This document shows, piece by piece, positions 1-64,000 of a stretch of 64,000 bases of DNA. The stretch comes from Asterionellopsis glacialis (Eukaryota; Bacillariophyta; Plagiogrammaphyceae; Rhaphoneidales; Asterionellopsidaceae), in assembly GCA_014885115.2 (NCBI GenBank), contig WKLE02000025.1, positions 1-64,000 of the forward strand, in the 5' to 3' direction. Every line of letters begins with the position of its first letter. Positions within the stretch are counted from its first letter, which is position 1. A program made the position numbers and the translations under genes. Under the pieces are notes generated by a model. That model saw only the letters and a list, made by a program, of their open reading frames with translations. It ran no database searches and was not told where the DNA came from.

Positions 1-821
1 ATGTCCCAACATCATTGACAGATGGTACTTGAATGACTTGGCGTTGTTGTCTATTATTATTATACTGATTATTGTGTCGAGGATGATACATGATTCGTAT
101 ACTGTACTCTCTTAAAAATTAGATTGTAAGCACCTCGTGTTGTTTGCTCGGCAGCAATGATATGCACTGACAATAAATTATTATGGAGACCTTGGTCTTG
201 TTTCAACGCTCTTCTTTGCACGCTTGGAAAATAAAAGGACTCAATTTGAAATTATAATACTATATGATGCATATAAGAGAATCTATCTATCTTTCTTGTT
301 CGACTGGTGTCTTTTTTTATCTTTGGTCTTCCACACACACAAGACGAAACCAAAAAATCTCTCTCCCCGATTTGCCCTTCGCCCAAAGTCAAGATTCTCT
401 TCGCAGTCGCGTGAGAGTCTTGCTTCACGAGATTTACACCCACGCGCAATCTCTACCACTCCAATTGCCACGTGTAATTTCTACTAACTAGGAACCAGTA
501 CTAATATTATAAAATAAAATAAAATAATACTTCATGTTCTCTCGCGTAGAGTTCCGTCTTCGTAACGAACATAAGTGATTGCTCTTGCCAAAGAGTATTG
601 AGTAGCAATGATTTATTGAGCCATGTCAAACAAAATTCTTATTGTGCACAAAAATTTTATTCAGCTAGACGTGAATTACTTTTTCAAGTCGAGTGCAAAA
701 GATATTAGCTTCTATTTTTGAAATAGTCGTCCGTATCAAATAATTTAAAGTTACAAGAGATAATTCAACTCTTTCTTTGTCACCATGTATTTCAAAATCT
801 TTACGTATTGCGGTGATTGCT
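1..821. other. intergenic, no gene supported
   Basis: This AT-rich stretch lies downstream of the minus-strand OGG1 gene. It holds short overlapping open frames at 224-491 that lack codon structure or family resemblance, a TTA/TAT-rich run near 50-65 and an AAAATA-type run near 508-528. I see no RNA gene or mobile element. Part of it is presumably the OGG1 3' UTR. Confidence 0.6.
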
Positions 822-2368
822 TCATCCAGATGATATTGAATCGTCGTCATTTGCCGGCTTCTTTTCACGCTTCGCCTTTTTCTTACCTTGCTCTATTTCA
901 CGGAACTTAACAATCAAATAAGAAGGGAAAGAAAAAAAGTTAGTAAAATGGTGTCTTCCGAACATCGCACAAACATTTGTTCGTTGTTGCTAGTACATAC
1001 CTTGTCCATTTCTTCCACCAAATCTTCAGGTAAAGTTGCTCGAAAGCTTGGCAGCTCTGCTACAAATAAAAGAGAATGTGCCCAACCGGCATATTGGGAA
1101 AAAACTGACCGAAACAAATCTCCCACTTGTTTGTAAATCGTTGGTGTCAAACTCTTGGCTTCACGTAGCTCTCCCTTTTCATCATAGTCGCGAATAGCAA
1201 TATTCCACACATGGGTGTCTACTGGAATTGCGTTTATCTGGCACAATGAAAACAAAGCAACGCAGTCGGCAACTTTTCTACCTACACCATGGAATTGAAT
1301 AAGTTTCGCTTGAACTTCAGTTGGATCTTGGATTGATCGTAAATCGTTCAAGTAGCTTTCACCTCCCATTTCGTCTAGTAGCTGTATGCTTTGCATCAGA
1401 TACTTTGCCCGGTATCCCATTCCACATTTTGTACGCAAATCGGCATCTGTCGCTTCTTCTAGCAGTGTCGCAAGTGATGGAAACGAATAAAAAGTTGTTC
1501 CAGATATGTTCAATAGAGGTGTGCCATAAGTACGACGAATTGCTGTCAACATTTGTGTGATACGAGGAATATTGTTGTTTGATGAGCAGAGGAAACTAAT
1601 GAGACATTCAAACGGGTCCTGTTGGATAACTCTGACTCCTGGAATGCACTTTGCTATTTGGGATAGCCTTTGACACTCTTCAGACCACTGTTGTGAGAGA
1701 GGTCTCAAGGTAATCTTCAATTGAAAATAGTCCTCCAAAACTGGCCGAATGTCAACATCTTTAGGGGCTTCTAAAACCCTGTAGAGAGTAGTATCAGGTG
1801 TTTCGCGAATAGCAACAACTGCCGACTGACCTGTGGAAGGAATCTTGATGACGCCTACCCATTCAGTTGAATTATGAGATCCCCAAGCTGACATACCTGG
1901 AGATACAGGAGTATCGTCTTGTTCCACGACAGTCCAATGGAAACACTGCCCGGTTGTAAGTGTAGCAGAAGGGCGCAACTCTTCTGCAGGAGCACCCAGA
2001 TCCTCGTAGGAGTTGTGGGGTGCTATTTTTGAAACCTCCCTTGACGTCAATACAGGTACTGGATTTTTCTTTGGGGATTTCTTCGGTGTCGATGGCGTTG
2101 ATTTCTTTGGACTTTTCTTCTTCACCGGACTTCTTTGCTTCTTCGTGGTTTGTTTTTTTACCGGTTTTCTTTCGGGAGTTGCTGGAACTGAAGATGAAGA
2201 TAAAGATGAAGTTGCCCCCAACAAAATCCCTTTTTGGGTTCGTGTCCGCACCATATTTCTCTCACGTATAGAACAAAACCTTGTTGTTAAACCAGTTCGT
2301 GTCCAACCAACAACACCACCGACACGCAACAACGAGTGACACAAAATGATTGGAAGCAATCTATTCAT
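822..2368 (-). CDS. OGG1: 8-oxoguanine DNA glycosylase/AP lyase (OGG1)
   Basis: This base-excision-repair enzyme removes 8-oxoguanine opposite cytosine and can nick the abasic site. Exon 1 is 1001-2368 and exon 2 is 822-905, with a 95-nt GTATGT..AAG intron (906-1000, phase 0). Splicing replaces a meaningless tail with a lysine-rich C-terminus ending DDDSISSG. Counting from the internal ATG at 2254 (445 aa), the N-terminal OGG domain spans about 75-200 and the HhH-GPD domain about 205-410. The motif GVGRKVADC carries the Schiff-base lysine (K327) and PVDTHVW the catalytic aspartate (D346). Residues 30-65 are Lys/Pro-rich with S/T-P-K-K repeats, suiting a nuclear, DNA-binding tail. The first in-frame ATG is 2368; the 38 residues it adds are Arg-rich without acidic residues before RERN, so they could be a mitochondrial presequence. 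Family assignment is secure; the start is not. Confidence 0.93.
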
Positions 2369-3504
2369 CAAGATGCTTTTGAGCAAGATATTTGTCACAC
2401 GATACTACTTGATATTGGTTTTTTTTTTCGGCACGAGTTTGATTCCTTAAATGTAAGAAGCAACAGGTGAGCTGGTCGAGTTGTGTTATGTGTAGGCTTC
2501 AGCTTTGTGTTGGTGTTGATGGGGTTGCGGCAATGAAGCTCATCTGTATCTCCCTGTTGCCACCATGTGTTCATGTTCTGTGTTACTTGAGACTGTTCTC
2601 GTTGTTTTTCGCGCGCATTTTTCAATCCATTCCGACCCCAGGATATGGTAACGCTTGTTTAACGGCTCGTTCGGATCAGGGGTATTGAAAAATTGATTTT
2701 GCCTTCACGGTAAATTGAAAAAGCCGGCATCAAGTTTTACAAACTCATGGAATATTATTGACCTATCTATATTATTGTAATAATTATGATGATTCCCAAG
2801 TATGACCTATACTAACTTTGTCATCAGCTGAGGACTGCTCCCGATGCATTCTGTGAAAACCACAAAGTGATCAGAGGGCTGCTGGCATCATATAAAATCA
2901 ATTTACAATGTAAATCATGTCAAATTAGTTGAAGATAGCATGACTTTTTTTAGAAAAAAAATTAATGGGAGCATCCACTACTGCACTAAAAATGGTGGTG
3001 TTAAAATGAAATTACATTGTGATACTTTGGTATATTCTTCATTTCTCCTAATTGTTAGAAATGTAGTTATTAAGTTATATTCATTTGATGAGCAGATATA
3101 CCATTGACTTTAATTACAACCACACTAGTCCCATCCATGAATCCTAACCAACATTCAATTGTTTCTTAAGCTAAACTTGAAATTTTACCATACCACCAGT
3201 CATGATACAAGCCATTTCTCTACAAAAGTGGGTCTCAAAATCCTAAGCCAGCATTGCTTATGGGACTGGGCTCTCTCCATCTAGTTACTCAAAAGTTTAT
3301 GGTTAGTAGTGGGGGGCAGGAGAACAGTAGACCTATTCATTCAGGGCAATGAGGAACCCTTTTTTATGGCATCTCTTCTTCCTGTGGAAGAAGTAGTCTA
3401 AGTAAAAGCATTATTCCTAATATCTGTATATAGTCCTGACTTTTGATAGCAGCACAATATGATATATTGGAGGAACCAATTTTTACAATGGCACCACCAA
3501 AATA
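2369..3504. other. intergenic, AT-rich
   Basis: The first ~300 bases are the OGG1 upstream region. Beyond about 2700 the sequence becomes strongly AT-rich and no reading frame of useful length or recognisable family remains. It is the left edge of the decayed-element region. Confidence 0.55.
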
Positions 3505-3885
3505 AAGCCATCTTTTCAAACCAGCAATAATGATATTAGTGCTACTATTTGATCCCTCCTTGAAAAATACTTTGGGTACTATGTTTAATTGTTACACTTT
3601 TCCTGCCTTGGTGGTGGTGCTCCATATTTTGTTGTAATATTGTTAGTGGTGTCTGCCCCTGTCATATTTCTTGCATTTTTGTTGTTGCTTCTACTAATTG
3701 CTGTTATAGTACTGTGTATCCTTACTGTTACTTGAATAACAAAAATAGAGAGGTGGATATAATACATAGTGGTGCTCAATGTCGTCTAGAGTTTCTTGTG
3801 TGCTTCTACATCATACTACATCTATATTAAGAAAATAAATTAAAACAGGTAATAAAAAATAATGTAAATTTTTTACATGATCATG
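3505..3885. repeat. dispersed direct repeat, copy 1 (~380 bp)
   Basis: This segment matches 7390-7758 in the same orientation at high identity, judged by eye as about nine bases in ten or better, with few small indels. Both begin around AGCYATCTTTTCAAA and end around TTTTTACATGATC. Neither copy has a convincing conserved reading frame. Copy 1 abuts the 3' end of the Harbinger-like transposase pseudogene; copy 2 follows a gag-like remnant. It may be a solo LTR, a MITE-like element or a shared tail of one element family. Confidence 0.85.
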
Positions 3886-4689
3886 TTGCTTGCATATTCA
3901 GTCCAAACTTGTGTTTGCAACCACAGAAAAACTTTTTGGTCCACACTTTGCTAAGTCACAATCTGTAGAAGGCTTTTCTATTCAAATTAGAATCCTGTCC
4001 ATACAACCTATGCAGTTACCAAAGTTTGCTTTGCTCATTTCTTTGAATCTCTGGGCAATAGCATACTGATGGTTTCACTCCTTAGGGAACTCCATATTTA
4101 ATAGTGGACATGCATTTGCTGCATCCACTATGATCCATACTGAAGTAAACACTTCCTTGTGTGAAACACCATGTACCATCATTATGCCGTATGGTGATCC
4201 TCCAGCAAAATATCTCAGTGCTATACTGAGTTTCAGAGTAGAATGCATGAGGCCATTCTTAGCTCCAGATCTGTGCCCTTTGTTACTTCCCATTTTCCTT
4301 TTGTCTTTGATGTAGGGCTCTAGGGTACTGTGGAGTGCCTAGAAGGACCATTCCAACATCCTGTAGGCTCTAGGCATGAAATAACTACCTAGATCTTCAA
4401 AAATGGAATCCACAGATTTATGTTTACATTGGATTACAGGTTCAGCTTTTCTTTGGGTTGATAATGATGCTGTACCAAGCAACAGTGTCAGAATGATATA
4501 TGCCATGGTGGTCTCTGTAACATGGACATCATTATCAACATCACTACAGACAGAAGATGGGGTTGCTGTTACAAAAGAAATGTAATTAGCAGCAAACATA
4601 ACAGTCAACAAGAGAGAAAACAGAAGACAATGACCACAGAAGACAACACAGGAAATCAACCATGAAGTTGTCCCGTGACGAACAATCAT
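3878..4689 (-). pseudogene. PIF/Harbinger-type (HARBI1-like) transposase, decayed
   Basis: Conceptual translation shows a DDE transposase of the HARBI1/DDE_Tnp_4 type: an N-terminal stretch ending SVDSIFEDLGSYFMPRAYRM, then LSIALRYFAGGSPYG, SHKEVFTSVWIIVDAANAC, FGNCIGCMDRILI and, after a frame change near 3920, KKFFCGCKHKFGLN. The blocks IALRYFAGGSPY, V[WY]xxVDA and KFFCGxKxKFGLN recur in algal and oomycete members of this family (recall, not a search). In-frame stops lie at 4339-4341 (TAG), 4075-4077 (TGA) and just after DRILI near 3985 (TGA). The rest of the catalytic domain is missing. It cannot encode active transposase. Confidence 0.8.
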
Positions 4690-4939
4690 TCTACTTGTCC
4701 TTTTTGTTGCTTGTTATCTATCTTTATGAGAGTCTTGTGTACTTGTATGTCATGTGCTCACCAGGTGGTGGTGGTTGTGTGTAAGCCCCAAAACTTGTCG
4801 TCCGTTGGTGGGAGACCACAATGTGCTATGCTTTTCAAAGAACACGGAGGGAGTCTGTTTTGCAGAATTTTTTTTGAATTGATTTGATTGGTGGAGACGT
4901 CTGTTGGAGGTAGTTCAGGAAAACGGTTCAGGAAAAAGC

Positions 4940-4979
4940 TTGTCACACTACTCTGGGGTACGGTAGAGGAGTGTGACAA
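4940..4979. promoter_or_regulatory. perfect 10-bp inverted repeat upstream of the dehydratase gene
   Basis: TTGTCACACT (4940-4949) is the exact reverse complement of AGTGTGACAA (4970-4979). The match resumes one base further in, with CTC and GAG, leaving a short loop. It lies about 175 bp upstream of the dehydratase ATG at 5154. It could be a dimeric factor site, an RNA hairpin in the 5' leader, or a trace of a transposon end. Confidence 0.5.
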
Positions 4980-5153
4980 ATAATTTTTTGAGTAGTTCAC
5001 AAAGGCCGTTATCCTTATTCTTTTTCTGATTGTTTTCTGATAAAGTGTGCACGTAGTAAGGAGGCTCTACGCAAGAATCGTAAAGCTAGTAGCAACGCCG
5101 TGGAAAATTATCGCTTAACGGAGCAACTTGCAGTACTTTTTTTGTCGGTGACA

Positions 5154-6124
5154 ATGGGGTTACGAGCTTGGGGGAGTCCAATTTCTTCAAGGGTGATTCC
5201 ATTGATTACTGGTCATCCTCGATCTGCTGCCACTGCTACTGCACGTACTAGTCTATCCATGAATATTTTCAACAGGGCAAGGTTCATGTCAGTAGAAGTG
5301 ACGAAGACAACGTCTAACAAAACCGCAAGGTCCTTAGCAACAACGTCTGCTCTTTCTTCGGAAGAAAGGGCTGAAGCCATTTCTAAATTGGGTAGTAATG
5401 GACCATTTGCTTGGCAAGAGGTAGGCCCCCTCTTTCGAAGAGATATTTCGATTGTCTTTGCTTTTTATTAATTATTTCAAATTTCCTTGATAAAATTAGT
5501 GTTTTTGAGATGAATGTAATTTTTCTCAAGATGGTTTTTATCTGATCTTTCTTTCTTTGTGATTTTTCTTGCTTATATTTGTATACGTTACAATTATTTT
5601 AATAATCGCATGTACCAATGGCAACACCGATTACTCAATGTATTTGAAAAACCCAAGGCTCAATCTAGGAATGCCATTACAAAAACATTTGAATTTGCTG
5701 ATTTTAGTCAAGCTTGGTCGTTCATGTCTAGGTCTGCCTTGTTGGCAGAAAAGGTACGTATTTCGTGGTTAATAGACTCATGCACGATTACTGCCTCTTC
5801 GTATCATCTATAGTCGTATTTTTCTCTGAAAGCATAATGAAGCAGAGCTAACATCTGTGTCTGTTATTCATACTTGTGTATGCATATTTTTTTTTCTCTT
5901 CTTTTCTTCGAAACTCTCTTTGCTTCAATTTCATACGAACAATAAAATACTGTATTGTTTGATAGATGAATCATCATCCTGAATGGTTCAATGTGTATAA
6001 TCGTGTAGAGGTGACTCTTACTACTCATGATTGTGGTGGTCTATCTCAAAAAGATATTTCAATGGCAAATGAAATGGATAGATTTGCAGGTGACTTGCTT
6101 ATGGCACCTTCAAGAAAATACTAA
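5154..6124 (+). CDS. pterin-4a-carbinolamine dehydratase (PCD/DCoH)
   Basis: It dehydrates 4a-hydroxytetrahydrobiopterin after aromatic amino-acid hydroxylation; some homologues serve folate metabolism or act as transcription cofactors. Three exons fit: 5154-5420, 5658-5753 and 5966-6124, with introns GTAGGC..AAG (237 nt) and GTACGT..TAG (212 nt), both phase 0. The spliced product is about 173 aa. The catalytic domain starts near residue 76 ([10 protein letters not shown]) and carries [25 protein letters not shown] and the signature [20 protein letters not shown], across which exons 2 and 3 meet correctly. The spacing WQE-AQSRNAI matches the family WNELEGRDAI. The leading ~75 residues are Arg/Ser/Thr-rich and poor in acidic residues, consistent with an organelle presequence, likely mitochondrial. 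It is the only intact gene in the surrounding transposon-rich AT-rich block. Confidence 0.9.
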
Positions 6125-6665
6125 TCAAAGTCTGAAACGCTGTAGAGGGTGAGGAAAAAACATTCTATTATGTTTAAATGGCATAGAGTATAAATGTTCG
6201 AGTAATTTTATAGAAGAAAATATACATCTAACAAAGATTTGAGATTGTTGAATTTTATAGATATATTTCATAGAAAATACAAAGAGACCGAACAGGAAGA
6301 CTTCTATTTCAATGAACATAGCTATTTCTAACTGAAAACCTATAATTCACGATTTCTTGGAAAAAGTCTGTATTTTCTGTTTTACATTGTATTACTAATT
6401 ACTAAAGTTATTTATTGTCAGTTAAGCCTAATAAAAAAAGATAAACGCGATAGAAATGATCAAGGTTTATTCTTCCAAGATCTTGGATAGGACACGAATC
6501 AAACTCATGTTACAAATGAAGCTATCACTTTTACTTTTGAATCTTAGTATTAATATTTAATTTAGTTCTCACTCTTTTCAAAATAACCACTTGAAAACCT
6601 GGGTTACTGCACTTTACTAGCAAACAGTTAGAGTCTGCTAGTGCTCTCAGCAACAATAGGCTACC
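6125..6665. other. intergenic, AT-rich
   Basis: This covers the 3' side of the dehydratase gene and the spacer before the gag-like remnant. Open frames here are short and resemble nothing I know. Confidence 0.5.
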
Positions 6666-7374
6666 ATGGCTCCCAAGAAAACATTTGATATCAACTTTGA
6701 TGAAACCAAATTAGAGTTTGTGAAGCATAGGCGCACTGTTACCAAAGCAAATGGCACCACAAAATCCACTGAAGAGCATCTCCCTAAGCCCTTGGTGGAT
6801 GCTCAATCCTATGAGATTCTTCATCTGTTGAATTCTTCACTAAGTTCTCCATTGTCAGCCAAAATATGCAGTGGACCACCCATCTTAAGTTGTTTTGAAA
6901 GTTCCTGCAACATCTGCAAGGCATTCATCTGCACATCTGGTAAGCTTAAATCAAGGGTATTGATGAAGCTGTAGCCAACTTCAATGACAACTTGTAAGAG
7001 TTCAAAGTTACGTTACTCTCAGGTTACAATTACGAAGATAGGATGGAATATCTCTGTGATCTATGCAAACCAGGAAAAATGACTCCCAATATGTTTTAAC
7101 TCATGCTTCATATGGCAAATTTTATGGTTAGAGAACTATCAGGTGCTCCCAAAGACATAGCCAATACAGGATTCTCTGAGGACCAGATTAAGCATTGATT
7201 CAGGGATGCAATCCCAAACTCCTGGATTGCTAACTTTGACAATGCTAACATGTCATCAGAAGTTAACAGTCTCACTGAAATTAAGAAAAACAAGACACCA
7301 AGGAAACCTTTGTGGAATGCTAGGAAAATCCAATTGGAAATAAGAAGAATAATTTGTCAACTTCTGATAACCAA
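6666..7374 (+). pseudogene. LTR-retrotransposon gag-like remnant
   Basis: The frame opens with MAPKKTFDINFDETKLEF and then continues in broken frames. Recognisable pieces are a GYNYEDRMEYLCDLCKPGKM block followed by TPNMF-stop-LMLHMANFMVREL, then SGAPKDIANTGFSEDQIKH-stop-FRDAIPNSWIANFDNANMS. The order (ML.xMANxM, a gap, DxQIKxxFxxAxPxxWxxNF) matches gag polyproteins of diatom Copia/Gypsy-type elements as I remember them. There are at least one frameshift (around 6830-6960) and two nonsense codons (near 7098 and 7197). No protease, integrase or reverse transcriptase follows. The dispersed repeat begins directly after it. Confidence 0.6.
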
Positions 7375-7389
7375 GGAGGTTCTGGTATG

Positions 7390-7758
7390 AAGCTATCTTT
7401 TCAAACAAGCAATACTGATATTAGCACTACTATTTGATCCCTCCTTGAAAAATACTTTGGGTACTATGTTTAATTGCTACACTTTTCCTGCCTTGGTGGT
7501 GGTGCTCCATATTTTGTTGTAATATTGTTAGTGGTGTCTGCCCCTGTCATATTTCTTGCATTTTTTGTTGTTGCTTCTACTAATTGCTGTTGTAGTACTG
7601 TGTATCTTTACTGTTACTTGAATAACAAAAATAGAGTGGTGGATATAATAGATGGTAGTGCTCAATGTTGTCTAGAGTTTCTCATGTGCTTCTACATCAT
7701 ACTACATCTATATTAAGAAAATAAATTAAAACAGGTAATAATTTTTTTTTTACATGAT
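7390..7758. repeat. dispersed direct repeat, copy 2 (~370 bp)
   Basis: This is the second copy of the repeat at 3505-3885, same orientation, starting right after the gag-like remnant. An open frame inside it (7474-7716) begins with a non-ATG codon, encodes a hydrophobic Cys-rich string and is not preserved in copy 1, so I do not call a gene. Confidence 0.85.
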
Positions 7759-10700
7759 CTCCATACAAAAAGAAAGGCTTTCCCAGCAATTTTGTGAATA
7801 ATTTTTGCTCTGTATGGTTTTTAAGTAGTTAAGCATATATGGAATAACATTTTTCAGTTGGCAGCAAGAAGTAGATGATTCTGATTACTACTAAGAAGTG
7901 TCAATGCTTGTAACCATAAATAAACTTTTCTTCTAAATTTCTCATTTGCTGCCTTGACTTATTTGATATACCACATAACCCCTTTAATATTTTGTCATGC
8001 TCTTCTCAGTCAAATATCAATTTCAAAAAACAATCTATACTCATTTTAACCCTTTAACCCCAGATTTTTTTTATACAGTTACAACTGTATTATTTCTTAC
8101 ATATCTAAATTCCACAATGTAAGTATATTAGCCTTTTCTTTTGTCCACTCATATTGACTCTCCAAAAAAAAGTTCTGTGTGCCAAAAATTTCAAGCAATA
8201 AAATGCCTCATATCTTTAGCTGTTTTTGCAACCACCCCATCTCAAAAAATACAAATATTCTCTCTTTGGTTCTTCTAGTAACAACAACACAAATAGAAGT
8301 GAGCAAGTGATAGTACTGTTTTTGTTACAGTAAATGTCATAGTAAAATTTAGGTTGTAATCTGATAACTGATTCAGACATGTTTTATAATGGAGAATTGT
8401 TTGAGACAGTTTTCAGGACTGTGCAACCCATCCAAAGACAAGAAAAACAAAAATACACTATAACAAAGTCAATAAAATAGTTATAAATGTATTATCTGTG
8501 ATTATAATTATATTCTCAAACTGACCAATCAAACATATCCCTTATCTTACATTTAACAAAAAATCATCACCTGAAATGTCTTCTGCAAATCAAAAATACT
8601 AGATAATACAGTTATTACTGTTTTAAGGCAAAAAATCAGGGCTTTAGGGTTAAAAGCAAAGAAGCTGTCCTTTTCTGATTGTAACAAAAGAAGGTGCCAA
8701 GAAAGGTGCAGCATACTAGTAATCATAGCACCACTCTTGCTCTTAGGTAATGTGGGAGTAAGGTCCATTGTCTTAGCAAACAACCACATATTTTATCAAA
8801 AGAGGACCACAGCAGTACAATCAGCATATCATAGGAAAAGGTGTGGATTAGTAACAAATTTCTGATTTCTTGGTAAGCAAGGAAATAATAATCATTTGAC
8901 TTCATGGTAGGTATAAATTTGTAAATTTTGTTTTTAAGTCAAGATCCAGTCCCATTTCTAAATCCAAACCCACCACACCCACAAGCATAAACTCCCTTCT
9001 CTATGTTTTGAGAGTTACACTATAAAATCACTGGAAAATCACATTTAAGGTGACATCTAATCTCCAGTCAGGAGAATTTTTATTTTGTTTGTAACGGATG
9101 ATAGTCATTGGTCTTTGCCCAATTTTTTTACAAAGCAAGAAGTGGTAAGAGCAAAATAAGATGTGATAAAAATATCATGAAAATTTAGCCTTTTTGTTCA
9201 AAATTTATAAGAATAGAAATTGTGTCTTGATATCAGTTGGTCTACTACAGATCATATCTGATATGCTTGGTCTGCATTCCTCTTGTTCCATGGGTAAAAG
9301 AATGCACAGAAAAAATAATCTCCGTAGTAGTTCAAGGCATGTCAATATAATATACATTAGTAGTTACGGTTATCCTTCAGCATTGATAAAAATTTTATTT
9401 GATAGAATAGAAACACATCATCTCATCTAGTAAGAGAATAAGAGAGGTAATTTCTTCTATGCCCTATTTTTTAAATCTTGATGTTGGATATTCTACTTTT
9501 GTAAGAAGTTCATTTATCTTGCTCTCTCTGATGATCTGAAAAATAATTTGTAGATAGAATAATATTCCCACTAGATTTTAACTGACATAATACACAAATA
9601 TCTCATCTAGGAGAAATAAAACCTTCTGTCTGGTATATTTTTTAAATCATCACCCTTTTTTCAATTTTGACACTTGATTTCTTCTACTTGTGTAAGAATT
9701 TTATTGGTCTTATCTACCTTTCTGTCCCTAAAAAAACAGTAGTGGAGAGAATGATTCCCATCCAAATTTTATGGACACCAAAACAAGTACAATCAGCATG
9801 GTCTACATCTACCATATAATGATTGTGCATGTATATTCTTGATTTTTTCTAATAGTTACCACAATTACTTTTTGTGTTTATGATACTGATTTAGCCTCTC
9901 TTCCCCCTTGTTGTTATGTTTTTTCATATCTATTAGCTCTGCTACCAGAAACAGCTACAATTCTAACTGACAATGAAGACCCCTTTCATGATGATGATCT
10001 CTACAAAAGTTTCTTTATCATGGGATAATGCAATACTTTAGCTCTGTCTATTGAGACTTTACCTTTTTCCTAATCTAATTCTATCATGCATATAATGTGT
10101 GATAGTATTAATGACTATCATCATTGTGACCTCCAGTTAAGTAATATTCATATAATAATTTACTGAAGGGACCATTTTATAGTAGTATAGTATGCATATG
10201 ACTGAAATTCTTAACATTGCTTAAATAAAAGAATCCATTCAGCAAGGACACAAATATGATTGCATGACTGATTCATTGAAGCCTCCTCTACTATTGAAAC
10301 CACTTATGTCACCGTTACCCAATATGACAGTTGAGGCAAACATAAACCTTTGACTTGGCTGTTAGCCAGTCATCAGAAAGACATCAAAAAGATCATAATG
10401 GTAGCAAAAACAATAGCCCTTTGGTAAAAGCATGAGGCTTCTGACACATAGATAAATACTGACAACAGTGCACTAAAAAAATAATAAGTGCAAAGAATAC
10501 AAGAAATTTTTTTGTTAAAAATTACATGATGGGCCTGCAGAATTTCTGAAAACTAAAAATTAAAATCAAGCCACTCAAAAATATTTAGATGACACCATTC
10601 ATAATATATTCAATCAGAAATAGTAATATAATTTGATGTTCTAATTGCTGATTTGATTCAAAAATTCCAAGCTAAAAACAAGTATCAATGTGGTGCTTAT

Positions 10701-11840
10701 CTTATGAAAACAGATGACATCCATATACAACAAAAATCCCATCAACATTTTTTCATAGCTCTCCATATATTAAAAATGCCAAATAATCAATAAGTAGATA
10801 TATTTCAAGTTTAGACAAGTTGCTTGTTTTATTAAAATGATCCCAAGCTTAAAGAATAAAAAAATTCTATATTGGGGTGAGAGGACATATTTTAATTTAT
10901 TTTCATTTTTTATTTAACTTACCAAAGAACTATTTTATCTGTCATTGCTTGAATAACACTATTAAAAGGCTGCTACATTTAAAAAATACCAATTATTTGT
11001 ACAATTTTTTTTTGCTATTGTCCTAGTAAATTATGATATATAAAAAATGTTCTCCTCTTAGTTATAAAAATTTACCACCTTCAAAATTTATGTCTGCATT
11101 TCACAAACAGCTGCTGTAGTGTTCTATAAAAAGCTGTAACATAAAAAATGTTGGTCACATTTTGCATATATAAAGAATGCTCTCTATATTCTGAAAGTAA
11201 AGCATGTCTTTCATTGGAAAAAGTATTCTTGCTATGAAACTCTCAAATATATCAACCAAGCATATAGCACTAGTAAGTTAAAATTTATGGAAAGACTTTA
11301 TACTCAGCATCCCATTAGTAATGGATTTTTAATTTACAACTACTGGAGCAAAATGAACAAATAAATTCAGATGCTGTACTTTACTACTTTGGTACTCAAC
11401 AAGGGGATTTACTTTTTTCATGTTGCAACCAGTTTTTTTTGCTGGTACAATGACATAGTACATGAAGAATGTTTGAGATAGATTTTGCTCCTACTAAAGT
11501 ACATTTGAGGATTAATTTGTTGGTTAAAAAAATTGAATCAAGGAGAAGTACAAACTGTCTCCATTTGTACATACTGTATATATACTATTGTTATGTTGTA
11601 TCATCATGATATATGCAGAACTAGCACCACTGTTAGCAATTGTCATTATTTTCTATAGTCCCATAAATACATACGGCCTTTTTTAATTTGTTACTGATGA
11701 TGATATTGCTAAGAATGATGTTATAGAGTTGGAGGCAGAAAACCATGAGCAATCTTGGTAATAGGATTAGGCTAGATTGCAAGTGCTGGTGTAGAGGATA
11801 GTAACAAGATATTTGACTTGAGAAGGGCTCTATTCTTTGT
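7759..11840. other. AT-rich gene desert with element debris
   Basis: About four kilobases of very AT-rich DNA with homopolymer runs and no intact gene on either strand. One piece, on the minus strand at 8553-8905, is described separately. From 8906 to 11840 nothing is recognisable beyond short AT-rich words. Confidence 0.6.
8553..8905 (-). pseudogene. possible transposase remnant (weak)
   Basis: Two overlapping minus-strand frames read FAKTMDLTPTLPKSKSGAM and, upstream in another frame, LWSSFDKICGCLLRQWTLLP. They recall the W-x-AKT-x-x-L-x-P-x-LPKSK-G-x-MxS block of a diatom transposase-like family that often continues as SAFQSREFG, but that continuation is absent here. The overlap of frames implies a frameshift. 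The resemblance is from memory and short. Confidence 0.3.
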
Positions 11841-13075
11841 ATGTTTGGAGATGAATCTCAAACAATCACCAAAAAGATGTTGCTGCTTGAATTTGCCAAA
11901 CCAGGTCACAGGAATGTTCCCCCACGAATACACTTTCTTGACTCCATTGTTTCAGAGTTGAAAGATAATTTTCAGTGACATCAACAAGGAACTTATACAG
12001 TATCATCACCTGCAACAAATGAAAGAACAAGTGATCAGCAAACAAGTCATAGAGAAGCAACAGACCAAGTTACAGATAGTACAGATGGTCTAATCATGCT
12101 CTGTGTTTATACAAAGAGAGTTCTTCCTTTTTTAAAGACTTACCTAAAGACCACTACAATTAAATGGAAGGACAATGTGAGTCCTGCTAAAGTAGAAACA
12201 ATAATTCAAGATATTGTGTCAGAGTCTAATAAAAAAGAAGAAGAAGACATCAATGCTGCCATTCAAAAAACAAGCCTGAAAATTCAAAGGCATGGAGACA
12301 GCCTGTACGTGCAGAACTGGACAAACTCCTGCACAAACATGGCATTGACACGACTGCAGCTTTTGGAGGTGCTTTGGATGGTAACGACTGCAGAAAGTTA
12401 ATTGCATTTGCAGCAGACATTATTGGTGAATTGTTGAGTTATGTTTTACAAAAGCAGGACTCAAGAGTCCAAGGAATAACTGATGAACACATCACAAATG
12501 TCTGCCTAATGCATATTGCATATTTCAGTGCCCTGGATGGATTCTTAAGCAACCTATTGACAAAGAGATATGCCTTCACTGAAGACATAAGAAGGACAAC
12601 CTGCTTGTACAGTAAGAAATGCTTGGAATTGGAGAGGCACCTAGGAATGTCTGTGACTCCAAAAAGTCACATAATTGAATCCCATGCAGCAAACCAACAA
12701 GAATTAATCAAGGGAATTGGTAATCTTGATGAATCATTTGGTGAACGTAATCACCAAATGGAAACAAGGGCAGATATTTGATTTGGAGGCACAAGAGACT
12801 TTGAAAAAAAAGAGAAAATTAAAGCAAGAGACCAGGCACAGATGAATTGCCCAATTGTACAAACAAAAATCAAAAATATAGATAACAAAAGGAGGAGAAA
12901 AAGAACTGTACAGAGCAAACGTAATTTGAGGAGAATGGATGAAAAGAGATTGGAGAAGGTTAGGAAAAAAGTTGAAGCAAGGAAGAATGTATTAGAAATG
13001 GATGTTCCAGTGACAACAATGGTTAGCATTTGTGAGGAGGTTAAGAGAATATACAGTAGTACAACCACCTTGTAA
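11841..13075 (+). pseudogene. broken mobile-element ORF with GERNHQ motif
   Basis: A frame from the ATG at 11841 runs to a TGA at 11976-11978, continues to about 12290, then shifts by one base to a frame reading ELDKLLHKHGIDTTAAFGG, LDGNDCRKLIAF, TKRYAFTEDI, PKSHIIESHA and IGNLDESFGERNHQ. After a TGA at 12779-12781 the same frame continues to 13075 as a Lys/Arg-rich tail (KIKNIDNKRRRKRTVQSKR). The order HGI-x3-A-x3-G-x-LxGNDCRKL, TPKxHxxExH, G[ID]GxLxExFGERNHQ is one I associate with repetitive, unnamed ORFs of diatom genomes, probably transposon-borne. The function is unknown. Two nonsense codons and a frameshift mean this copy is dead. Confidence 0.65.
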
Positions 13076-14623
13076 TTAATTAGTTACATATTTTATATCA
13101 TTTTAAATTTGTTTGGAAAATGTATTCCTAGAAGTATGAAACTATTATAAATAAATGATGGTCCATCCTTAAAGATTATGCTATCAATATTTCTAAATTA
13201 AATTACTTCCACATACTTCAATGTACGCTCCTTTCCAAAGTAGCATTTGGTGTAAATACTGTAAGTTTTGGCAAGAATAATTCACATGCACTGAGTTTAA
13301 ACTATAACATTCAAAACCTCCACAAGTAATTACATTTTCCAAGGAGATAATATTAAAAGTTCAGTAAAGCCAAAAAGAGTTGTGGGGTCCATGTGTCTGG
13401 AATGGCTACAACAAAAAGAAAGGGATTCAGATGAAATTGTAGAAGTGTCTTCCTCATCTCTTCTTTCTTTAGGATCATAACTAAGACTCTTATGAATTAC
13501 AACATCCATGTCTGAAAAGCCACTACCATCTTGGCACCTTTTCAATTGCTGTGTTGATATTGGTTGCCCTAACAGGAGTTGCTTTCCTTGAAGTCTTCAT
13601 GATTTATAACAGGCTTGAATCTGCCGCATCCCCTCTCATGTCAAATACCTTCACAGCTGCATGTAGCTCCAATATGCCCCTGTGTCTTGTTATCTGTGGT
13701 TCCTTTTTATGTACATGATATGCATTAATGTGTGACACAGATCCATACCTCAGTATGGAGGTTACTAGTGCAGGAAATGTAAAAATAGCGCTGTTATTGC
13801 CATTGTCGTTGAAAGTGAGTTGTGTCGTTGCGATGGAGTTTGTGTTGCTGCTGGTTTGGAGAACAAAAGTGGTCTCTGTAGGTTTCTACAGAGTTGGAAT
13901 GAAGACCGTTTTAAGTTTGAGTTCCAGGCCTACAGTCACGCTACGAGCCAACCCCCGTGGAGGTGCATATCAAGACTGGATATCCCTTGTGCGGGTGTGG
14001 AAAGACAGACCATCTCCCAAGGTTCGCAATTTCAGAAACTACATGTTGAACTTGTCACTCTTGTTCGTTTCTCTCCCCTTACCGTTCCAAAGTCATATAT
14101 ATATAAATTTGTTTTCATATATCTTTACTTTTTATATCGAGTACGTGTGTCTGCAAAGTGATAGGTGTCAGAATTTTTGGGAGTGTACTGTTCTCTTCTC
14201 TCGACACCCAAACGGATAAAAATTCAAACCCAACTTGGTACAAAACCACGTAGGATTCTACGTGACATAAACAGTTTGCGCTTGGCTAATGTGAAACCAC
14301 AAAATTTTTGTGTGGCTGAATTTTTTTTTACGTGGCAAAATCTCGCGTATTTTTTTTTATTTTTTATTTTTTCGAGATTCTCCTGTCCTCTCTTGGAGAT
14401 CTGAGGCAACGCATGCAGACACACACACAAGACGTGAGTGAAATTTTGAGAGACTATCTTTTTTTGAGAGGCGCGGCCCAAAGTAACTCAAATCTGAAAA
14501 AAAAAAGCATCTTGACAAGCATACACACCCACGGAAATCTCGCAAAAAGACGAAAACGTCGCCGCCCCCCTCTCAAGCTCTCTGTGTTTCGTCCCAAGGA
14601 ACCCTTTTTTGGAGAAAAAAGAA
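13076..14623. other. intergenic; promoter side of the HA-repeat gene
   Basis: Composition changes from AT-rich element debris (to about 13700) to ordinary genic DNA. Overlapping frames at 13728-14219 and 13820-14161 have no family resemblance and use different frames, so they are not called. The last ~400 bases are the likely promoter and leader of the gene starting at 14624, with ACGT-core motifs and T-tracts. Confidence 0.5.
14247..14264. promoter_or_regulatory. palindromic ACGT-core element
   Basis: CACGTAG (14247-14253) and CTACGTG (14258-14264) form a perfect 7-bp inverted repeat around GATT. A further TACGTGGCA follows near 14330. ACGT-core sites are typical targets of bZIP factors. 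They lie 290-380 bp upstream of the ATG at 14624, so a promoter role is plausible but inferred. Confidence 0.4.
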
Positions 14624-17600
14624 ATGAGCGCACAGATAGAATCATCATCTACTGAGCTTCATCATACTGCACAACCCTCCTCCCAGTCTCCACCTAACGA
14701 CGAGACTGCACAACACAACCACTCACCATTGCAACACGCCCCACAAGTACAGCAACAGATCCATCATGATGCATCGACAACAGAAGGGGCACAAGAGATG
14801 ACAGAACCTGTCTCTACAATGACTCCTCTACAACAACAGGAACATCAGCATGTTGCCTTGCCTCACGATCAACAAGAACCGCAGGTTGATGCAGCACAAT
14901 TCATGGAGGTAGATCAAAATCACTTGGTGATGGAATCTCGCAAACGCGAACGCGATGACGTTGAGATGGCAACAGCAGCACAAGTTCACAACATGGAACC
15001 CCAAACTCCAGTTCAACAACAACAACAAGAAGTGCTGACTCCACCGGAAGCTGAGCAAGTCCTTGCACAAGTTCAGACTGAAACGGACGTTTCACAACTT
15101 CAAGGAGAGACCGAGTTGATGAACGGTTTGCAAGAACAGCAACCCCAGACCCAACTCCAACAAATCAACCACCCCCAAACTCATCATGTTGAACAAAATC
15201 ATCAAATGCAAGTCAATGATGCTGCTACCGCTACTACAAACCAAATGGAAGCCAACGATATGGTTGGAACTGCTGCAAAACGAGCGAGATTAAGTAGTAA
15301 TGTTCCTCCTCCAACAACAGCAACCACCACCACCACCACCACAGTGAAACGAAAGAGTGTCCCACCACCCAAGAAACTCAATAATGAACAATGGGATGCC
15401 ATGTTTGAACGCCTTGTCCAATACAAGAATCAACATGGGGATTGTCTCGTACCGAAACGATACACCAGTGATCCTAAATTAGGAACGTGGGTGGAAACTC
15501 AACGTGTCCAATACAAAAAGTTACAAGCTGCCATTGGCAGCAATGCGGCTGTTGCCACGGTTGTGGATCCCAATAATCCTACAGCTACTCCTGTGGTACC
15601 CATTACACCCAACAAACGTTTAAATGCAGAACGATTAGAACGTCTGGAAAGTATTGGCTTTGCATGGAGTGCCAAAAATTTACGGAAACCCAAACAAGTC
15701 AACGCCAACCACGCGGGTGCGGCAACACCAGCATCAGCAGCAAACACTACTGCTGGAAACCATATGAATGGTACTGACCGCACAACGAACCCTCCAGAAG
15801 AAGCTTTAGCGCCCAACAACGATCCGAATAGTATCAGTGCAACCACCACCATTACTGCAAACAACACAAGTGGTCCAAAGCGTCGGTCTGTGTCAGGCAG
15901 TGGTACATCGGCAGCCGATGCTGCACACAGGGCACTCCTTCGACAACAGGCCAATGAGAAACAATGGGCTGACATGTATGAACGATTGGTAGCCTACAAG
16001 GCTGCCCATGGAGATTGTCTCGTCCCCAAGAAGTACGAACAAGATCCTAAACTTGCAGCTTGGGTAGAAACTCAACGAGTATTGTACAATCGTGACTTTC
16101 GCAAGGCAGGAACTGCTCACACAGCTATTGGGACGAAAGTTGCTACACCTGCAATGATAACTGCACCATCTGGAGCAGCAACAACAGCAGGAGCACCCGA
16201 CATGCAAGGCACTCAAGATGTTCCAGACGCGCCATCTACCCAAGGAAAAAGCCCCGAGGAATGGGCCATGGAAATCGATACATCCGCTGTGACGAATCCA
16301 GCTCCAGCATCCCAACCAGAACAAGGAGGAGGAGCCACTGCGGAAGATGCTGCTGAAGTTGCAGCCACAATGGAAGCTGTTACCATGGAGATTGTGGAAC
16401 AGGTAGTACCCACCGAGCAGCAACCATCGCATCCAGAAAACGCGGTACCCATGGACGGCGTTGCTCTTACTACCGAACTCCCTCTTCAAGTTCAAGCAGG
16501 ATCTCAAGCACCTGCTGTTGTAGGAGATGGCAAAGAGGGTGTAGCTGTCGGTACTACTGCTGTAGCTCCTAAAAAAGCTGAAGTAGCGCTAAAGCGACTT
16601 ACTCAAGAACGCAAGGATAAACTTGAAGAGCTTGGATTCGTATGGAGTCTTCGGAACAAAAGAGTTGATGATCATTGGGATGAAATGTTCAATCAGCTGG
16701 TGGAATACAAGGAAAGACACGGGGACTGTCTCGTCCCATCACGCTTCGAGGTACGCAATGGATGGTTATGGAAGTGTGCTTTGCTGTTTAGTATTTCCAG
16801 ATTACGTTACAATGATGATTCGTTTCTTTACCTCACCCGCTTGTTTAACTTTCCGCACTTTTTTTAATAATCAGGAAAACTTCAAACTTGGTAAATGGGT
16901 GGAAACACAACGATATGAGTATACCAAATTGCAGCGCGCTGTTGGTCAGGCGGAAGTCAAGTCGGATGAAGCAAAGGGAGTGGAAGAAGGTGAAAGTGGT
17001 AAAACTGGACCTAACACCAAAACACGTCCTACGAATCCCCGTCTTACCGAGGAACGCCTCCGTCGTCTTGAGGCTATTGGTTTTGAATGGAAGGTGAAGC
17101 ACAAAATGAAACGTTACTACGATCGCCAATGGGATACCATGTTTGAAAAATTACTCAAATATAAAGAAGTGAATGGCCATTGCTTGGTACCAAAGAGATA
17201 CCCACCTGATATGAAGCTTGGCACATGGGTTCATACGCAACGGATCCAGTATCGTAAATTCCTGGCAGGGACTTCCAAAAAGGATGGAACCGCCAGTGAA
17301 ACTGCTGGCGACGATGGCAGTGCTCAAACTACCAATGATGAACTCAAGATCGATGATAGCAGTGAAGTCGGAGCAGAAGAGAACAATACCAAGGCCGGAG
17401 AAGAGAGCAGCACCAAGAAGGAAGGAGAAGAGAGCGGCATCAAGTCCGGAGGAGAAGAACAAAGTTTCAAGCCCGGATCAGAAGTCGACGAAGTCTCGTT
17501 CCGTCTCACTGAAGATCGACGAAGGAGACTTGAGGAAGCAGGATTTGTTTGGTCAGCGCGTGAGGTTGAAAAGAACACCGAATCTCATCGCATCACGCGA

Positions 17601-18866
17601 AATTCGTACGACGACCAATGGGACAACATGTTTGAGCGTTTGAAAAAGTACAAGGAAAAACGTGGAGATTGTCTTGTACCGAAACGCTGCAAGGAAGACC
17701 CCAAGCTCGGTACATGGGTTGACACGCAGCGTGTTCAGTATAAGAAAATGATTAAACAGCTCGCTAAACAGGGCATTGAATGGACAGGACCTGGTCCGAT
17801 GAGCGAAGCTGGTAGTGATCCGAACGGCGGCGGTAAGCCCGTGGTAGGCCGTCTTACGGATGATCGTATTCGACGTTTGGAAGATATTGGATTTATTTGG
17901 TCGCTTCGAGATGACTGGCAAAAGCACTACGACGAGCTTATTGAATATAAAAAAGTTCATGGGCATTGCAATGTTCCCGCCCGGTACCAAGCGAATAGAA
18001 GACTAGGTATTTGGGTGTCTGCTCAACGACAACAATTCAAGATCATGAATATGCCAGAGGAACTCAAGCCCCGTCGATCTGCCCCGCTCACCCTGGATCG
18101 TATCAAGCTCTTGAATGAGTTAGGCTTTACATGGACGATTCGATCTCGCGATAGCCTTGGAGAATCGTGGAATCAGCGTTTGGAAGAGCTCCGCAAATAT
18201 AGGGCAGAAAATGGCAACTGCCTCGTACCATCTAGGTATCCGCCTAACCCAGAACTTGGTGTCTGGGTCGGAACACAAAGGACTCAATATCGTCTGTTTC
18301 AGCGTTCAAAAGAACTGGGCACTGTCAATCCTAGTAGCTCGGCTATGAATGAAGATCGAATCCGTCAATTGGAGGAAATGGGCTTTGTTTGGGCCTTACG
18401 TGGCGGTTCCGACACTGTTTGGAAGAAACGTGTCAGTGAGTTGATGGACTATCGTGCCAAGTATGGTAATTGCGACGTCTCCTCAAGGTATAAGGAAAAT
18501 GCAAAACTTGGGTCGTGGGCGTACACAACACGTATCCAGTACAAACTTGCAAGAGAAGGTAAAGTTTCGACTATGGACGATGAAAAAATTGCCGAATTAG
18601 ACAGCCTAGGATTTTCTTGGGAAGAGCCTGACGAGGCAACTGCGGTTTTGGGAATTGCACCGCCAACGGTCGAAAGGGACGAGACTGCAATAAATCAAGC
18701 AGTGAATGCAATGGCTAGTGCCATCACTGCCGCAGATGAAATAACAGAGGAGGACACAAACGCTGTTGTTAGTGCTGCTGTCACGGCCGTAGGAGAAGTC
18801 GAAGGTAGCAGTGAACCTTCCGGGGTTGAGGTGACGACAGGGGGAGATATGAGTACCATGGTGTGA
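14624..18866 (+). CDS. helicase-associated (HA) repeat protein, eight repeats, no helicase
   Basis: Exons 14624-16750 and 16875-18866 are joined across a 124-nt GTACGC..CAG intron (phase 0) that falls inside repeat 3; splicing restores CLVPSRFE-ENFKLGKWVETQR. The product is about 1372 aa. Residues 1-240 are Gln/His/Thr-rich low complexity with an NLS-like KRKSVPPPKK. Eight helicase-associated domains follow, each with W-x(7,8)-L-x2-[YF]-K, GxCxVPxRY, LGxWVxTQR and RLExxGFxW. Repeats 6-8 are more diverged and lack the long spacers seen between repeats 1-5. No DEAD-box or other helicase motif is present. Helicase-less HA-repeat proteins are numerous in diatoms; the domain is thought to bind nucleic acid, but the role is unknown. 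The ATG at 14624 is the first in the frame. Confidence 0.88.
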
Positions 18867-19179
18867 AGTTTTTGTCTTTTGTATGCATATCTTCATTGGC
18901 TTTTTTATTTAGAATCAGGATTAGTCCATTACACTTTCATTTTCCAAAATTAAACCTGTGGAAAAATTAATTAGTTCTAAATTTTATGTAAGCAACTTTG
19001 TGACCGTCGTTGTTATAATTCCTATCGCAGTAATGGTGATTGTGAAAATTTCTGCTCATCTACTGATTCGTATAAACTTGCCCATGCTACTAAACATACT
19101 AGATTTGTTTTGGCGTTTTATGACAATTCTACTAGAAAAGATTTCAAGGATGGAAAGATAAAAATGATTTTAGCTAGTT
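18867..19179. other. 3' intergenic between convergent genes
   Basis: A short AT-rich spacer between the stop codons of the HA-repeat gene (plus) and the FHA-WDR70 gene (minus). It presumably holds both 3' UTRs; nothing else is seen. Confidence 0.6.
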
Positions 19180-21534
19180 TTATATTTTCTTTTCTTTGAT
19201 TTTTTCTTCCTCTTGTTCCACAGTAGTTTCTGCCAAGATTCTTTCCTTATCGCCTTCATAGGCTTGACTGACATAATTCTTCCCCTCCGAATATTTGAAG
19301 AGTTCCTCTCGTGGGTCTTTTCCTGCAATATTTTTCGTTTGCAATATGGATTGGGATACAATTTGTTGGAATGAACCAGTAGTACTTGTTTGTCCACCTG
19401 TTTTAATACCTGTTGCGGGAGGTTCTGGTTTACGAGTTTTGACAGCAATGTCATTCAAATCTTCTCGTCGTTTTCGTTTAAATTGGCCCTGTTGGAACAT
19501 GGGCAATGCATTGGGTGTTAAAATCTCTCCTCTTACACCTGCTGATCCTGTTGGGGCACGAGATGCCAATAGTTGCGATAATTCATCGATCTGTCGACCT
19601 GCCTTTCCTGCAGCCAGCAGAGCTCCCTTGGAACTATAGGCTGGATCATAATATACACCTGCACTTCCATCCGTGTACCCTACAAAAATTTGATTTAACT
19701 TGGAGTGCCATCGGGCAAGAATAACACCCTTTCCCGGTGGCACTTCTTGTTCGTATATAGGATCTAGAGTTTGGGATGACGTACCCGAAAGATTATAAAA
19801 CTTTAATTTTCCAGTCTCCTTTCGTTTTCCATCTGGTAATTTGATTAATTCAGATGATCCAGCACAAAGGATTTGTCCATTGTGATTAAAGGCAGCATTG
19901 CAGTGTTCGTAGTCATTGGGCAAATCCTTACAAGTGGCAATAGGTGATGTTGATCGACTCATCTTACGTGCATCCCATACCTTGACTGTATCATCCTCCA
20001 TACTACGACTTGCCAATCTTTGACCATCGACACTGTATACCAAGGAATGGATCGGTGTTTTCGGTCCATGGGCATTGTAGACGGCACGGTCAGGTCGTGT
20101 CCCCACACGCTTGGAATTCCAAATTTGAATACTCCCACAGGCTGTCCCAAAGACAAATTCTCTCCCACCAGGATGAAAGGTAACGCATGTTACTGCTACT
20201 TTTTGACCACGTTCATTCTTGGCACGGTATACCTTATCACATACTAGTTTTTCAAATTCAGTCTTGCCCTTTAAATTCCACAATCGTGCACTCCCATCTA
20301 AACTACCGGTAAGAACAATATTTCTCTCGAAGGGATGCCAATCTACTCCAGTGACGGGATGTGTATGACCTACAGTTCTGGCAGGATCCGTGACATACAT
20401 GTCACCACGAACAAATTGAATTATTTCATGTCCATCACGGTCCAATACCTTGGGTTGGTTACTCCCTGTTCCCACGATGAGACGATCACCTGTATTACTG
20501 TAGGATGCATCAACAATCACATGTCCCTCTTCTACTTCTATGGTTTTAAAGGGATCTGTTCTCATACGATCCATACCGGAAAAGTTAAATAATCGTAGAT
20601 ACATATCATTCCCACCTACGACAAATCTAGATCCAGTAGGATCAACCGCAAGACACGTAACGACATGTCGCCGTTTTTGATCATCATCATAGGAGGAGGA
20701 GGAGATTGGTAAATGATCCGCAATCGGTATTGCATGCTTTTGAACGATTGTAGATGTCGTCTTCTTCTTATCGGGCAAGCCATTATTTGTAATGCCACCC
20801 TCTTGCGTTGATATTTGTTGCTGAGTTTTTCCATCTTTTTCTGTTTGCTGTACTTTGTATTTCTGATACGCGGGTGTATCATCTAAAGAAGCCATCATGG
20901 CTGCTATTTCAGCTTCCCGTTTGGCTCTACCCGAAAGACCCGCTCCTGGGTCTACTGCTGGCTCTTCTTGCTGCTGCTGTTCTTGTTGAGACTGTATTGT
21001 CTTTGTTTCTTCTTCATCTCCTGACTCATGTATGCCTTCTAGCTTCTTATCATCACCATCATGGCTATTATTGTCGCCACCTTTTATGATTACTGTAAAT
21101 AATGTATCACGAACATTCCCAAACATGATTGTATCATTCGATGCAAGTGTCACTGTTTGATTGGATGGTACACGTACATGATTGACATGTACACCATGTT
21201 TTCCTCCTAAATCTTGTAATACCAATTCATACTGTTGTTGATTCGTTGTCGTTGTAGAAGTGCTTTTGTAATACAAGGCAGCATGACGACGACTTATACT
21301 TTTATGTTGAATCCGTATATCAGCTGTACTTGCTTGTCGACCTACAATTAGACATCGTGGTGGTGATGTTGTTGTTCCAGCAGAAGAAGCTCGTAAGGAT
21401 GTTTTTACATCAATGTCAATTTGAGATCCACCAGTAGCATTATTAGTTGTTTTCAAAGCATACCTACAAGTCGACGACGACAATGTCGTCAAAGTAGCAT
21501 CCGATGGTATCGCTAATTCATCTTCGAGCGACAT
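19180..21534 (-). CDS. WDR70-like WD40 protein with N-terminal FHA domain
   Basis: Single exon, 784 aa, ATG at 21534. Residues ~55-145 form an FHA (phosphothreonine-binding) fold: LIVGRQASTADIRI, SISRRHAALYY, LVLQDLGGKHGVHVN. A Gln/Glu-rich linker (~150-290) follows. From ~295 the chain matches WDR70/gastrulation-defective: TCLAVDPTGSRFVVGGNDMY, YSNTGDRLIVGTGSNQPKVL, DRDGHEIIQFVRGDMYV, HPVTGVDWHPF, ASRSMEDDTVKVWD, WHSKLNQIFVGYTDGSAGV, YYDPAYSSKGA, ending with LTPNALPMFQ, RKPEPP and DPREELFKY as in animal WDR70. Human and yeast WDR70 act with CUL4-DDB1 in H2B ubiquitination and the damage response; the same role here is inferred. The animal protein lacks an FHA domain as far as I recall. It is divergent from DSCC1 (ATG-to-ATG 476 bp). 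Confidence 0.88.
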   Translation of the reverse strand: MSLEDELAIPSDATLTTLSSSTCRYALKTTNNATGGSQIDIDVKTSLRASSAGTTTSPPRCLIVGRQASTADIRIQHKSISRRHAALYYKSTSTTTTNQQQYELVLQDLGGKHGVHVNHVRVPSNQTVTLASNDTIMFGNVRDTLFTVIIKGGDNNSHDGDDKKLEGIHESGDEEETKTIQSQQEQQQQEEPAVDPGAGLSGRAKREAEIAAMMASLDDTPAYQKYKVQQTEKDGKTQQQISTQEGGITNNGLPDKKKTTSTIVQKHAIPIADHLPISSSSYDDDQKRRHVVTCLAVDPTGSRFVVGGNDMYLRLFNFSGMDRMRTDPFKTIEVEEGHVIVDASYSNTGDRLIVGTGSNQPKVLDRDGHEIIQFVRGDMYVTDPARTVGHTHPVTGVDWHPFERNIVLTGSLDGSARLWNLKGKTEFEKLVCDKVYRAKNERGQKVAVTCVTFHPGGREFVFGTACGSIQIWNSKRVGTRPDRAVYNAHGPKTPIHSLVYSVDGQRLASRSMEDDTVKVWDARKMSRSTSPIATCKDLPNDYEHCNAAFNHNGQILCAGSSELIKLPDGKRKETGKLKFYNLSGTSSQTLDPIYEQEVPPGKGVILARWHSKLNQIFVGYTDGSAGVYYDPAYSSKGALLAAGKAGRQIDELSQLLASRAPTGSAGVRGEILTPNALPMFQQGQFKRKRREDLNDIAVKTRKPEPPATGIKTGGQTSTTGSFQQIVSQSILQTKNIAGKDPREELFKYSEGKNYVSQAYEGDKERILAETTVEQEEEKIKEKKI

Positions 21535-22010
21535 TTTTAAATATGATTTACTCTATTATCAAGGAGCAGACAGAAATAGAGGATTTTGAAACCTCGTTTA
21601 TGGTGTGTGTCAATGATGGACAGTGTTCTTGCTGATGGCTGATGGCTGATGGTTTGTTCATTCCCAGACATTCATCTTGTGTGGTTGTGTGCTTTTCTTG
21701 TGTTTTTGGAATCTGGGCGAGATCTGCCGTTTCCACATCTTTCATTCTTTGGCGGATGCGCTTTTATATCAATTTATTGTCTGCGTGTGGGTTTCGGTCA
21801 GGATCTGTCCTTCTGCCAGCTATGGGATACTGTATCGAAATTGTGGATTCGCGCCATTTTTTTTTTCCCGACCAAAGGGAGATAGATATCTTGGTTTTTC
21901 GTCGAGAAAAACCCAATGCACAGGAACCCAACAAAAAGACGTCAAGACAATTTCAACAAGGCAAACTAAAGCAAAAGGTGAAACACATACACACATATAA
22001 CCAAGTTCAA
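21535..22010. promoter_or_regulatory. divergent promoter region, WDR70-like / DSCC1
   Basis: This spacer separates two ATGs pointing away from each other. It contains a short tandem repeat (GATGGCT repeated near 21633-21650) and an open frame continuous with DSCC1 from 21642. That extension has no conserved content, so I treat the stretch as promoter and 5' leaders. Confidence 0.5.
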
Positions 22011-23546
22011 ATGTTGTCCAATTCAAACATCAAGAAAGAGGAAACATCTCTTGTGACATTGTCTCGTAAGGACTTGACAGATGTAGCTCCAGTTGTAAAT
22101 GATGATGATGATGATGAAGACTTTCTTCCTCTTGTGTTACTTCAAATGCCATCATCCCTTTCCATGTCAGATCTTCAATCATCACGCATTGTAGCAAATC
22201 ACGATGATCAACAAGCTTGTTTGGTAGTAGAACAAAGTGGAAAGACATTTGCTGTAAGTCGTGTTGAAACATCGAATTCACTAGTTTTACTTCCACCACC
22301 AGCATCCAAAAATGTCGAACACCCTCCTGCATCGAAGAAACTTAAAACTAGTAATGGCAATCACACAAAGGAAACCATTCAATGTATTCCAGCTAGACTT
22401 GTCAAACCAGGTGGATCAGGAGCTTCCTTTTTAGAACTTAAATTTAAAACACTCCATACCAAAGATTTGATAAAAATTCTAATGAATCATGTCTTTGATC
22501 CCCACCACCACCCCCATGACACAAAGCACAACGAATGGGTAGGGTGTACAGTTCCAGATCTTGCCATGACATTGCAATGTTCGGAAACAGAAATTAAAAA
22601 TGCGTTACAAAAAATCAAAGCATTTGGTATGCCACAACAGCAATCACAATCACAACGACCGCAGACGACGACATCTTCAATAGTAATAGGATATGGGACC
22701 TTGTCTGAAGAAGCCATTCAAGAAACACAAAATGCGATTGTTGCCACGTTAACGGAATGTGATGATTTTGGTACAGATTACTGTACCACCAAGGGGATTG
22801 ATCAACATATCTTTGAAAAGGAAGTATTACAACGTATGGAAGAATCAGAAGCAGACGGTCAACTTTATCCTCAAGCGAAATATGTGATTCAACATTGTAC
22901 GAAACTTCTTCAACCTGAAGCACCAAAACAGCAACAACAACAGGCAACTAATAATGATGATGATAATGACCATGTCATGAATGAGACAGATTCTTTGAAA
23001 GTTCATCTTGATTTTCAAAAGGTACGTATTAAAAAAGAAAAGAAAAGAGAATCTTTGTACGATCCTCTAGAGAGTGTGTGTTTTACTAACCAATTGAATT
23101 TTACCTCCTCATGTCTATTGTCACAGATTGCTATTTGTGTGGCTCATCGTTTATTTCAAAAAGATTCTACTAAATCTTGGGAGGAATCTGACTTGATGTC
23201 AACATGGTACAATGATCTACCGGGTGTGGGAAATGAAAAGCCATCCATAGATTTACTTGCAGGTGTTGCTATTCGTAGTAGTACAAATATAGGAATGGAA
23301 GGTACAGTATGGAACTATTTTCCGGAATATCAATTATCCTTGGACCCCAAGGCACGATTCGATGAACTCTTTATGGAACAAGAACGATGGACTGAAAAGG
23401 AACTGACACCCTATCTTGAAAGACTAACGAAAACGAACGGAGGAGGAGATGATATCTCAGATTTGATGAATCGTTATACTCATGTCATTACAGAAACTAT
23501 AGATGGAACACCAATCAAAATTTATATGGACAAGTCCAAGCAATAA
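22011..23546 (+). CDS. DSCC1: sister chromatid cohesion protein DCC1 (Ctf18-RFC subunit)
   Basis: DCC1 joins Ctf18 and Ctf8 in the alternative RFC clamp loader that loads PCNA and supports cohesion and the replication checkpoint. Exons are 22011-23021 and 23127-23546; the 105-nt intron (GTACGT..CACAG, phase 0) is a multiple of three without an in-frame stop, so retention would add 35 residues. The spliced protein is 476 aa. An acidic N-terminus (DDDDDEDFLPL) precedes the DCC1 core, and the C-terminal half carries IAICVAHRLFQ, W-x2-LPGVG, LLAGVAIRS, YFPEYQLSLDPKARFDELF, RWTEKELTPYLERL, the typical DCC1 winged-helix region. An ATG at 21642 lies in frame but adds an unconserved 123-residue stretch; 22011 is preferred. 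Confidence 0.85.
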   Translation: MLSNSNIKKEETSLVTLSRKDLTDVAPVVNDDDDDEDFLPLVLLQMPSSLSMSDLQSSRIVANHDDQQACLVVEQSGKTFAVSRVETSNSLVLLPPPASKNVEHPPASKKLKTSNGNHTKETIQCIPARLVKPGGSGASFLELKFKTLHTKDLIKILMNHVFDPHHHPHDTKHNEWVGCTVPDLAMTLQCSETEIKNALQKIKAFGMPQQQSQSQRPQTTTSSIVIGYGTLSEEAIQETQNAIVATLTECDDFGTDYCTTKGIDQHIFEKEVLQRMEESEADGQLYPQAKYVIQHCTKLLQPEAPKQQQQQATNNDDDNDHVMNETDSLKVHLDFQKVRIKKEKKRESLYDPLESVCFTNQLNFTSSCLLSQIAICVAHRLFQKDSTKSWEESDLMSTWYNDLPGVGNEKPSIDLLAGVAIRSSTNIGMEGTVWNYFPEYQLSLDPKARFDELFMEQERWTEKELTPYLERLTKTNGGGDDISDLMNRYTHVITETIDGTPIKIYMDKSKQ

Positions 23547-24409
23547 ACGGGGACTACAGTTTGATTTTTGTTGTGTGTCATTTGAAAAAAGGGTTCATTT
23601 TAAAAAAGAAGAATTTATTGCAGATTCATTCAACTGAGGCATGGAGTTGTACGTGTAGTTTAAAATAATGTTTCTTGACAGACAAAGTGATTGCTGGGTA
23701 TAACATATAATAATCATACTTTCTGATATTCAATGAAACGAGGGAACATATTATTGTAGAAATTAAGAAGATGATTATCATCATGAAACAGATAATACAT
23801 GATTTCACATTCCTTTTTATGTCTTCATCTTACTATTTGCCATCAAACATACTTAGTGAAAGGAATCCCCTTGATAATGCATCCGATTTACCTCTGATGA
23901 GTAACCCATGTCATGATGGACATCGACAGACTTATTATTGTGTCTGTCATTCATAAACTCATTCATAGCCCCTCTGGATCACAGCTATGTCCTTCTGATA
24001 TTTTTGGAGCTCATTTTTAGTCCTTTCTACTTACTCTGGAATTTCTACCATTCCGTCGTGTGGATTGACACGATTCATCAGTCGGGCGGGCTCGGACCAC
24101 GACTCGTACACTCCTTGAAAACACCACAGATGTTTCTTTGAGGAGTGGGAATCCGTTATTTTTTTGAATTATTCCGTACGATCAACGTAGTTTTCAGTAC
24201 TCAATATTCTCTTCCTGAATTTTTCAAGAAAATTAGTTAGTTTTGAAGTCCTAAACAAAAATAACGAAAACGCAAGCATCGCACGCAGGGCAATCAAGAG
24301 CAGGAGGCACTANNNNNNNNNNNNNNNNNNNNNNNNNNNNNNNNNNNNNNNNNNTTGGTCTTGTTAAGATTCATTGTAGAAATCATCTGTACGGAATAGA
24401 CTAGATATA
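23547..24409. other. intergenic with assembly gap
   Basis: This covers the DSCC1 3' side and the kinesin-13 upstream region. No gene is supported. A run of N interrupts it at 24313-24354, so part of the kinesin promoter may be missing. Confidence 0.6.
24313..24354. other. assembly gap (42 N)
   Basis: Forty-two undetermined bases lie 55 bp upstream of the kinesin-13 ATG. The true length of the missing sequence is unknown. Confidence 0.99.
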
Positions 24410-26621
24410 ATGAATGCTCGTGCTTCCAAAAATAATCGGCGCAAGTCGTCCATCCCAACTATGACAGGTCGTGGTGGTAGCTCTCGCAGTAGTTCCAACA
24501 GTCGAAGATCGTCTGTGAGCACACAGAATCCTCAGCTAAATAAGGTGGACCAAACACGAGCGTTTATGGAGAAAAAAGAAGCCGAACGTAATGAGAGAAG
24601 ACGCGCCATGCGAGAGCGTAAACAAGAACGTGCCGAAGAGGAACAACGTAATATTGCTGCAGGATGTCCCGGAGACGTTGACTTTATTGGACTTGTGCGA
24701 AAATGGAGAGAAGAACACAAGGATGCAGCACGGGATCATAGTTCCAAAGGAGACCACCCTCGTATTTGTATCTGTGTTCGAAAGAGACCTGTGAGTGACA
24801 AGGAACGAGAAAAGAACGATCATGATTCAATCACATGTCTTCACCCCACTGCGTGGGTACATAGCGCAAAGTTCCGTGTTGATGGCATTACCAAATATCT
24901 TGATCATAACTCCTTCGCATTCGATCATGCCTTTGATGAAAACGTGTCGACAACCGATGTTTATAGGTATTCCACCATGCCTTTGATCGACTTTGTTTGT
25001 TCTGGTACTGGAGGTCGTGCAACCGTTTTCGCGTACGGGCAAACTGGAAGTGGAAAGACATATACGATGGAAGGAATCCAGGAACTCGTCGCGGAAGATC
25101 TCTTTCTGCTGCTTTCCGACGAAGACGCTGACCAAGATGCCTCTACATTGGAAAACACTGCTGTGACTGTCGCATTCTTTGAGATTTACGGAGGATACGT
25201 CCAGGATCTTTTGAACGAACGAAACAAGCTCAAGTTGCTTGAGGATGGAAAAGGTGAAATTGTCGTGACAGGTTTGGAGGAATTTGAAGCCCACGATCCT
25301 ATTCAACTCCTGGACTTTCTCGAATCAGGAAACAGGTGAGTTTATTTTAGATTCTTTACATTGTTACTTTCTTGTGGTGATACGCGAACTAAATCTTTCA
25401 CTCTTCCTGGTCCTTCTTTCCCCAAGTCTGCGTACCACACACGCCACGGAGAAAAACGACACTTCATCCCGATCGCACGCCATTTGCCAAATACATTTAC
25501 GAGACAAAAAGACATCTCGTCTTCGTGGAAAGCTTTCACTTGTTGATCTTGCCGGAAGCGAGCGCGGAAGCGATACAAAATCTCACAATTCCATGAGACG
25601 AACAGAGAGTGCGGAAATCAATACATCTTTACTTGCACTGAAAGAGTGTATCCGTGCGCTTGACACCAATAAACATGGAGGTGGAAATCATGTACCGTAC
25701 CGAGCCTCAAATTTAACAAAAATCCTTAAAGATTGCTTCACATCACGTTTGGCAAAGACAACCATGATCGCAACCCTGTCTCCTGGCGCTTCCTCTGCGG
25801 ACCACACAATTAATACACTTCGGTATGCAGACAGGATTAAAGAAAAGAAGGTCGTTGTGGCCACCAAAAGTCTCAAGCCAAGTGATACAATGAGAAACAG
25901 CAGAAAGGAGCGATTAACCCCCCCTAGAAAAGAAAGATTGACGCCTCCTCGCAAGGAAAGACTGTCCCCCCCTCGAAGGGAAAGAGTAACCCCACCTCGT
26001 TCTAGAATCACCACTTCTCGCCAAGTATCAGAACCTGACACTGTTCCTGATTTAGAACCCGAGCGTGAGAAAATGACGCCACACCTCACCACACAAGAAT
26101 CATCCGTAACAAAAAGCAGCGCTCATGACGAGTTGGATGAAATTCTTGAAGATGGATCTGACGATGAATTTCTTCTCCACGACGACGAAGACGACCTGAA
26201 TTTAAATGATGAACCAGTCGACGAATTGCCGAGCGATTTTGTACCAAGTGACGATGCGCCAAGTGTAAGTAGCGGTGAGGCCGTGGACGCGATGGTAGTC
26301 GAAAAAAAAGATGACGACATTGCTGAGTTACGTCGCACGATGGAAGCTCTGTACGATGAGGAAGACAAATTGCTCAATTTGCACATGGCTGTTGTTCAAG
26401 AAAATGCTGAATTCCTCACGGAGGAGGGACAAATGCTTCGTAGCATTCAATCTACCGAAGATGCAAACGAAGAAGATCTTGAAGAGTATGCATCCCGCCT
26501 GACAGCGATTTTGGAAAGAAAGGCTCACATGATTATTGCTTTGAAGGAGAATGTGGCGACATTTCAATCCCAACTAACGAAGAAAAAAGAACTCACCAAG
26601 AAAGTTCGAGAAATAAATTAA
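24410..26621 (+). CDS. kinesin-13 (microtubule-depolymerising kinesin)
   Basis: Exons 24410-25335 and 25427-26621 (91-nt GTGAGT..AAG intron, phase 2) give about 706 aa; splicing restores [21 protein letters not shown] basic Ser-rich N-terminus (1-115) precedes an internally placed motor domain, as expected for kinesin-13: [12 protein letters not shown]-loop GQTGSGKT, switch [10 protein letters not shown], switch [22 protein letters not shown] and [11 protein letters not shown] at the motor end. [10 protein letters not shown] holds the place of the family KVD finger, with R for K. After the motor there are four [KR]ERx[ST]PPR repeats, a very acidic stretch and a C-terminal coiled coil (~590-706). 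The family uses ATP to peel tubulin from microtubule ends in spindles and cilia. Confidence 0.92.
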
Positions 26622-26648
26622 CTCGAACTACTTCGATACAAGGCAATG

Positions 26649-27266
26649 GAGCTTCATCTTTTCTATTTTTCCATAAATAACTAAATTCAAGATGTAATGA
26701 GCTAATCTTTTAGATCAAATGGATTTTGCCAACCAAATTTTAAAACTATTTTTCTCAGGAGGAGACTACGTTGTTGATATACAGGAACACTGGATACATT
26801 TCACCTACTAAGAGGGGATTGCGCTGGGATTCGAAACATGCAGATATAGACTATTTTCATTCCTCTTCGTTTGCTACTCAGGATAATATTGATCATATGA
26901 GACACAGACGGTGACAGTTTGCTTACCATGAAAACAAGATAGGTCACGAACAACGTATAGGAGCTTCAGCTCTTCTGCTATTCCATAAAACCCTAAATTT
27001 AAGTTGTAACAAGCTAAACTTTTAGATCAAATGGATTTTGCCAATCACCTTTAAAATCATTTTTCTCAGAAGGAGACTACTTTGTTGATCTACAGGACCT
27101 ATAGGAGGGTGTTGCACTGGAGTTCGAAAAATTCAGATATACACTAAGTAGTCCTATCATAATTTCGCTTTGTTTTTATTATTCAGGATGACACTCATTA
27201 TACGAGACTCAGACGTTCGCAGCGTGCTTGCCATGAAAATAAGAGATGTCACATACAAATTGTAAA
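26649..27266. repeat. two diverged tandem copies of a ~311-bp unit
   Basis: The segment starting GGAGCTTC at 26649 is repeated from GGAGCTTC at 26960. Shared blocks in order include AGATCAAATGGATTTTGCCAA, TTTTTCTCAGRAGGAGACTAC, TTGTTGATMTACAGG, a GCRCTGG-AGTTCGAAA block, TTCAGGATRA and TTGCYTACCATGAAAA-like words. A third partial start (AAAGTTCAACC) appears near 27267. The unit has no open frame. It lies between the kinesin-13 and S21 stop codons. Longer words are shown in degenerate form; exact identity was not computed. Confidence 0.75.
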
Positions 27267-27416
27267 AGTTCAACCAAAACCCTAGCTAATGTTATATTTG
27301 AGAATACATGCAGTAGGCTCGCTATTAATAGTAATGAAATATGATGAACCTATCTTTTAAAATCCAACAAGGACAAATCTATTCACCTACTCCTACAAAG
27401 CAACCACAAAATATAT

Positions 27417-28038
27417 TTAGGTACGGTTGGCGTTACGCTTTCTCTGCATACGTTCGAACTTCTTGCGCATGCGTCCTTCCTTAACCTTACGCTTCTTCTT
27501 CTCTTGAGAATTTTCGAAGTAACGCCTGTGACGGAGCTCCATCAAGTGACCAGATTTGTTGACCTCGCGCTTGAATCGGCGAAGAGCGGACTCAATTGGT
27601 TCACCATCACCAACTTGGACAGTGATTTTGACACCAAGAGCGGTTTCAGAGGCTGCATTGAAGTAAAACAATGGGAATGATAAGTTAGTGAACAATGTAC
27701 TGGTTACAATCGCAGTCAACAATGGTGAAGAGAAAGCAAGCTACAACCACAGAACAAAACCAAGTACCACAAGTGATGGGCCACCTTGCAAACGAAAAGC
27801 CACGAAAACATGCAAAATTCGTACTGTCAGAAGCCTTATTTAACGGACGGACAGACTGGAGCCATCAACCGATCATCAACACTTCGTCAACGTCATCGTC
27901 GAAAATTCCATCATCGATGATATTATCATCTTTCAACATACCAACAGGAGCCTTGAAAGCAGGCACTGGTGCAAAGGCAACAGTGGAAACGGCCGCAAGA
28001 GCGGAGATAAGAAGAGCGAGGAGGAAACCGGCACGCAT
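27417..28038 (-). CDS. plastid ribosomal protein bS21, nuclear-encoded
   Basis: Exon 1 (27942-28038) encodes a signal peptide and cleavage motif, MRAGFLLALLISALA then VAFAP. A 289-nt GTATGT..CAG intron (27653-27941, phase 1) follows, and exon 2 (27417-27652) encodes the ribosomal domain. The spliced product is 110 aa: SETALGVKITVQVGDGEP, IESALRRFKREVNKSG, ELRHRRYFENSQEKKKRK and a basic tail, the conserved bS21 signature. bS21 sits near the anti-Shine-Dalgarno end of 16S rRNA in bacterial-type ribosomes. The signal peptide plus AFAP motif indicates passage through the ER to a secondary plastid rather than the mitochondrion. Its start is 440 bp from that of the divergent UBA-PUB-UBX gene. Confidence 0.9.
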
Positions 28039-28478
28039 CGTTGTTTTCTTTGATTAGAAGAAAAGTAGAGAGGTGTGTGATGCAGGATGAGCAAGTTGAA
28101 AGAATCGCCCACGCGGCAAGACACAGAGAATTTTTTATTGCCTTTTTCGTGCGTGGTCGCTTCAATGAGTTGACGAGCAGACCTAGGTAAGCTCCTCAGA
28201 GTTTATTTTCACGGTTTCGATTTTTTCGCATACGGTGCGCGTTTTTGTGTTCTGTGCACATCGTCGTCGGTCTTCGTCGTTCGTCGGTGCCCTTTTTTTT
28301 TCGAAAAAGGTTTCGCACGACCGTTGACACGACAAGAAAGTGATACACAACAGCTTGAAGCAAGACTGATTACAGTATTCGCAACCCATCTCATCTTCTC
28401 GTTTCGTGGAGATTCTTTACAAGTAAGAATATCAGAAATTCTACCTCAGCCTCTTTTCATATTGGTTACATAGTTAAT
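28039..28478. promoter_or_regulatory. divergent promoter region, bS21 / UBA-PUB-UBX
   Basis: The spacer separates divergent start codons at 28038 and 28479. It has T-rich tracts and CG-rich patches (CGTCGTCGG near 28261-28272). No specific element can be named. No gene is supported inside. Confidence 0.5.
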
Positions 28479-29816
28479 ATGTTTAAAAAGCTAAAAGACA
28501 AACTGAACGAAGCGGTTCGTGGAGAAAGCAACCACGTCGAAACTCTCCAGAACATGGGATTTTCCGCTGAACAAGCACGGCAGGCCTTACAAGCGACCAA
28601 CGATGATGTTGAACGCGCAGCTGAATTACTCCTTGCTTCGTCATCAAATGCAATGCCTCATTCGAATCCTCCTCCGACAGTAACACAAGAGTTGGATGCA
28701 GATGAACAGATGCGACGTATCATGGAGGAAAGTATGCAAGTTGAGGAGGACCGACGAGTTCGAGCCGCCAAAGAAGCATCAACGCATCGTACAGCTGCGA
28801 TGGTCCACGCCGGTGAAGCAGCAGCTCGTCGTTTTGACAAAAGCAATGCCAAAACTACGACAAAGAAGAAACAACCAGTGACGATAGATCTCACCAAAAA
28901 CGAAAAAAAGAAAAAGGCTACAGGTAATCCAAAATCAGCACCATCATCTCGCAGTTCCAGTGGTGACCTTTCAAACCACCACCCCAATATTAAGGTTCCT
29001 GCGAAGTTACAAGATAAGTCTAAAGAAGAGCAGGTGTTGCGATGTACTGATAGACTAAAAGCATACCCGGCAGCAGTTGATACGCTCCACAAAGCTCTGG
29101 TAGCATTACGAAACGACCCGGGCAATGAGAAGTACAGAAAGGTTGACAAATCAACCCCTGGGTACAAAAGGTCACTTGCTGATGCTCCAGGAGCTGAAGG
29201 TCTATTGCTAGCTATGAACTTTTATGCTCGTCCCGGTACACAGCTTCTAATCATGGAAAGACATCGAGTCGATCCAGCACTCTTATATTTGGGAATTTCA
29301 GCTCTCGAGGGTGCCAAGCAAACACCAGAATACAAAGAAGAAAAACTTAAATCTCAATTTGCAAAGGACATCAAGGCAATTCAATTAGCTGCTAACTCTA
29401 GTGAAACAGAAGCCATCAAACGCGCAGATTTTATGTCAAAATGTCCCAGCGAGCCAACTGGAGGTAGTGGAGCTCTGATGCAAGTAGTGATTGCGGATGA
29501 AACAGTCAGACGTCGGTTCGATGGAGATGATGTTCTGCAGGATGTTCTCAACTGGATTGGTGGACATGGATCCATTATTCCTGATAAGATTTTGAGTAGA
29601 GAATGGTGTCTGGTAGATCTCAACCGCTATCCACTTGCACCTATAGATTGTTCGAAAAACACAAGTAAAACCTTGCAATATATTGGCTGCTGGCCAAGTG
29701 GAAAACTCGAGATCCGCCCGAGTTCTGAAGAATGGAAACTGGGGGAAAATAGCAATGCCCAAATAATGGGATCCAGTCGAGGTTTGGGATCAGCCCCAAC
29801 AGAGGTTTTGCATTGA
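28479..29816 (+). CDS. UBA-PUB-UBX domain protein, Cdc48/p97 cofactor
   Basis: Single exon, 445 aa. Order of domains: UBA at ~18-52 (VETLQNMGFSAEQARQALQA, then DDVERAAELLL), which binds ubiquitin; a helix with DEQMRRIMEESMQ resembling a ubiquitin-interacting motif (~70-95); a basic linker with KKKKATGNPK; PUB/PUG at ~185-290 (AVDTLHKALVALRNDPGNEK, MNFYARPGTQLL), which in UBXN6 and PNGase binds the p97 C-terminal tail; and a UBX-like domain at ~320-425 (VRRRFDGDDVLQDVLNWIGG). This combination identifies a p97/Cdc48 adaptor that brings ubiquitinated clients to the ATPase, for instance in ER- or symbiont-ER-associated degradation. Which pathway it serves is not shown by the sequence. Confidence 0.85.
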   Translation: MFKKLKDKLNEAVRGESNHVETLQNMGFSAEQARQALQATNDDVERAAELLLASSSNAMPHSNPPPTVTQELDADEQMRRIMEESMQVEEDRRVRAAKEASTHRTAAMVHAGEAAARRFDKSNAKTTTKKKQPVTIDLTKNEKKKKATGNPKSAPSSRSSSGDLSNHHPNIKVPAKLQDKSKEEQVLRCTDRLKAYPAAVDTLHKALVALRNDPGNEKYRKVDKSTPGYKRSLADAPGAEGLLLAMNFYARPGTQLLIMERHRVDPALLYLGISALEGAKQTPEYKEEKLKSQFAKDIKAIQLAANSSETEAIKRADFMSKCPSEPTGGSGALMQVVIADETVRRRFDGDDVLQDVLNWIGGHGSIIPDKILSREWCLVDLNRYPLAPIDCSKNTSKTLQYIGCWPSGKLEIRPSSEEWKLGENSNAQIMGSSRGLGSAPTEVLH

Positions 29817-30579
29817 TGAATGCATCGCCTTGTCGGCTTGTCATATAATTTCTGTACACAATTCTGGAATGCAACAGGAATTTTGCGTACGCGTACTGTA
29901 ACATTTTAGCTTTTGAAAAAACATTCTGTATCTTTTGTTTTCCTAATATTTCTGACGCTTGATAGGTTTCGCGGCAAACATCACGGGACGGATACAGATC
30001 GTCGCCATTCATCACAAAGGTGTTGCAGATTTTTGAGAAATTGTGTTTACAAAAGTTGGCATACCGGTAACCCACAGCAGCCTGTGTAGCAGTTACGTTT
30101 AGCCTACCTTGTAGCGGTACATTCCGAAGGGTAGGACCTACATTTATACCATATATCTAGAATGCTGTATTAATTAATACCAATTAGACTAGTAAATTAT
30201 TATTATACGTGGACATTTCGACAGACAATTGGGAGTACTGGTAGTAGGAATTGGCTGATTGTGGCTGGCGTCATACCTGTAATTACATGGAGTCTTGATC
30301 CGTGATTTATAAGTACAAAACAAGGTTGACATTCGTCTTTTACTAATTTTTATTCTGTATCTGTGGATACTGTGGGACCTACGTAGAGATTCTTTAATTG
30401 AGAGGCCGGTTGGAGTTTTTGACTTGCCACTATTGGTGTCTTTTTCTCAAATCTTTTCATGCATGCGTATTTCCAACAGGAGTTTCGGCGAGTCGTGCTG
30501 ATACATACAAACAAAGCAGCAACTTCAAAACTGGATGTAAATCACAATTGGTGTGTGCAATAGATCACGACCAAGCAAC
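29817..30579. other. intergenic, 5' side of the DGAT2-like gene
   Basis: This holds the 3' side of the UBX gene and the upstream region of the acyltransferase. The open frame at 30398-30838 overlaps the acyltransferase in another frame and shows no family signal. No RNA gene or repeat is seen. Confidence 0.5.
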
Positions 30580-31590
30580 ATGTGCAACGGTGAGGTTACA
30601 ACAAGCTTTTACGATCATAAAAAATGGCCAACCCAGAAAGAAATCTCATCTACGCGATGGCTCATGGGCATGCTTATCAGCAGTGTCTTTAGTTTGGTCT
30701 ATCTTATCACACCTCTTTATCTCTTGGTTTCCGTTATCTTGCTTTTATGTCAATACCCATCAAGATACTGGTCAATCTTTTTTTCGGCTCCCATCTTCGT
30801 GTCAGCTTTATTCCCGCCAGTGGCCTTGCCATGGCTGATTGGTTGGATGACACCTGTTCTCGATTATTTTCAATTCGAAAGGATAATCGAAACAAAAAAA
30901 GTGGACGTGCGCAACAGTATGCTGGAAGAGAAAAAAAACTACATCTTTGCTATGCAGCCCCATGGAGTTATTTCATTCGGCGCCATATGTTTGGGAGTTT
31001 CGGAAGAGACAAATCAATTTCGGGGTAAAGTCAGAACTGCAGTGGCCTCCGCTGTTCTCAAGATTCCAATCATCAAACATGTCATGGGAATCTTTGGCCT
31101 TACAGACGTTTCGAAGCGAAATCTTCAAAAAATTCTGAAAAAGCCAGGCATAGAGGGAAGTATCTTTATTTATGTTGGGGGTATGGCTGAACTATTTAAA
31201 AGCACGAGGAAAAAGGAAGTACTTTATCTGTCCAAACGAAAAGGATTTATTAAGCTCGCCTTGCAAGAAGGAGTCGATATTGTGCCTTTGTATCTTTTTG
31301 GAAATACCAGTATTTTTACAGTATTGAAAACTGGTAGGCTAGCTGACTTATCTCGTAAATTACAAGTTTCACTGACTTATTTTTGGGGAAAATGGTATCT
31401 GCCAGTTCCGCGTGACGACAAGCTTTTATATGTAGGTGGGCAGCCACTGGGAATACCGCATATTCCAGATCCAACGCAAGAAGATATTGATCATTGGCAC
31501 AAGAAATATTGCGAAGAGGTTACACGACTTTTTGACAAGTACAAGGAGCTTCTTCCAGCGTATAAACATAAAGAGCTCATCATTGATTGA
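30580..31590 (+). CDS. DGAT2-family acyltransferase
   Basis: Enzymes of this family transfer acyl-CoA to diacylglycerol (or monoacylglycerol or wax alcohols) on the ER and lipid droplets, the last step of triacylglycerol synthesis. Single exon, 336 aa from the first ATG. Two close hydrophobic segments (~32-62 and 65-90) form the membrane hairpin. The family blocks follow: YIFAMQPHG, at the place of the animal HPHG motif, then FRGKVRTAVASAVLKIP, YVGGMAELF, RKGFIKLALQEGVDIVPLYL, FGNTSIF, and C-terminal DPTQEDIDHWHKKYCEEVTR. Histidine of PHG is kept while the preceding residue is Gln. Diatoms have several DGAT2 paralogues, so exact substrate cannot be assigned. It converges with the prolyl hydroxylase gene (187 bp). 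Confidence 0.88.
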   Translation: MCNGEVTTSFYDHKKWPTQKEISSTRWLMGMLISSVFSLVYLITPLYLLVSVILLLCQYPSRYWSIFFSAPIFVSALFPPVALPWLIGWMTPVLDYFQFERIIETKKVDVRNSMLEEKKNYIFAMQPHGVISFGAICLGVSEETNQFRGKVRTAVASAVLKIPIIKHVMGIFGLTDVSKRNLQKILKKPGIEGSIFIYVGGMAELFKSTRKKEVLYLSKRKGFIKLALQEGVDIVPLYLFGNTSIFTVLKTGRLADLSRKLQVSLTYFWGKWYLPVPRDDKLLYVGGQPLGIPHIPDPTQEDIDHWHKKYCEEVTRLFDKYKELLPAYKHKELIID

Positions 31591-31776
31591 AATTTAATAT
31601 GTATTTTATATGCACTAACTTTTAGAAACCACGACCAGAGCCTACCGCATCTCCCTTGGTAACTTTTGGAGAATTTGAGCGTCCACGACCCCCCCACCCC
31701 CGCGTTTTATTGTTCAATGAAACCCTTTCTTCTAGAAAAGAACTAAAGTTGACATTAAATACTTAAGCCAACACGC

Positions 31777-33838
31777 TCATTTCATTGGATTAGGATCTTT
31801 ATGTAGCACTTTCGGTGTCAATGTCACATGTGTATTCACCGGCGCCCCCCGAAAACCATTTCTTGGTAGGCTCCAGATCCATAAATTTGCAGCATACTTT
31901 ACACCCGAAAGTACTGGACATCCGCCATGCAAGGAAGACTGGTCAGGACTTCCATCCGGGAGTTGTGAGTAAAACATAATAGCTTTTCCTTTCTTAGGCT
32001 TTACTGCCAATTTTGACCTACACTGCGCAACCATTTCCTCTTCCATTGATCCCTGTTTCAATCCACTTGCATCACCTGACGCCCGAAGTGCTTCTAGAGC
32101 TTTATCCAAGTCAACGTGTTCCTCCTCTGGTTGATGAGTAGGCCAGCTTTCAGGAAATACGGTTTCACCTCCATGACCTTCTCCTAAATCATTTAAATAA
32201 AATAAAGCAGTTGCGTAACGGTTGCCTCCCTTTCCAGCCGAGTCATAGTTGTACCTAGTGGTGTTGGGCCTGACCTGATAATCCAAATGGGGATGATACG
32301 CCTGGTTTTCAGAGTATCTGAAAAATGCATTACAAAATGGGAATTGATTGTAATTTATTGAAGAACAATAGCATATTCAAAGTTCAGTGAACCAGTGAAT
32401 TGAAAAAAAGCGAAATCAGATTTTGAAAGCAAGAATAGCAGTGTACGTACTTGACAATTTGCAAACCATCAGCCGTGGCCTCTGATGCTTTATCGAAACC
32501 CAGCAAGTTGAAGACTCGTAAGCCTACCTCAAGGGTGGTTTTGCCATCATAAATAAACCCACTCTCTCCTGTCCTTGTACCGTTTATGTGGTTACTTCCG
32601 ATCATAGCACGATTGAAACGCCTGTCAGGGTGGGTCTCAGCTTTGATGCGATCCAAAAAATATTCCGCTTCATCCAAATTGACTAGGTTTGTTATTTCAA
32701 AGAGTCGCGGGGAAGTTGCAAGTACCTTGAGTGTCAAGCCGTTCTTACCATCACCTCCTATTACATGTGGTAAATGAAACTCTTCGCCAACGTAAGAGGT
32801 TGGAAACATGAATTGACGGCCGGCAGATACAGCGTACAAGTGAACTTCTGGTGAACACGTGGTTTCTTCCGGATCGCAGGCACCCATATTTTTGGTAGCT
32901 GTCCGAGAAAGGTCTACCAACTGGCGAAAGGAATCAATTCTCAGACCTTCACGCGTGAAAAATCGGCAAGGTAATTTCTCGCCGATACGCACCAGTTTGT
33001 CGTGGTCATGTTGGATTGCAGTGCGATCTGGTCCCAAATCACAGTAGTCAAAAAAGCTTCCCTCAGGATTCTTGTTGTCGGAACACGACGGTGAAGGCAG
33101 CAAGTTACCCAAGGCATTTGTCATAAGCGCTTCGACCTTGAATCTGTCGAAATACTGGGAAGAGCAGCTGGTCTTTTGGTCAACTAGAGATTGTACCGAC
33201 TGGCGCAGTGCGCTTGTGAAAAGTGATTCACCTGTGTCATTACTAGATCCTTTAACACTGCCACAGCTTTCAGGCTCCGAGTTGCGGTGAACAGAAATAA
33301 GAACATTGCCAAATACTTGCTCATTTTCAACCAATTTTCTAAATTCATTTTCACATCCAGTATTCACCGAATTTTCTTTTGGCTGGGCCTTTGATAAACT
33401 GGAGTTCTCATGACAACTTTGACAAGCTGCGGCGCAGTCCATGTTCATAAAGTGTGGATTTTTTTCACATTCTCCAAGAAATTTCCAGTAGGCACATTGA
33501 TCACTCTTATTCTTGCAAGTTCTTCTATCTATATCTGGTCGTTCCAAATAAATGTACGTATCCTTAATTATTTGCTGAGTTTCCTCAGGATATTTTTTAT
33601 CTACCATTTGCTCCTCTACTCCAAATATTTCCTTCATACATGAATCACAGCAGTTTTTCCACATGTAATCGGGTGTCTCGATGCATTTTCCATAATCTGA
33701 CAATGATTTGCATTGTTCATGGTTGTCAGTGCACTTAATTGGTGGGAAGCCTTCTTCAGCGGCAAAAGATAGGTCCGAGAAACAGACGCCGACTGCGAAC
33801 ACAAAACATAAGAGCCGTCGTTGAGAGTATTGTCTCAT
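31777..33838 (-). CDS. prolyl 4-hydroxylase (2OG-Fe(II) oxygenase) with two ShKT domains
   Basis: Exons 32451-33838 and 31777-32317 (133-nt GTACGT..CAG intron) give 642 aa; the joint restores LQIVK-YSENQAYHPHLDY. A signal peptide (RLLCFVFAVGVCFSDLSFA) leads two ShKT-type six-cysteine modules at ~40-75 and ~110-145, then a ~250-residue central part of unknown type, then the P4H catalytic domain from ~370. Iron ligands are H-x-D in HPHLDY and the distal His in SLHGGCPVLSGVKYAANLWI, whose Lys binds 2-oxoglutarate. GKAIMFYSQLPDG is the typical strand before it. The enzyme should act in the ER/Golgi on secreted hydroxyproline proteins. ShKT fused to P4H is known in plants and algae; the long central segment is unusual. 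Start at 33838 because it gives a clean signal peptide. Confidence 0.88.
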
Positions 33839-34970
33839 TCTGCCTTCCTCTTTACGTGTTTGAATACAGCGACAGGGATAATGGGGCGAATATGACAGCC
33901 TTTGCTCTCCTTTCTCTCTCTTTGTCAATCGTTTTGAAAGAGGCTATGTGTTACTTTTTACTTCGTGGAAGCTTATCGTATTCTACTTGCCTGGAGAACA
34001 CGCTACAGAAGGCGGTGGTCTCAACAACATTTATTATTAATAAGAGAATCTCATAACATAGTTGTTTTCGAAATGAAATCTTCGATTTGCGTGATAATGT
34101 TGTACAGAAAATAATGAAAATCAAAATTGTCTGTAAACATTGATAAGATCCCTTATTAGAGAAAATTCGGCTTTATATAATATTTTCACACAAGTACCTG
34201 GGTACAGTACTACGAAATGCAGGACAATTGACCCAAAGGTAGGGTGCCAATATCTATTAGGCCAGTTTGTACCATGACACGTACCAGGTAAAGTACCAGG
34301 GTAGAATCCTTGACTGTACCTGATACAAGTACACGATGTCCTACATCACATACTGTACCAGGGTCGGGGGTCCTCTACCTGGTAATAGAGGGACGAAGCA
34401 GGGCTAACAAATTAGGGAGATGCTACCGAAGTGTAACTAGTCCCACTGTAACTGTACAGGTAAGGCGTAAGAAGTCCTCTCCATATCTACCCCCATACCT
34501 GGTACCTGGTAAATAGCCTACCTGTACCTGGTACAGGTATGTTGTATAGTGTTACCTGTACCTGGTACCTTACAGTTACCAGTTTTTCCTACAGACATAC
34601 CAGGTACCAGAGGTACCTATCATACCTGTACGTAGTACCTGGTAAGTATAAAGCGTACGGTATCTGAGAAAATGCGTTGGATTTCACGCTGCATTCTCAG
34701 ATTGCTCTAGACTACAGCACCGGTATAATACCTGGTACTGGTACATAGTTGGACCTCTACAGGAGTGGATCCGAGAAATCAATCAATCAGGCAAGATTCA
34801 CTTGCGCGTTCACCCTGTCGGTGATGGTGGGTCCCGTCAGAATTGATATATCTAGTGCTATTTTAATACATCATCAATCACCAATCATCATACACCAGCC
34901 ATCGTAGCTTCGAAGAAGGAATCTTCACTATCCATCTCATAGAGACACCGTCTAAATCAACACAACGATA
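33839..34970. promoter_or_regulatory. divergent promoter region, prolyl hydroxylase / nicotinamidase-like
   Basis: This 1.1-kb spacer between divergent ATGs carries no gene. Its middle (about 34190-34770) is packed with degenerate GTACCTGGTAC words, listed separately. The 130 bases nearest 34970 are rich in CATCA words. Confidence 0.6.
34190..34770. repeat. field of degenerate GTACCTGGTAC palindromic words
   Basis: About a dozen CCTGG/CCAGG words flanked by TA or GTAC occur here in both orientations, for example ACCTGGGTAC, ACCAGGTAAAGTACCAGGG, ACCTGGTACCTGGTAAA, ACCTGTACCTGGTACAGGTA, ACCAGGTACCAGAGGTACC and ACCTGGTACTGGTAC. Spacing is irregular, so it is not a simple tandem repeat, and there are no equal spacers as in CRISPR. 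Many words are self-complementary, so the strand could fold strongly. Confidence 0.85.
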
Positions 34971-35867
34971 ATGACTGACAACGAGGACGGCGGGACGACT
35001 CTTTTAATTGTAGATCCTCAGAACGACTTTCATCCTGGTGGAAGTTTGGCAATTCCCAAGGCGGACGAAGATGCGGAACGCATAGCAGTTTTAATCCGGG
35101 ACAATGTCCGGTCCATCAACCGAGTCGTGGTGACGTTGGATTCACATCATAAGCTTCACATTGCCAATCCGTGCTTTTGGGAAAGTGGTGATATTGATAA
35201 TGTACAGCCGGATCCTTTTACCATCATCTCTTGTGAGGACATTAAACAGGGGAAATGGAGACCCCGGTCATTTATTAAATTGCCTGTTGGTGAAACAAAT
35301 ATAGATCCTGAAGTTTTTGGCAGTATGGATAAGATCACGGACTCCAACGGCAAACTGGATTTGAAAAAATACGCAATTGAGTATACCCGATTACTGGAGG
35401 AAAAAGGGCTTTTCAAATTATGCATTTGGCCGGAACACTGCCTTATTGCTACTCCCGGGCATAACGTAGTACCATGCATACGCGAGGCCCTGGAGGAATG
35501 GAGTGGAAAAACAGGTAGTAGTATTGAGTGGGAAATGAAAGGCCAGCCACTCTTGACAGAGAGTTATTCTGCACTCAAGGCTGAAGTACCCATCTGTTCC
35601 AAAACTTCTTTTAAACAGCAACTGCAAGATAAACTGCTCCTTTCTGATCGACTTCTTGTTTGTGGTCAAGCCAAGAGCCACTGTGTCAACTATACCTTGC
35701 GTGATATTCTTGATCACTGGCCCGAAGAGGATCGATCTAAAATTACTCTCTTGACAGACTGCAGTTCAGCTGTTCCTGGATTTGAAGATGCGGCAACCAA
35801 ATTTGAAGATGATATGAAATCTGCAGGTGTCAATCTCTGCACAGCTTCTCAAACCTTCACATCTTGA
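34971..35867 (+). CDS. nicotinamidase-like cysteine hydrolase (isochorismatase fold)
   Basis: Nicotinamidases hydrolyse nicotinamide to nicotinate in NAD salvage. Single exon, 298 aa. The catalytic triad is in place by alignment with bacterial PncA: Asp in IVDPQNDFHPGG (~16), Lys in EMKGQPLLTESYSAL (~184), and Cys in VCGQAKSHCVNYTLRDIL (~238). Metal ligands fit TLDSHHKLH and the WPEHC histidine. Between the metal sites an insert of about 80 residues (~62-140) makes it longer than the usual ~200-aa PncA. No signal peptide is visible, so it is probably cytosolic. Isochorismatase-fold enzymes share this scaffold, so substrate is inferred from the WPEHC and K-G-x-x-P-L-x-x-S-Y-S motifs. Confidence 0.82.
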   Translation: MTDNEDGGTTLLIVDPQNDFHPGGSLAIPKADEDAERIAVLIRDNVRSINRVVVTLDSHHKLHIANPCFWESGDIDNVQPDPFTIISCEDIKQGKWRPRSFIKLPVGETNIDPEVFGSMDKITDSNGKLDLKKYAIEYTRLLEEKGLFKLCIWPEHCLIATPGHNVVPCIREALEEWSGKTGSSIEWEMKGQPLLTESYSALKAEVPICSKTSFKQQLQDKLLLSDRLLVCGQAKSHCVNYTLRDILDHWPEEDRSKITLLTDCSSAVPGFEDAATKFEDDMKSAGVNLCTASQTFTS

Positions 35868-36634
35868 AAAAATCATTGTAATAGTGTTTTATAATTAAGT
35901 ATTGTCCAAGTATCGTCGTGGATTCAAAATACAAATACGTAAATATGATTGATGTTCCGAATAAATGTTGCAGTTTTTGGAAAAGGTCAGATTGCGCAGT
36001 TTTGTTTTATATTTTTGTGTAATCTTTTTTTAAAATAATAGTCAACGTCGAAAATGGAAATTTTATGAACCGATTCCAACTTTTACCACGATTCTGTACA
36101 GCCCATAATTCTTTTGAAAAATCCCGATTTGATTACAGAAAGTTGAGGAGCGGTTTTTATTTAGATCTTTGACGAAAACTGGCAGGAAATTAACTAAAAC
36201 AGGGAATGTATCAGAAAATGAAAGCAAACACTTGGGGCTCCTGTATTCCACTAGGACTACTATGCCAATTCTATGAGTGTTGTTTGGCGTAGCTTGGTTT
36301 TACATCAGATTTCAGTGACTATACTTTTTCACTTGAGTATACAATCGTCATACTTAGTAAACAATGCGAAGTTCTCCGTAAAGATGGCTTAGTGCGCGTC
36401 GTGGGATTGAGAAGAATTAGCGTAAATTCTGTGTTTTGGCACTGCATAGATTACCGAGAAAGTATGCAAAGATAGCCCGTTGTCTTTAAAGCCTTATTTC
36501 ACATAATTTCAAATTAAATCCGCTCTAGAGTTGTTATTTTAGATGTCATTAAAGTTGCACCTGGTGCCGTCCGAAGCGAATTTGATGGAATGTTGCTTAC
36601 TTTCATAAATTACAGACCTCCTAATGTATTTAAC
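35868..36634. other. 3' intergenic between convergent genes
   Basis: An AT-rich spacer between the nicotinamidase-like and F-box cyclin stop codons. The cyclin gene might continue into it, because its last codons (GAACAG|GTGAGA) resemble a splice donor, but I could not find a convincing further exon. Confidence 0.5.
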
Positions 36635-38449
36635 CTATCTCACCTGTTCTGGTAATGAAATAAGTCTGGGTATGCGAATATAAGACACACGATGTCTTGC
36701 GGACTTTCGATATCTTCTTGCGATCATTTGCAAACTTGGCATGGTGGACTGCATATGATCAATGCAAGCCGAGAATTCTAAAGTACACTTCTTAACATCT
36801 TTCCACAAGTAACCCGACGTTTTCTCAAGGCTTTCTGGCCAAATATCATTCTTCCCCAAGCAATGAAAGGCCAATGACATGACACAAACAGCAATGAGAG
36901 ATGGGCGATAAGTGATGTATAGATTACTCTGAAGAGCAAGATCAGAAAGGTACCTAACCATCATTGCTTCTTTCCCATCTTTTTCTAATTCCAATACCGC
37001 AATATACTCGTTCACAAAATCCAATATTCCAGGACAAGCAAGTTTCCAATCTAGAGTCCGTAGAATTACTTCTTCTGCTGCTATAACTGGTACAACAGAA
37101 CATAAATGATGTATACATGAAAGTTGAGCATAAGAAGAATACAAGGGTTAGATTTAAGTAGCATTCTTGGAAAAAAAACACGATTATAAACCGTTAAACA
37201 AAATAAACGTACTGTGACTAGCTCTGAATGTGTTATCAGCGCAAAATGCAAGGTTGTTTTCCGTGATTGTCCGTTTACTCATACTACATTTTGTTGCAAT
37301 AAGGAAGCATGCACATGCTACCATTTGATATTTTTTGCTTTTGAATTTCTGCGAAAGGAATGGCAATACCCCAGTGAGATTAAAGGTGTGGACGAAAAAG
37401 ATGATCTCAATGAAGGAGTAATCAATAATTGTACATACCTTGGTGGAACTTAAAAATCGGTCAAACAACGCCATTGCTTTGTAAGGGAGGTTGTCACTAA
37501 GGTCGAAAACATCAACAATTTCAATCAAATAATCAACGAGAGATGCCCATTGATCTGATCTAGCGTGTAGCCGATTTGGATGCAGTCTCGATGAAGAACT
37601 TTCAAATTGTTGAAATTCTGACAAATTTGGTGAAGACAGAGACAAGATCTCCTTTTTTTGTATTCCATAGGATGAAACCCACTCTTTGAGCGTGCTGTTT
37701 CCTGCATCGTACCACCTTAATACTCGCCCATTGACCATGCCGACACCCTTCGGGAAAGGAAGTCTGTGCTGACTATGACCCCCCGTGGCCATATCATTCA
37801 AGAAGTCTCTGCCTAGGTACTCATGGGCACAATGAATCTCTCTTAACATTGAATTGCTCTTTTTGGAATCTGGTGGGACATTGATAACAAAAAATCTGCT
37901 TGTTGCACGTTCTCTGGCCATGAACCAGGTTCCTTCATTCCCAGAAGTTATTTGATTCCCCATATTAGCAAACCCCAAAAGACTGAAGACTGGCGGTAAA
38001 TTTCCCCGCGAGTCAACAGGAATCTCACGAATGCGGTAGGATGGTTGAGTGGGGCGACAATGCATTGAAAAATACGATCGATAAGTTTCATTTGGCCCCG
38101 CTGCAGCCGACCACAACGATTTCGATGAAGCTAGATTGTGCCATCTTTTATTGACACACATAATACTTCTTATAGACTTCCCATCAATTACGCCCGAGTC
38201 AGAAATAAAATATTTCATCATATGCAAAAAAACATCGTCAAGCATGTAGATTGAAAATGGATCACTACACGCATTTTCCGAAGAGACAATATGTTGTCGT
38301 GATATTCTCTCTCCACCAATCGAGGATTGGGCCTTTCTCTTTAGGGAAACTTTGGGTCTGTTTTTCGATATCTCCATGGCATTTGCATTCATCGATTCAA
38401 GAGATTTTCTATGCGATATTGATGAAGTTGCTCTTGTGGTAAATGTCAT
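36635..38449 (-). CDS. F-box and cyclin-box protein
   Basis: Three exons fit: 37439-38449, 37213-37348, 36635-37086, with introns of 90 nt (GTATGT..CAG, phase 0) and 126 nt (GTACGT..CAG, phase 1). The product is about 532 aa. Residues ~68-120 form an F-box (YMLDDVFLHMMKYF, SIRSIMCVNKRWHNLAS, SLW), the Skp1-binding module of SCF ligases. Residues ~145-265 look like a degenerate kinase N-lobe (see findings). The cyclin box runs from ~310: WASLVDYLIEIVDVFDLSD, ALFDRFLSSTK, YQMVACACFLIATKC, then IIAAEEVILRTLDWKLACP and a second cyclin fold. Animal cyclin F shares F-box plus cyclin box, though orthology is not established. The 90-nt intron is stop-free and a multiple of three. The last exon may continue past a possible donor at the stop. 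Confidence 0.8.
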
Positions 38450-38983
38450 TTTGCGAAAATAGGTCCGTTGGCATCAATTCCTCTTCAATGTTACATCGGA
38501 ATACTGTACCGGGTAGACTACTTCAAATCTTTCACTGCGACGTCGGTCACACAGATCTCTCCCGGGTTTACCTGTGCCGTAAACTGGTTTATTCAAAAAG
38601 TCAAAAAGTGGAAGTCACATACCATGATTCTACTACAGTTTGTATTCTGTAGGGCTGGTATGGTGGAAGTTGCGTTTTTGAATCACGCAGCTCTTTCAGT
38701 TTGAAAGTTTGAATTCAATTCTCTACCGGTATTGACACACGACTCGTTTGACTCAGAAAAACGACCTTTACGTCCTTTGGTGCACATTTGACCCACTCGA
38801 CCCATACTGACTCACTCGCTCCCATGTTTTGCTGTATCTCCATCCGACAGCCGGGTGCTTTTGTGATTCTTCTTTCTCGCGACGGCTGTCGCTCGGAAAG
38901 CACCATCAGACTGGGACAACAACAAAGTATCGTCTTTGCGAGAAGCCAAAGCATCTTCGACAAACCTAGTCCGAGCTTCATCG
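38450..38983. promoter_or_regulatory. divergent promoter region, F-box cyclin / unknown secreted protein
   Basis: This spacer separates divergent start codons. Two TGACTCA words (38749-38755, 38808-38814), the consensus of AP-1/GCN4-type bZIP factors, lie in it, 170-310 bp from the two ATGs. No gene is supported inside. Confidence 0.45.
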
Positions 38984-39781
38984 ATGAGGGTGGCGCGTTT
39001 TTTGACTTTTGCTGCTTCTATTACTGGTAGCATTGCAAAGACCGCGAACAAAACGAATACTTCTGCATTTGTGGTCTCCGCTGACGGGTCCGTATCTAGA
39101 CAACAGCAAACATTGATCCACACTTCAATCTCTGGGAACGAAACGAACATGCCTACATTCGACGAAAAGTATCCTGGGACAGCTGTAGCTAGAATGTATG
39201 CTGTCCGTGCTCGAGTTGCTGAACTTGCAAATACTGGAGATTTGAATGGCAATTGGGAAGACGTACGTAGGAAAATTTTATGGGCAGGAGGATTGAAAGA
39301 TCTGCCCCATGCCCGGCCCGGACAAGGGTACACGGGGCATTCATTCAATGATTACAATCACGTCGACCTGACTACTATGGCAGATGATGTAAATGATAAT
39401 GAAAATGACGGACAAGTACAGGGAATCGCAATTGGAAACAGGCTTGGTGATGGTATCCGTATTGCCTCACTTCCTGAACTCGGTCCTGGAGGAAGTTGGT
39501 CCACGTGTGCAATGGGGTGTCATCATGACCCTCCACAGGATGTGGCCCATATACAATTCCGTTCTCGTATTGCATTCAAACTTGTATGGGTACCCAATGA
39601 AAATTTTGACACATTTGTGTTGGTGGATGACGATGGAAAGCTCTTGGCTCAAGGAAAACCATCAGACGGCCCCGCAGGTTTACCTAATCTCCGAGAACGT
39701 CAACTCAACTATCGCATCATGAAAGGATCCAAGTATGCAAAGGAAGCAGAGCTAATTGCATCTAACGTTGCTGCAGAGTAA
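38984..39781 (+). CDS. conserved protein of unknown function, probably secreted or plastid-targeted
   Basis: Single exon, 265 aa. The first ~30 residues (MRVARFLTFAASITGSIA) resemble a signal peptide. The mature part begins around a short Ala/Arg helix (YPGTAVARMYAVRARVAELA) and has strongly patterned blocks: LPHARPGQGYTGHSFNDYNH, IAIGNRLGDGIRIASLPELG, PGGSWSTC, CHHDPPQDVAHIQFRSRIAF, KLVWVPNENFDTFVLVDDDG, then NYRIMKGSKYA. I have the impression of similar unnamed proteins in other microalgae but recognise no catalytic motif; the single C-x4-C-H-H cluster could bind metal or heme, which is a guess. Start 38984 is the first ATG of the frame. Its 3' end converges with the metallophosphatase gene 70 bp away. 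Confidence 0.8.
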   Translation: MRVARFLTFAASITGSIAKTANKTNTSAFVVSADGSVSRQQQTLIHTSISGNETNMPTFDEKYPGTAVARMYAVRARVAELANTGDLNGNWEDVRRKILWAGGLKDLPHARPGQGYTGHSFNDYNHVDLTTMADDVNDNENDGQVQGIAIGNRLGDGIRIASLPELGPGGSWSTCAMGCHHDPPQDVAHIQFRSRIAFKLVWVPNENFDTFVLVDDDGKLLAQGKPSDGPAGLPNLRERQLNYRIMKGSKYAKEAELIASNVAAE

Positions 39782-39851
39782 CTAGATGATTAGTAGATAT
39801 TTTAGATACATCGCTAGACTTTTTCGGTTTCATCTTTGTTTGCGTCTTCGC

Positions 39852-41181
39852 CTAAAGACGTCTATCGTAACGAAAGGCATCAGCTGTATTAACGGCTTTC
39901 TTGCTCGAATTAACAGTAATTTTGAGTGGAGGTTCAATGGTTCCACCAGTAAGTTGGATCCTTAAAAAATTGCTCTGCCCTAAAAAGTTTGGCTCATATA
40001 ACCAATGGTGTCCGTCACCATGCATGAACAATACTGCGATATCCTTATCAAGCTCATTCTGGACATAATCATGTAGAGGATTGAAAAATTCAGTGTGATG
40101 CTCCGAAGGGTAGGCATGACCGAATATAATCACAGAATTTACCTGGGAAACAGTATCATGGCCACCTGTGTGATTTTCAACCATTGTCTTTACCCACGCA
40201 GCTTGCTGTGTCAGTCGAGTGCTCCACTCAACCGCATCGTGTACACTACCCCCAACGAGATTCAAACCAATAAAGAGAATCTTCTTGTGGACAAAAGCAA
40301 AATTTTCTTTTCGATCGTTAGGCCTATATACATCAAATGTGTGGTTCCAATGATTTTCAAATGCACCAAAGTGTTCGTTCCAGAAAGTCCAAGCCTCATC
40401 AACGTTGGGGCAGTCATTCCACTCTAAATTAATAATGCACCAGTAGAAAAAAGTAGCAGACACGCAAAGAATTAGCTACTGGTAATTGAACAAAGGCAAT
40501 AAAACTAAACTTATCAACTCACCATTATCTAAAGGATAGGAGCAAAAAGTAGAAAAAGATGTGAAAAACGAGATTGAATTTAATTTTTTCCATCACTCTA
40601 TGGAGCTTACCTCCCAACACAATAAATACAGGTGCTCTTGACAAACGAAGCGTTTCCGCCACGCTTCCAAACTCGTCTGATTTACAATCCATGCGTTCTG
40701 ATCCCTTCCGAATATCACCAAGATGGATAACAAATTCGGCGTCAGAGGGAATGGACTGTAGTTGAGTTGGAAGTGTTGTCATTTCAACCAAGTCGTACGG
40801 AACATCCGCAATAGCATAAAAAGTTGTAGCAACTACCAAAGGATCACTTTCTTTGGAGGGAGCAACAGAGGGAGTGAAAACTGTTGGAGATGCCATCGGA
40901 GTACTGAGCGAACTAGAATTTGTGATAGTATCTGATAGACGATTGCTTGGTGATAAAGTTGTCGGCATAGGTTTAATAGGAGAAGCACTGGTTCCAAGAT
41001 TTTTTTCATAATCTGAAGAAGGAGGATCAACCGTACTAGGTGCATGCGTCCTGTCATCATCTAGAGAAGTGACTTCATTTTCTCGACGATTACGAATAAT
41101 CAGTATGACTGCCGTTGGTGGTACAAAAACAGCTAAAGCACCAGCAATGAGAAGAACAGCTTTTCCTTTGCCTTGCCACAT
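39852..41181 (-). CDS. membrane-anchored calcineurin-like metallophosphatase
   Basis: Exons are 40611-41181, a 6-nt microexon 40523-40528 and 39852-40423; introns are 82 nt (GTAAGC..TTTAG) and 99 nt (GTGAGT..TTTAG). The product is 382 aa. A signal anchor (VLLIAGALAVFVPPTAVILI) near the N-terminus is followed by a Ser/Thr/Pro-rich stalk to ~115. The phosphatase domain has FYAIADVPYD, VIHLGDIRKG, GDNEWNDCP (completed by the microexon), IIFGHAYPSEHH and LFMHGDGHHW, standing for the D-x-x, GDx, GN[HD]x and GHxH metal-binding motifs. The DNEW form marks a subfamily with many algal members. It likely faces the ER lumen or cell exterior. Substrate is unknown. Without the microexon the reading frame is kept but GDNE is lost. 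Confidence 0.85.
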
Positions 41182-41722
41182 GCGAGAGGTATTCGCTATT
41201 TGATGGCTTTGTTCTATGAAAGAACTTTAAAAAATGTTCTGTTGGAGCAAGGTTGGTGTATTTATTAATTTTTGTACAAGGTTTGAAACCTCCTTTGACA
41301 AGGTGAGAAGACCACGACGCCGTCATCGCCGTGTGCAGGCATAATCCTCTCCGCGACGCAAAAATAGCGGGAAAAACAGTCCCCCAGAGCAACGCCGCAT
41401 CGTGTGGGACTCGCTGGCTCGATAGATCTTGAAAATACACTTCTATTCATCGGTGAACGCAGGCGAGTGCCGGCAGTGACTCAGTGGTAGATCTTTTGGG
41501 CGTGTTTGTTTTGCACCACCACGACAAGAAAAAACATGTCACAGCAGATCTCTGGGATCTTGGTTATTCTTCTCTGAGGGAGTAATTACGCAAAGAGAAG
41601 ATTTGTTCATAGATTTCCGTGTTGCTATTTGCTCTATTCGGCGAGAACTGTAGACTAATTTGAAATTCATCTGATAACGCTTTTGTGACAGGCTTCCATT
41701 CACCGAAAAATAAGCGAGAAAG
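41182..41722. promoter_or_regulatory. divergent promoter region, metallophosphatase / DUF1995
   Basis: This spacer separates two divergent start codons. It includes one TGACTCA bZIP-type word at 41477-41483. A tRNA-like D-arm string next to it is not part of a tRNA. Nothing else is seen. Confidence 0.45.
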
Positions 41723-42538
41723 ATGACCCGATACAATGTGCTGGTTGGCGTCGCAATGCTGCTTTTGGACCCTGTGTGGAGTTTGATTCCAGCAACACCA
41801 GCTGAGCAGACACTAAGAGCTATTCGGTCACTTCGGAATGCCATCGAAGAGGAAACGAATCAGCCAAAGCGGCTTTATGTTGACTATCTTATTCCCTTGC
41901 CTCCAGAGACTGTGGCAGCTGACATTGATCCATGGCCTGGTGGACTTGCCCAAATGTACCCGTATGCAGAAGATATTCTGAAAGAAATCCTCGGAGGTAT
42001 TGTGGACGATCCAGGAACCTGTTCTTCTCAAGTTATTTCTCCGCAAGATTGCTGTGGTTTCTTTGTGCAAGAATCAAACACTTCTCCTAAAAATGATGTC
42101 GCCGCTCTACTTTTTCCCGGCGTCGACCAACTCGATAAAATCTCGGAAATCGATCAAATGGTAGGCGATCGGACATTGGTGCTATTCAATCGTCAATTTA
42201 AACGTCCAGCTGATTTTGGCTTTGCCGGAAAAGATAAAAGTAACAAAATTGTTTTTGATAAGTTTAAGTGGGGTTTTGCATTTCAAGAATTTGCATGCAG
42301 AGGTGAAGATGTAAAGTTAACCTTTGAGTTTCCCAATTGGCAATCTTGTGCAATTTGCGATGAAGACGAAGACTTGGGGGCAAGAGAAATACCTCTCCTT
42401 GACCCACAGACATCACGGCCATTGTATGACGACTTAGAAACTAAAATCAACGAAGTACTACCAGAGCCATTATGGATGCGAAAAATGGGCGAAGTGGAAT
42501 CGAAGGGATTCAAGTTCCAGCGAGGTCAAAACGATTAA
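41723..42538 (+). CDS. DUF1995-family protein, likely plastid
   Basis: Single exon, 271 aa. The N-terminus (VLVGVAMLLLDPVWS) is a signal peptide. The mature part shows the DUF1995 pattern seen in plant and algal plastid proteins: KRLYVDYLIPLPPET, DPWPGGLAQMYPYAEDILKE, LLFPGVDQLDKI, TLVLFNRQF, and WGFAFQEFACRGEDVKLTF. Members such as Arabidopsis LPA3 help photosystem II assembly, but the family is mixed and function here is open. It converges with the S49 protease gene, whose stop codon is 45 bp away. Confidence 0.75.
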   Translation: MTRYNVLVGVAMLLLDPVWSLIPATPAEQTLRAIRSLRNAIEEETNQPKRLYVDYLIPLPPETVAADIDPWPGGLAQMYPYAEDILKEILGGIVDDPGTCSSQVISPQDCCGFFVQESNTSPKNDVAALLFPGVDQLDKISEIDQMVGDRTLVLFNRQFKRPADFGFAGKDKSNKIVFDKFKWGFAFQEFACRGEDVKLTFEFPNWQSCAICDEDEDLGAREIPLLDPQTSRPLYDDLETKINEVLPEPLWMRKMGEVESKGFKFQRGQND

Positions 42539-42583
42539 TATAATTAATTTAAAATTCTAGTCTAAAAATCTTATATATCAACA

Positions 42584-44398
42584 TTATGTCTTATATTGAG
42601 TGTTCGACTGCAGTTTAGTCGTAAAAGATCGTACAGAAGCTTGTATATCTACATCATCACTTTTTGCCAATGATACCTGGTCTGCCAGAAGAAGTGAAAC
42701 CTTTGATAGAACGTTGCTTGCATCTGAAAATAACTTTGCAACTGGTCTAGGAGGATGGATCCCTGCAAATGGAAATCTTCGCTTATCGTAATTGATAAGC
42801 TTCAAAACACGAACTCCATCTCGCAACCGTTGGGAAATATATTCATCGCTTGTGATGACTCGGTCAATCAAACCGACATCTAGTGCATCACAACCAAGCC
42901 AAACATCTCCAGTTGCAACATCATCAATTTGCTTTGCCAATTTTGGTCTAGCAGCTAGTACATGTCGTTTGAAGGCATTATGTGTTTTGTCAATCATTTT
43001 TTGAATTGTTTTCATTCCATCTTCAGAGACCTCGCCTATTAATCCTACCGGCGCCTTATGCTTCCCTCCTCGGAATACTAACGGTTTAACTCCCCAACTC
43101 TCAAGTGCATTGTGGATGTTTACCGTTTGACCAATTACGCCTATGCTACCAACAACTGCAAACGGTGCAGCATACAACCTTCCAGGACTAGATGTACAAG
43201 CCATCATGTACCCACCTGATGCTGCAACTTTATCTACAATGACTGTAACTTGAATTCCTGGTTCATCTCGAAGTCTCAATATTTGCTGTGCAGCAAGTCC
43301 ATACTCTGCAGCTGATCCACCAGGTGATTCTAGAAGAATAATTACTTCAAGTTCGCTATCTGTTTGTTCCGTGGAGTTCAATGATGTTGTGTTGGTCTTT
43401 TCGTTCTTACCTCTATGTTCTTCCAGTAAGAATGAAACCTTATCGTTTAGATCATGTGCCTGAGCCACCATTGTGTCTAGTCCTTTAAGCTCCAGTATGA
43501 TTGATGTGCCGTTATAACTTTTCTTAACTTCCTTACTGTGTTCCCGTGCACCACTGGTCTTATTGAAGTCACCCAGCAACGATTTTGGCATCTTTATCTG
43601 AGTTTTTTGTGATGGTGTTGACATTGCCTTGGACAATGCCATACTGTCCTTACTGTACCGTTCATTTATTCTTTCAAATGTATAATGCTGTTCTATTGGT
43701 GGTATGTATGCTGGATTGGATGGCATGAGGAGTGTAGATATCAACTGACTAAAGAGGATACTATTAGGTCCACCAAGTAATGCAGCTGCCAATGGCAATG
43801 ACGACTGTGCTCCATCACCATTCCCTCCTGACAATTTAGTTATTCGTCTCATAACGTCGAAGAAGACCAGTATCTTGATTATGTTGGTTGGTTGAATCTT
43901 AATAACATGACCAATCACTTTTCCTGTTTCTGGATCAACTATGGGTGTTCCTAAAATGTGTACAATAGCTTTCTTTAATTCCCTTCGAAAGGCAAACACC
44001 GCCAATGCAAATACAATTTTGGTTTTATTCCTTTTCAATAGTTTCAATGCATTTTGAGGTGTTTTCCGAGTCTTTGCCAATGCCTTGGCTAATGCTGATT
44101 TTGATTTTTTCGTTTCTTTCGCTTTTTTTTTGTCTACATCATCATCATCATCATCATGATGTGAATCATATTCATCTTGGTCTTCTTCCTCACTGTCCTT
44201 GTCAGAATCATGATCACGGTCGTTATCATCATCATCATCATCATCATAGTCTGGATTGATTTGTACAACATAACCATCACTTTCATCAATTTCTTCAGAA
44301 GTCAGGTCAACTTTACTACGTTTAGCATTCACTAACGTAGGCGATATGACTAGGATAAGAAGGAGAAGAAGTAAATACACGAACAAACATGATCGCAT
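42584..44398 (-). CDS. S49-family (SohB/SppA-like) serine protease
   Basis: Single exon, 604 aa. A signal peptide (LFVYLLLLLLILVISPTLVNA) precedes an Asp/His/Glu-rich low-complexity region (~50-90, encoded by ATC/ATG triplet runs) and a basic Lys/Ala stretch. Hydrophobic helices near 125-140 and 165-225 suggest membrane attachment. The protease domain is at ~345-540: LESPGGSAAEYGLAAQQIL, VIVDKVAASGGYMMAC with the catalytic Ser, then VVGSIGVIGQTVNIHNAL and GKHKAPVGLIGEVSEDG, where the partner Lys of SohB-type enzymes is expected. S49 proteases degrade signal peptides or membrane proteins in bacteria and thylakoids. Thylakoid or plastid-envelope location is possible but no AFAP-type motif is visible. 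Confidence 0.87.
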   Translation of the reverse strand: MRSCLFVYLLLLLLILVISPTLVNAKRSKVDLTSEEIDESDGYVVQINPDYDDDDDDDNDRDHDSDKDSEEEDQDEYDSHHDDDDDDVDKKKAKETKKSKSALAKALAKTRKTPQNALKLLKRNKTKIVFALAVFAFRRELKKAIVHILGTPIVDPETGKVIGHVIKIQPTNIIKILVFFDVMRRITKLSGGNGDGAQSSLPLAAALLGGPNSILFSQLISTLLMPSNPAYIPPIEQHYTFERINERYSKDSMALSKAMSTPSQKTQIKMPKSLLGDFNKTSGAREHSKEVKKSYNGTSIILELKGLDTMVAQAHDLNDKVSFLLEEHRGKNEKTNTTSLNSTEQTDSELEVIILLESPGGSAAEYGLAAQQILRLRDEPGIQVTVIVDKVAASGGYMMACTSSPGRLYAAPFAVVGSIGVIGQTVNIHNALESWGVKPLVFRGGKHKAPVGLIGEVSEDGMKTIQKMIDKTHNAFKRHVLAARPKLAKQIDDVATGDVWLGCDALDVGLIDRVITSDEYISQRLRDGVRVLKLINYDKRRFPFAGIHPPRPVAKLFSDASNVLSKVSLLLADQVSLAKSDDVDIQASVRSFTTKLQSNTQYKT

Positions 44399-45220
44399 GA
44401 TTTCCCCCCTTTTTTTAAATTTTTTTTTTCAAGACGAATCCTTGTCGATGAAAGTAAACGTAAATCCGACAATAACCAGACAATGTATTAGGGTAGATAC
44501 CAATCAAAACTCAAAAAATGAGGAGTTGATTGTTTGAGTATGATAGCCTTTGCGATCAAGTTGTTGTGTGATGTCGAAAGGTCAAGAGTTCGAGATCTGC
44601 TTCCGACGACAGGTGGCAATTCCGTGTAAAGAAAGAAGATACAAATAATTCTGACTCGTGGCGTCAATACGCGCACATAGACAGAATGTGATTCCGAAAG
44701 AAAAAAAAAAAACCCCGGCGCTCTGCGTTTCCCGCGCACTCGAACTCTTTTGGATTTTTATAATTTCAGTTGTGTAGACACGTATCTTTGCTTTTCTCCT
44801 ACTTTCAAAATGGAGGGAATAATGTTAGGATAGCGGTCACTTGACAATTTAATGTTGCTGAGACATGTAAATAATTCCAACGCAAATAATTCAATTTTTT
44901 ACATCAACTATAAAGAATGCTTCAAATAATGACACCCCCCAGATTGCAAAGGTACCACATTCTCAATCTGTCGCAGATAGCTTTCGCAAGTGTTCAGTAC
45001 TACTAGAAATCCAGAGTTTCAATGATAACAAAATATGTACGACAAGGTGTAACTAAATTCTAAAGAGACAAGACCATGCAAATTTCGATAAGAACATCTG
45101 AAATATGAATTTCATCTTTTAAGTTTTTATTTAAAAATTATTCTTTCATACATTCATGGAAGCATTATCATGAAGAACCACCCCTCCGCCGTCGTTATAA
45201 ACCTAATCTTTAAGTATCAT
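44399..45220. other. intergenic, S49 promoter side and PsbQ 3' side
   Basis: Upstream of the S49 gene are A/T tracts, a poly-A run near 44700 and one TGACTCG word near 44651. The rest is AT-rich PsbQ 3' flank. No gene or RNA is supported; a GAGTTCGAGAT string near 44588 lacks tRNA context. Confidence 0.5.
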
Positions 45221-46476
45221 CTACTGATAAAAGTACCCCTCAAGGTCAGGAATACCACATGAATCTTGCATGTATCCACTAATCATCAACTGTCCCCATG
45301 CCTTTTTGAGAAATACACCATGATCCCCCCAAAATAATACAAAAAAGTTGCACGGGTCAGAAATTGGATACCACATTATTTCGTAAACTTTTGACTTGCA
45401 TCATTACAACTTTTTCACCTTGAAAATTACTTGGTACAACACTTGAACTTACCTGACTAAGGGATGGACCACCTCTATTTTGACATAATTTCGTCTTTTT
45501 GACTAATTCAAAGTATCTAAGTTTACTCCTTCCGTATTGAGTTGTTTGATCAGGACCAGGTGGTGGAATGAGTTTCATTTCATTTAAACCTGTAGCAGCA
45601 TTTAACTGACCAAAGAATTCATTAATAGCAACACGTCCTTCATTCCAACCCTCAATGGCCGTATTGACAAGACTCCTATCAATTTCCACAGGAAGATCCT
45701 AAAATAATATGATAATATAACGTGTGTACAAACAAAAAAGAAACGAAAGAATTAGAAGATGATTTGAATCAACATGTACAGAGTTTTGGACAAGAACTAG
45801 AATGCAGATTGCAATTTATATAATACAAGAAAATGATAGACACCAAATTTGTGTTTTGAATCGCAGCCCTTACCCTGCGTACTCCTGCAGTTGCCTTTGA
45901 AATTTTAGCCATGGCTCTTTCAAATTTAAATTGTGTAGCACGAATATCCTCAGCAATATCTGGTGGCATGGACAAGGAAAAGATTCTCATGGTATTGGTA
46001 AATTCACGTTCAATACGACTAGGATTTCCTTGACCCTTGTTGTTGTTGACTTGGAACAACTGTCCAATTTCACCCCAATTATCAATATCACCAACATTCT
46101 TTTGAACTTCCCATGTATAAAAATCAGCAGATATTTGAAGTGGTACACGATATTGTAAATAATCCTTGACAGCTGTTGAAGGTAAATCAGGTAACAAACC
46201 ATCATTGGGACCCGTCGCAGCGGCCATGGCAGGTTGAGGTGCCGCAGATGTCAAAACAACAGCATTGGCAGCTGCAGTAGCAGTTACAACTTGAAATACA
46301 TTACGTCTACTCATCACATGATGATGATGATTATTGTTGCTGTTACTGGTAGATGCAGATAAGCTTGTTTTGGACGAAAGTTTTTCATAACGACTCAAAG
46401 GTGCAGCATGGAAACCATGGATTTCACCTACAACCAAAAGTGATGTTAAAGCAGCAAAGGCAGTAGAGAGTTTCAT
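45221..46476 (-). CDS. PSBQ: PsbQ (oxygen-evolving enhancer 3), photosystem II lumenal subunit
   Basis: Exons 45874-46476, 45453-45698 and 45221-45301 are joined across 175-nt and 151-nt introns (GTAAGG..TAG, GTAAGT..AAG), both phase 0, giving 309 aa. Splicing restores GVRR-DLPVEIDRSLVN and SLSQ-AWGQLMISGY; the protein ends IPDLEGYFYQ. Targeting is three-part: a signal peptide (LSTAFAALTSLLVVGEIHG) with GFHAAP at the cleavage site, a plastid transit part, and a twin-arginine lumenal signal with SRRNVFQVV and PQPAMA-AA. The mature four-helix domain (WGEIGQLFQVNNNKGQGNPS, ALNEFF-like AINEFFGQLNAATG, YFELVKKTKLCQNRGG) is the red-lineage PsbQ'. It stabilises the manganese cluster of photosystem II. 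The first intron is followed by a short exon and a 27-codon last exon. Confidence 0.9.
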
Positions 46477-47197
46477 GGTGACTGACTTTATCAAGTTGGG
46501 TGTTCCGTCGGAGTCACACAACAAAATAATATGTTTTGTTTGGAATCAATACCAAAGAGGCTTCACCAAAAAGGGTTCAAATAATATCCAAAAAATAGTC
46601 GGTCAAGTGCGTGGTGTATCTTGTGAGAGAAGAAGCATCTGTTATGTGAACGTGTTCTTGGCGTGGTTTTTGAGAAAAAGAGTGATGCCATTGACTGCCT
46701 GACTCGATTCAACGAAACCCGGAAATCGAATCTACAAGAGTGCCCGATATCCTCAGCCTTAATCTTATTATTATTATTATTATTATATTGTAAGATATTG
46801 TTTTTGTGCTGCTTGCCTCAACTGTTTCGAGTAAAAACACACTAACATTTTGAATAAGATCATGGCAAAGAACTCATGTGTGTTGTCATATCAGGCATAG
46901 CAAACAAAAGTCTAAACCTAGGAGGTGTACAAGGTGAAACAAGGGAGTAAAAAATATATGACGACAACTATGGTACTCTAGAAAATGTTATCTACATATT
47001 ACTACTAACTAAAGTCTGGAATTAGAATTCTTTTCATCATGGTACACCCCATGTTAATGAAATGATTGCTCTATATTGCGAAACATTCGTCTTCCATTTT
47101 ATAAAAAACACTAGCATTCCTAGCCCTTCTCCCTTTTACCATACACACTGTACTAATTATTATGTTTCAAATTGTTATATTTTTTTGGTGGATTTTT
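46477..47197. other. intergenic, PsbQ promoter side
   Basis: About 0.7 kb between PsbQ and Spt4 genes on the same strand. It has a TTA microsatellite (TTATTATTATTATTATTAT near 46765-46784) and one TGACTCG word at 46700-46706. No gene is supported. Confidence 0.55.
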
Positions 47198-47605
47198 TTA
47201 GGATGGTACTGGTCGACATCTCCATCGGATACCTCGTTGTTCTAAATCTTCTTCAACATCCTTATCAAGTTGTCCAGTGACTGATATAGCATACACCCCT
47301 GGCAAGTAACTATCGACACGGATCCATCGTGCCGTCCATGATTCTCGTGGATCCATAATGGCAGCCTGCCCTTCAAAGAAGGCAGTCGTACAACTATTGC
47401 ATTTTTCATGATTATCTTCTAAATTTAAAAATGGACAATTTTCACAACCCTCATTAATAAATTGATCCAAGGTTTTCAAGATTCCACAACGCTTACATGC
47501 ACGAATACCACGAAGTGAATCGGGTACACTGGCTTGTGCTAATTCGGCAACCTGTTGGGGAACCTCTTCACCACCACCTTCGACTTCGTCATCGCGATAA
47601 CTCAT
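47198..47605 (-). CDS. SPT4: transcription elongation factor SPT4
   Basis: Single exon, 135 aa. After an acidic ~30-residue leader comes the Spt4 zinc-binding core: RACKRCGILKTLDQF with CxxC, GCENCPFL with the second Cys pair, then CNSCTTAFFEGQAAIMDPRE, SWTARWIRVDSYLPGVYAIS and VTGQLDKDVEEDLEQRGI. This order matches yeast and animal Spt4. The protein pairs with Spt5 (NusG-type domain) to form DSIF, which keeps RNA polymerase II processive. The leader is longer than in yeast Spt4, which starts almost at the zinc finger. Confidence 0.92.
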   Translation of the reverse strand: MSYRDDEVEGGGEEVPQQVAELAQASVPDSLRGIRACKRCGILKTLDQFINEGCENCPFLNLEDNHEKCNSCTTAFFEGQAAIMDPRESWTARWIRVDSYLPGVYAISVTGQLDKDVEEDLEQRGIRWRCRPVPS

Positions 47606-48082
47606 GATTCAGTAATAATCTCTTCTTTTTTTTTCTTCTTGTTTCTTGAACTGTCAGACAAGTTTGTGATGGTACAATACACAGGAGAGGCAACAAGGAC
47701 AACTCGGCGGTGTGTTAATGGCAATGTGCTACTATCTATGTGGTGTAGTATTTTCAGCAACGCGGTCGATAATCTCTTTCTGCTTGCTCTGCTGCTTGTC
47801 TTTTTTTTGGGCAAGACATGCTCTGTGCCACCAACGAACGACGGACAGTTAGTTTGTAGACAAGTCGAGCAAGGCGCGGCAAGCTCGAGATTCGAGATCG
47901 GGCTGCCTTACGTTTGATCCTTAACCTTCATCCTACATATTACTCCGTATATAATACGGCAATCACGGAGAAACCGCGCCGGGATCAACATTATTTTTAA
48001 AAAGTATTCAGATCTGATAAATATTATATGTATTCGAAATAATTACAGAACGAAAATTTCCCATTCTTCAGTGCTATTTATC
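47606..48082. promoter_or_regulatory. divergent promoter region, SPT4 / small basic protein
   Basis: This spacer separates divergent starts. CCGTAT-ATA-ATACGG at 47945-47959 is a perfect 6-bp inverted repeat, nested in CTCCGT...ACGGAG. It could be a factor site; the open frame at 47555-47917 has no family signal. Confidence 0.4.
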
Positions 48083-48346
48083 ATGGACGATATGATGGCT
48101 AGAGCTGTGGACGAATTTTTTCACACACGCAAAGCTAGTCAGAGCAGAAGAAAACAAGAAGCCTGGGATAGATCGAGTGTCGCATCAAGACAGAACAAGC
48201 GGAGACGACAACAAGACAACAATACAGTAGCGAATCTTCTCGGTCGTGAGTTCAGTGTACCGTATCTATCTGGAGTTGCTATTATTGTTGGTAAACCAAC
48301 AGCGATATCAAGCCAGACAGAGAGGATAATAGGATCCCGCAAGTAA
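48083..48346 (+). CDS. small basic protein of unknown function
   Basis: An 87-aa frame from ATG MDDMMARAVDEFFHTRKASQ, with an acidic-amphipathic start, a Lys/Arg/Gln-rich middle (SRQNKRRRQQDNN, NLS-like) and a C-terminus LLGREFSVPYLSGVAIIVGK. It resembles no family I know. It sits 78 bp before the purple acid phosphatase start, on the same strand. A GTAAAC at 48291 could be a splice donor, so the frame may be the first exon of something longer, or it may be a chance frame. Confidence 0.4.
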   Translation: MDDMMARAVDEFFHTRKASQSRRKQEAWDRSSVASRQNKRRRQQDNNTVANLLGREFSVPYLSGVAIIVGKPTAISSQTERIIGSRK

Positions 48347-48423
48347 AAAAAAAAGGAATCTAAAAACGTGGTTGAGGCAAAGGGAAAAAAAATTGCAATC
48401 TACATATACCTTGTCATTTCATA

Positions 48424-50478
48424 ATGAGGATGTTACTTCGGTTCAAATCCTCCGGCACGTTGGTACTACCACTCATACTAGCACTAGCATGTTTAGCATC
48501 GATACCATTGCCATCCTTGGCAAGTAGTCTTTGTGGATTACCGAAACATTTACATTTGACTGTGGGGAAGGATCCATCCACGTCCATGACGGTATCCTTT
48601 GCATCACCACCGTGTAAAGACAATTTAGATGTAATACCCACAGGTGCTGTATTGTATGGTGTTAATCCAAACCAATTAGATCGTATCGTTGTAAGCTCTA
48701 CACCACCCTCACGATATGATGCTACCATTTTATTACGACGAAAAAATTCAACCATGCCATATTTATCGGATTACTTTCATCATGTACAACTGGAGGGATT
48801 GGAACCAAATTCAAAATATTATTATCGTTGTGTCATCTTGCCAGGTGATTTAGAAGCTGAACAAATACTTCAAGAACAAGAAAAAATGATGGACAATGAC
48901 ACTTCAGACGAGGAAGAAGAAGCAGATCAAGGGAGATATTTAAGATCCAAGGAAGAAGAAGCTGAAACAAAAAGAAACGTAGATTTCAATCCACGTACTC
49001 CTCATAGATTTTTATCCACAACGATTGAAAAGGAGGATTCTACGATATTCTTAACAAGTGGAGAAACACTTAATTCACATACAGTGTTATCATTACCATT
49101 GTATGATGTTACCCTACGACAACAAAGTGATGGGAATCTTGTATTGTACAAATTAAATGAAAAACCTGGTGGTGGTTCCAAGTCGGCATGGTCAGCCAAG
49201 GTGGTGTATCCAAATGGTGAATATTTTACAACACTACAGGGAGATGGTAATTTAGTTATTCGTGCTGGCACCATTGAACAACCTAAAGCTGTGATTTGGT
49301 CAAGCAACAAGGTAGGACCGGAGGATGATTATTTCCTATCGTACAATCCAAAAGAAAAGGGTATGTTTATTCAATCAGGTACACCCGAAAATCCTGGATC
49401 CAAAATTATATGGAAATCCAAAGATGGTGGCCATAAAGCAACACCACCACCACCTGAAATGAAAGGTTCCTTTATCACAGCACCTCCTCCAGGAGAAGGA
49501 GAGGGGTATACCAAACTTGTCTTTATGGGTGATTTGTCACAAACCAAACGTACACGTGATACAATGGCTGTCCTTCAAAAACATCGGGCTCGGTATGCTG
49601 CTATTATTTTGGCAGGTGATTTAGCATACCCCGACAAGGATCCACGTAAATGGGATAGTTGGTTTGATTTGATGGATGACTATAGTGTCACATTTGATTT
49701 ACCACTTCAAATTGCACCTGGTAATCATGATATTGATCGTCATGCTGAAAATGGTGAAATTTATGTTGCGTATGAAAATCGATTTCTAATGCCTCAAGTA
49801 CAACCTCCAGTTAAACCACCGTACTTTGGAGAACAATCGATTGAAATGTATAACATTCCATGGCCATTAGATTATGAATATGGTAATGCATACTATTCCT
49901 TCATTTATGGTCCATCGTACAATATCGTGTTGAGTTCTTATTCTGACTTTGCACCTGGATCTATACAATATGAATGGTTACTAAAGGAATTTGAATCAGT
50001 AGATCGAAGCTTGACACCGTGGTTACTTATCACGATGCATTGTCCCATGTACAATACATTTGCTCTTCATACCAAGGACATTCAAATTAAAAAAGCCAGA
50101 GAGATTTTAGAACCTTTATTTATCAAGAACAAGGTCAATGTTGTCTTTGCTGGACACATACATGCCTATATGCGTACCCCACCTGTCATTAATGGGACAG
50201 TGGATGTGACAGGTCCCATGAATATTATTATTGGCGATGGTGGTCGTAAGGCCTTTGCTCCCTTTCAACAGGAAGAACCTGAAGAATGGGTTGCTGTCCG
50301 TGATTCAACCTATTATGGCTATGGTACATTTGATTTGATAAATCAAACACATGCCAAGTGGGAATGGATCCATACCGCCCAAGAAGATGTATACAACTAT
50401 GTGATTAGTAAAGATGGTGAAGAACTTCCACCAGCAGGTGTAGATGAGACCTATGTTGTAAATCAGTACTTTCTATAA
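48424..50478 (+). CDS. purple acid phosphatase with inserted bulb-type lectin domain
   Basis: Single exon, 684 aa. A signal peptide (LVLPLILALACLASIPLPSLAS) leads a purple-acid-phosphatase-type fibronectin-III domain at ~40-140 (HLHLTVGKDPSTSMTVSFAS, LEGLEPNSKYYYRC). An acidic linker (~140-200) and a bulb-type (B_lectin) domain at ~205-335 follow: LRQQSDGNLVLYK contains the full QxDxNxVxY mannose-binding motif, and LQGDGNLVIR and YNPKEKGMFIQSG are the two weaker repeats. The metallophosphatase begins at ~360: VFMGDLSQT, ILAGDLAYPD, APGNHD, TMHCPMY and GHIHAYMR supply the seven metal ligands. It should be secreted or in the vacuole or cell wall, releasing phosphate from esters; such enzymes are often induced by phosphate lack. 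The lectin could hold it to glycans. Confidence 0.88.
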   Translation: MRMLLRFKSSGTLVLPLILALACLASIPLPSLASSLCGLPKHLHLTVGKDPSTSMTVSFASPPCKDNLDVIPTGAVLYGVNPNQLDRIVVSSTPPSRYDATILLRRKNSTMPYLSDYFHHVQLEGLEPNSKYYYRCVILPGDLEAEQILQEQEKMMDNDTSDEEEEADQGRYLRSKEEEAETKRNVDFNPRTPHRFLSTTIEKEDSTIFLTSGETLNSHTVLSLPLYDVTLRQQSDGNLVLYKLNEKPGGGSKSAWSAKVVYPNGEYFTTLQGDGNLVIRAGTIEQPKAVIWSSNKVGPEDDYFLSYNPKEKGMFIQSGTPENPGSKIIWKSKDGGHKATPPPPEMKGSFITAPPPGEGEGYTKLVFMGDLSQTKRTRDTMAVLQKHRARYAAIILAGDLAYPDKDPRKWDSWFDLMDDYSVTFDLPLQIAPGNHDIDRHAENGEIYVAYENRFLMPQVQPPVKPPYFGEQSIEMYNIPWPLDYEYGNAYYSFIYGPSYNIVLSSYSDFAPGSIQYEWLLKEFESVDRSLTPWLLITMHCPMYNTFALHTKDIQIKKAREILEPLFIKNKVNVVFAGHIHAYMRTPPVINGTVDVTGPMNIIIGDGGRKAFAPFQQEEPEEWVAVRDSTYYGYGTFDLINQTHAKWEWIHTAQEDVYNYVISKDGEELPPAGVDETYVVNQYFL

Positions 50479-51001
50479 TAAACAAGAATGGAAAGGCTGT
50501 GTTGGTTATCTATTTTTGAAAATTTCCTAGAGACAACTGTTTCTTCATGTGTTATATCTTCTTTATTAAAACGAAGAAAAATGTGATGGATTGACTCATG
50601 CATATATATGAGGACACGATAACATGGCATTATTTGAGAACAGGATGGTCAGCTCAATCCGTGTACAATACATTACTTGTAGAAAATTTGACAAACACAT
50701 TTTAGTCTTAGGTTTATTGTTTTTAAAAATGCTCGTTTTCATTCAATTCAATAGACCAAGTGGGGATATTTTATAAATTTCAAAACTTTCATCTCTTTTT
50801 ATTGCTCGTCATTTTCAAATCTAGTGGAGACCACGTGTATTATTATTATTCTAATTTTGCATTTACTCATTGCTTTGAAAATGCTTTAGCCTAGGTAAGT
50901 GATCTTTAGGAAGAGTGTTAAACAAAATCTATTTTCTAGTTTTAAAGTATAATTGAAGCATATGGAAACCTCTTCTCGTGCTAGCTATAGGTTACATATA
51001 A
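50479..51001. other. 3' intergenic between convergent genes
   Basis: This AT-rich spacer lies between the convergent phosphatase and CRTISO-like genes. It includes a TTATTATTATT run near 50840. It probably consists of both 3' UTRs. Confidence 0.55.
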
Positions 51002-53070
51002 CTACTGCAAAGCTCCTTTTTGTTTCAACTCGTTCATCATGCTGAGCTGTTGTCCGAGGCCAGCAGCAGTATTAGCAGCAATTGTTCCAGATGCGGCTGA
51101 ATATAATAGACAAAACAAGTAGTACAGAAGCGAAGTTGACATTGAGCAAGAGATTCGAGGAAAATTTGTGTACGAATATCATTCCAGTTGCAAAAAATAC
51201 TTACCAACTCCTGGAAGGCCAATGCCTGGGAATGTTGTATCCCCACAGGCCAAAAGACCTTTGATATTCGTAGATGCACTTGGCAAATCCCACACATCCT
51301 TTCCTCCACTTGGTGCAGGTCCATAGGTTCCCCGGTATCGTTGATTGTATCGTCGATGAGTTAGTGGTGTTGCTGTCAAGACTATACTGCCCTCACGTTT
51401 CGCTCGTTCACGTACATCAGGTATAACTTTCTCTACTGCTGTCCACAATGCTTCCGCCTTTTCTTCCTTGAATTTCTCGTAACCTTCCTCACGACTATAT
51501 TTTTGGGATGCACTTGAATTTGGACTTGAGCCAACCTTACCATTCTCTTCCTTCTTTTCCATGAATTTGACCCAATCATCAAAGTTTTCACTTGCAGCAG
51601 TGTATGCGTGAACGATATGATACCCTTCGGGTGCTAAACTAGGGTCGAATACTGTCGGGATCGAAATAATCACAAGATTCTGCTCTGCAGTTACATCATC
51701 ATCGAAATTCAGCATTGAATGGTGACACTCCAATTCCCCAAGTCCATCCTTAGGAATACCAAGATGTAAGTGCATAAAAGAACCAGTCATCTCCATTTGA
51801 TCTGCTTGTTGTTTCATTTCTTTTGCAGCCTTTGATACTGGACTATCTTCTAAAGTTTCTGGACTTACACTATCTTGAACAATACGTGCCATATTCCAGA
51901 GAGGTGCATTTGAAACTACGTGTTTTGCCTTAATCTTTCGTCCGTCGTCTAGCACGACACCAACACACTGTGCAGACCCATTCTGTTCCTCAAGAAGCAT
52001 TTGCTCCACTCGACTATTCAAGGAAAGTTTCCCTCCATGATTTTCTAATCCCTTCACAAGAGCCTGGATAAGCGAGTCCATTCCTCCCATAGGGTAATCA
52101 AGCACCGCACCTTTTTTATGCAGATCAGACATTGTGTAAGCCACAGGAGCTGCTTGTGTATGTGCAGCATCTAGTCCTGACAAAGCAAAAGCCAGGTAGT
52201 CAAACCACTTTCGAATAAACGGATCCTTCAAAGAATACAAATCCATGCACTCTGTGAATGGGCCTGTCAGTAAGAGTCCTTTCGACCCAATACTCATGAG
52301 CTTTAGTAGATACGGAGCCAAACTTACGGCAGCACCAATATCAGAACGCAACGCAAATGGAGGAATGTACCCACTTGCCTCAGTCAAACCTCCCTTCTCA
52401 AGTAATTTATCTCTAAATGCTTCGAAAGCTTTCCGTGATTCAACACCCGCTTTTTCCTCAAGTGCTTTTTCAAATTCTCCACCATCACCAGTCGTGAGTT
52501 TGAAGGACTTGCCATCTGCGTAGTCATGCACCTGATATAATACGACATGATAGGTGTTGAAAGTTAGCACAAATAAAGAAAACAATAATGCTGGTTTAAA
52601 TCAAATGATATCTAGTCGAAACTTACAACCCATCCATCATACAAGCACCACTCAATCTCATCACTTGTTCCAACTGCATCAAGGACCTGTCGTAAGGGAT
52701 TCGTGCCCATGGATGAACATCCACTAATTAAACTTGGTCCAGAGTCAAATCGAAAGGGTGTTGTTTTGGAAGCAGAGCTATAACGATCGAAAGAATGAGC
52801 ACACCCCCCAGCGGTATCATGTGCTTCTACACATAAAGTATCTAGGCCATATCGTGCACAAAGAGCAGCTGCAGATAGTCCACCAATACCCGAACCTATA
52901 ACGACGACGTCATATTCATCCTTCGTCGTTGTTTCAATGGGATTTTCTTGAATTGAAGCCTTTCTGACAGTTTGAAAAGGCTTGATAGCTAATGGGTTTA
53001 TTGGGGAAAAGCATGAGGCAATGTCAGCTAGTCCAAGAACAGCAAAAAGTGCTGTTGAGCGGACTATCAT
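51002..53070 (-). CDS. CRTISO-like carotenoid isomerase/oxidoreductase, plastid-targeted
   Basis: Exons 52627-53070, 51205-52531 and 51002-51096 are joined across 95-nt (GTAAGT..CAG) and 108-nt (GTAAGT..CAG) introns, giving 621 aa. The joints restore DGWV-VHDYADGKSFKL and GLPGV-AASGTIAANTAAG. A signal peptide ends ADIASCFSP, an ASAFAP-like plastid signal. The FAD site is VVVIGSGIGGLSAAALCARY followed by CVEAHDTAGGCAHSF; later LSGLDAAHTQAAPVAYTM, DYPMGGMDSLIQALVKGLEN, VVSNAPLWNMARI and LLACGDTTFPGIGLPGVAAS complete the phytoene-desaturase/CRTISO fold. Relatives isomerise or dehydrate carotenoids, including steps towards diatom fucoxanthin, but several paralogues exist and the reaction is not fixed by sequence. 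The initial domain matches CRTISO better than phytoene desaturase by its GGCAHSF. Confidence 0.87.
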
Positions 53071-53448
53071 GGCGGAGGGATGATCAGGAAAACCGTTCTT
53101 TGCGTTCCACTCTCTCTCGCAAAAAATGAGAGCAAAAAGTTGCTGTTACTGTACATGTGCGTCGTCGACAAAACCTGACTCAGTGCTCACGACCATTAGA
53201 GTTAAAGCTCACAGCCAGAAATACGTAGGACTACTCTAGAGTCCTTGTCTATAGAGAGAGGTCATAATAATTAATACAAAAAAAAAGAGAGCAACAAAGG
53301 CTCAACATTAAAAGCCAGTTCAGGAGTAGCAATACTATAGTTGATGACTGTATTTAAATACCATGTGCGCATAAAGCTTTTATGTCAATCTATATTTTAA
53401 AATTTATAGTGAACTAACAAACATACATTCTCTTTTTCAAATTCTTTT
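53071..53448. other. intergenic, CRTISO-like promoter side
   Basis: A spacer between two minus-strand genes. A TGACTCA word lies at 53176-53182, about 110 bp upstream of the CRTISO-like ATG. There is a short A-run near 53278; nothing else is recognised. Confidence 0.45.
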
Positions 53449-56109
53449 TTATTGCTCATGGTTGTTGCTACGCTGAACGCCATGTGGTTCTTGCCATAAT
53501 CGCAGTCCGCCAAACATTGGTCTTGGTGTGTTAACATCAGCATTGACTTCACCAACACCTAGCCTGCCAGACTTTTGCCCACACGATAGCACCCGCCCTT
53601 CATTAGTGACAAAAACTGTCGAATCGTATCCCGCACATACTTGAGAAAGTTTTACCTTATCGGCTTCTTGTGATTCCGAATGATTTGGCTCCAAACTTTG
53701 GTTTGATGGAGTCTGTTTCAATCTCAAATCACGATCTGAAAGAACCCTTTTCCATTCTTTATTGTTTCTTTTTGTTGGATCATTGAATATCTCCGCTGGA
53801 TGAGGAGTCCATATTATGTTTTTACTTTCTGCATCAGGGTTTTCTAAAGGTACCCAACTACCATCAGATCCTTTTGACAGTATTGGTACCTCAGATTCCA
53901 TAGATATATCCACTTCTAGGCCCACTCCATCCTCAGATGGAGTTGTAGACTCGGCAGGGTCGGGTATTGCACCAGCTAATCTTCCGTGGGAATTAGAGCC
54001 CCACAAATATACATCGCCATCCTCAGTCAATGCTGCGACATGCGAGCCTCCAACTGAAATTGACTTGATTCTGGAATCTGGAAATTTTAATTTCGTAGGT
54101 TCTAGAGCGGAAGTCGTGTCCTGCCCAATGCCAAGCAAACCATCCTTGCTTGTTCCAAAGACCGTGCAAGCACCACTCGACGATACGACAAAGGTACAGT
54201 CAGGGCCCAAAGCAACTTGAGCAGGGTACTCAATATTAGATGGAGACTGACACCGTGAAACCGAATTGCCGTGTTCTGTTTTATGTTCATCAAAGGATGG
54301 TGGTATATATGACATGCTCGGCACCATGGTGGGGCAGGAAATTATATCCGAGGATTCACCTTCATATGGTACATCCGAAAGATCAAGACCAAGCGCACCT
54401 TGACTTGCATCACCCCAAGTATACAGTTCAATAGCACCTGATCCTCTTCGGACTAGTGCAGCCGAATGCTTATCGGAAGCTGCAATTTGAAAAATACCAG
54501 CAGGTGGTTCACCTGTGGTGTCTGGCCAAACTTTACAGTGCAGTGCCACTCGACGTGGCAAAAGTACGTCTTCTCCCTTTTGGCCTCGAGTGGAATTCGG
54601 ATTTGCCAGACCAAGTTTCTGATTCGTGTTGTTACCAAATGCGTACAATTGGTGATGATAGTGGTGGTGATGTGCGTTCCCAGAAGTCTCTGACGTTTGA
54701 GATATACTGTCCGAGTCGAACTTATCTTCTGAAACCCCAGCTGGCAACGAGCAACTTCTCTCCAAAGCAATTGGATTTTTGGTACTGGGCTTTCGTCTTT
54801 GTCTCCAACTTCCTACACGTTTTTCATCAGTCTTGACTACAACAAGAGAGTGGTCTACGCCGGCGGCACAAGCAATTGTTTTCCCTCCATTCTCTAGCAG
54901 TGGGGTTACGATTGTAGGATTTGTCACAAAGCCCATCCTTGAACTCCTTTCCTTTGACTTTTTCCCAATTCCAAGTTGACCGTTTGTATTTAGACCGTAC
55001 GCAAACAAGAGAGCATCGGAAGATATGAGCAGAACATGGGATCCCCGTGGATGAGCCGATACTTGGGTTATACGAATTTGTGAAAGGGATGGGAGAAATG
55101 TAGGAACACCGTGCATTAGCATTGGTGGATCTGGTGCCTCCTCTTCATCCTGCTTCTTTTTGGAAGGTACAATACCAATTCGAGGGTTTTGAATGGGCGC
55201 TTCTTCCAGTAAATTCGGAATAGAACTTCGTCTATGGTTCGAAGTTTCAGCATTTGTCGATTTTCCAGCTTCATCTGAACCCTCCATCACAGCTGGTAAT
55301 ATGCTTTTCAGATTTCGTGCTGGTGTGTTTGGTGCCATATCATTGCCCCCCCGTGCAAAATGTGAATAATCAAAACTGGGAATAGGTAACAAAGAATCCA
55401 AACCAGTGGACTCAAAGGAGGATGCTGGATTCAAACCGTCTTCCCCAGGAGATTGTGCTGTTGAGACTACGGTGATAGGTTTGCTGTGCGATTTGTGCTG
55501 TTGCACTTCAGGGGAACCCGCCAATTCTGATGCATCACCCTCTCGAGGAGCTCCACCTAAGAGCCCACCCCTCCTTGGGTTCATTGGGTGCTGAGCGTAC
55601 GAAGGTGGGATAGGTTCTGCCTGATCGATCTGGTCAGCCAGAGGAGCAGCCCCTCCGAGCAGTCTCCCTCTTCTATCATCGGTTACATATCGAGGAATCT
55701 CGTCTTCAATTTGTTTCGAATCATCTACCGTGCACGGACAAAGGTTTCCGCTGTAATGATCGGCAAAGTCACTGCAGGTAGCGCTCAGTGCGTCCCAGCC
55801 AGACTCTTCGTTACCTCCGTCTAGATTAGTGGATGATTTTACTTTGTCCATCCAAACGTTCTGTGCGCGTGAAAGCGCTCTTGACTGATATGCTTTGGAT
55901 GATTCACGACACCGACATACAAGAATATCCCCCGTGGCCGACAGCAGCACTGTTTCGGCTCTACACAGAGCAACCGTGCACGGGGGAGCTCTGGAAGTTA
56001 TTGTAGATTCGGCCCCATAATTTGACTTATTTGACCGTTTCACAGAGTGTGCCCCGCTTGGTGGCAATTGTGGCATCATTGGTGGTGACAACCCTGATCC
56101 TTTCACCAT
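53449..56109 (-). CDS. RCC1-repeat protein with long disordered N-terminus
   Basis: Single exon, 886 aa from the first ATG. Residues 1-330 are mostly low-complexity, with one Cys-rich patch (DILVCRCRESS) and RRG-GLLGGAP-type repeats near 150-190. From ~345 RCC1/BLIP-II-type blades follow: HVLLISSDALLFAYGLNTNG, QLGIGKKSKE, AAGVDHSLVVV, YAFGNNTNQKLGLAN, AASDKHSAALV, YTWGDASQGALGLDLSD, VFGTSKDGLLGIGQDT, VGGSHVAALTEDGDVYLWGS, and CAGYDSTVFVTNEGRVLSCG at the end. Seven blades can be traced, with large spacers (a His-rich AHHHHYHHQ and an acidic spacer). RCC1 itself is a Ran exchange factor, but the family is broad, so function is unassigned. No kinase or other added domain is seen. Confidence 0.85.
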   Translation of the reverse strand: MVKGSGLSPPMMPQLPPSGAHSVKRSNKSNYGAESTITSRAPPCTVALCRAETVLLSATGDILVCRCRESSKAYQSRALSRAQNVWMDKVKSSTNLDGGNEESGWDALSATCSDFADHYSGNLCPCTVDDSKQIEDEIPRYVTDDRRGRLLGGAAPLADQIDQAEPIPPSYAQHPMNPRRGGLLGGAPREGDASELAGSPEVQQHKSHSKPITVVSTAQSPGEDGLNPASSFESTGLDSLLPIPSFDYSHFARGGNDMAPNTPARNLKSILPAVMEGSDEAGKSTNAETSNHRRSSIPNLLEEAPIQNPRIGIVPSKKKQDEEEAPDPPMLMHGVPTFLPSLSQIRITQVSAHPRGSHVLLISSDALLFAYGLNTNGQLGIGKKSKERSSRMGFVTNPTIVTPLLENGGKTIACAAGVDHSLVVVKTDEKRVGSWRQRRKPSTKNPIALERSCSLPAGVSEDKFDSDSISQTSETSGNAHHHHYHHQLYAFGNNTNQKLGLANPNSTRGQKGEDVLLPRRVALHCKVWPDTTGEPPAGIFQIAASDKHSAALVRRGSGAIELYTWGDASQGALGLDLSDVPYEGESSDIISCPTMVPSMSYIPPSFDEHKTEHGNSVSRCQSPSNIEYPAQVALGPDCTFVVSSSGACTVFGTSKDGLLGIGQDTTSALEPTKLKFPDSRIKSISVGGSHVAALTEDGDVYLWGSNSHGRLAGAIPDPAESTTPSEDGVGLEVDISMESEVPILSKGSDGSWVPLENPDAESKNIIWTPHPAEIFNDPTKRNNKEWKRVLSDRDLRLKQTPSNQSLEPNHSESQEADKVKLSQVCAGYDSTVFVTNEGRVLSCGQKSGRLGVGEVNADVNTPRPMFGGLRLWQEPHGVQRSNNHEQ

Positions 56110-57502
56110 GTTTTCGTTCACAAAAGGACGCTGTAGACAAGCACTAGGTCTAAATTACTATCTTTTTGTCCGATCGCAGGCTACAGAACTATTGCTAATC
56201 TTCGAACGGTAAAAAGAATTCTCTCTCTGGTATTTCCCTCCGCAATCACCAAAAGAGTATTTCCAGTGATTACGCCTATTTCTTTACAAATAAAACAACA
56301 AGTGACTCTTCAGGTATAGCAACAAATTTACAAGAACTTTGTCAACAACGTTAACTTCCAGTCTTCTTGATGTGTTGCTCCCTGTGAAGTGGACGCTGCT
56401 TTAGAAGAGAGCAAAAACAAGCTGTACTCAAACTACAGACCTAACTGTAGAGTGAGCGAAGCAAAAAAGCACGCAGGGGATCCCTATGCTTGTATTTAGT
56501 ACAAAGCACTCCAGTACCGAAATGTACGAGGTAGGTCCTAAAAGTACCAAAGAAAGCACGCCACGCAACAAAATAAATTTTCTACAGAGATCAGTAGGGA
56601 AGATTCATGTTCGATACTCTCTCAGATATTATTAGGTAGAATATTGGCTTCAAAATGTTGGAACTCTTTTTCCAACCGCCGAAAAAAAGGCACGGACTTG
56701 AACGGAAATGCAATGCTGCGTTGAGAATTTTCTAGAAATTGGAATAGTAATTTATTGTTTGTTTACAATTCTGAATACATTTCATGAAAAATATTACATG
56801 TGTAAATGTCGCTACTGGGATTGATTGGTATTCGGAATTTAATAATGCGATTAAAGATAAATAAGGATAAGCTTCCAAAATTTGGGAAACAGTATTCAGA
56901 TAGGAATAGTATAAAACTCAACGGTCGGTTGAAAAGAGCCACAATAATTCTCATTCGTGTCTTGCTCACTTTTTCTGTGCAACAGATGACAGACAATATC
57001 ATCCAAATTGAATGTACGCGCGCACTTGCTTCCTCCGACCACGGGTCCCATAAAAAAAAAAAGTGAAAAGTGGAATATCCCACAAACACATGTGTCTGGT
57101 AGGATTAAACACAGTGTATGCAACTGTGTTCGACACCGATCATCATGAAATTCGCGCGCCATTTTTTTCGACATTTTTGTTGCGTGTTGATAGTTGTTGT
57201 CAATCGTCAGTCACCTGACAACCTCTGACATCATCACCGGGGAGGATGTCAATAATTTTCGGGGGCGGAGGGAGGGAAAATCTGGGACTCGAGAAAGTGA
57301 TGGGTGTGAAGTGGGATGAACTGATCTGAGATCGAGATTGCTGCTTGCCTGCGATGAACATATTCCGATTGACCAGAGCACACTGTTTATTTGTTATGCA
57401 TCATTCAATGGATATTGTATAACATCATAAAAGTCTCTATCCATGAATTACTCATCTCAACATGAAAGTGTAAATCAACGAAATGAATACCGAATCGAAG
57501 TA
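56110..57502. promoter_or_regulatory. divergent promoter region, RCC1 protein / rhomboid
   Basis: 1.4 kb between divergent genes. The frames at 56763-57174 overlap on several strands and lack family signal. Short GTACC/GGTAC words occur near 56510-56550. CACATGTGT at 57087 and CG-rich blocks near 57156 are noted without interpretation. Confidence 0.5.
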
Positions 57503-58708
57503 ATGAAACGACCAAGACATCATTCTTCTGTCAGTCACTTATTGAGGTTGTCAATTTTTTTTGGAATTCTTTTTAGCAGTAGCTTGGGTTTCGTATTGCC
57601 ACAAGACTTTGCAGTTACAAAAATTAGCAAAGTAGAGTCGTTATTCAGTGCATCAACTAGCTTGAAGAATCGCGCCGGTAGTAAAACATATTCATCGCAA
57701 CATGGTCTTTTTCATCAACGACGACAAGAAGAATCAAAGAGCCTTTTACGTAATGCAAATTATTGGGAAGGCGATGATCTACGATGGACAGAAAAATTAC
57801 GACGACGGCGTTTGGCATTTAGACGGAGTATGTATAATACTCCAGCACGATCGTGCTTGAAAGCATTGAATTTGCTTGCCTTTCTATATCAAGTTGTAAA
57901 TACTGTGCAATACATTAAATTCAAATATCCATCCTATTGGCCACGAGAATCTGTCAATATGATCATTGATGCCTTACTTGGGAGATCTGCCACAGCCCCA
58001 TTTACAACTGACTTTGCTCACTCTGTCGCATTATCCAGGTATCAACCACATCGATACGTTACGGCAGGATTCTTGCATGGAAACATTTTACATTTGATTG
58101 CAAACTTGGATGCTTTGAATCGTCTCCCACTATGGTTAGAAACAGGGCTTGGATGGCCCTTGTACATCACAACATATATTGTATCCATTATTACCGGAAA
58201 TTATGCTCACACGGTGTCGAGACATAGTCAATTTGATAGGACCCTTTGCTTAGGAGCTAGTGGTGGTATTTGTGGATTGTACGGTCTAATGTTTACAGCC
58301 TTGATGAGAATGGGTAATTCAAGAGCAAGCGCACGAGTTCTTCGAGGAATGGCAACCATGCTACTTTATGGAATTGTCTTTAGTGAGAAGATTAGTAATG
58401 TTTCTCATATTGGTGGTTTTCTAGGTGGGATTCTTGTTGGATTGTTATGTGGACCAACCTACCGGAAGAGTTATACAATGCGACGAAAATGGAGTTTGGA
58501 TGTAGATGCAGCTCCAGCAGATTACCGCGCTGCTATTGGATTTGGAAAGGTACCCACGCGAAATGGGTTGATACCAGTGCGCTTGGTATGGACCTTTGCC
58601 GCATTGTATTTTCTAAGTCAAGCTAGATTTCGAGCAATTCCAGAATTGTTGTTGAAGGGTATTCTTCAACCCGGGACTCTCTCTGGGCGACGACTGCGTT
58701 TCGGGTAG
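57503..58708 (+). CDS. rhomboid-family intramembrane serine protease
   Basis: Single exon, 401 aa from the ATG at 57503. A signal peptide (LLRLSIFFGILFSSSLGF) with LGFVLP at its end suggests plastid targeting; an ATG 60 bp upstream (57443) would place a hydrophilic stretch before it. From residue ~120 the rhomboid core has HRYVTAGFLHGNILHLIANL, LETGLGWPLYITTYIVSIIT, then GASGGICGLYGLM with the catalytic Ser, and VSHIGGFLGGILVGLL with the catalytic His. The six-helix core plus an extra C-terminal helix (~375-395) is usual. Rhomboids cut transmembrane segments. Plastid rhomboids exist in plants, but a secretory-pathway site cannot be excluded. Confidence 0.88.
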   Translation: MKRPRHHSSVSHLLRLSIFFGILFSSSLGFVLPQDFAVTKISKVESLFSASTSLKNRAGSKTYSSQHGLFHQRRQEESKSLLRNANYWEGDDLRWTEKLRRRRLAFRRSMYNTPARSCLKALNLLAFLYQVVNTVQYIKFKYPSYWPRESVNMIIDALLGRSATAPFTTDFAHSVALSRYQPHRYVTAGFLHGNILHLIANLDALNRLPLWLETGLGWPLYITTYIVSIITGNYAHTVSRHSQFDRTLCLGASGGICGLYGLMFTALMRMGNSRASARVLRGMATMLLYGIVFSEKISNVSHIGGFLGGILVGLLCGPTYRKSYTMRRKWSLDVDAAPADYRAAIGFGKVPTRNGLIPVRLVWTFAALYFLSQARFRAIPELLLKGILQPGTLSGRRLRFG

Positions 58709-58898
58709 TAATCAATAGAGTGAAGAACTGAACGGACGCAGAATAAAATATAAGGACACCAACGCTATTGTGCAACGCTATCAAAATGACAGGAAAAAAA
58801 CACTCCACCAAGAAAACCACACATATCATCAATACAAATCTCGCGAAAAAGAGTGGCCATATTTTGAAAGATAATTTTAAAATAAAAAGCGACCCATT

Positions 58899-60806
58899 TC
58901 ATGATAATGATAGGTGTTGTGATGTCATCTCTACCTCGGGGCTGATTTTTGTACGCCCTATGTGTTTAGGACCGTGGACATGATCTTGAACTGTTTGATT
59001 CATTTGGGCCCTTTCTGAATTCTTCTCTGCTTCGCAACGTTCCCACCATTTTGCCATACAAAAGAACAAACACAGATTCCCAAGCATCATGATGGCGCAA
59101 ACATGCATAACGGTGGCTCGATTTAGACTTCTAAATACACTGGAATACAGAGCCCCACCAAAGAAATCTCCAATGGAAACTGTTAGCAAGTAAACAGACA
59201 GTAGGAATGCCTTCATTCTTTCTGGAGAGGTTGCATAGGCAAATTCCAATCCAGTGACAGACAGCAAAATCTCCGCAATAGCCACAATAGTGATCTGTGG
59301 AAGCTGCCAAAAGACATTGACCTTATCTAATCCCTGTTCTTCTCGAGTTTGAATAGTGGTTTCCAAGAAGCCACTTGTAAAAAAGCCAACGGCGCAGAAT
59401 AACATACCTAATCCCATCCTGCGAAGAGGTGAAATGTTCCAACCACGACCTTCCAAAGTAGGATAAATATACCGATCAAAGAGAGGGATAAAGAGCATGA
59501 TTAAAATTGGATTGACCAGGTTCATTTGTTCTGGCTCTAAGCCATGCAGATGCATCCGTGATGCCTGCAGTGTCCATACACTGCCCTGTTGATCGTAAAG
59601 CATCCAAAACATAGGCAGCATCAGCATTATGGGAATCACATGTAAAGCTTGCTCAGCATCACTTCGCTGTTGTTGTGAAACGGACCCATCATGTTCAGAT
59701 TCGCTGCACAAATCGTCATTTGATGCAGTCTCATCGCTAGATTTCAATAAAGTATGGCCATTCTTCCCAAAGCAACGTGAAATTCTTGGGAATTTATTGT
59801 AAAATCTCTCAAGGAGCAACAATCCACACATACGAAATGTGTTTGACAGCGAAGACGATCCTTCCCCAGGTACATGGTGTTTGTACTCTTTCCTCTTGGA
59901 AGGGAATAGCACCATAGCAAAGATCAGGAAAATTGTTGGTGTCAAAAAAGCCATTCCGAAACCATAGTTTGCTTTTATCAGAGGAATGATGAGCGTTGAT
60001 GCAACCGCCCCCACGTTGATGCAAAAATAAAAGTACGCAAAGAACTGTCGAACACGGTCCTTATTGGCCTGATCACTGCTATTCTTTTCATCCTCAATGC
60101 GGCTCGTCTCTAAGTTCTCACTATCTTCAATGACTTGATCAGCTCCAAAAGCAGACACACAAGGTTTAATGCCACCAGTACCAATACAGATCAGTATCAA
60201 CCCAACAAAAGTAAGGGTTCTCCGAAGGTTTATCGGATATGATGTACCCAAAGCTCCTGCAGTTAATATAATCATACCCAAGGCGTACAGAACACCAAAA
60301 TACAATATTGTACGATACCGCCCAAGACTGCCGTCTGCCAGCAGGGCACCAAAGGGAGGCGATGCATATGCCAAACAAGTTACCCAAGCAAAGAGTGCAA
60401 CGGCGGTGGGTTCGTCGTACTCCAACTCATGGATAAAGTAAAGTACAAGAATAGCTCGAAAACCAAAGTAACAGACTCTTTCTGCTGTTTCTGTAACGAG
60501 AATGCATAAGACAACGGGGCTCAACAAATTCGTGGTCTCTTTATTTGTAATGTTCACATCTGATATCGCAGGTTCCATGTCCATCTGTGACAGAACCTTG
60601 TTACGTTTGTGGTCCTCGTTTGGATCACCTGGCAATTCGGAGGAGCTGCTTCGTGCTTTTAGCGGACGCATGTTCACTTCGGCGTCATTACTAGCGGTGT
60701 TAGTGCTGCGATGTCTAATGTGGTCTGGCATAAGTCCATCGTCGTTTTTGTGTTGGTCTTGTGTCCGTTTTGGAGAGAAGAGAAGTCTGTTTTTTATTTT
60801 TTTCAT
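58899..60806 (-). CDS. POT/PTR (NPF-type) proton-coupled peptide or nitrate transporter
   Basis: Single exon, 635 aa. After an ~85-residue cytosolic N-terminus come about twelve transmembrane segments. Family motifs: ETAERVCYFGFRAILVLYF, the E-x-x-E-R proton site, FGADQV after GTGGIKPCVSA (compare F-x-A-D-Q-F), FAYFYFCINVGAVAST, and QGSVWTLQASRM near helix 7. A variable loop between helices 6 and 7 (~335-395) is long and acidic. C-terminal LPQITIVAIAEILLSVTGLE, FAYATSPERMKAF, YLLTVSIGDFFGG complete the fold. Substrates in this family range from di- and tripeptides to nitrate and hormones and cannot be told from the sequence. TGACTCG lies 22 bp upstream of the ATG. Confidence 0.9.
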   Translation of the reverse strand: MKKIKNRLLFSPKRTQDQHKNDDGLMPDHIRHRSTNTASNDAEVNMRPLKARSSSSELPGDPNEDHKRNKVLSQMDMEPAISDVNITNKETTNLLSPVVLCILVTETAERVCYFGFRAILVLYFIHELEYDEPTAVALFAWVTCLAYASPPFGALLADGSLGRYRTILYFGVLYALGMIILTAGALGTSYPINLRRTLTFVGLILICIGTGGIKPCVSAFGADQVIEDSENLETSRIEDEKNSSDQANKDRVRQFFAYFYFCINVGAVASTLIIPLIKANYGFGMAFLTPTIFLIFAMVLFPSKRKEYKHHVPGEGSSSLSNTFRMCGLLLLERFYNKFPRISRCFGKNGHTLLKSSDETASNDDLCSESEHDGSVSQQQRSDAEQALHVIPIMLMLPMFWMLYDQQGSVWTLQASRMHLHGLEPEQMNLVNPILIMLFIPLFDRYIYPTLEGRGWNISPLRRMGLGMLFCAVGFFTSGFLETTIQTREEQGLDKVNVFWQLPQITIVAIAEILLSVTGLEFAYATSPERMKAFLLSVYLLTVSIGDFFGGALYSSVFRSLNRATVMHVCAIMMLGNLCLFFCMAKWWERCEAEKNSERAQMNQTVQDHVHGPKHIGRTKISPEVEMTSQHLSLS

Positions 60807-61310
60807 TTTGTTTGTTTGTGACCGAACTGACTCGTTAAAAGTAACTTTAACTCGAACCTTTAAAGGAATTCGGCACTCCAGAACTTCACAGTGTGACCAG
60901 GATTTTATTCATAGCATCGAAATGAATGTGTTTTCTAATACTCGCTATTCATTTATTACATATTTTGTTATCTCTTACTAATTTCAATTGTTTTTGTAAA
61001 GTATGATTTTACTTCATGGATGCTGTTAATAGCTGCATTATTATTGCCTGAGGGAAACGTTGAAGGAGAAACATCGAAACGTTTTCATCAACATCTACTT
61101 TTGTGAATGTACTGAAACATCTTTATGGATTATTTCAAGCTAGCTAATCATTTTATCTTATATAATGTACATTGTTATATTCTATGCAGACTTTCATCTC
61201 AGGATTTGATTGTATTCTTTCCTAAAAAAGTAATCTTGTGACATACTCTCGTGTATGAAGAGTTATTCGGAATTTGAATGTTGTTTGCAGTATATATTAT
61301 CTGGTCCCTA
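60807..61310. other. intergenic, AT-rich
   Basis: This contains the upstream side of the POT gene and the 3' flank of the small membrane protein. Nothing else is recognisable. Confidence 0.55.
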
Positions 61311-61850
61311 CTACAACAGAAGTTCTTCAGCAGACACGATAAGGAAGGTGCTAAGTATTGGTTGAAAACCCATGATACGCGTCCCACATGTCAAATCATC
61401 CCACCATTTAATTGTAAGAATTAAAGTAAGAATACTTGTTATGCACAAAGCACCACCAATCAAAATTAGATCTTCTAAACCAAATAAAACATCACCCATA
61501 ATATCACCTGTATCAAACAATCGAGGTGCCGCAAAAAGAATAACAATCAAACATGCATGAATGGATAGTAGAGACCAAATCCAATTTGGTTTTGCAGATG
61601 TGTTGACGTTGCTGCCAATTTTGACCATGACTTTGTAAGTGTAGAGTGCAGCGTTTGAATTTGAAATGGTATTTGCTTCTTTGAATGTCTTCTTGAGAAT
61701 CACCGCTCTCACTTTTATCTTTGTTGATCGTGTGGATGTAGACGATGTTTCTTCTTTGAGACTGCAATCGTACATACGTCGAACAACTTGCAGAAAAGAA
61801 TATCGAAAGAATTGTGTCGTGATGCCAGCCGGGTGTCTCAAGTGAAACAT
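61311..61850 (-). CDS. small membrane protein of unknown function
   Basis: From the ATG at 61850 (MFHLRHPAGITTQFFRYSFL) a 179-aa frame runs to TAG at 61311. Residues ~35-85 are Ser/Thr/Lys-rich. Three hydrophobic stretches follow: WSLLSIHACLIVILFAAPRL, LILIGGALCITSILTLILTI and ILSTFLIVSAEELLL. No family is recognised. It is only tentatively a gene: the start is uncertain (an internal Met lies about 25 codons on), an overlapping frame exists in the same strand, and a hidden intron is possible. Confidence 0.42.
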   Translation of the reverse strand: MFHLRHPAGITTQFFRYSFLQVVRRMYDCSLKEETSSTSTRSTKIKVRAVILKKTFKEANTISNSNAALYTYKVMVKIGSNVNTSAKPNWIWSLLSIHACLIVILFAAPRLFDTGDIMGDVLFGLEDLILIGGALCITSILTLILTIKWWDDLTCGTRIMGFQPILSTFLIVSAEELLL

Positions 61851-62485
61851 ATGACACACAAATAATGTATGTCGTGATGTGGAATTTTGTGTCACAAAAA
61901 ATGAGAACCCTCTTTGATGTTGCTTCTACACATTTTGGAGTAGAGATTGTACGAATCCTCCTTAAAAGAAATATCGTCCTACACACCTGGGAGAGAACTA
62001 GTGTGACTTTTTTACTTGCGAATAGTACGAGGAACAAACTCATGTACATTCATCATAAGGTTTGCAACAAGTGATTGACACGAGAACTTCCCTCCAGAGC
62101 TAGCCAGAATACCGGTAAGAACATTCTGTACCTGTACCTGGGTAGACCCTGTGTATCTTCGCACTCGTAAATAAAGATAATACTGTGATGAGTATCACGA
62201 CAACAATATAACGAGAACTCCGAATGTGTGCGCAACATGCTGGGTAAAAACAATAATAACAAACGAAAGAACTATCTCTAGTACCACCATAAGTCATAAT
62301 GCAACGATAACGTACGAGCCATTGTTTTCGTATTCATATCATACTCTGTAAAATAAAAGTCACGAAATCAAAAAACACAATCAAAACACGTTGAAGTTTA
62401 GCTCATCGATTTCCTTCAACTTGATTATAGTGGGATCAATTCTTTCAAGTGTGTTTACATAGCAATATATCCGATTGGAACAATC
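61851..62485. promoter_or_regulatory. divergent promoter region, two membrane-protein genes
   Basis: A spacer between the divergent membrane-protein starts. TGTACCTGTACCTGGGTAGA at about 62129-62148 has the same GTACCTGG words as the repeat field at 34190-34770. No gene is supported. Confidence 0.45.
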
Positions 62486-64000
62486 ATGTCATTGAGTACT
62501 CTGCTATTTCCTGAGAGTAGGACGTCTTCAGTAACGTCGGATCCATCAAGTCAGGAAAATTCCACTGAAAATATTTTTGAAGAAATATTTCTTCATAACC
62601 CTTTTGTCGTTGCAGCATGGTGTTGTACGACTTTCATAATCGCATACCTGATTTCAAAATTTTCATTCTTGACAATTAAGGGTGTAAAAGAAATTCGTAG
62701 GCATTCAAAAAGAAAAGAGATAAGGCGTGCAGCTAGAAGGAATCAGGAAGAGCATGCAAGGCCTTTGATTGAAAAAGGCTTTTACAAATGGAAAAGATGT
62801 TTCATCTCCATCATTCATTTCCCCTTGATCTGCATCAGATTCGCTTTCGCTGTAAATCCAACCTTGAGTTGGAGTGGGATCCTTTTCTTTCTCAATATGT
62901 TCTCTTTATTGTTGTCCGTTACTGAGGGGCAAACAGAAAATGGAGATAGAGAATTTTGGTCCCTGTTTTACATCGCAATCGTAGTACTTTACTACCTGTT
63001 AATATATTTCTATTATATATTTGGTGAACGAGGCGAATTTCTTTCTGTCTTACCACCAAGTCGTACTGCAAGCAAAAGGTACATTGAAGCTTGCGACAAG
63101 TATCAAGATTTTTCAAGTGGTCTGTTCGAAACTTTCATGGTGGGGCTTTCTCAAATGCTTCTGATTGCCATGTATATTTTGGCAACGTTGGGCATGTTTG
63201 GTACCGAAACACCTGATTGGAATCCAACGAAAAGTCAAGAAGAAATTGATGCTGCAACATACTACATTTTGGGTATGGTTGTTCAGCTTGGATATGTTCT
63301 TACAAACGGACAACTCGAAAAATTTATCCAAAACTGGACGTTTTGGAATATGGCATGGGAATGGCTTGGGAATACAATTGAATTCAAGGATGAAGAAGGA
63401 GATGAGGAGGACCAAGCAAAGGCATCGCTCTCTCTTGACTCAGAAACAAAGAATCAAGACGAAGAAGAAGAAGAAGAAAGGACGGAAGCGAGATATGAAC
63501 AAAGTTCAGCTGCATCGTATTACGATGCAGAGGAATTTTCAGAAGAATGGATAAGTAATACACAAAAGGAAGACTCGGTGCTAAACTTGACAAGCTCAGA
63601 AGATCAATGCCATGATGCTGTCGCACCAAAACGATATTCTTTGGAATCTTTTCGTGCCGCTACTACTTCATTTTTATCAAACACGAAAATTATACAGGCA
63701 CAAAAGGATGATGTCGGGCTAGAAGAATCATTACAAGGATGGGATATTGAAGGTGATTTTCGTAGTGGTTGTGCACTTGATTATGAAATAGATGGTGCAC
63801 CAAAAACGTCGGAAGAAATGATTGAAAACTCAGCTGAGTTAGACTTAGAAGATGTGAGTCTACAGAATGAAATAGTATCCCCAGAAGGTGTTGAAGGTTC
63901 TGAAACTATTCAAATACCAGAACCAGTAATAACAGAGGAGGACGTAGGAGAAGCAAGCGAAAGTAACGAGAGGCATGACAATGGTGGTGAAAAGGTTTCC
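62486..64000 (+). CDS. polytopic membrane protein, 3' end beyond the window
   Basis: An open frame of 505 codons from ATG MSLSTLLFPESRTSS runs to the window end without a stop. Hydrophobic segments occur at ~48-68 (VVAAWCCTTFIIAYLI), ~112-128, ~135-150, ~160-180 (FYIAIVVLYYLLIYFYYIF), ~218-240 (ETFMVGLSQMLLIAMYILAT) and ~265-280. After ~300 the chain becomes strongly acidic and Ser-rich (poly-Glu near 335, many EE/ED pairs) to the cut. No family is recognised. The charge switch suggests a membrane domain with a long cytosolic disordered tail. It is probably a real gene because the frame is long, uninterrupted and has coherent composition. Confidence 0.7.
   Translation, partial: MSLSTLLFPESRTSSVTSDPSSQENSTENIFEEIFLHNPFVVAAWCCTTFIIAYLISKFSFLTIKGVKEIRRHSKRKEIRRAARRNQEEHARPLIEKGFYKWKRCFISIIHFPLICIRFAFAVNPTLSWSGILFFLNMFSLLLSVTEGQTENGDREFWSLFYIAIVVLYYLLIYFYYIFGERGEFLSVLPPSRTASKRYIEACDKYQDFSSGLFETFMVGLSQMLLIAMYILATLGMFGTETPDWNPTKSQEEIDAATYYILGMVVQLGYVLTNGQLEKFIQNWTFWNMAWEWLGNTIEFKDEEGDEEDQAKASLSLDSETKNQDEEEEEERTEARYEQSSAASYYDAEEFSEEWISNTQKEDSVLNLTSSEDQCHDAVAPKRYSLESFRAATTSFLSNTKIIQAQKDDVGLEESLQGWDIEGDFRSGCALDYEIDGAPKTSEEMIENSAELDLEDVSLQNEIVSPEGVEGSETIQIPEPVITEEDVGEASESNERHDNGGEKVS

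Follow-up and report, generated by a model that had tools for sequence, protein, structure and literature searches.

A probable six-nucleotide microexon in the putative metal-binding motif of a diatom metallophosphatase-fold gene

Can six nucleotides held between two introns supply residues of an enzyme's active-site motif, and how would so small an exon have come about? The question is raised by a gene in a 64,000-nucleotide stretch of the Asterionellopsis glacialis genome (contig WKLE02000025.1; the whole stretch is called the window below, and positions refer to it), where a sequence-only reading had placed the hexamer ATAATG alone between two introns. Taking the evidence jointly, we consider it highly probable that ATAATG is a real 6 nt coding microexon, that both introns are spliced out and that the exon was born by the gain of the second intron.

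Gene structure and splice alternatives

The boundaries and sequences proposed in that reading for both introns and for ATAATG proved to be exact (Table 1). Upon removal of the introns, the codons across the two joins are GGA G/AT AAT G/AG TGG AAT GAC TGC, where slashes mark splice joins, and the 382-residue translation restores the predicted GDNEWNDC. The hexamer contributes the remainder of the Asp codon, the complete Asn codon and the first base of the Glu codon of GDNE. Lying between two canonical GT–AG introns, it falls well within the 15 nt that we set as the upper size of a microexon. The spliced protein contains ...VFIVLGDNEWNDCPN..., and a hydrophobic stretch near the N-terminus of exon 1 looks, by eye, like a membrane anchor. 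In intron 2, a CTAAT resembling a branch site lies about 48 nt before the 3' end.

Table 1. Features of the microexon gene in window coordinates.
Feature	Position	Strand	Description
Whole gene	41181-39852	minus	382-aa protein once the introns are spliced out
Exon 1	40611..41181	minus	Open frame from the start codon to ...VFIVLG plus the first Asp-codon base
Intron 1	40529..40610	minus	82 nt, phase 1, GTAAGC..CTTTAG
Microexon	40523..40528	minus	ATAATG, 6 nt, symmetric 1-1
Intron 2	40424..40522	minus	99 nt, phase 1, GTGAGT..ATTTAG
Exon 3	39852..40423	minus	(E)WNDC... to the stop codon; remaining catalytic domain; open frame and homology

The interval between 40660 and 40380 contains 19 GT and 15 AG dinucleotides. 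Two-intron GT–AG combinations around the site, with introns of at least 40 nt, number 916. The frame stays open in 147 of these, and exactly one gives GDN[ED]. Fourteen one-intron joins stay open, none of them with GDN[ED]. We also considered one-intron models, other donors and acceptors and intron retention, and GDNE is restored by none of these. Dinucleotide shuffles of the 187 nt interval produced the pattern AG-AYAAYG-GT in four of 20000 cases, and in 0 of 20000 when a GTRAG donor was required. The 13-mer AGATAATGGTRAG occurs three times on both strands of the 40.3 Mb genome, the window site included, and its reversed control pattern likewise occurs three times. The presence of ATAATG between splice sites is more than chance.

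The surroundings of the gene contain several other open frames. A plus-strand frame of 304 aa (38867-39781) has no Pfam match and ends about 70 bases from the phosphatase stop codon; should it be a gene, it would form a tight convergent pair with the phosphatase gene. The minus-strand frame at 42584-44398 combines a peptidase S49 domain with an acidic, Asp-rich N-terminal stretch. The plus-strand frame at 48424-50478 has the purple acid phosphatase domains PF16656, PF00149 and PF14008, so that the window contains another metallophosphatase gene, roughly 7 kb from the one with the microexon. No Rfam family matches the window at gathering thresholds. As a separate observation, a Ser/Thr phosphatase gene (L007, G000:C1100) has an apparent intron, GTACGT..TTATAG, right behind its own GNHE metal-site codons.

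The protein family and its motif

The encoded protein was assigned the metallophosphatase fold. The canonical motif of calcineurin-like metallophosphatases is GNH[DE], and in comparison with GpdQ and other enzymes of this type GDNE occupies the place where GNH[DE] is expected. The window protein itself gave no family in Pfam or NCBIfam at E ≤ 1, PF00149 included; the PF00149 profile reaches E ≤ 0.01 in ten of 50 relatives. Using residues 112-382 of the spliced protein as a query, 950 homologs were obtained at E ≤ 0.001. Among the best 120 of these, 118 have an uninterrupted GDN[ED] instead of the canonical motif, and in the remaining two it is broken by an insert exactly at the place of the microexon. 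The homolog from P. tricornutum (P0058, 44%) is among these 120. The family is probably a divergent branch of the calcineurin-like metallophosphatases that works in a similar manner, and GDNE is a putative metal-binding motif, judged from the fold and the position of the motif. Run against the sequences of proteins of known structure, the family profile returned seven matches with E values of 0.25–0.97, none of them credible. The gene is eukaryotic and most probably that of a diatom, and its metallophosphatase-fold product is apparently membrane-anchored. A diatom is indicated by 37 chlorophyll-binding matches, by the 40.3 Mb genome and by the P. tricornutum homolog; for one of the light-harvesting proteins, the five best PDB chains are fucoxanthin chlorophyll a/c proteins, and the two alignments inspected are clearly short of near-identity.

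Conservation was assessed in an alignment of 50 proteins taken from 171 relatives. Every one of the 50 has the motif's G, D and N. Alignment to family members had been put forward in the sequence-only reading as a check on the motif, and it comes out in its favour: the D and N that skipping would remove are both family-conserved residues, and a single splice solution encodes them. The window protein retains 13 of the 14 invariant and 37 of the 40 nearly invariant columns, the exceptions at conserved columns being one P replaced by A, two Y replaced by F and one Q replaced by P. A contiguous GDNE is also found at all ten bacterial loci confirmed by a genome scan. A pattern search of viral contigs gave 57 matching stretches, of which none was confirmed as a relative.

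Intron positions in relatives and the origin of intron 2

The intron states of the relatives were read from predicted protein sequences and not from their DNA. Two gene models appear to read through an in-frame intron: P0002 (VVG/GEQNTL...LHL/DNEWNDC) and P0016 (VVG/GEFPP...PPI/DNEFNDC). That the site is hard for gene finders, as had been anticipated, is thus seen in two models that appear to traverse the adjacent intron. Eleven unspliced-looking fragments (P0123, P0124, P0127-P0131, P0133 and P0138-P0140) pass from unrelated residues straight into DNE[WY]NDC. AG/AY requires that the codon of the residue preceding D end in A, which holds for each of the 13 acceptor cases, and four donor-side cases are compatible with G/GTRAG, read again from the protein sequence. 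The position and phase of intron 1 thus appear to be common to 13 relatives. P0121 and P0122 continue from exon 1 across the donor of intron 1. The former differs from the read-through frame of the window in only four of 218 residues (three in exon 1 and one in intron 1) and therefore probably comes from the same species. Comparison of contiguous models with intron-1 fragments gave an identity of 81% for P0007 and P0130 and of 75% for P0004 and P0124, which is as expected if removal of intron 1 gives GDNE. P0134, P0137 and P0152, which look unspliced, apparently have their intron at a further position, a little upstream of GDN[ED], and P0125, P0126, P0132, P0135 and P0136 begin past the motif and are uninformative on intron position.

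Intron 2 is absent in all 13 relatives in which its position can be read (P0002, P0016 and the 11 fragments), and the same microexon was found in no relative of the sample. This points to the gain, rather than the loss, of intron 2: the microexon most likely arose when a new intron was inserted six bases downstream of an older one, the position of which is common to relatives.

The reverse order of events would make the microexon old, with an ancestral gene that had both introns and relatives that lost intron 2. In a tree of 92 rows the window gene is nearest to P0125, P0123, P0004, P0135 and P0002, of which only P0123 and P0002 allow intron 1 to be read. The tree leaves the forks around the window gene open and does not resolve the base of the group, which gives this reading some room. 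However, intron 2 is missing not only from the 13 readable relatives but also from three paralogs in the same genome with an uninterrupted motif (C1359, C344 and C966) and from the ten bacterial loci, and a gain plus a loss has to be paid for where a single gain suffices. We therefore regard an old microexon as unlikely and retain the gain of intron 2.

The source of the gained intron was sought within the 40.3 Mb genome. At E ≤ 1 both introns match only themselves, in a search that skips simple repeats and very common words and that leaves room for a diverged source. As there is no second copy of either intron at this threshold, a recent introner is disfavoured and this origin was rejected. 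Similarity of the kind left by a tandem duplication was sought between the two introns; their local alignment score of 11.0 is equalled or exceeded in 168 of 500 shuffles and lends no support to their being duplicates of one another. A further paralog in the same genome, G000:C603 (L012, contig positions 4131-4994, minus strand), has a 135 nt intron (GTAAGT..ATATAG) inside its own GDNEWNDC. This intron separates the Asp codon from the Asn codon and lies two bases off the place of intron 1 in the window gene. Introns thus seem to recur at this motif.

Splicing of the microexon and comparison with known systems

We infer that the spliceosome would take out both introns, probably one after the other because six bases can hardly accommodate two splice-site complexes at once. 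Splicing by intron definition is probable, since both introns are short and have GTRAG donors; three homology-placed introns elsewhere in the genome have the donors GTAAGT, GTGAGT and GTACGT, two of which conform to GTRAG. ATAATG would be included in most functional mRNA, restoring GDNEWNDC, while skipped or retained forms would be expected to yield inactive or truncated products.

Skipping of the microexon does stay in frame, as had been claimed, because the exon is two codons' worth of sequence between two phase-1 introns; the product reads VLGEWNDC. With intron 1 retained, a stop limits the protein to 218 aa, and with intron 2 retained, to 207 aa. A splicing switch was suggested on this basis, in which regulated skipping would give a folded but inactive protein without D and N, and retained introns would give early stops. 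The surviving frame, the two early stops and the invariance of the two residues lost are in agreement with such a switch, as is the prevalence of alternative splicing in P. tricornutum, where one study gives intron retention in about 24% of genes and exon skipping in about 20% (PMC5859163). However, the frame property comes free with any two phase-1 introns, and the microexon was found in the window gene only, with nothing to indicate that a regulated exon is conserved, so conservation lends the switch no support. A regulated switch is quite unlikely. We are equally doubtful of a stronger version, in which the old and new introns coexist in the motif and the microexon acts as an all-or-none splice gate on activity, the skipped protein being stable.

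A pseudogene, or a gene that produces nothing but the skipped form, with ATAATG between splice-like sites by coincidence, would fit the lack of a spliced protein from this species among the best 120 of the 950 homologs, but is highly improbable given the chance controls (splice enumeration, shuffles and genome pattern count), the open and conserved exons with all but one of the invariant residues kept, and the near-identical exon-1 frame P0121 in another data set.

If RNA confirms the inclusion of ATAATG, the gene would provide a small diatom microexon, the birth of which can be read from relatives that have the older but not the newer intron. It would also show that a single gene can keep two introns only six bases from each other, with consequences for arguments about near intron pairs and intron sliding. 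A further caution is that active-site motifs may be dropped or garbled by gene models in such genomes. Among the open-licence papers whose titles or abstract openings were covered, none was found on microexons in diatoms or, more widely, in stramenopiles.

The near intron pairs of Drosophila combine an older intron position with a newly arisen one a few bases away, and that work treats the coexistence of the old and the new intron as very unlikely (PMC2891723). The window gene resembles these pairs in the closeness of its old and new positions, but differs in that both introns appear to coexist.

Plant microexons of 1–15 nt are documented in larger numbers. According to one survey, there are 2,398 in ten species, with exons of 1 nt in APC11 and VPS55; many of the small ones are unannotated, and 35 of 45 clusters are common to flowering plants and moss (PMC8831610). 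The window exon belongs to the same size class. The plant exons are supported by RNA and mostly old, whereas the window exon is known from genomic sequence and looks recent. Plant microexons can also merge into a longer exon through loss of a flanking intron (PMC8831610); the step proposed for the window gene runs in the opposite direction.

In plants, enzyme motifs are already known to include small microexons. The GH32 invertases have a 9 nt microexon that encodes part of the β-fructosidase motif D-P-N/D-G/A; as described in the same survey, it occurs in several flowering plants and is unannotated in rice and maize (PMC8831610). Both this exon and ATAATG are tiny phase-1 coding exons of whole-codon length that supply residues of a conserved enzyme motif. 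They differ in that the GH32 exon is three bases longer and recurs among flowering plants, whereas the window exon belongs to an unrelated family, is found in one genome only and has relatives that suggest an origin by intron gain.
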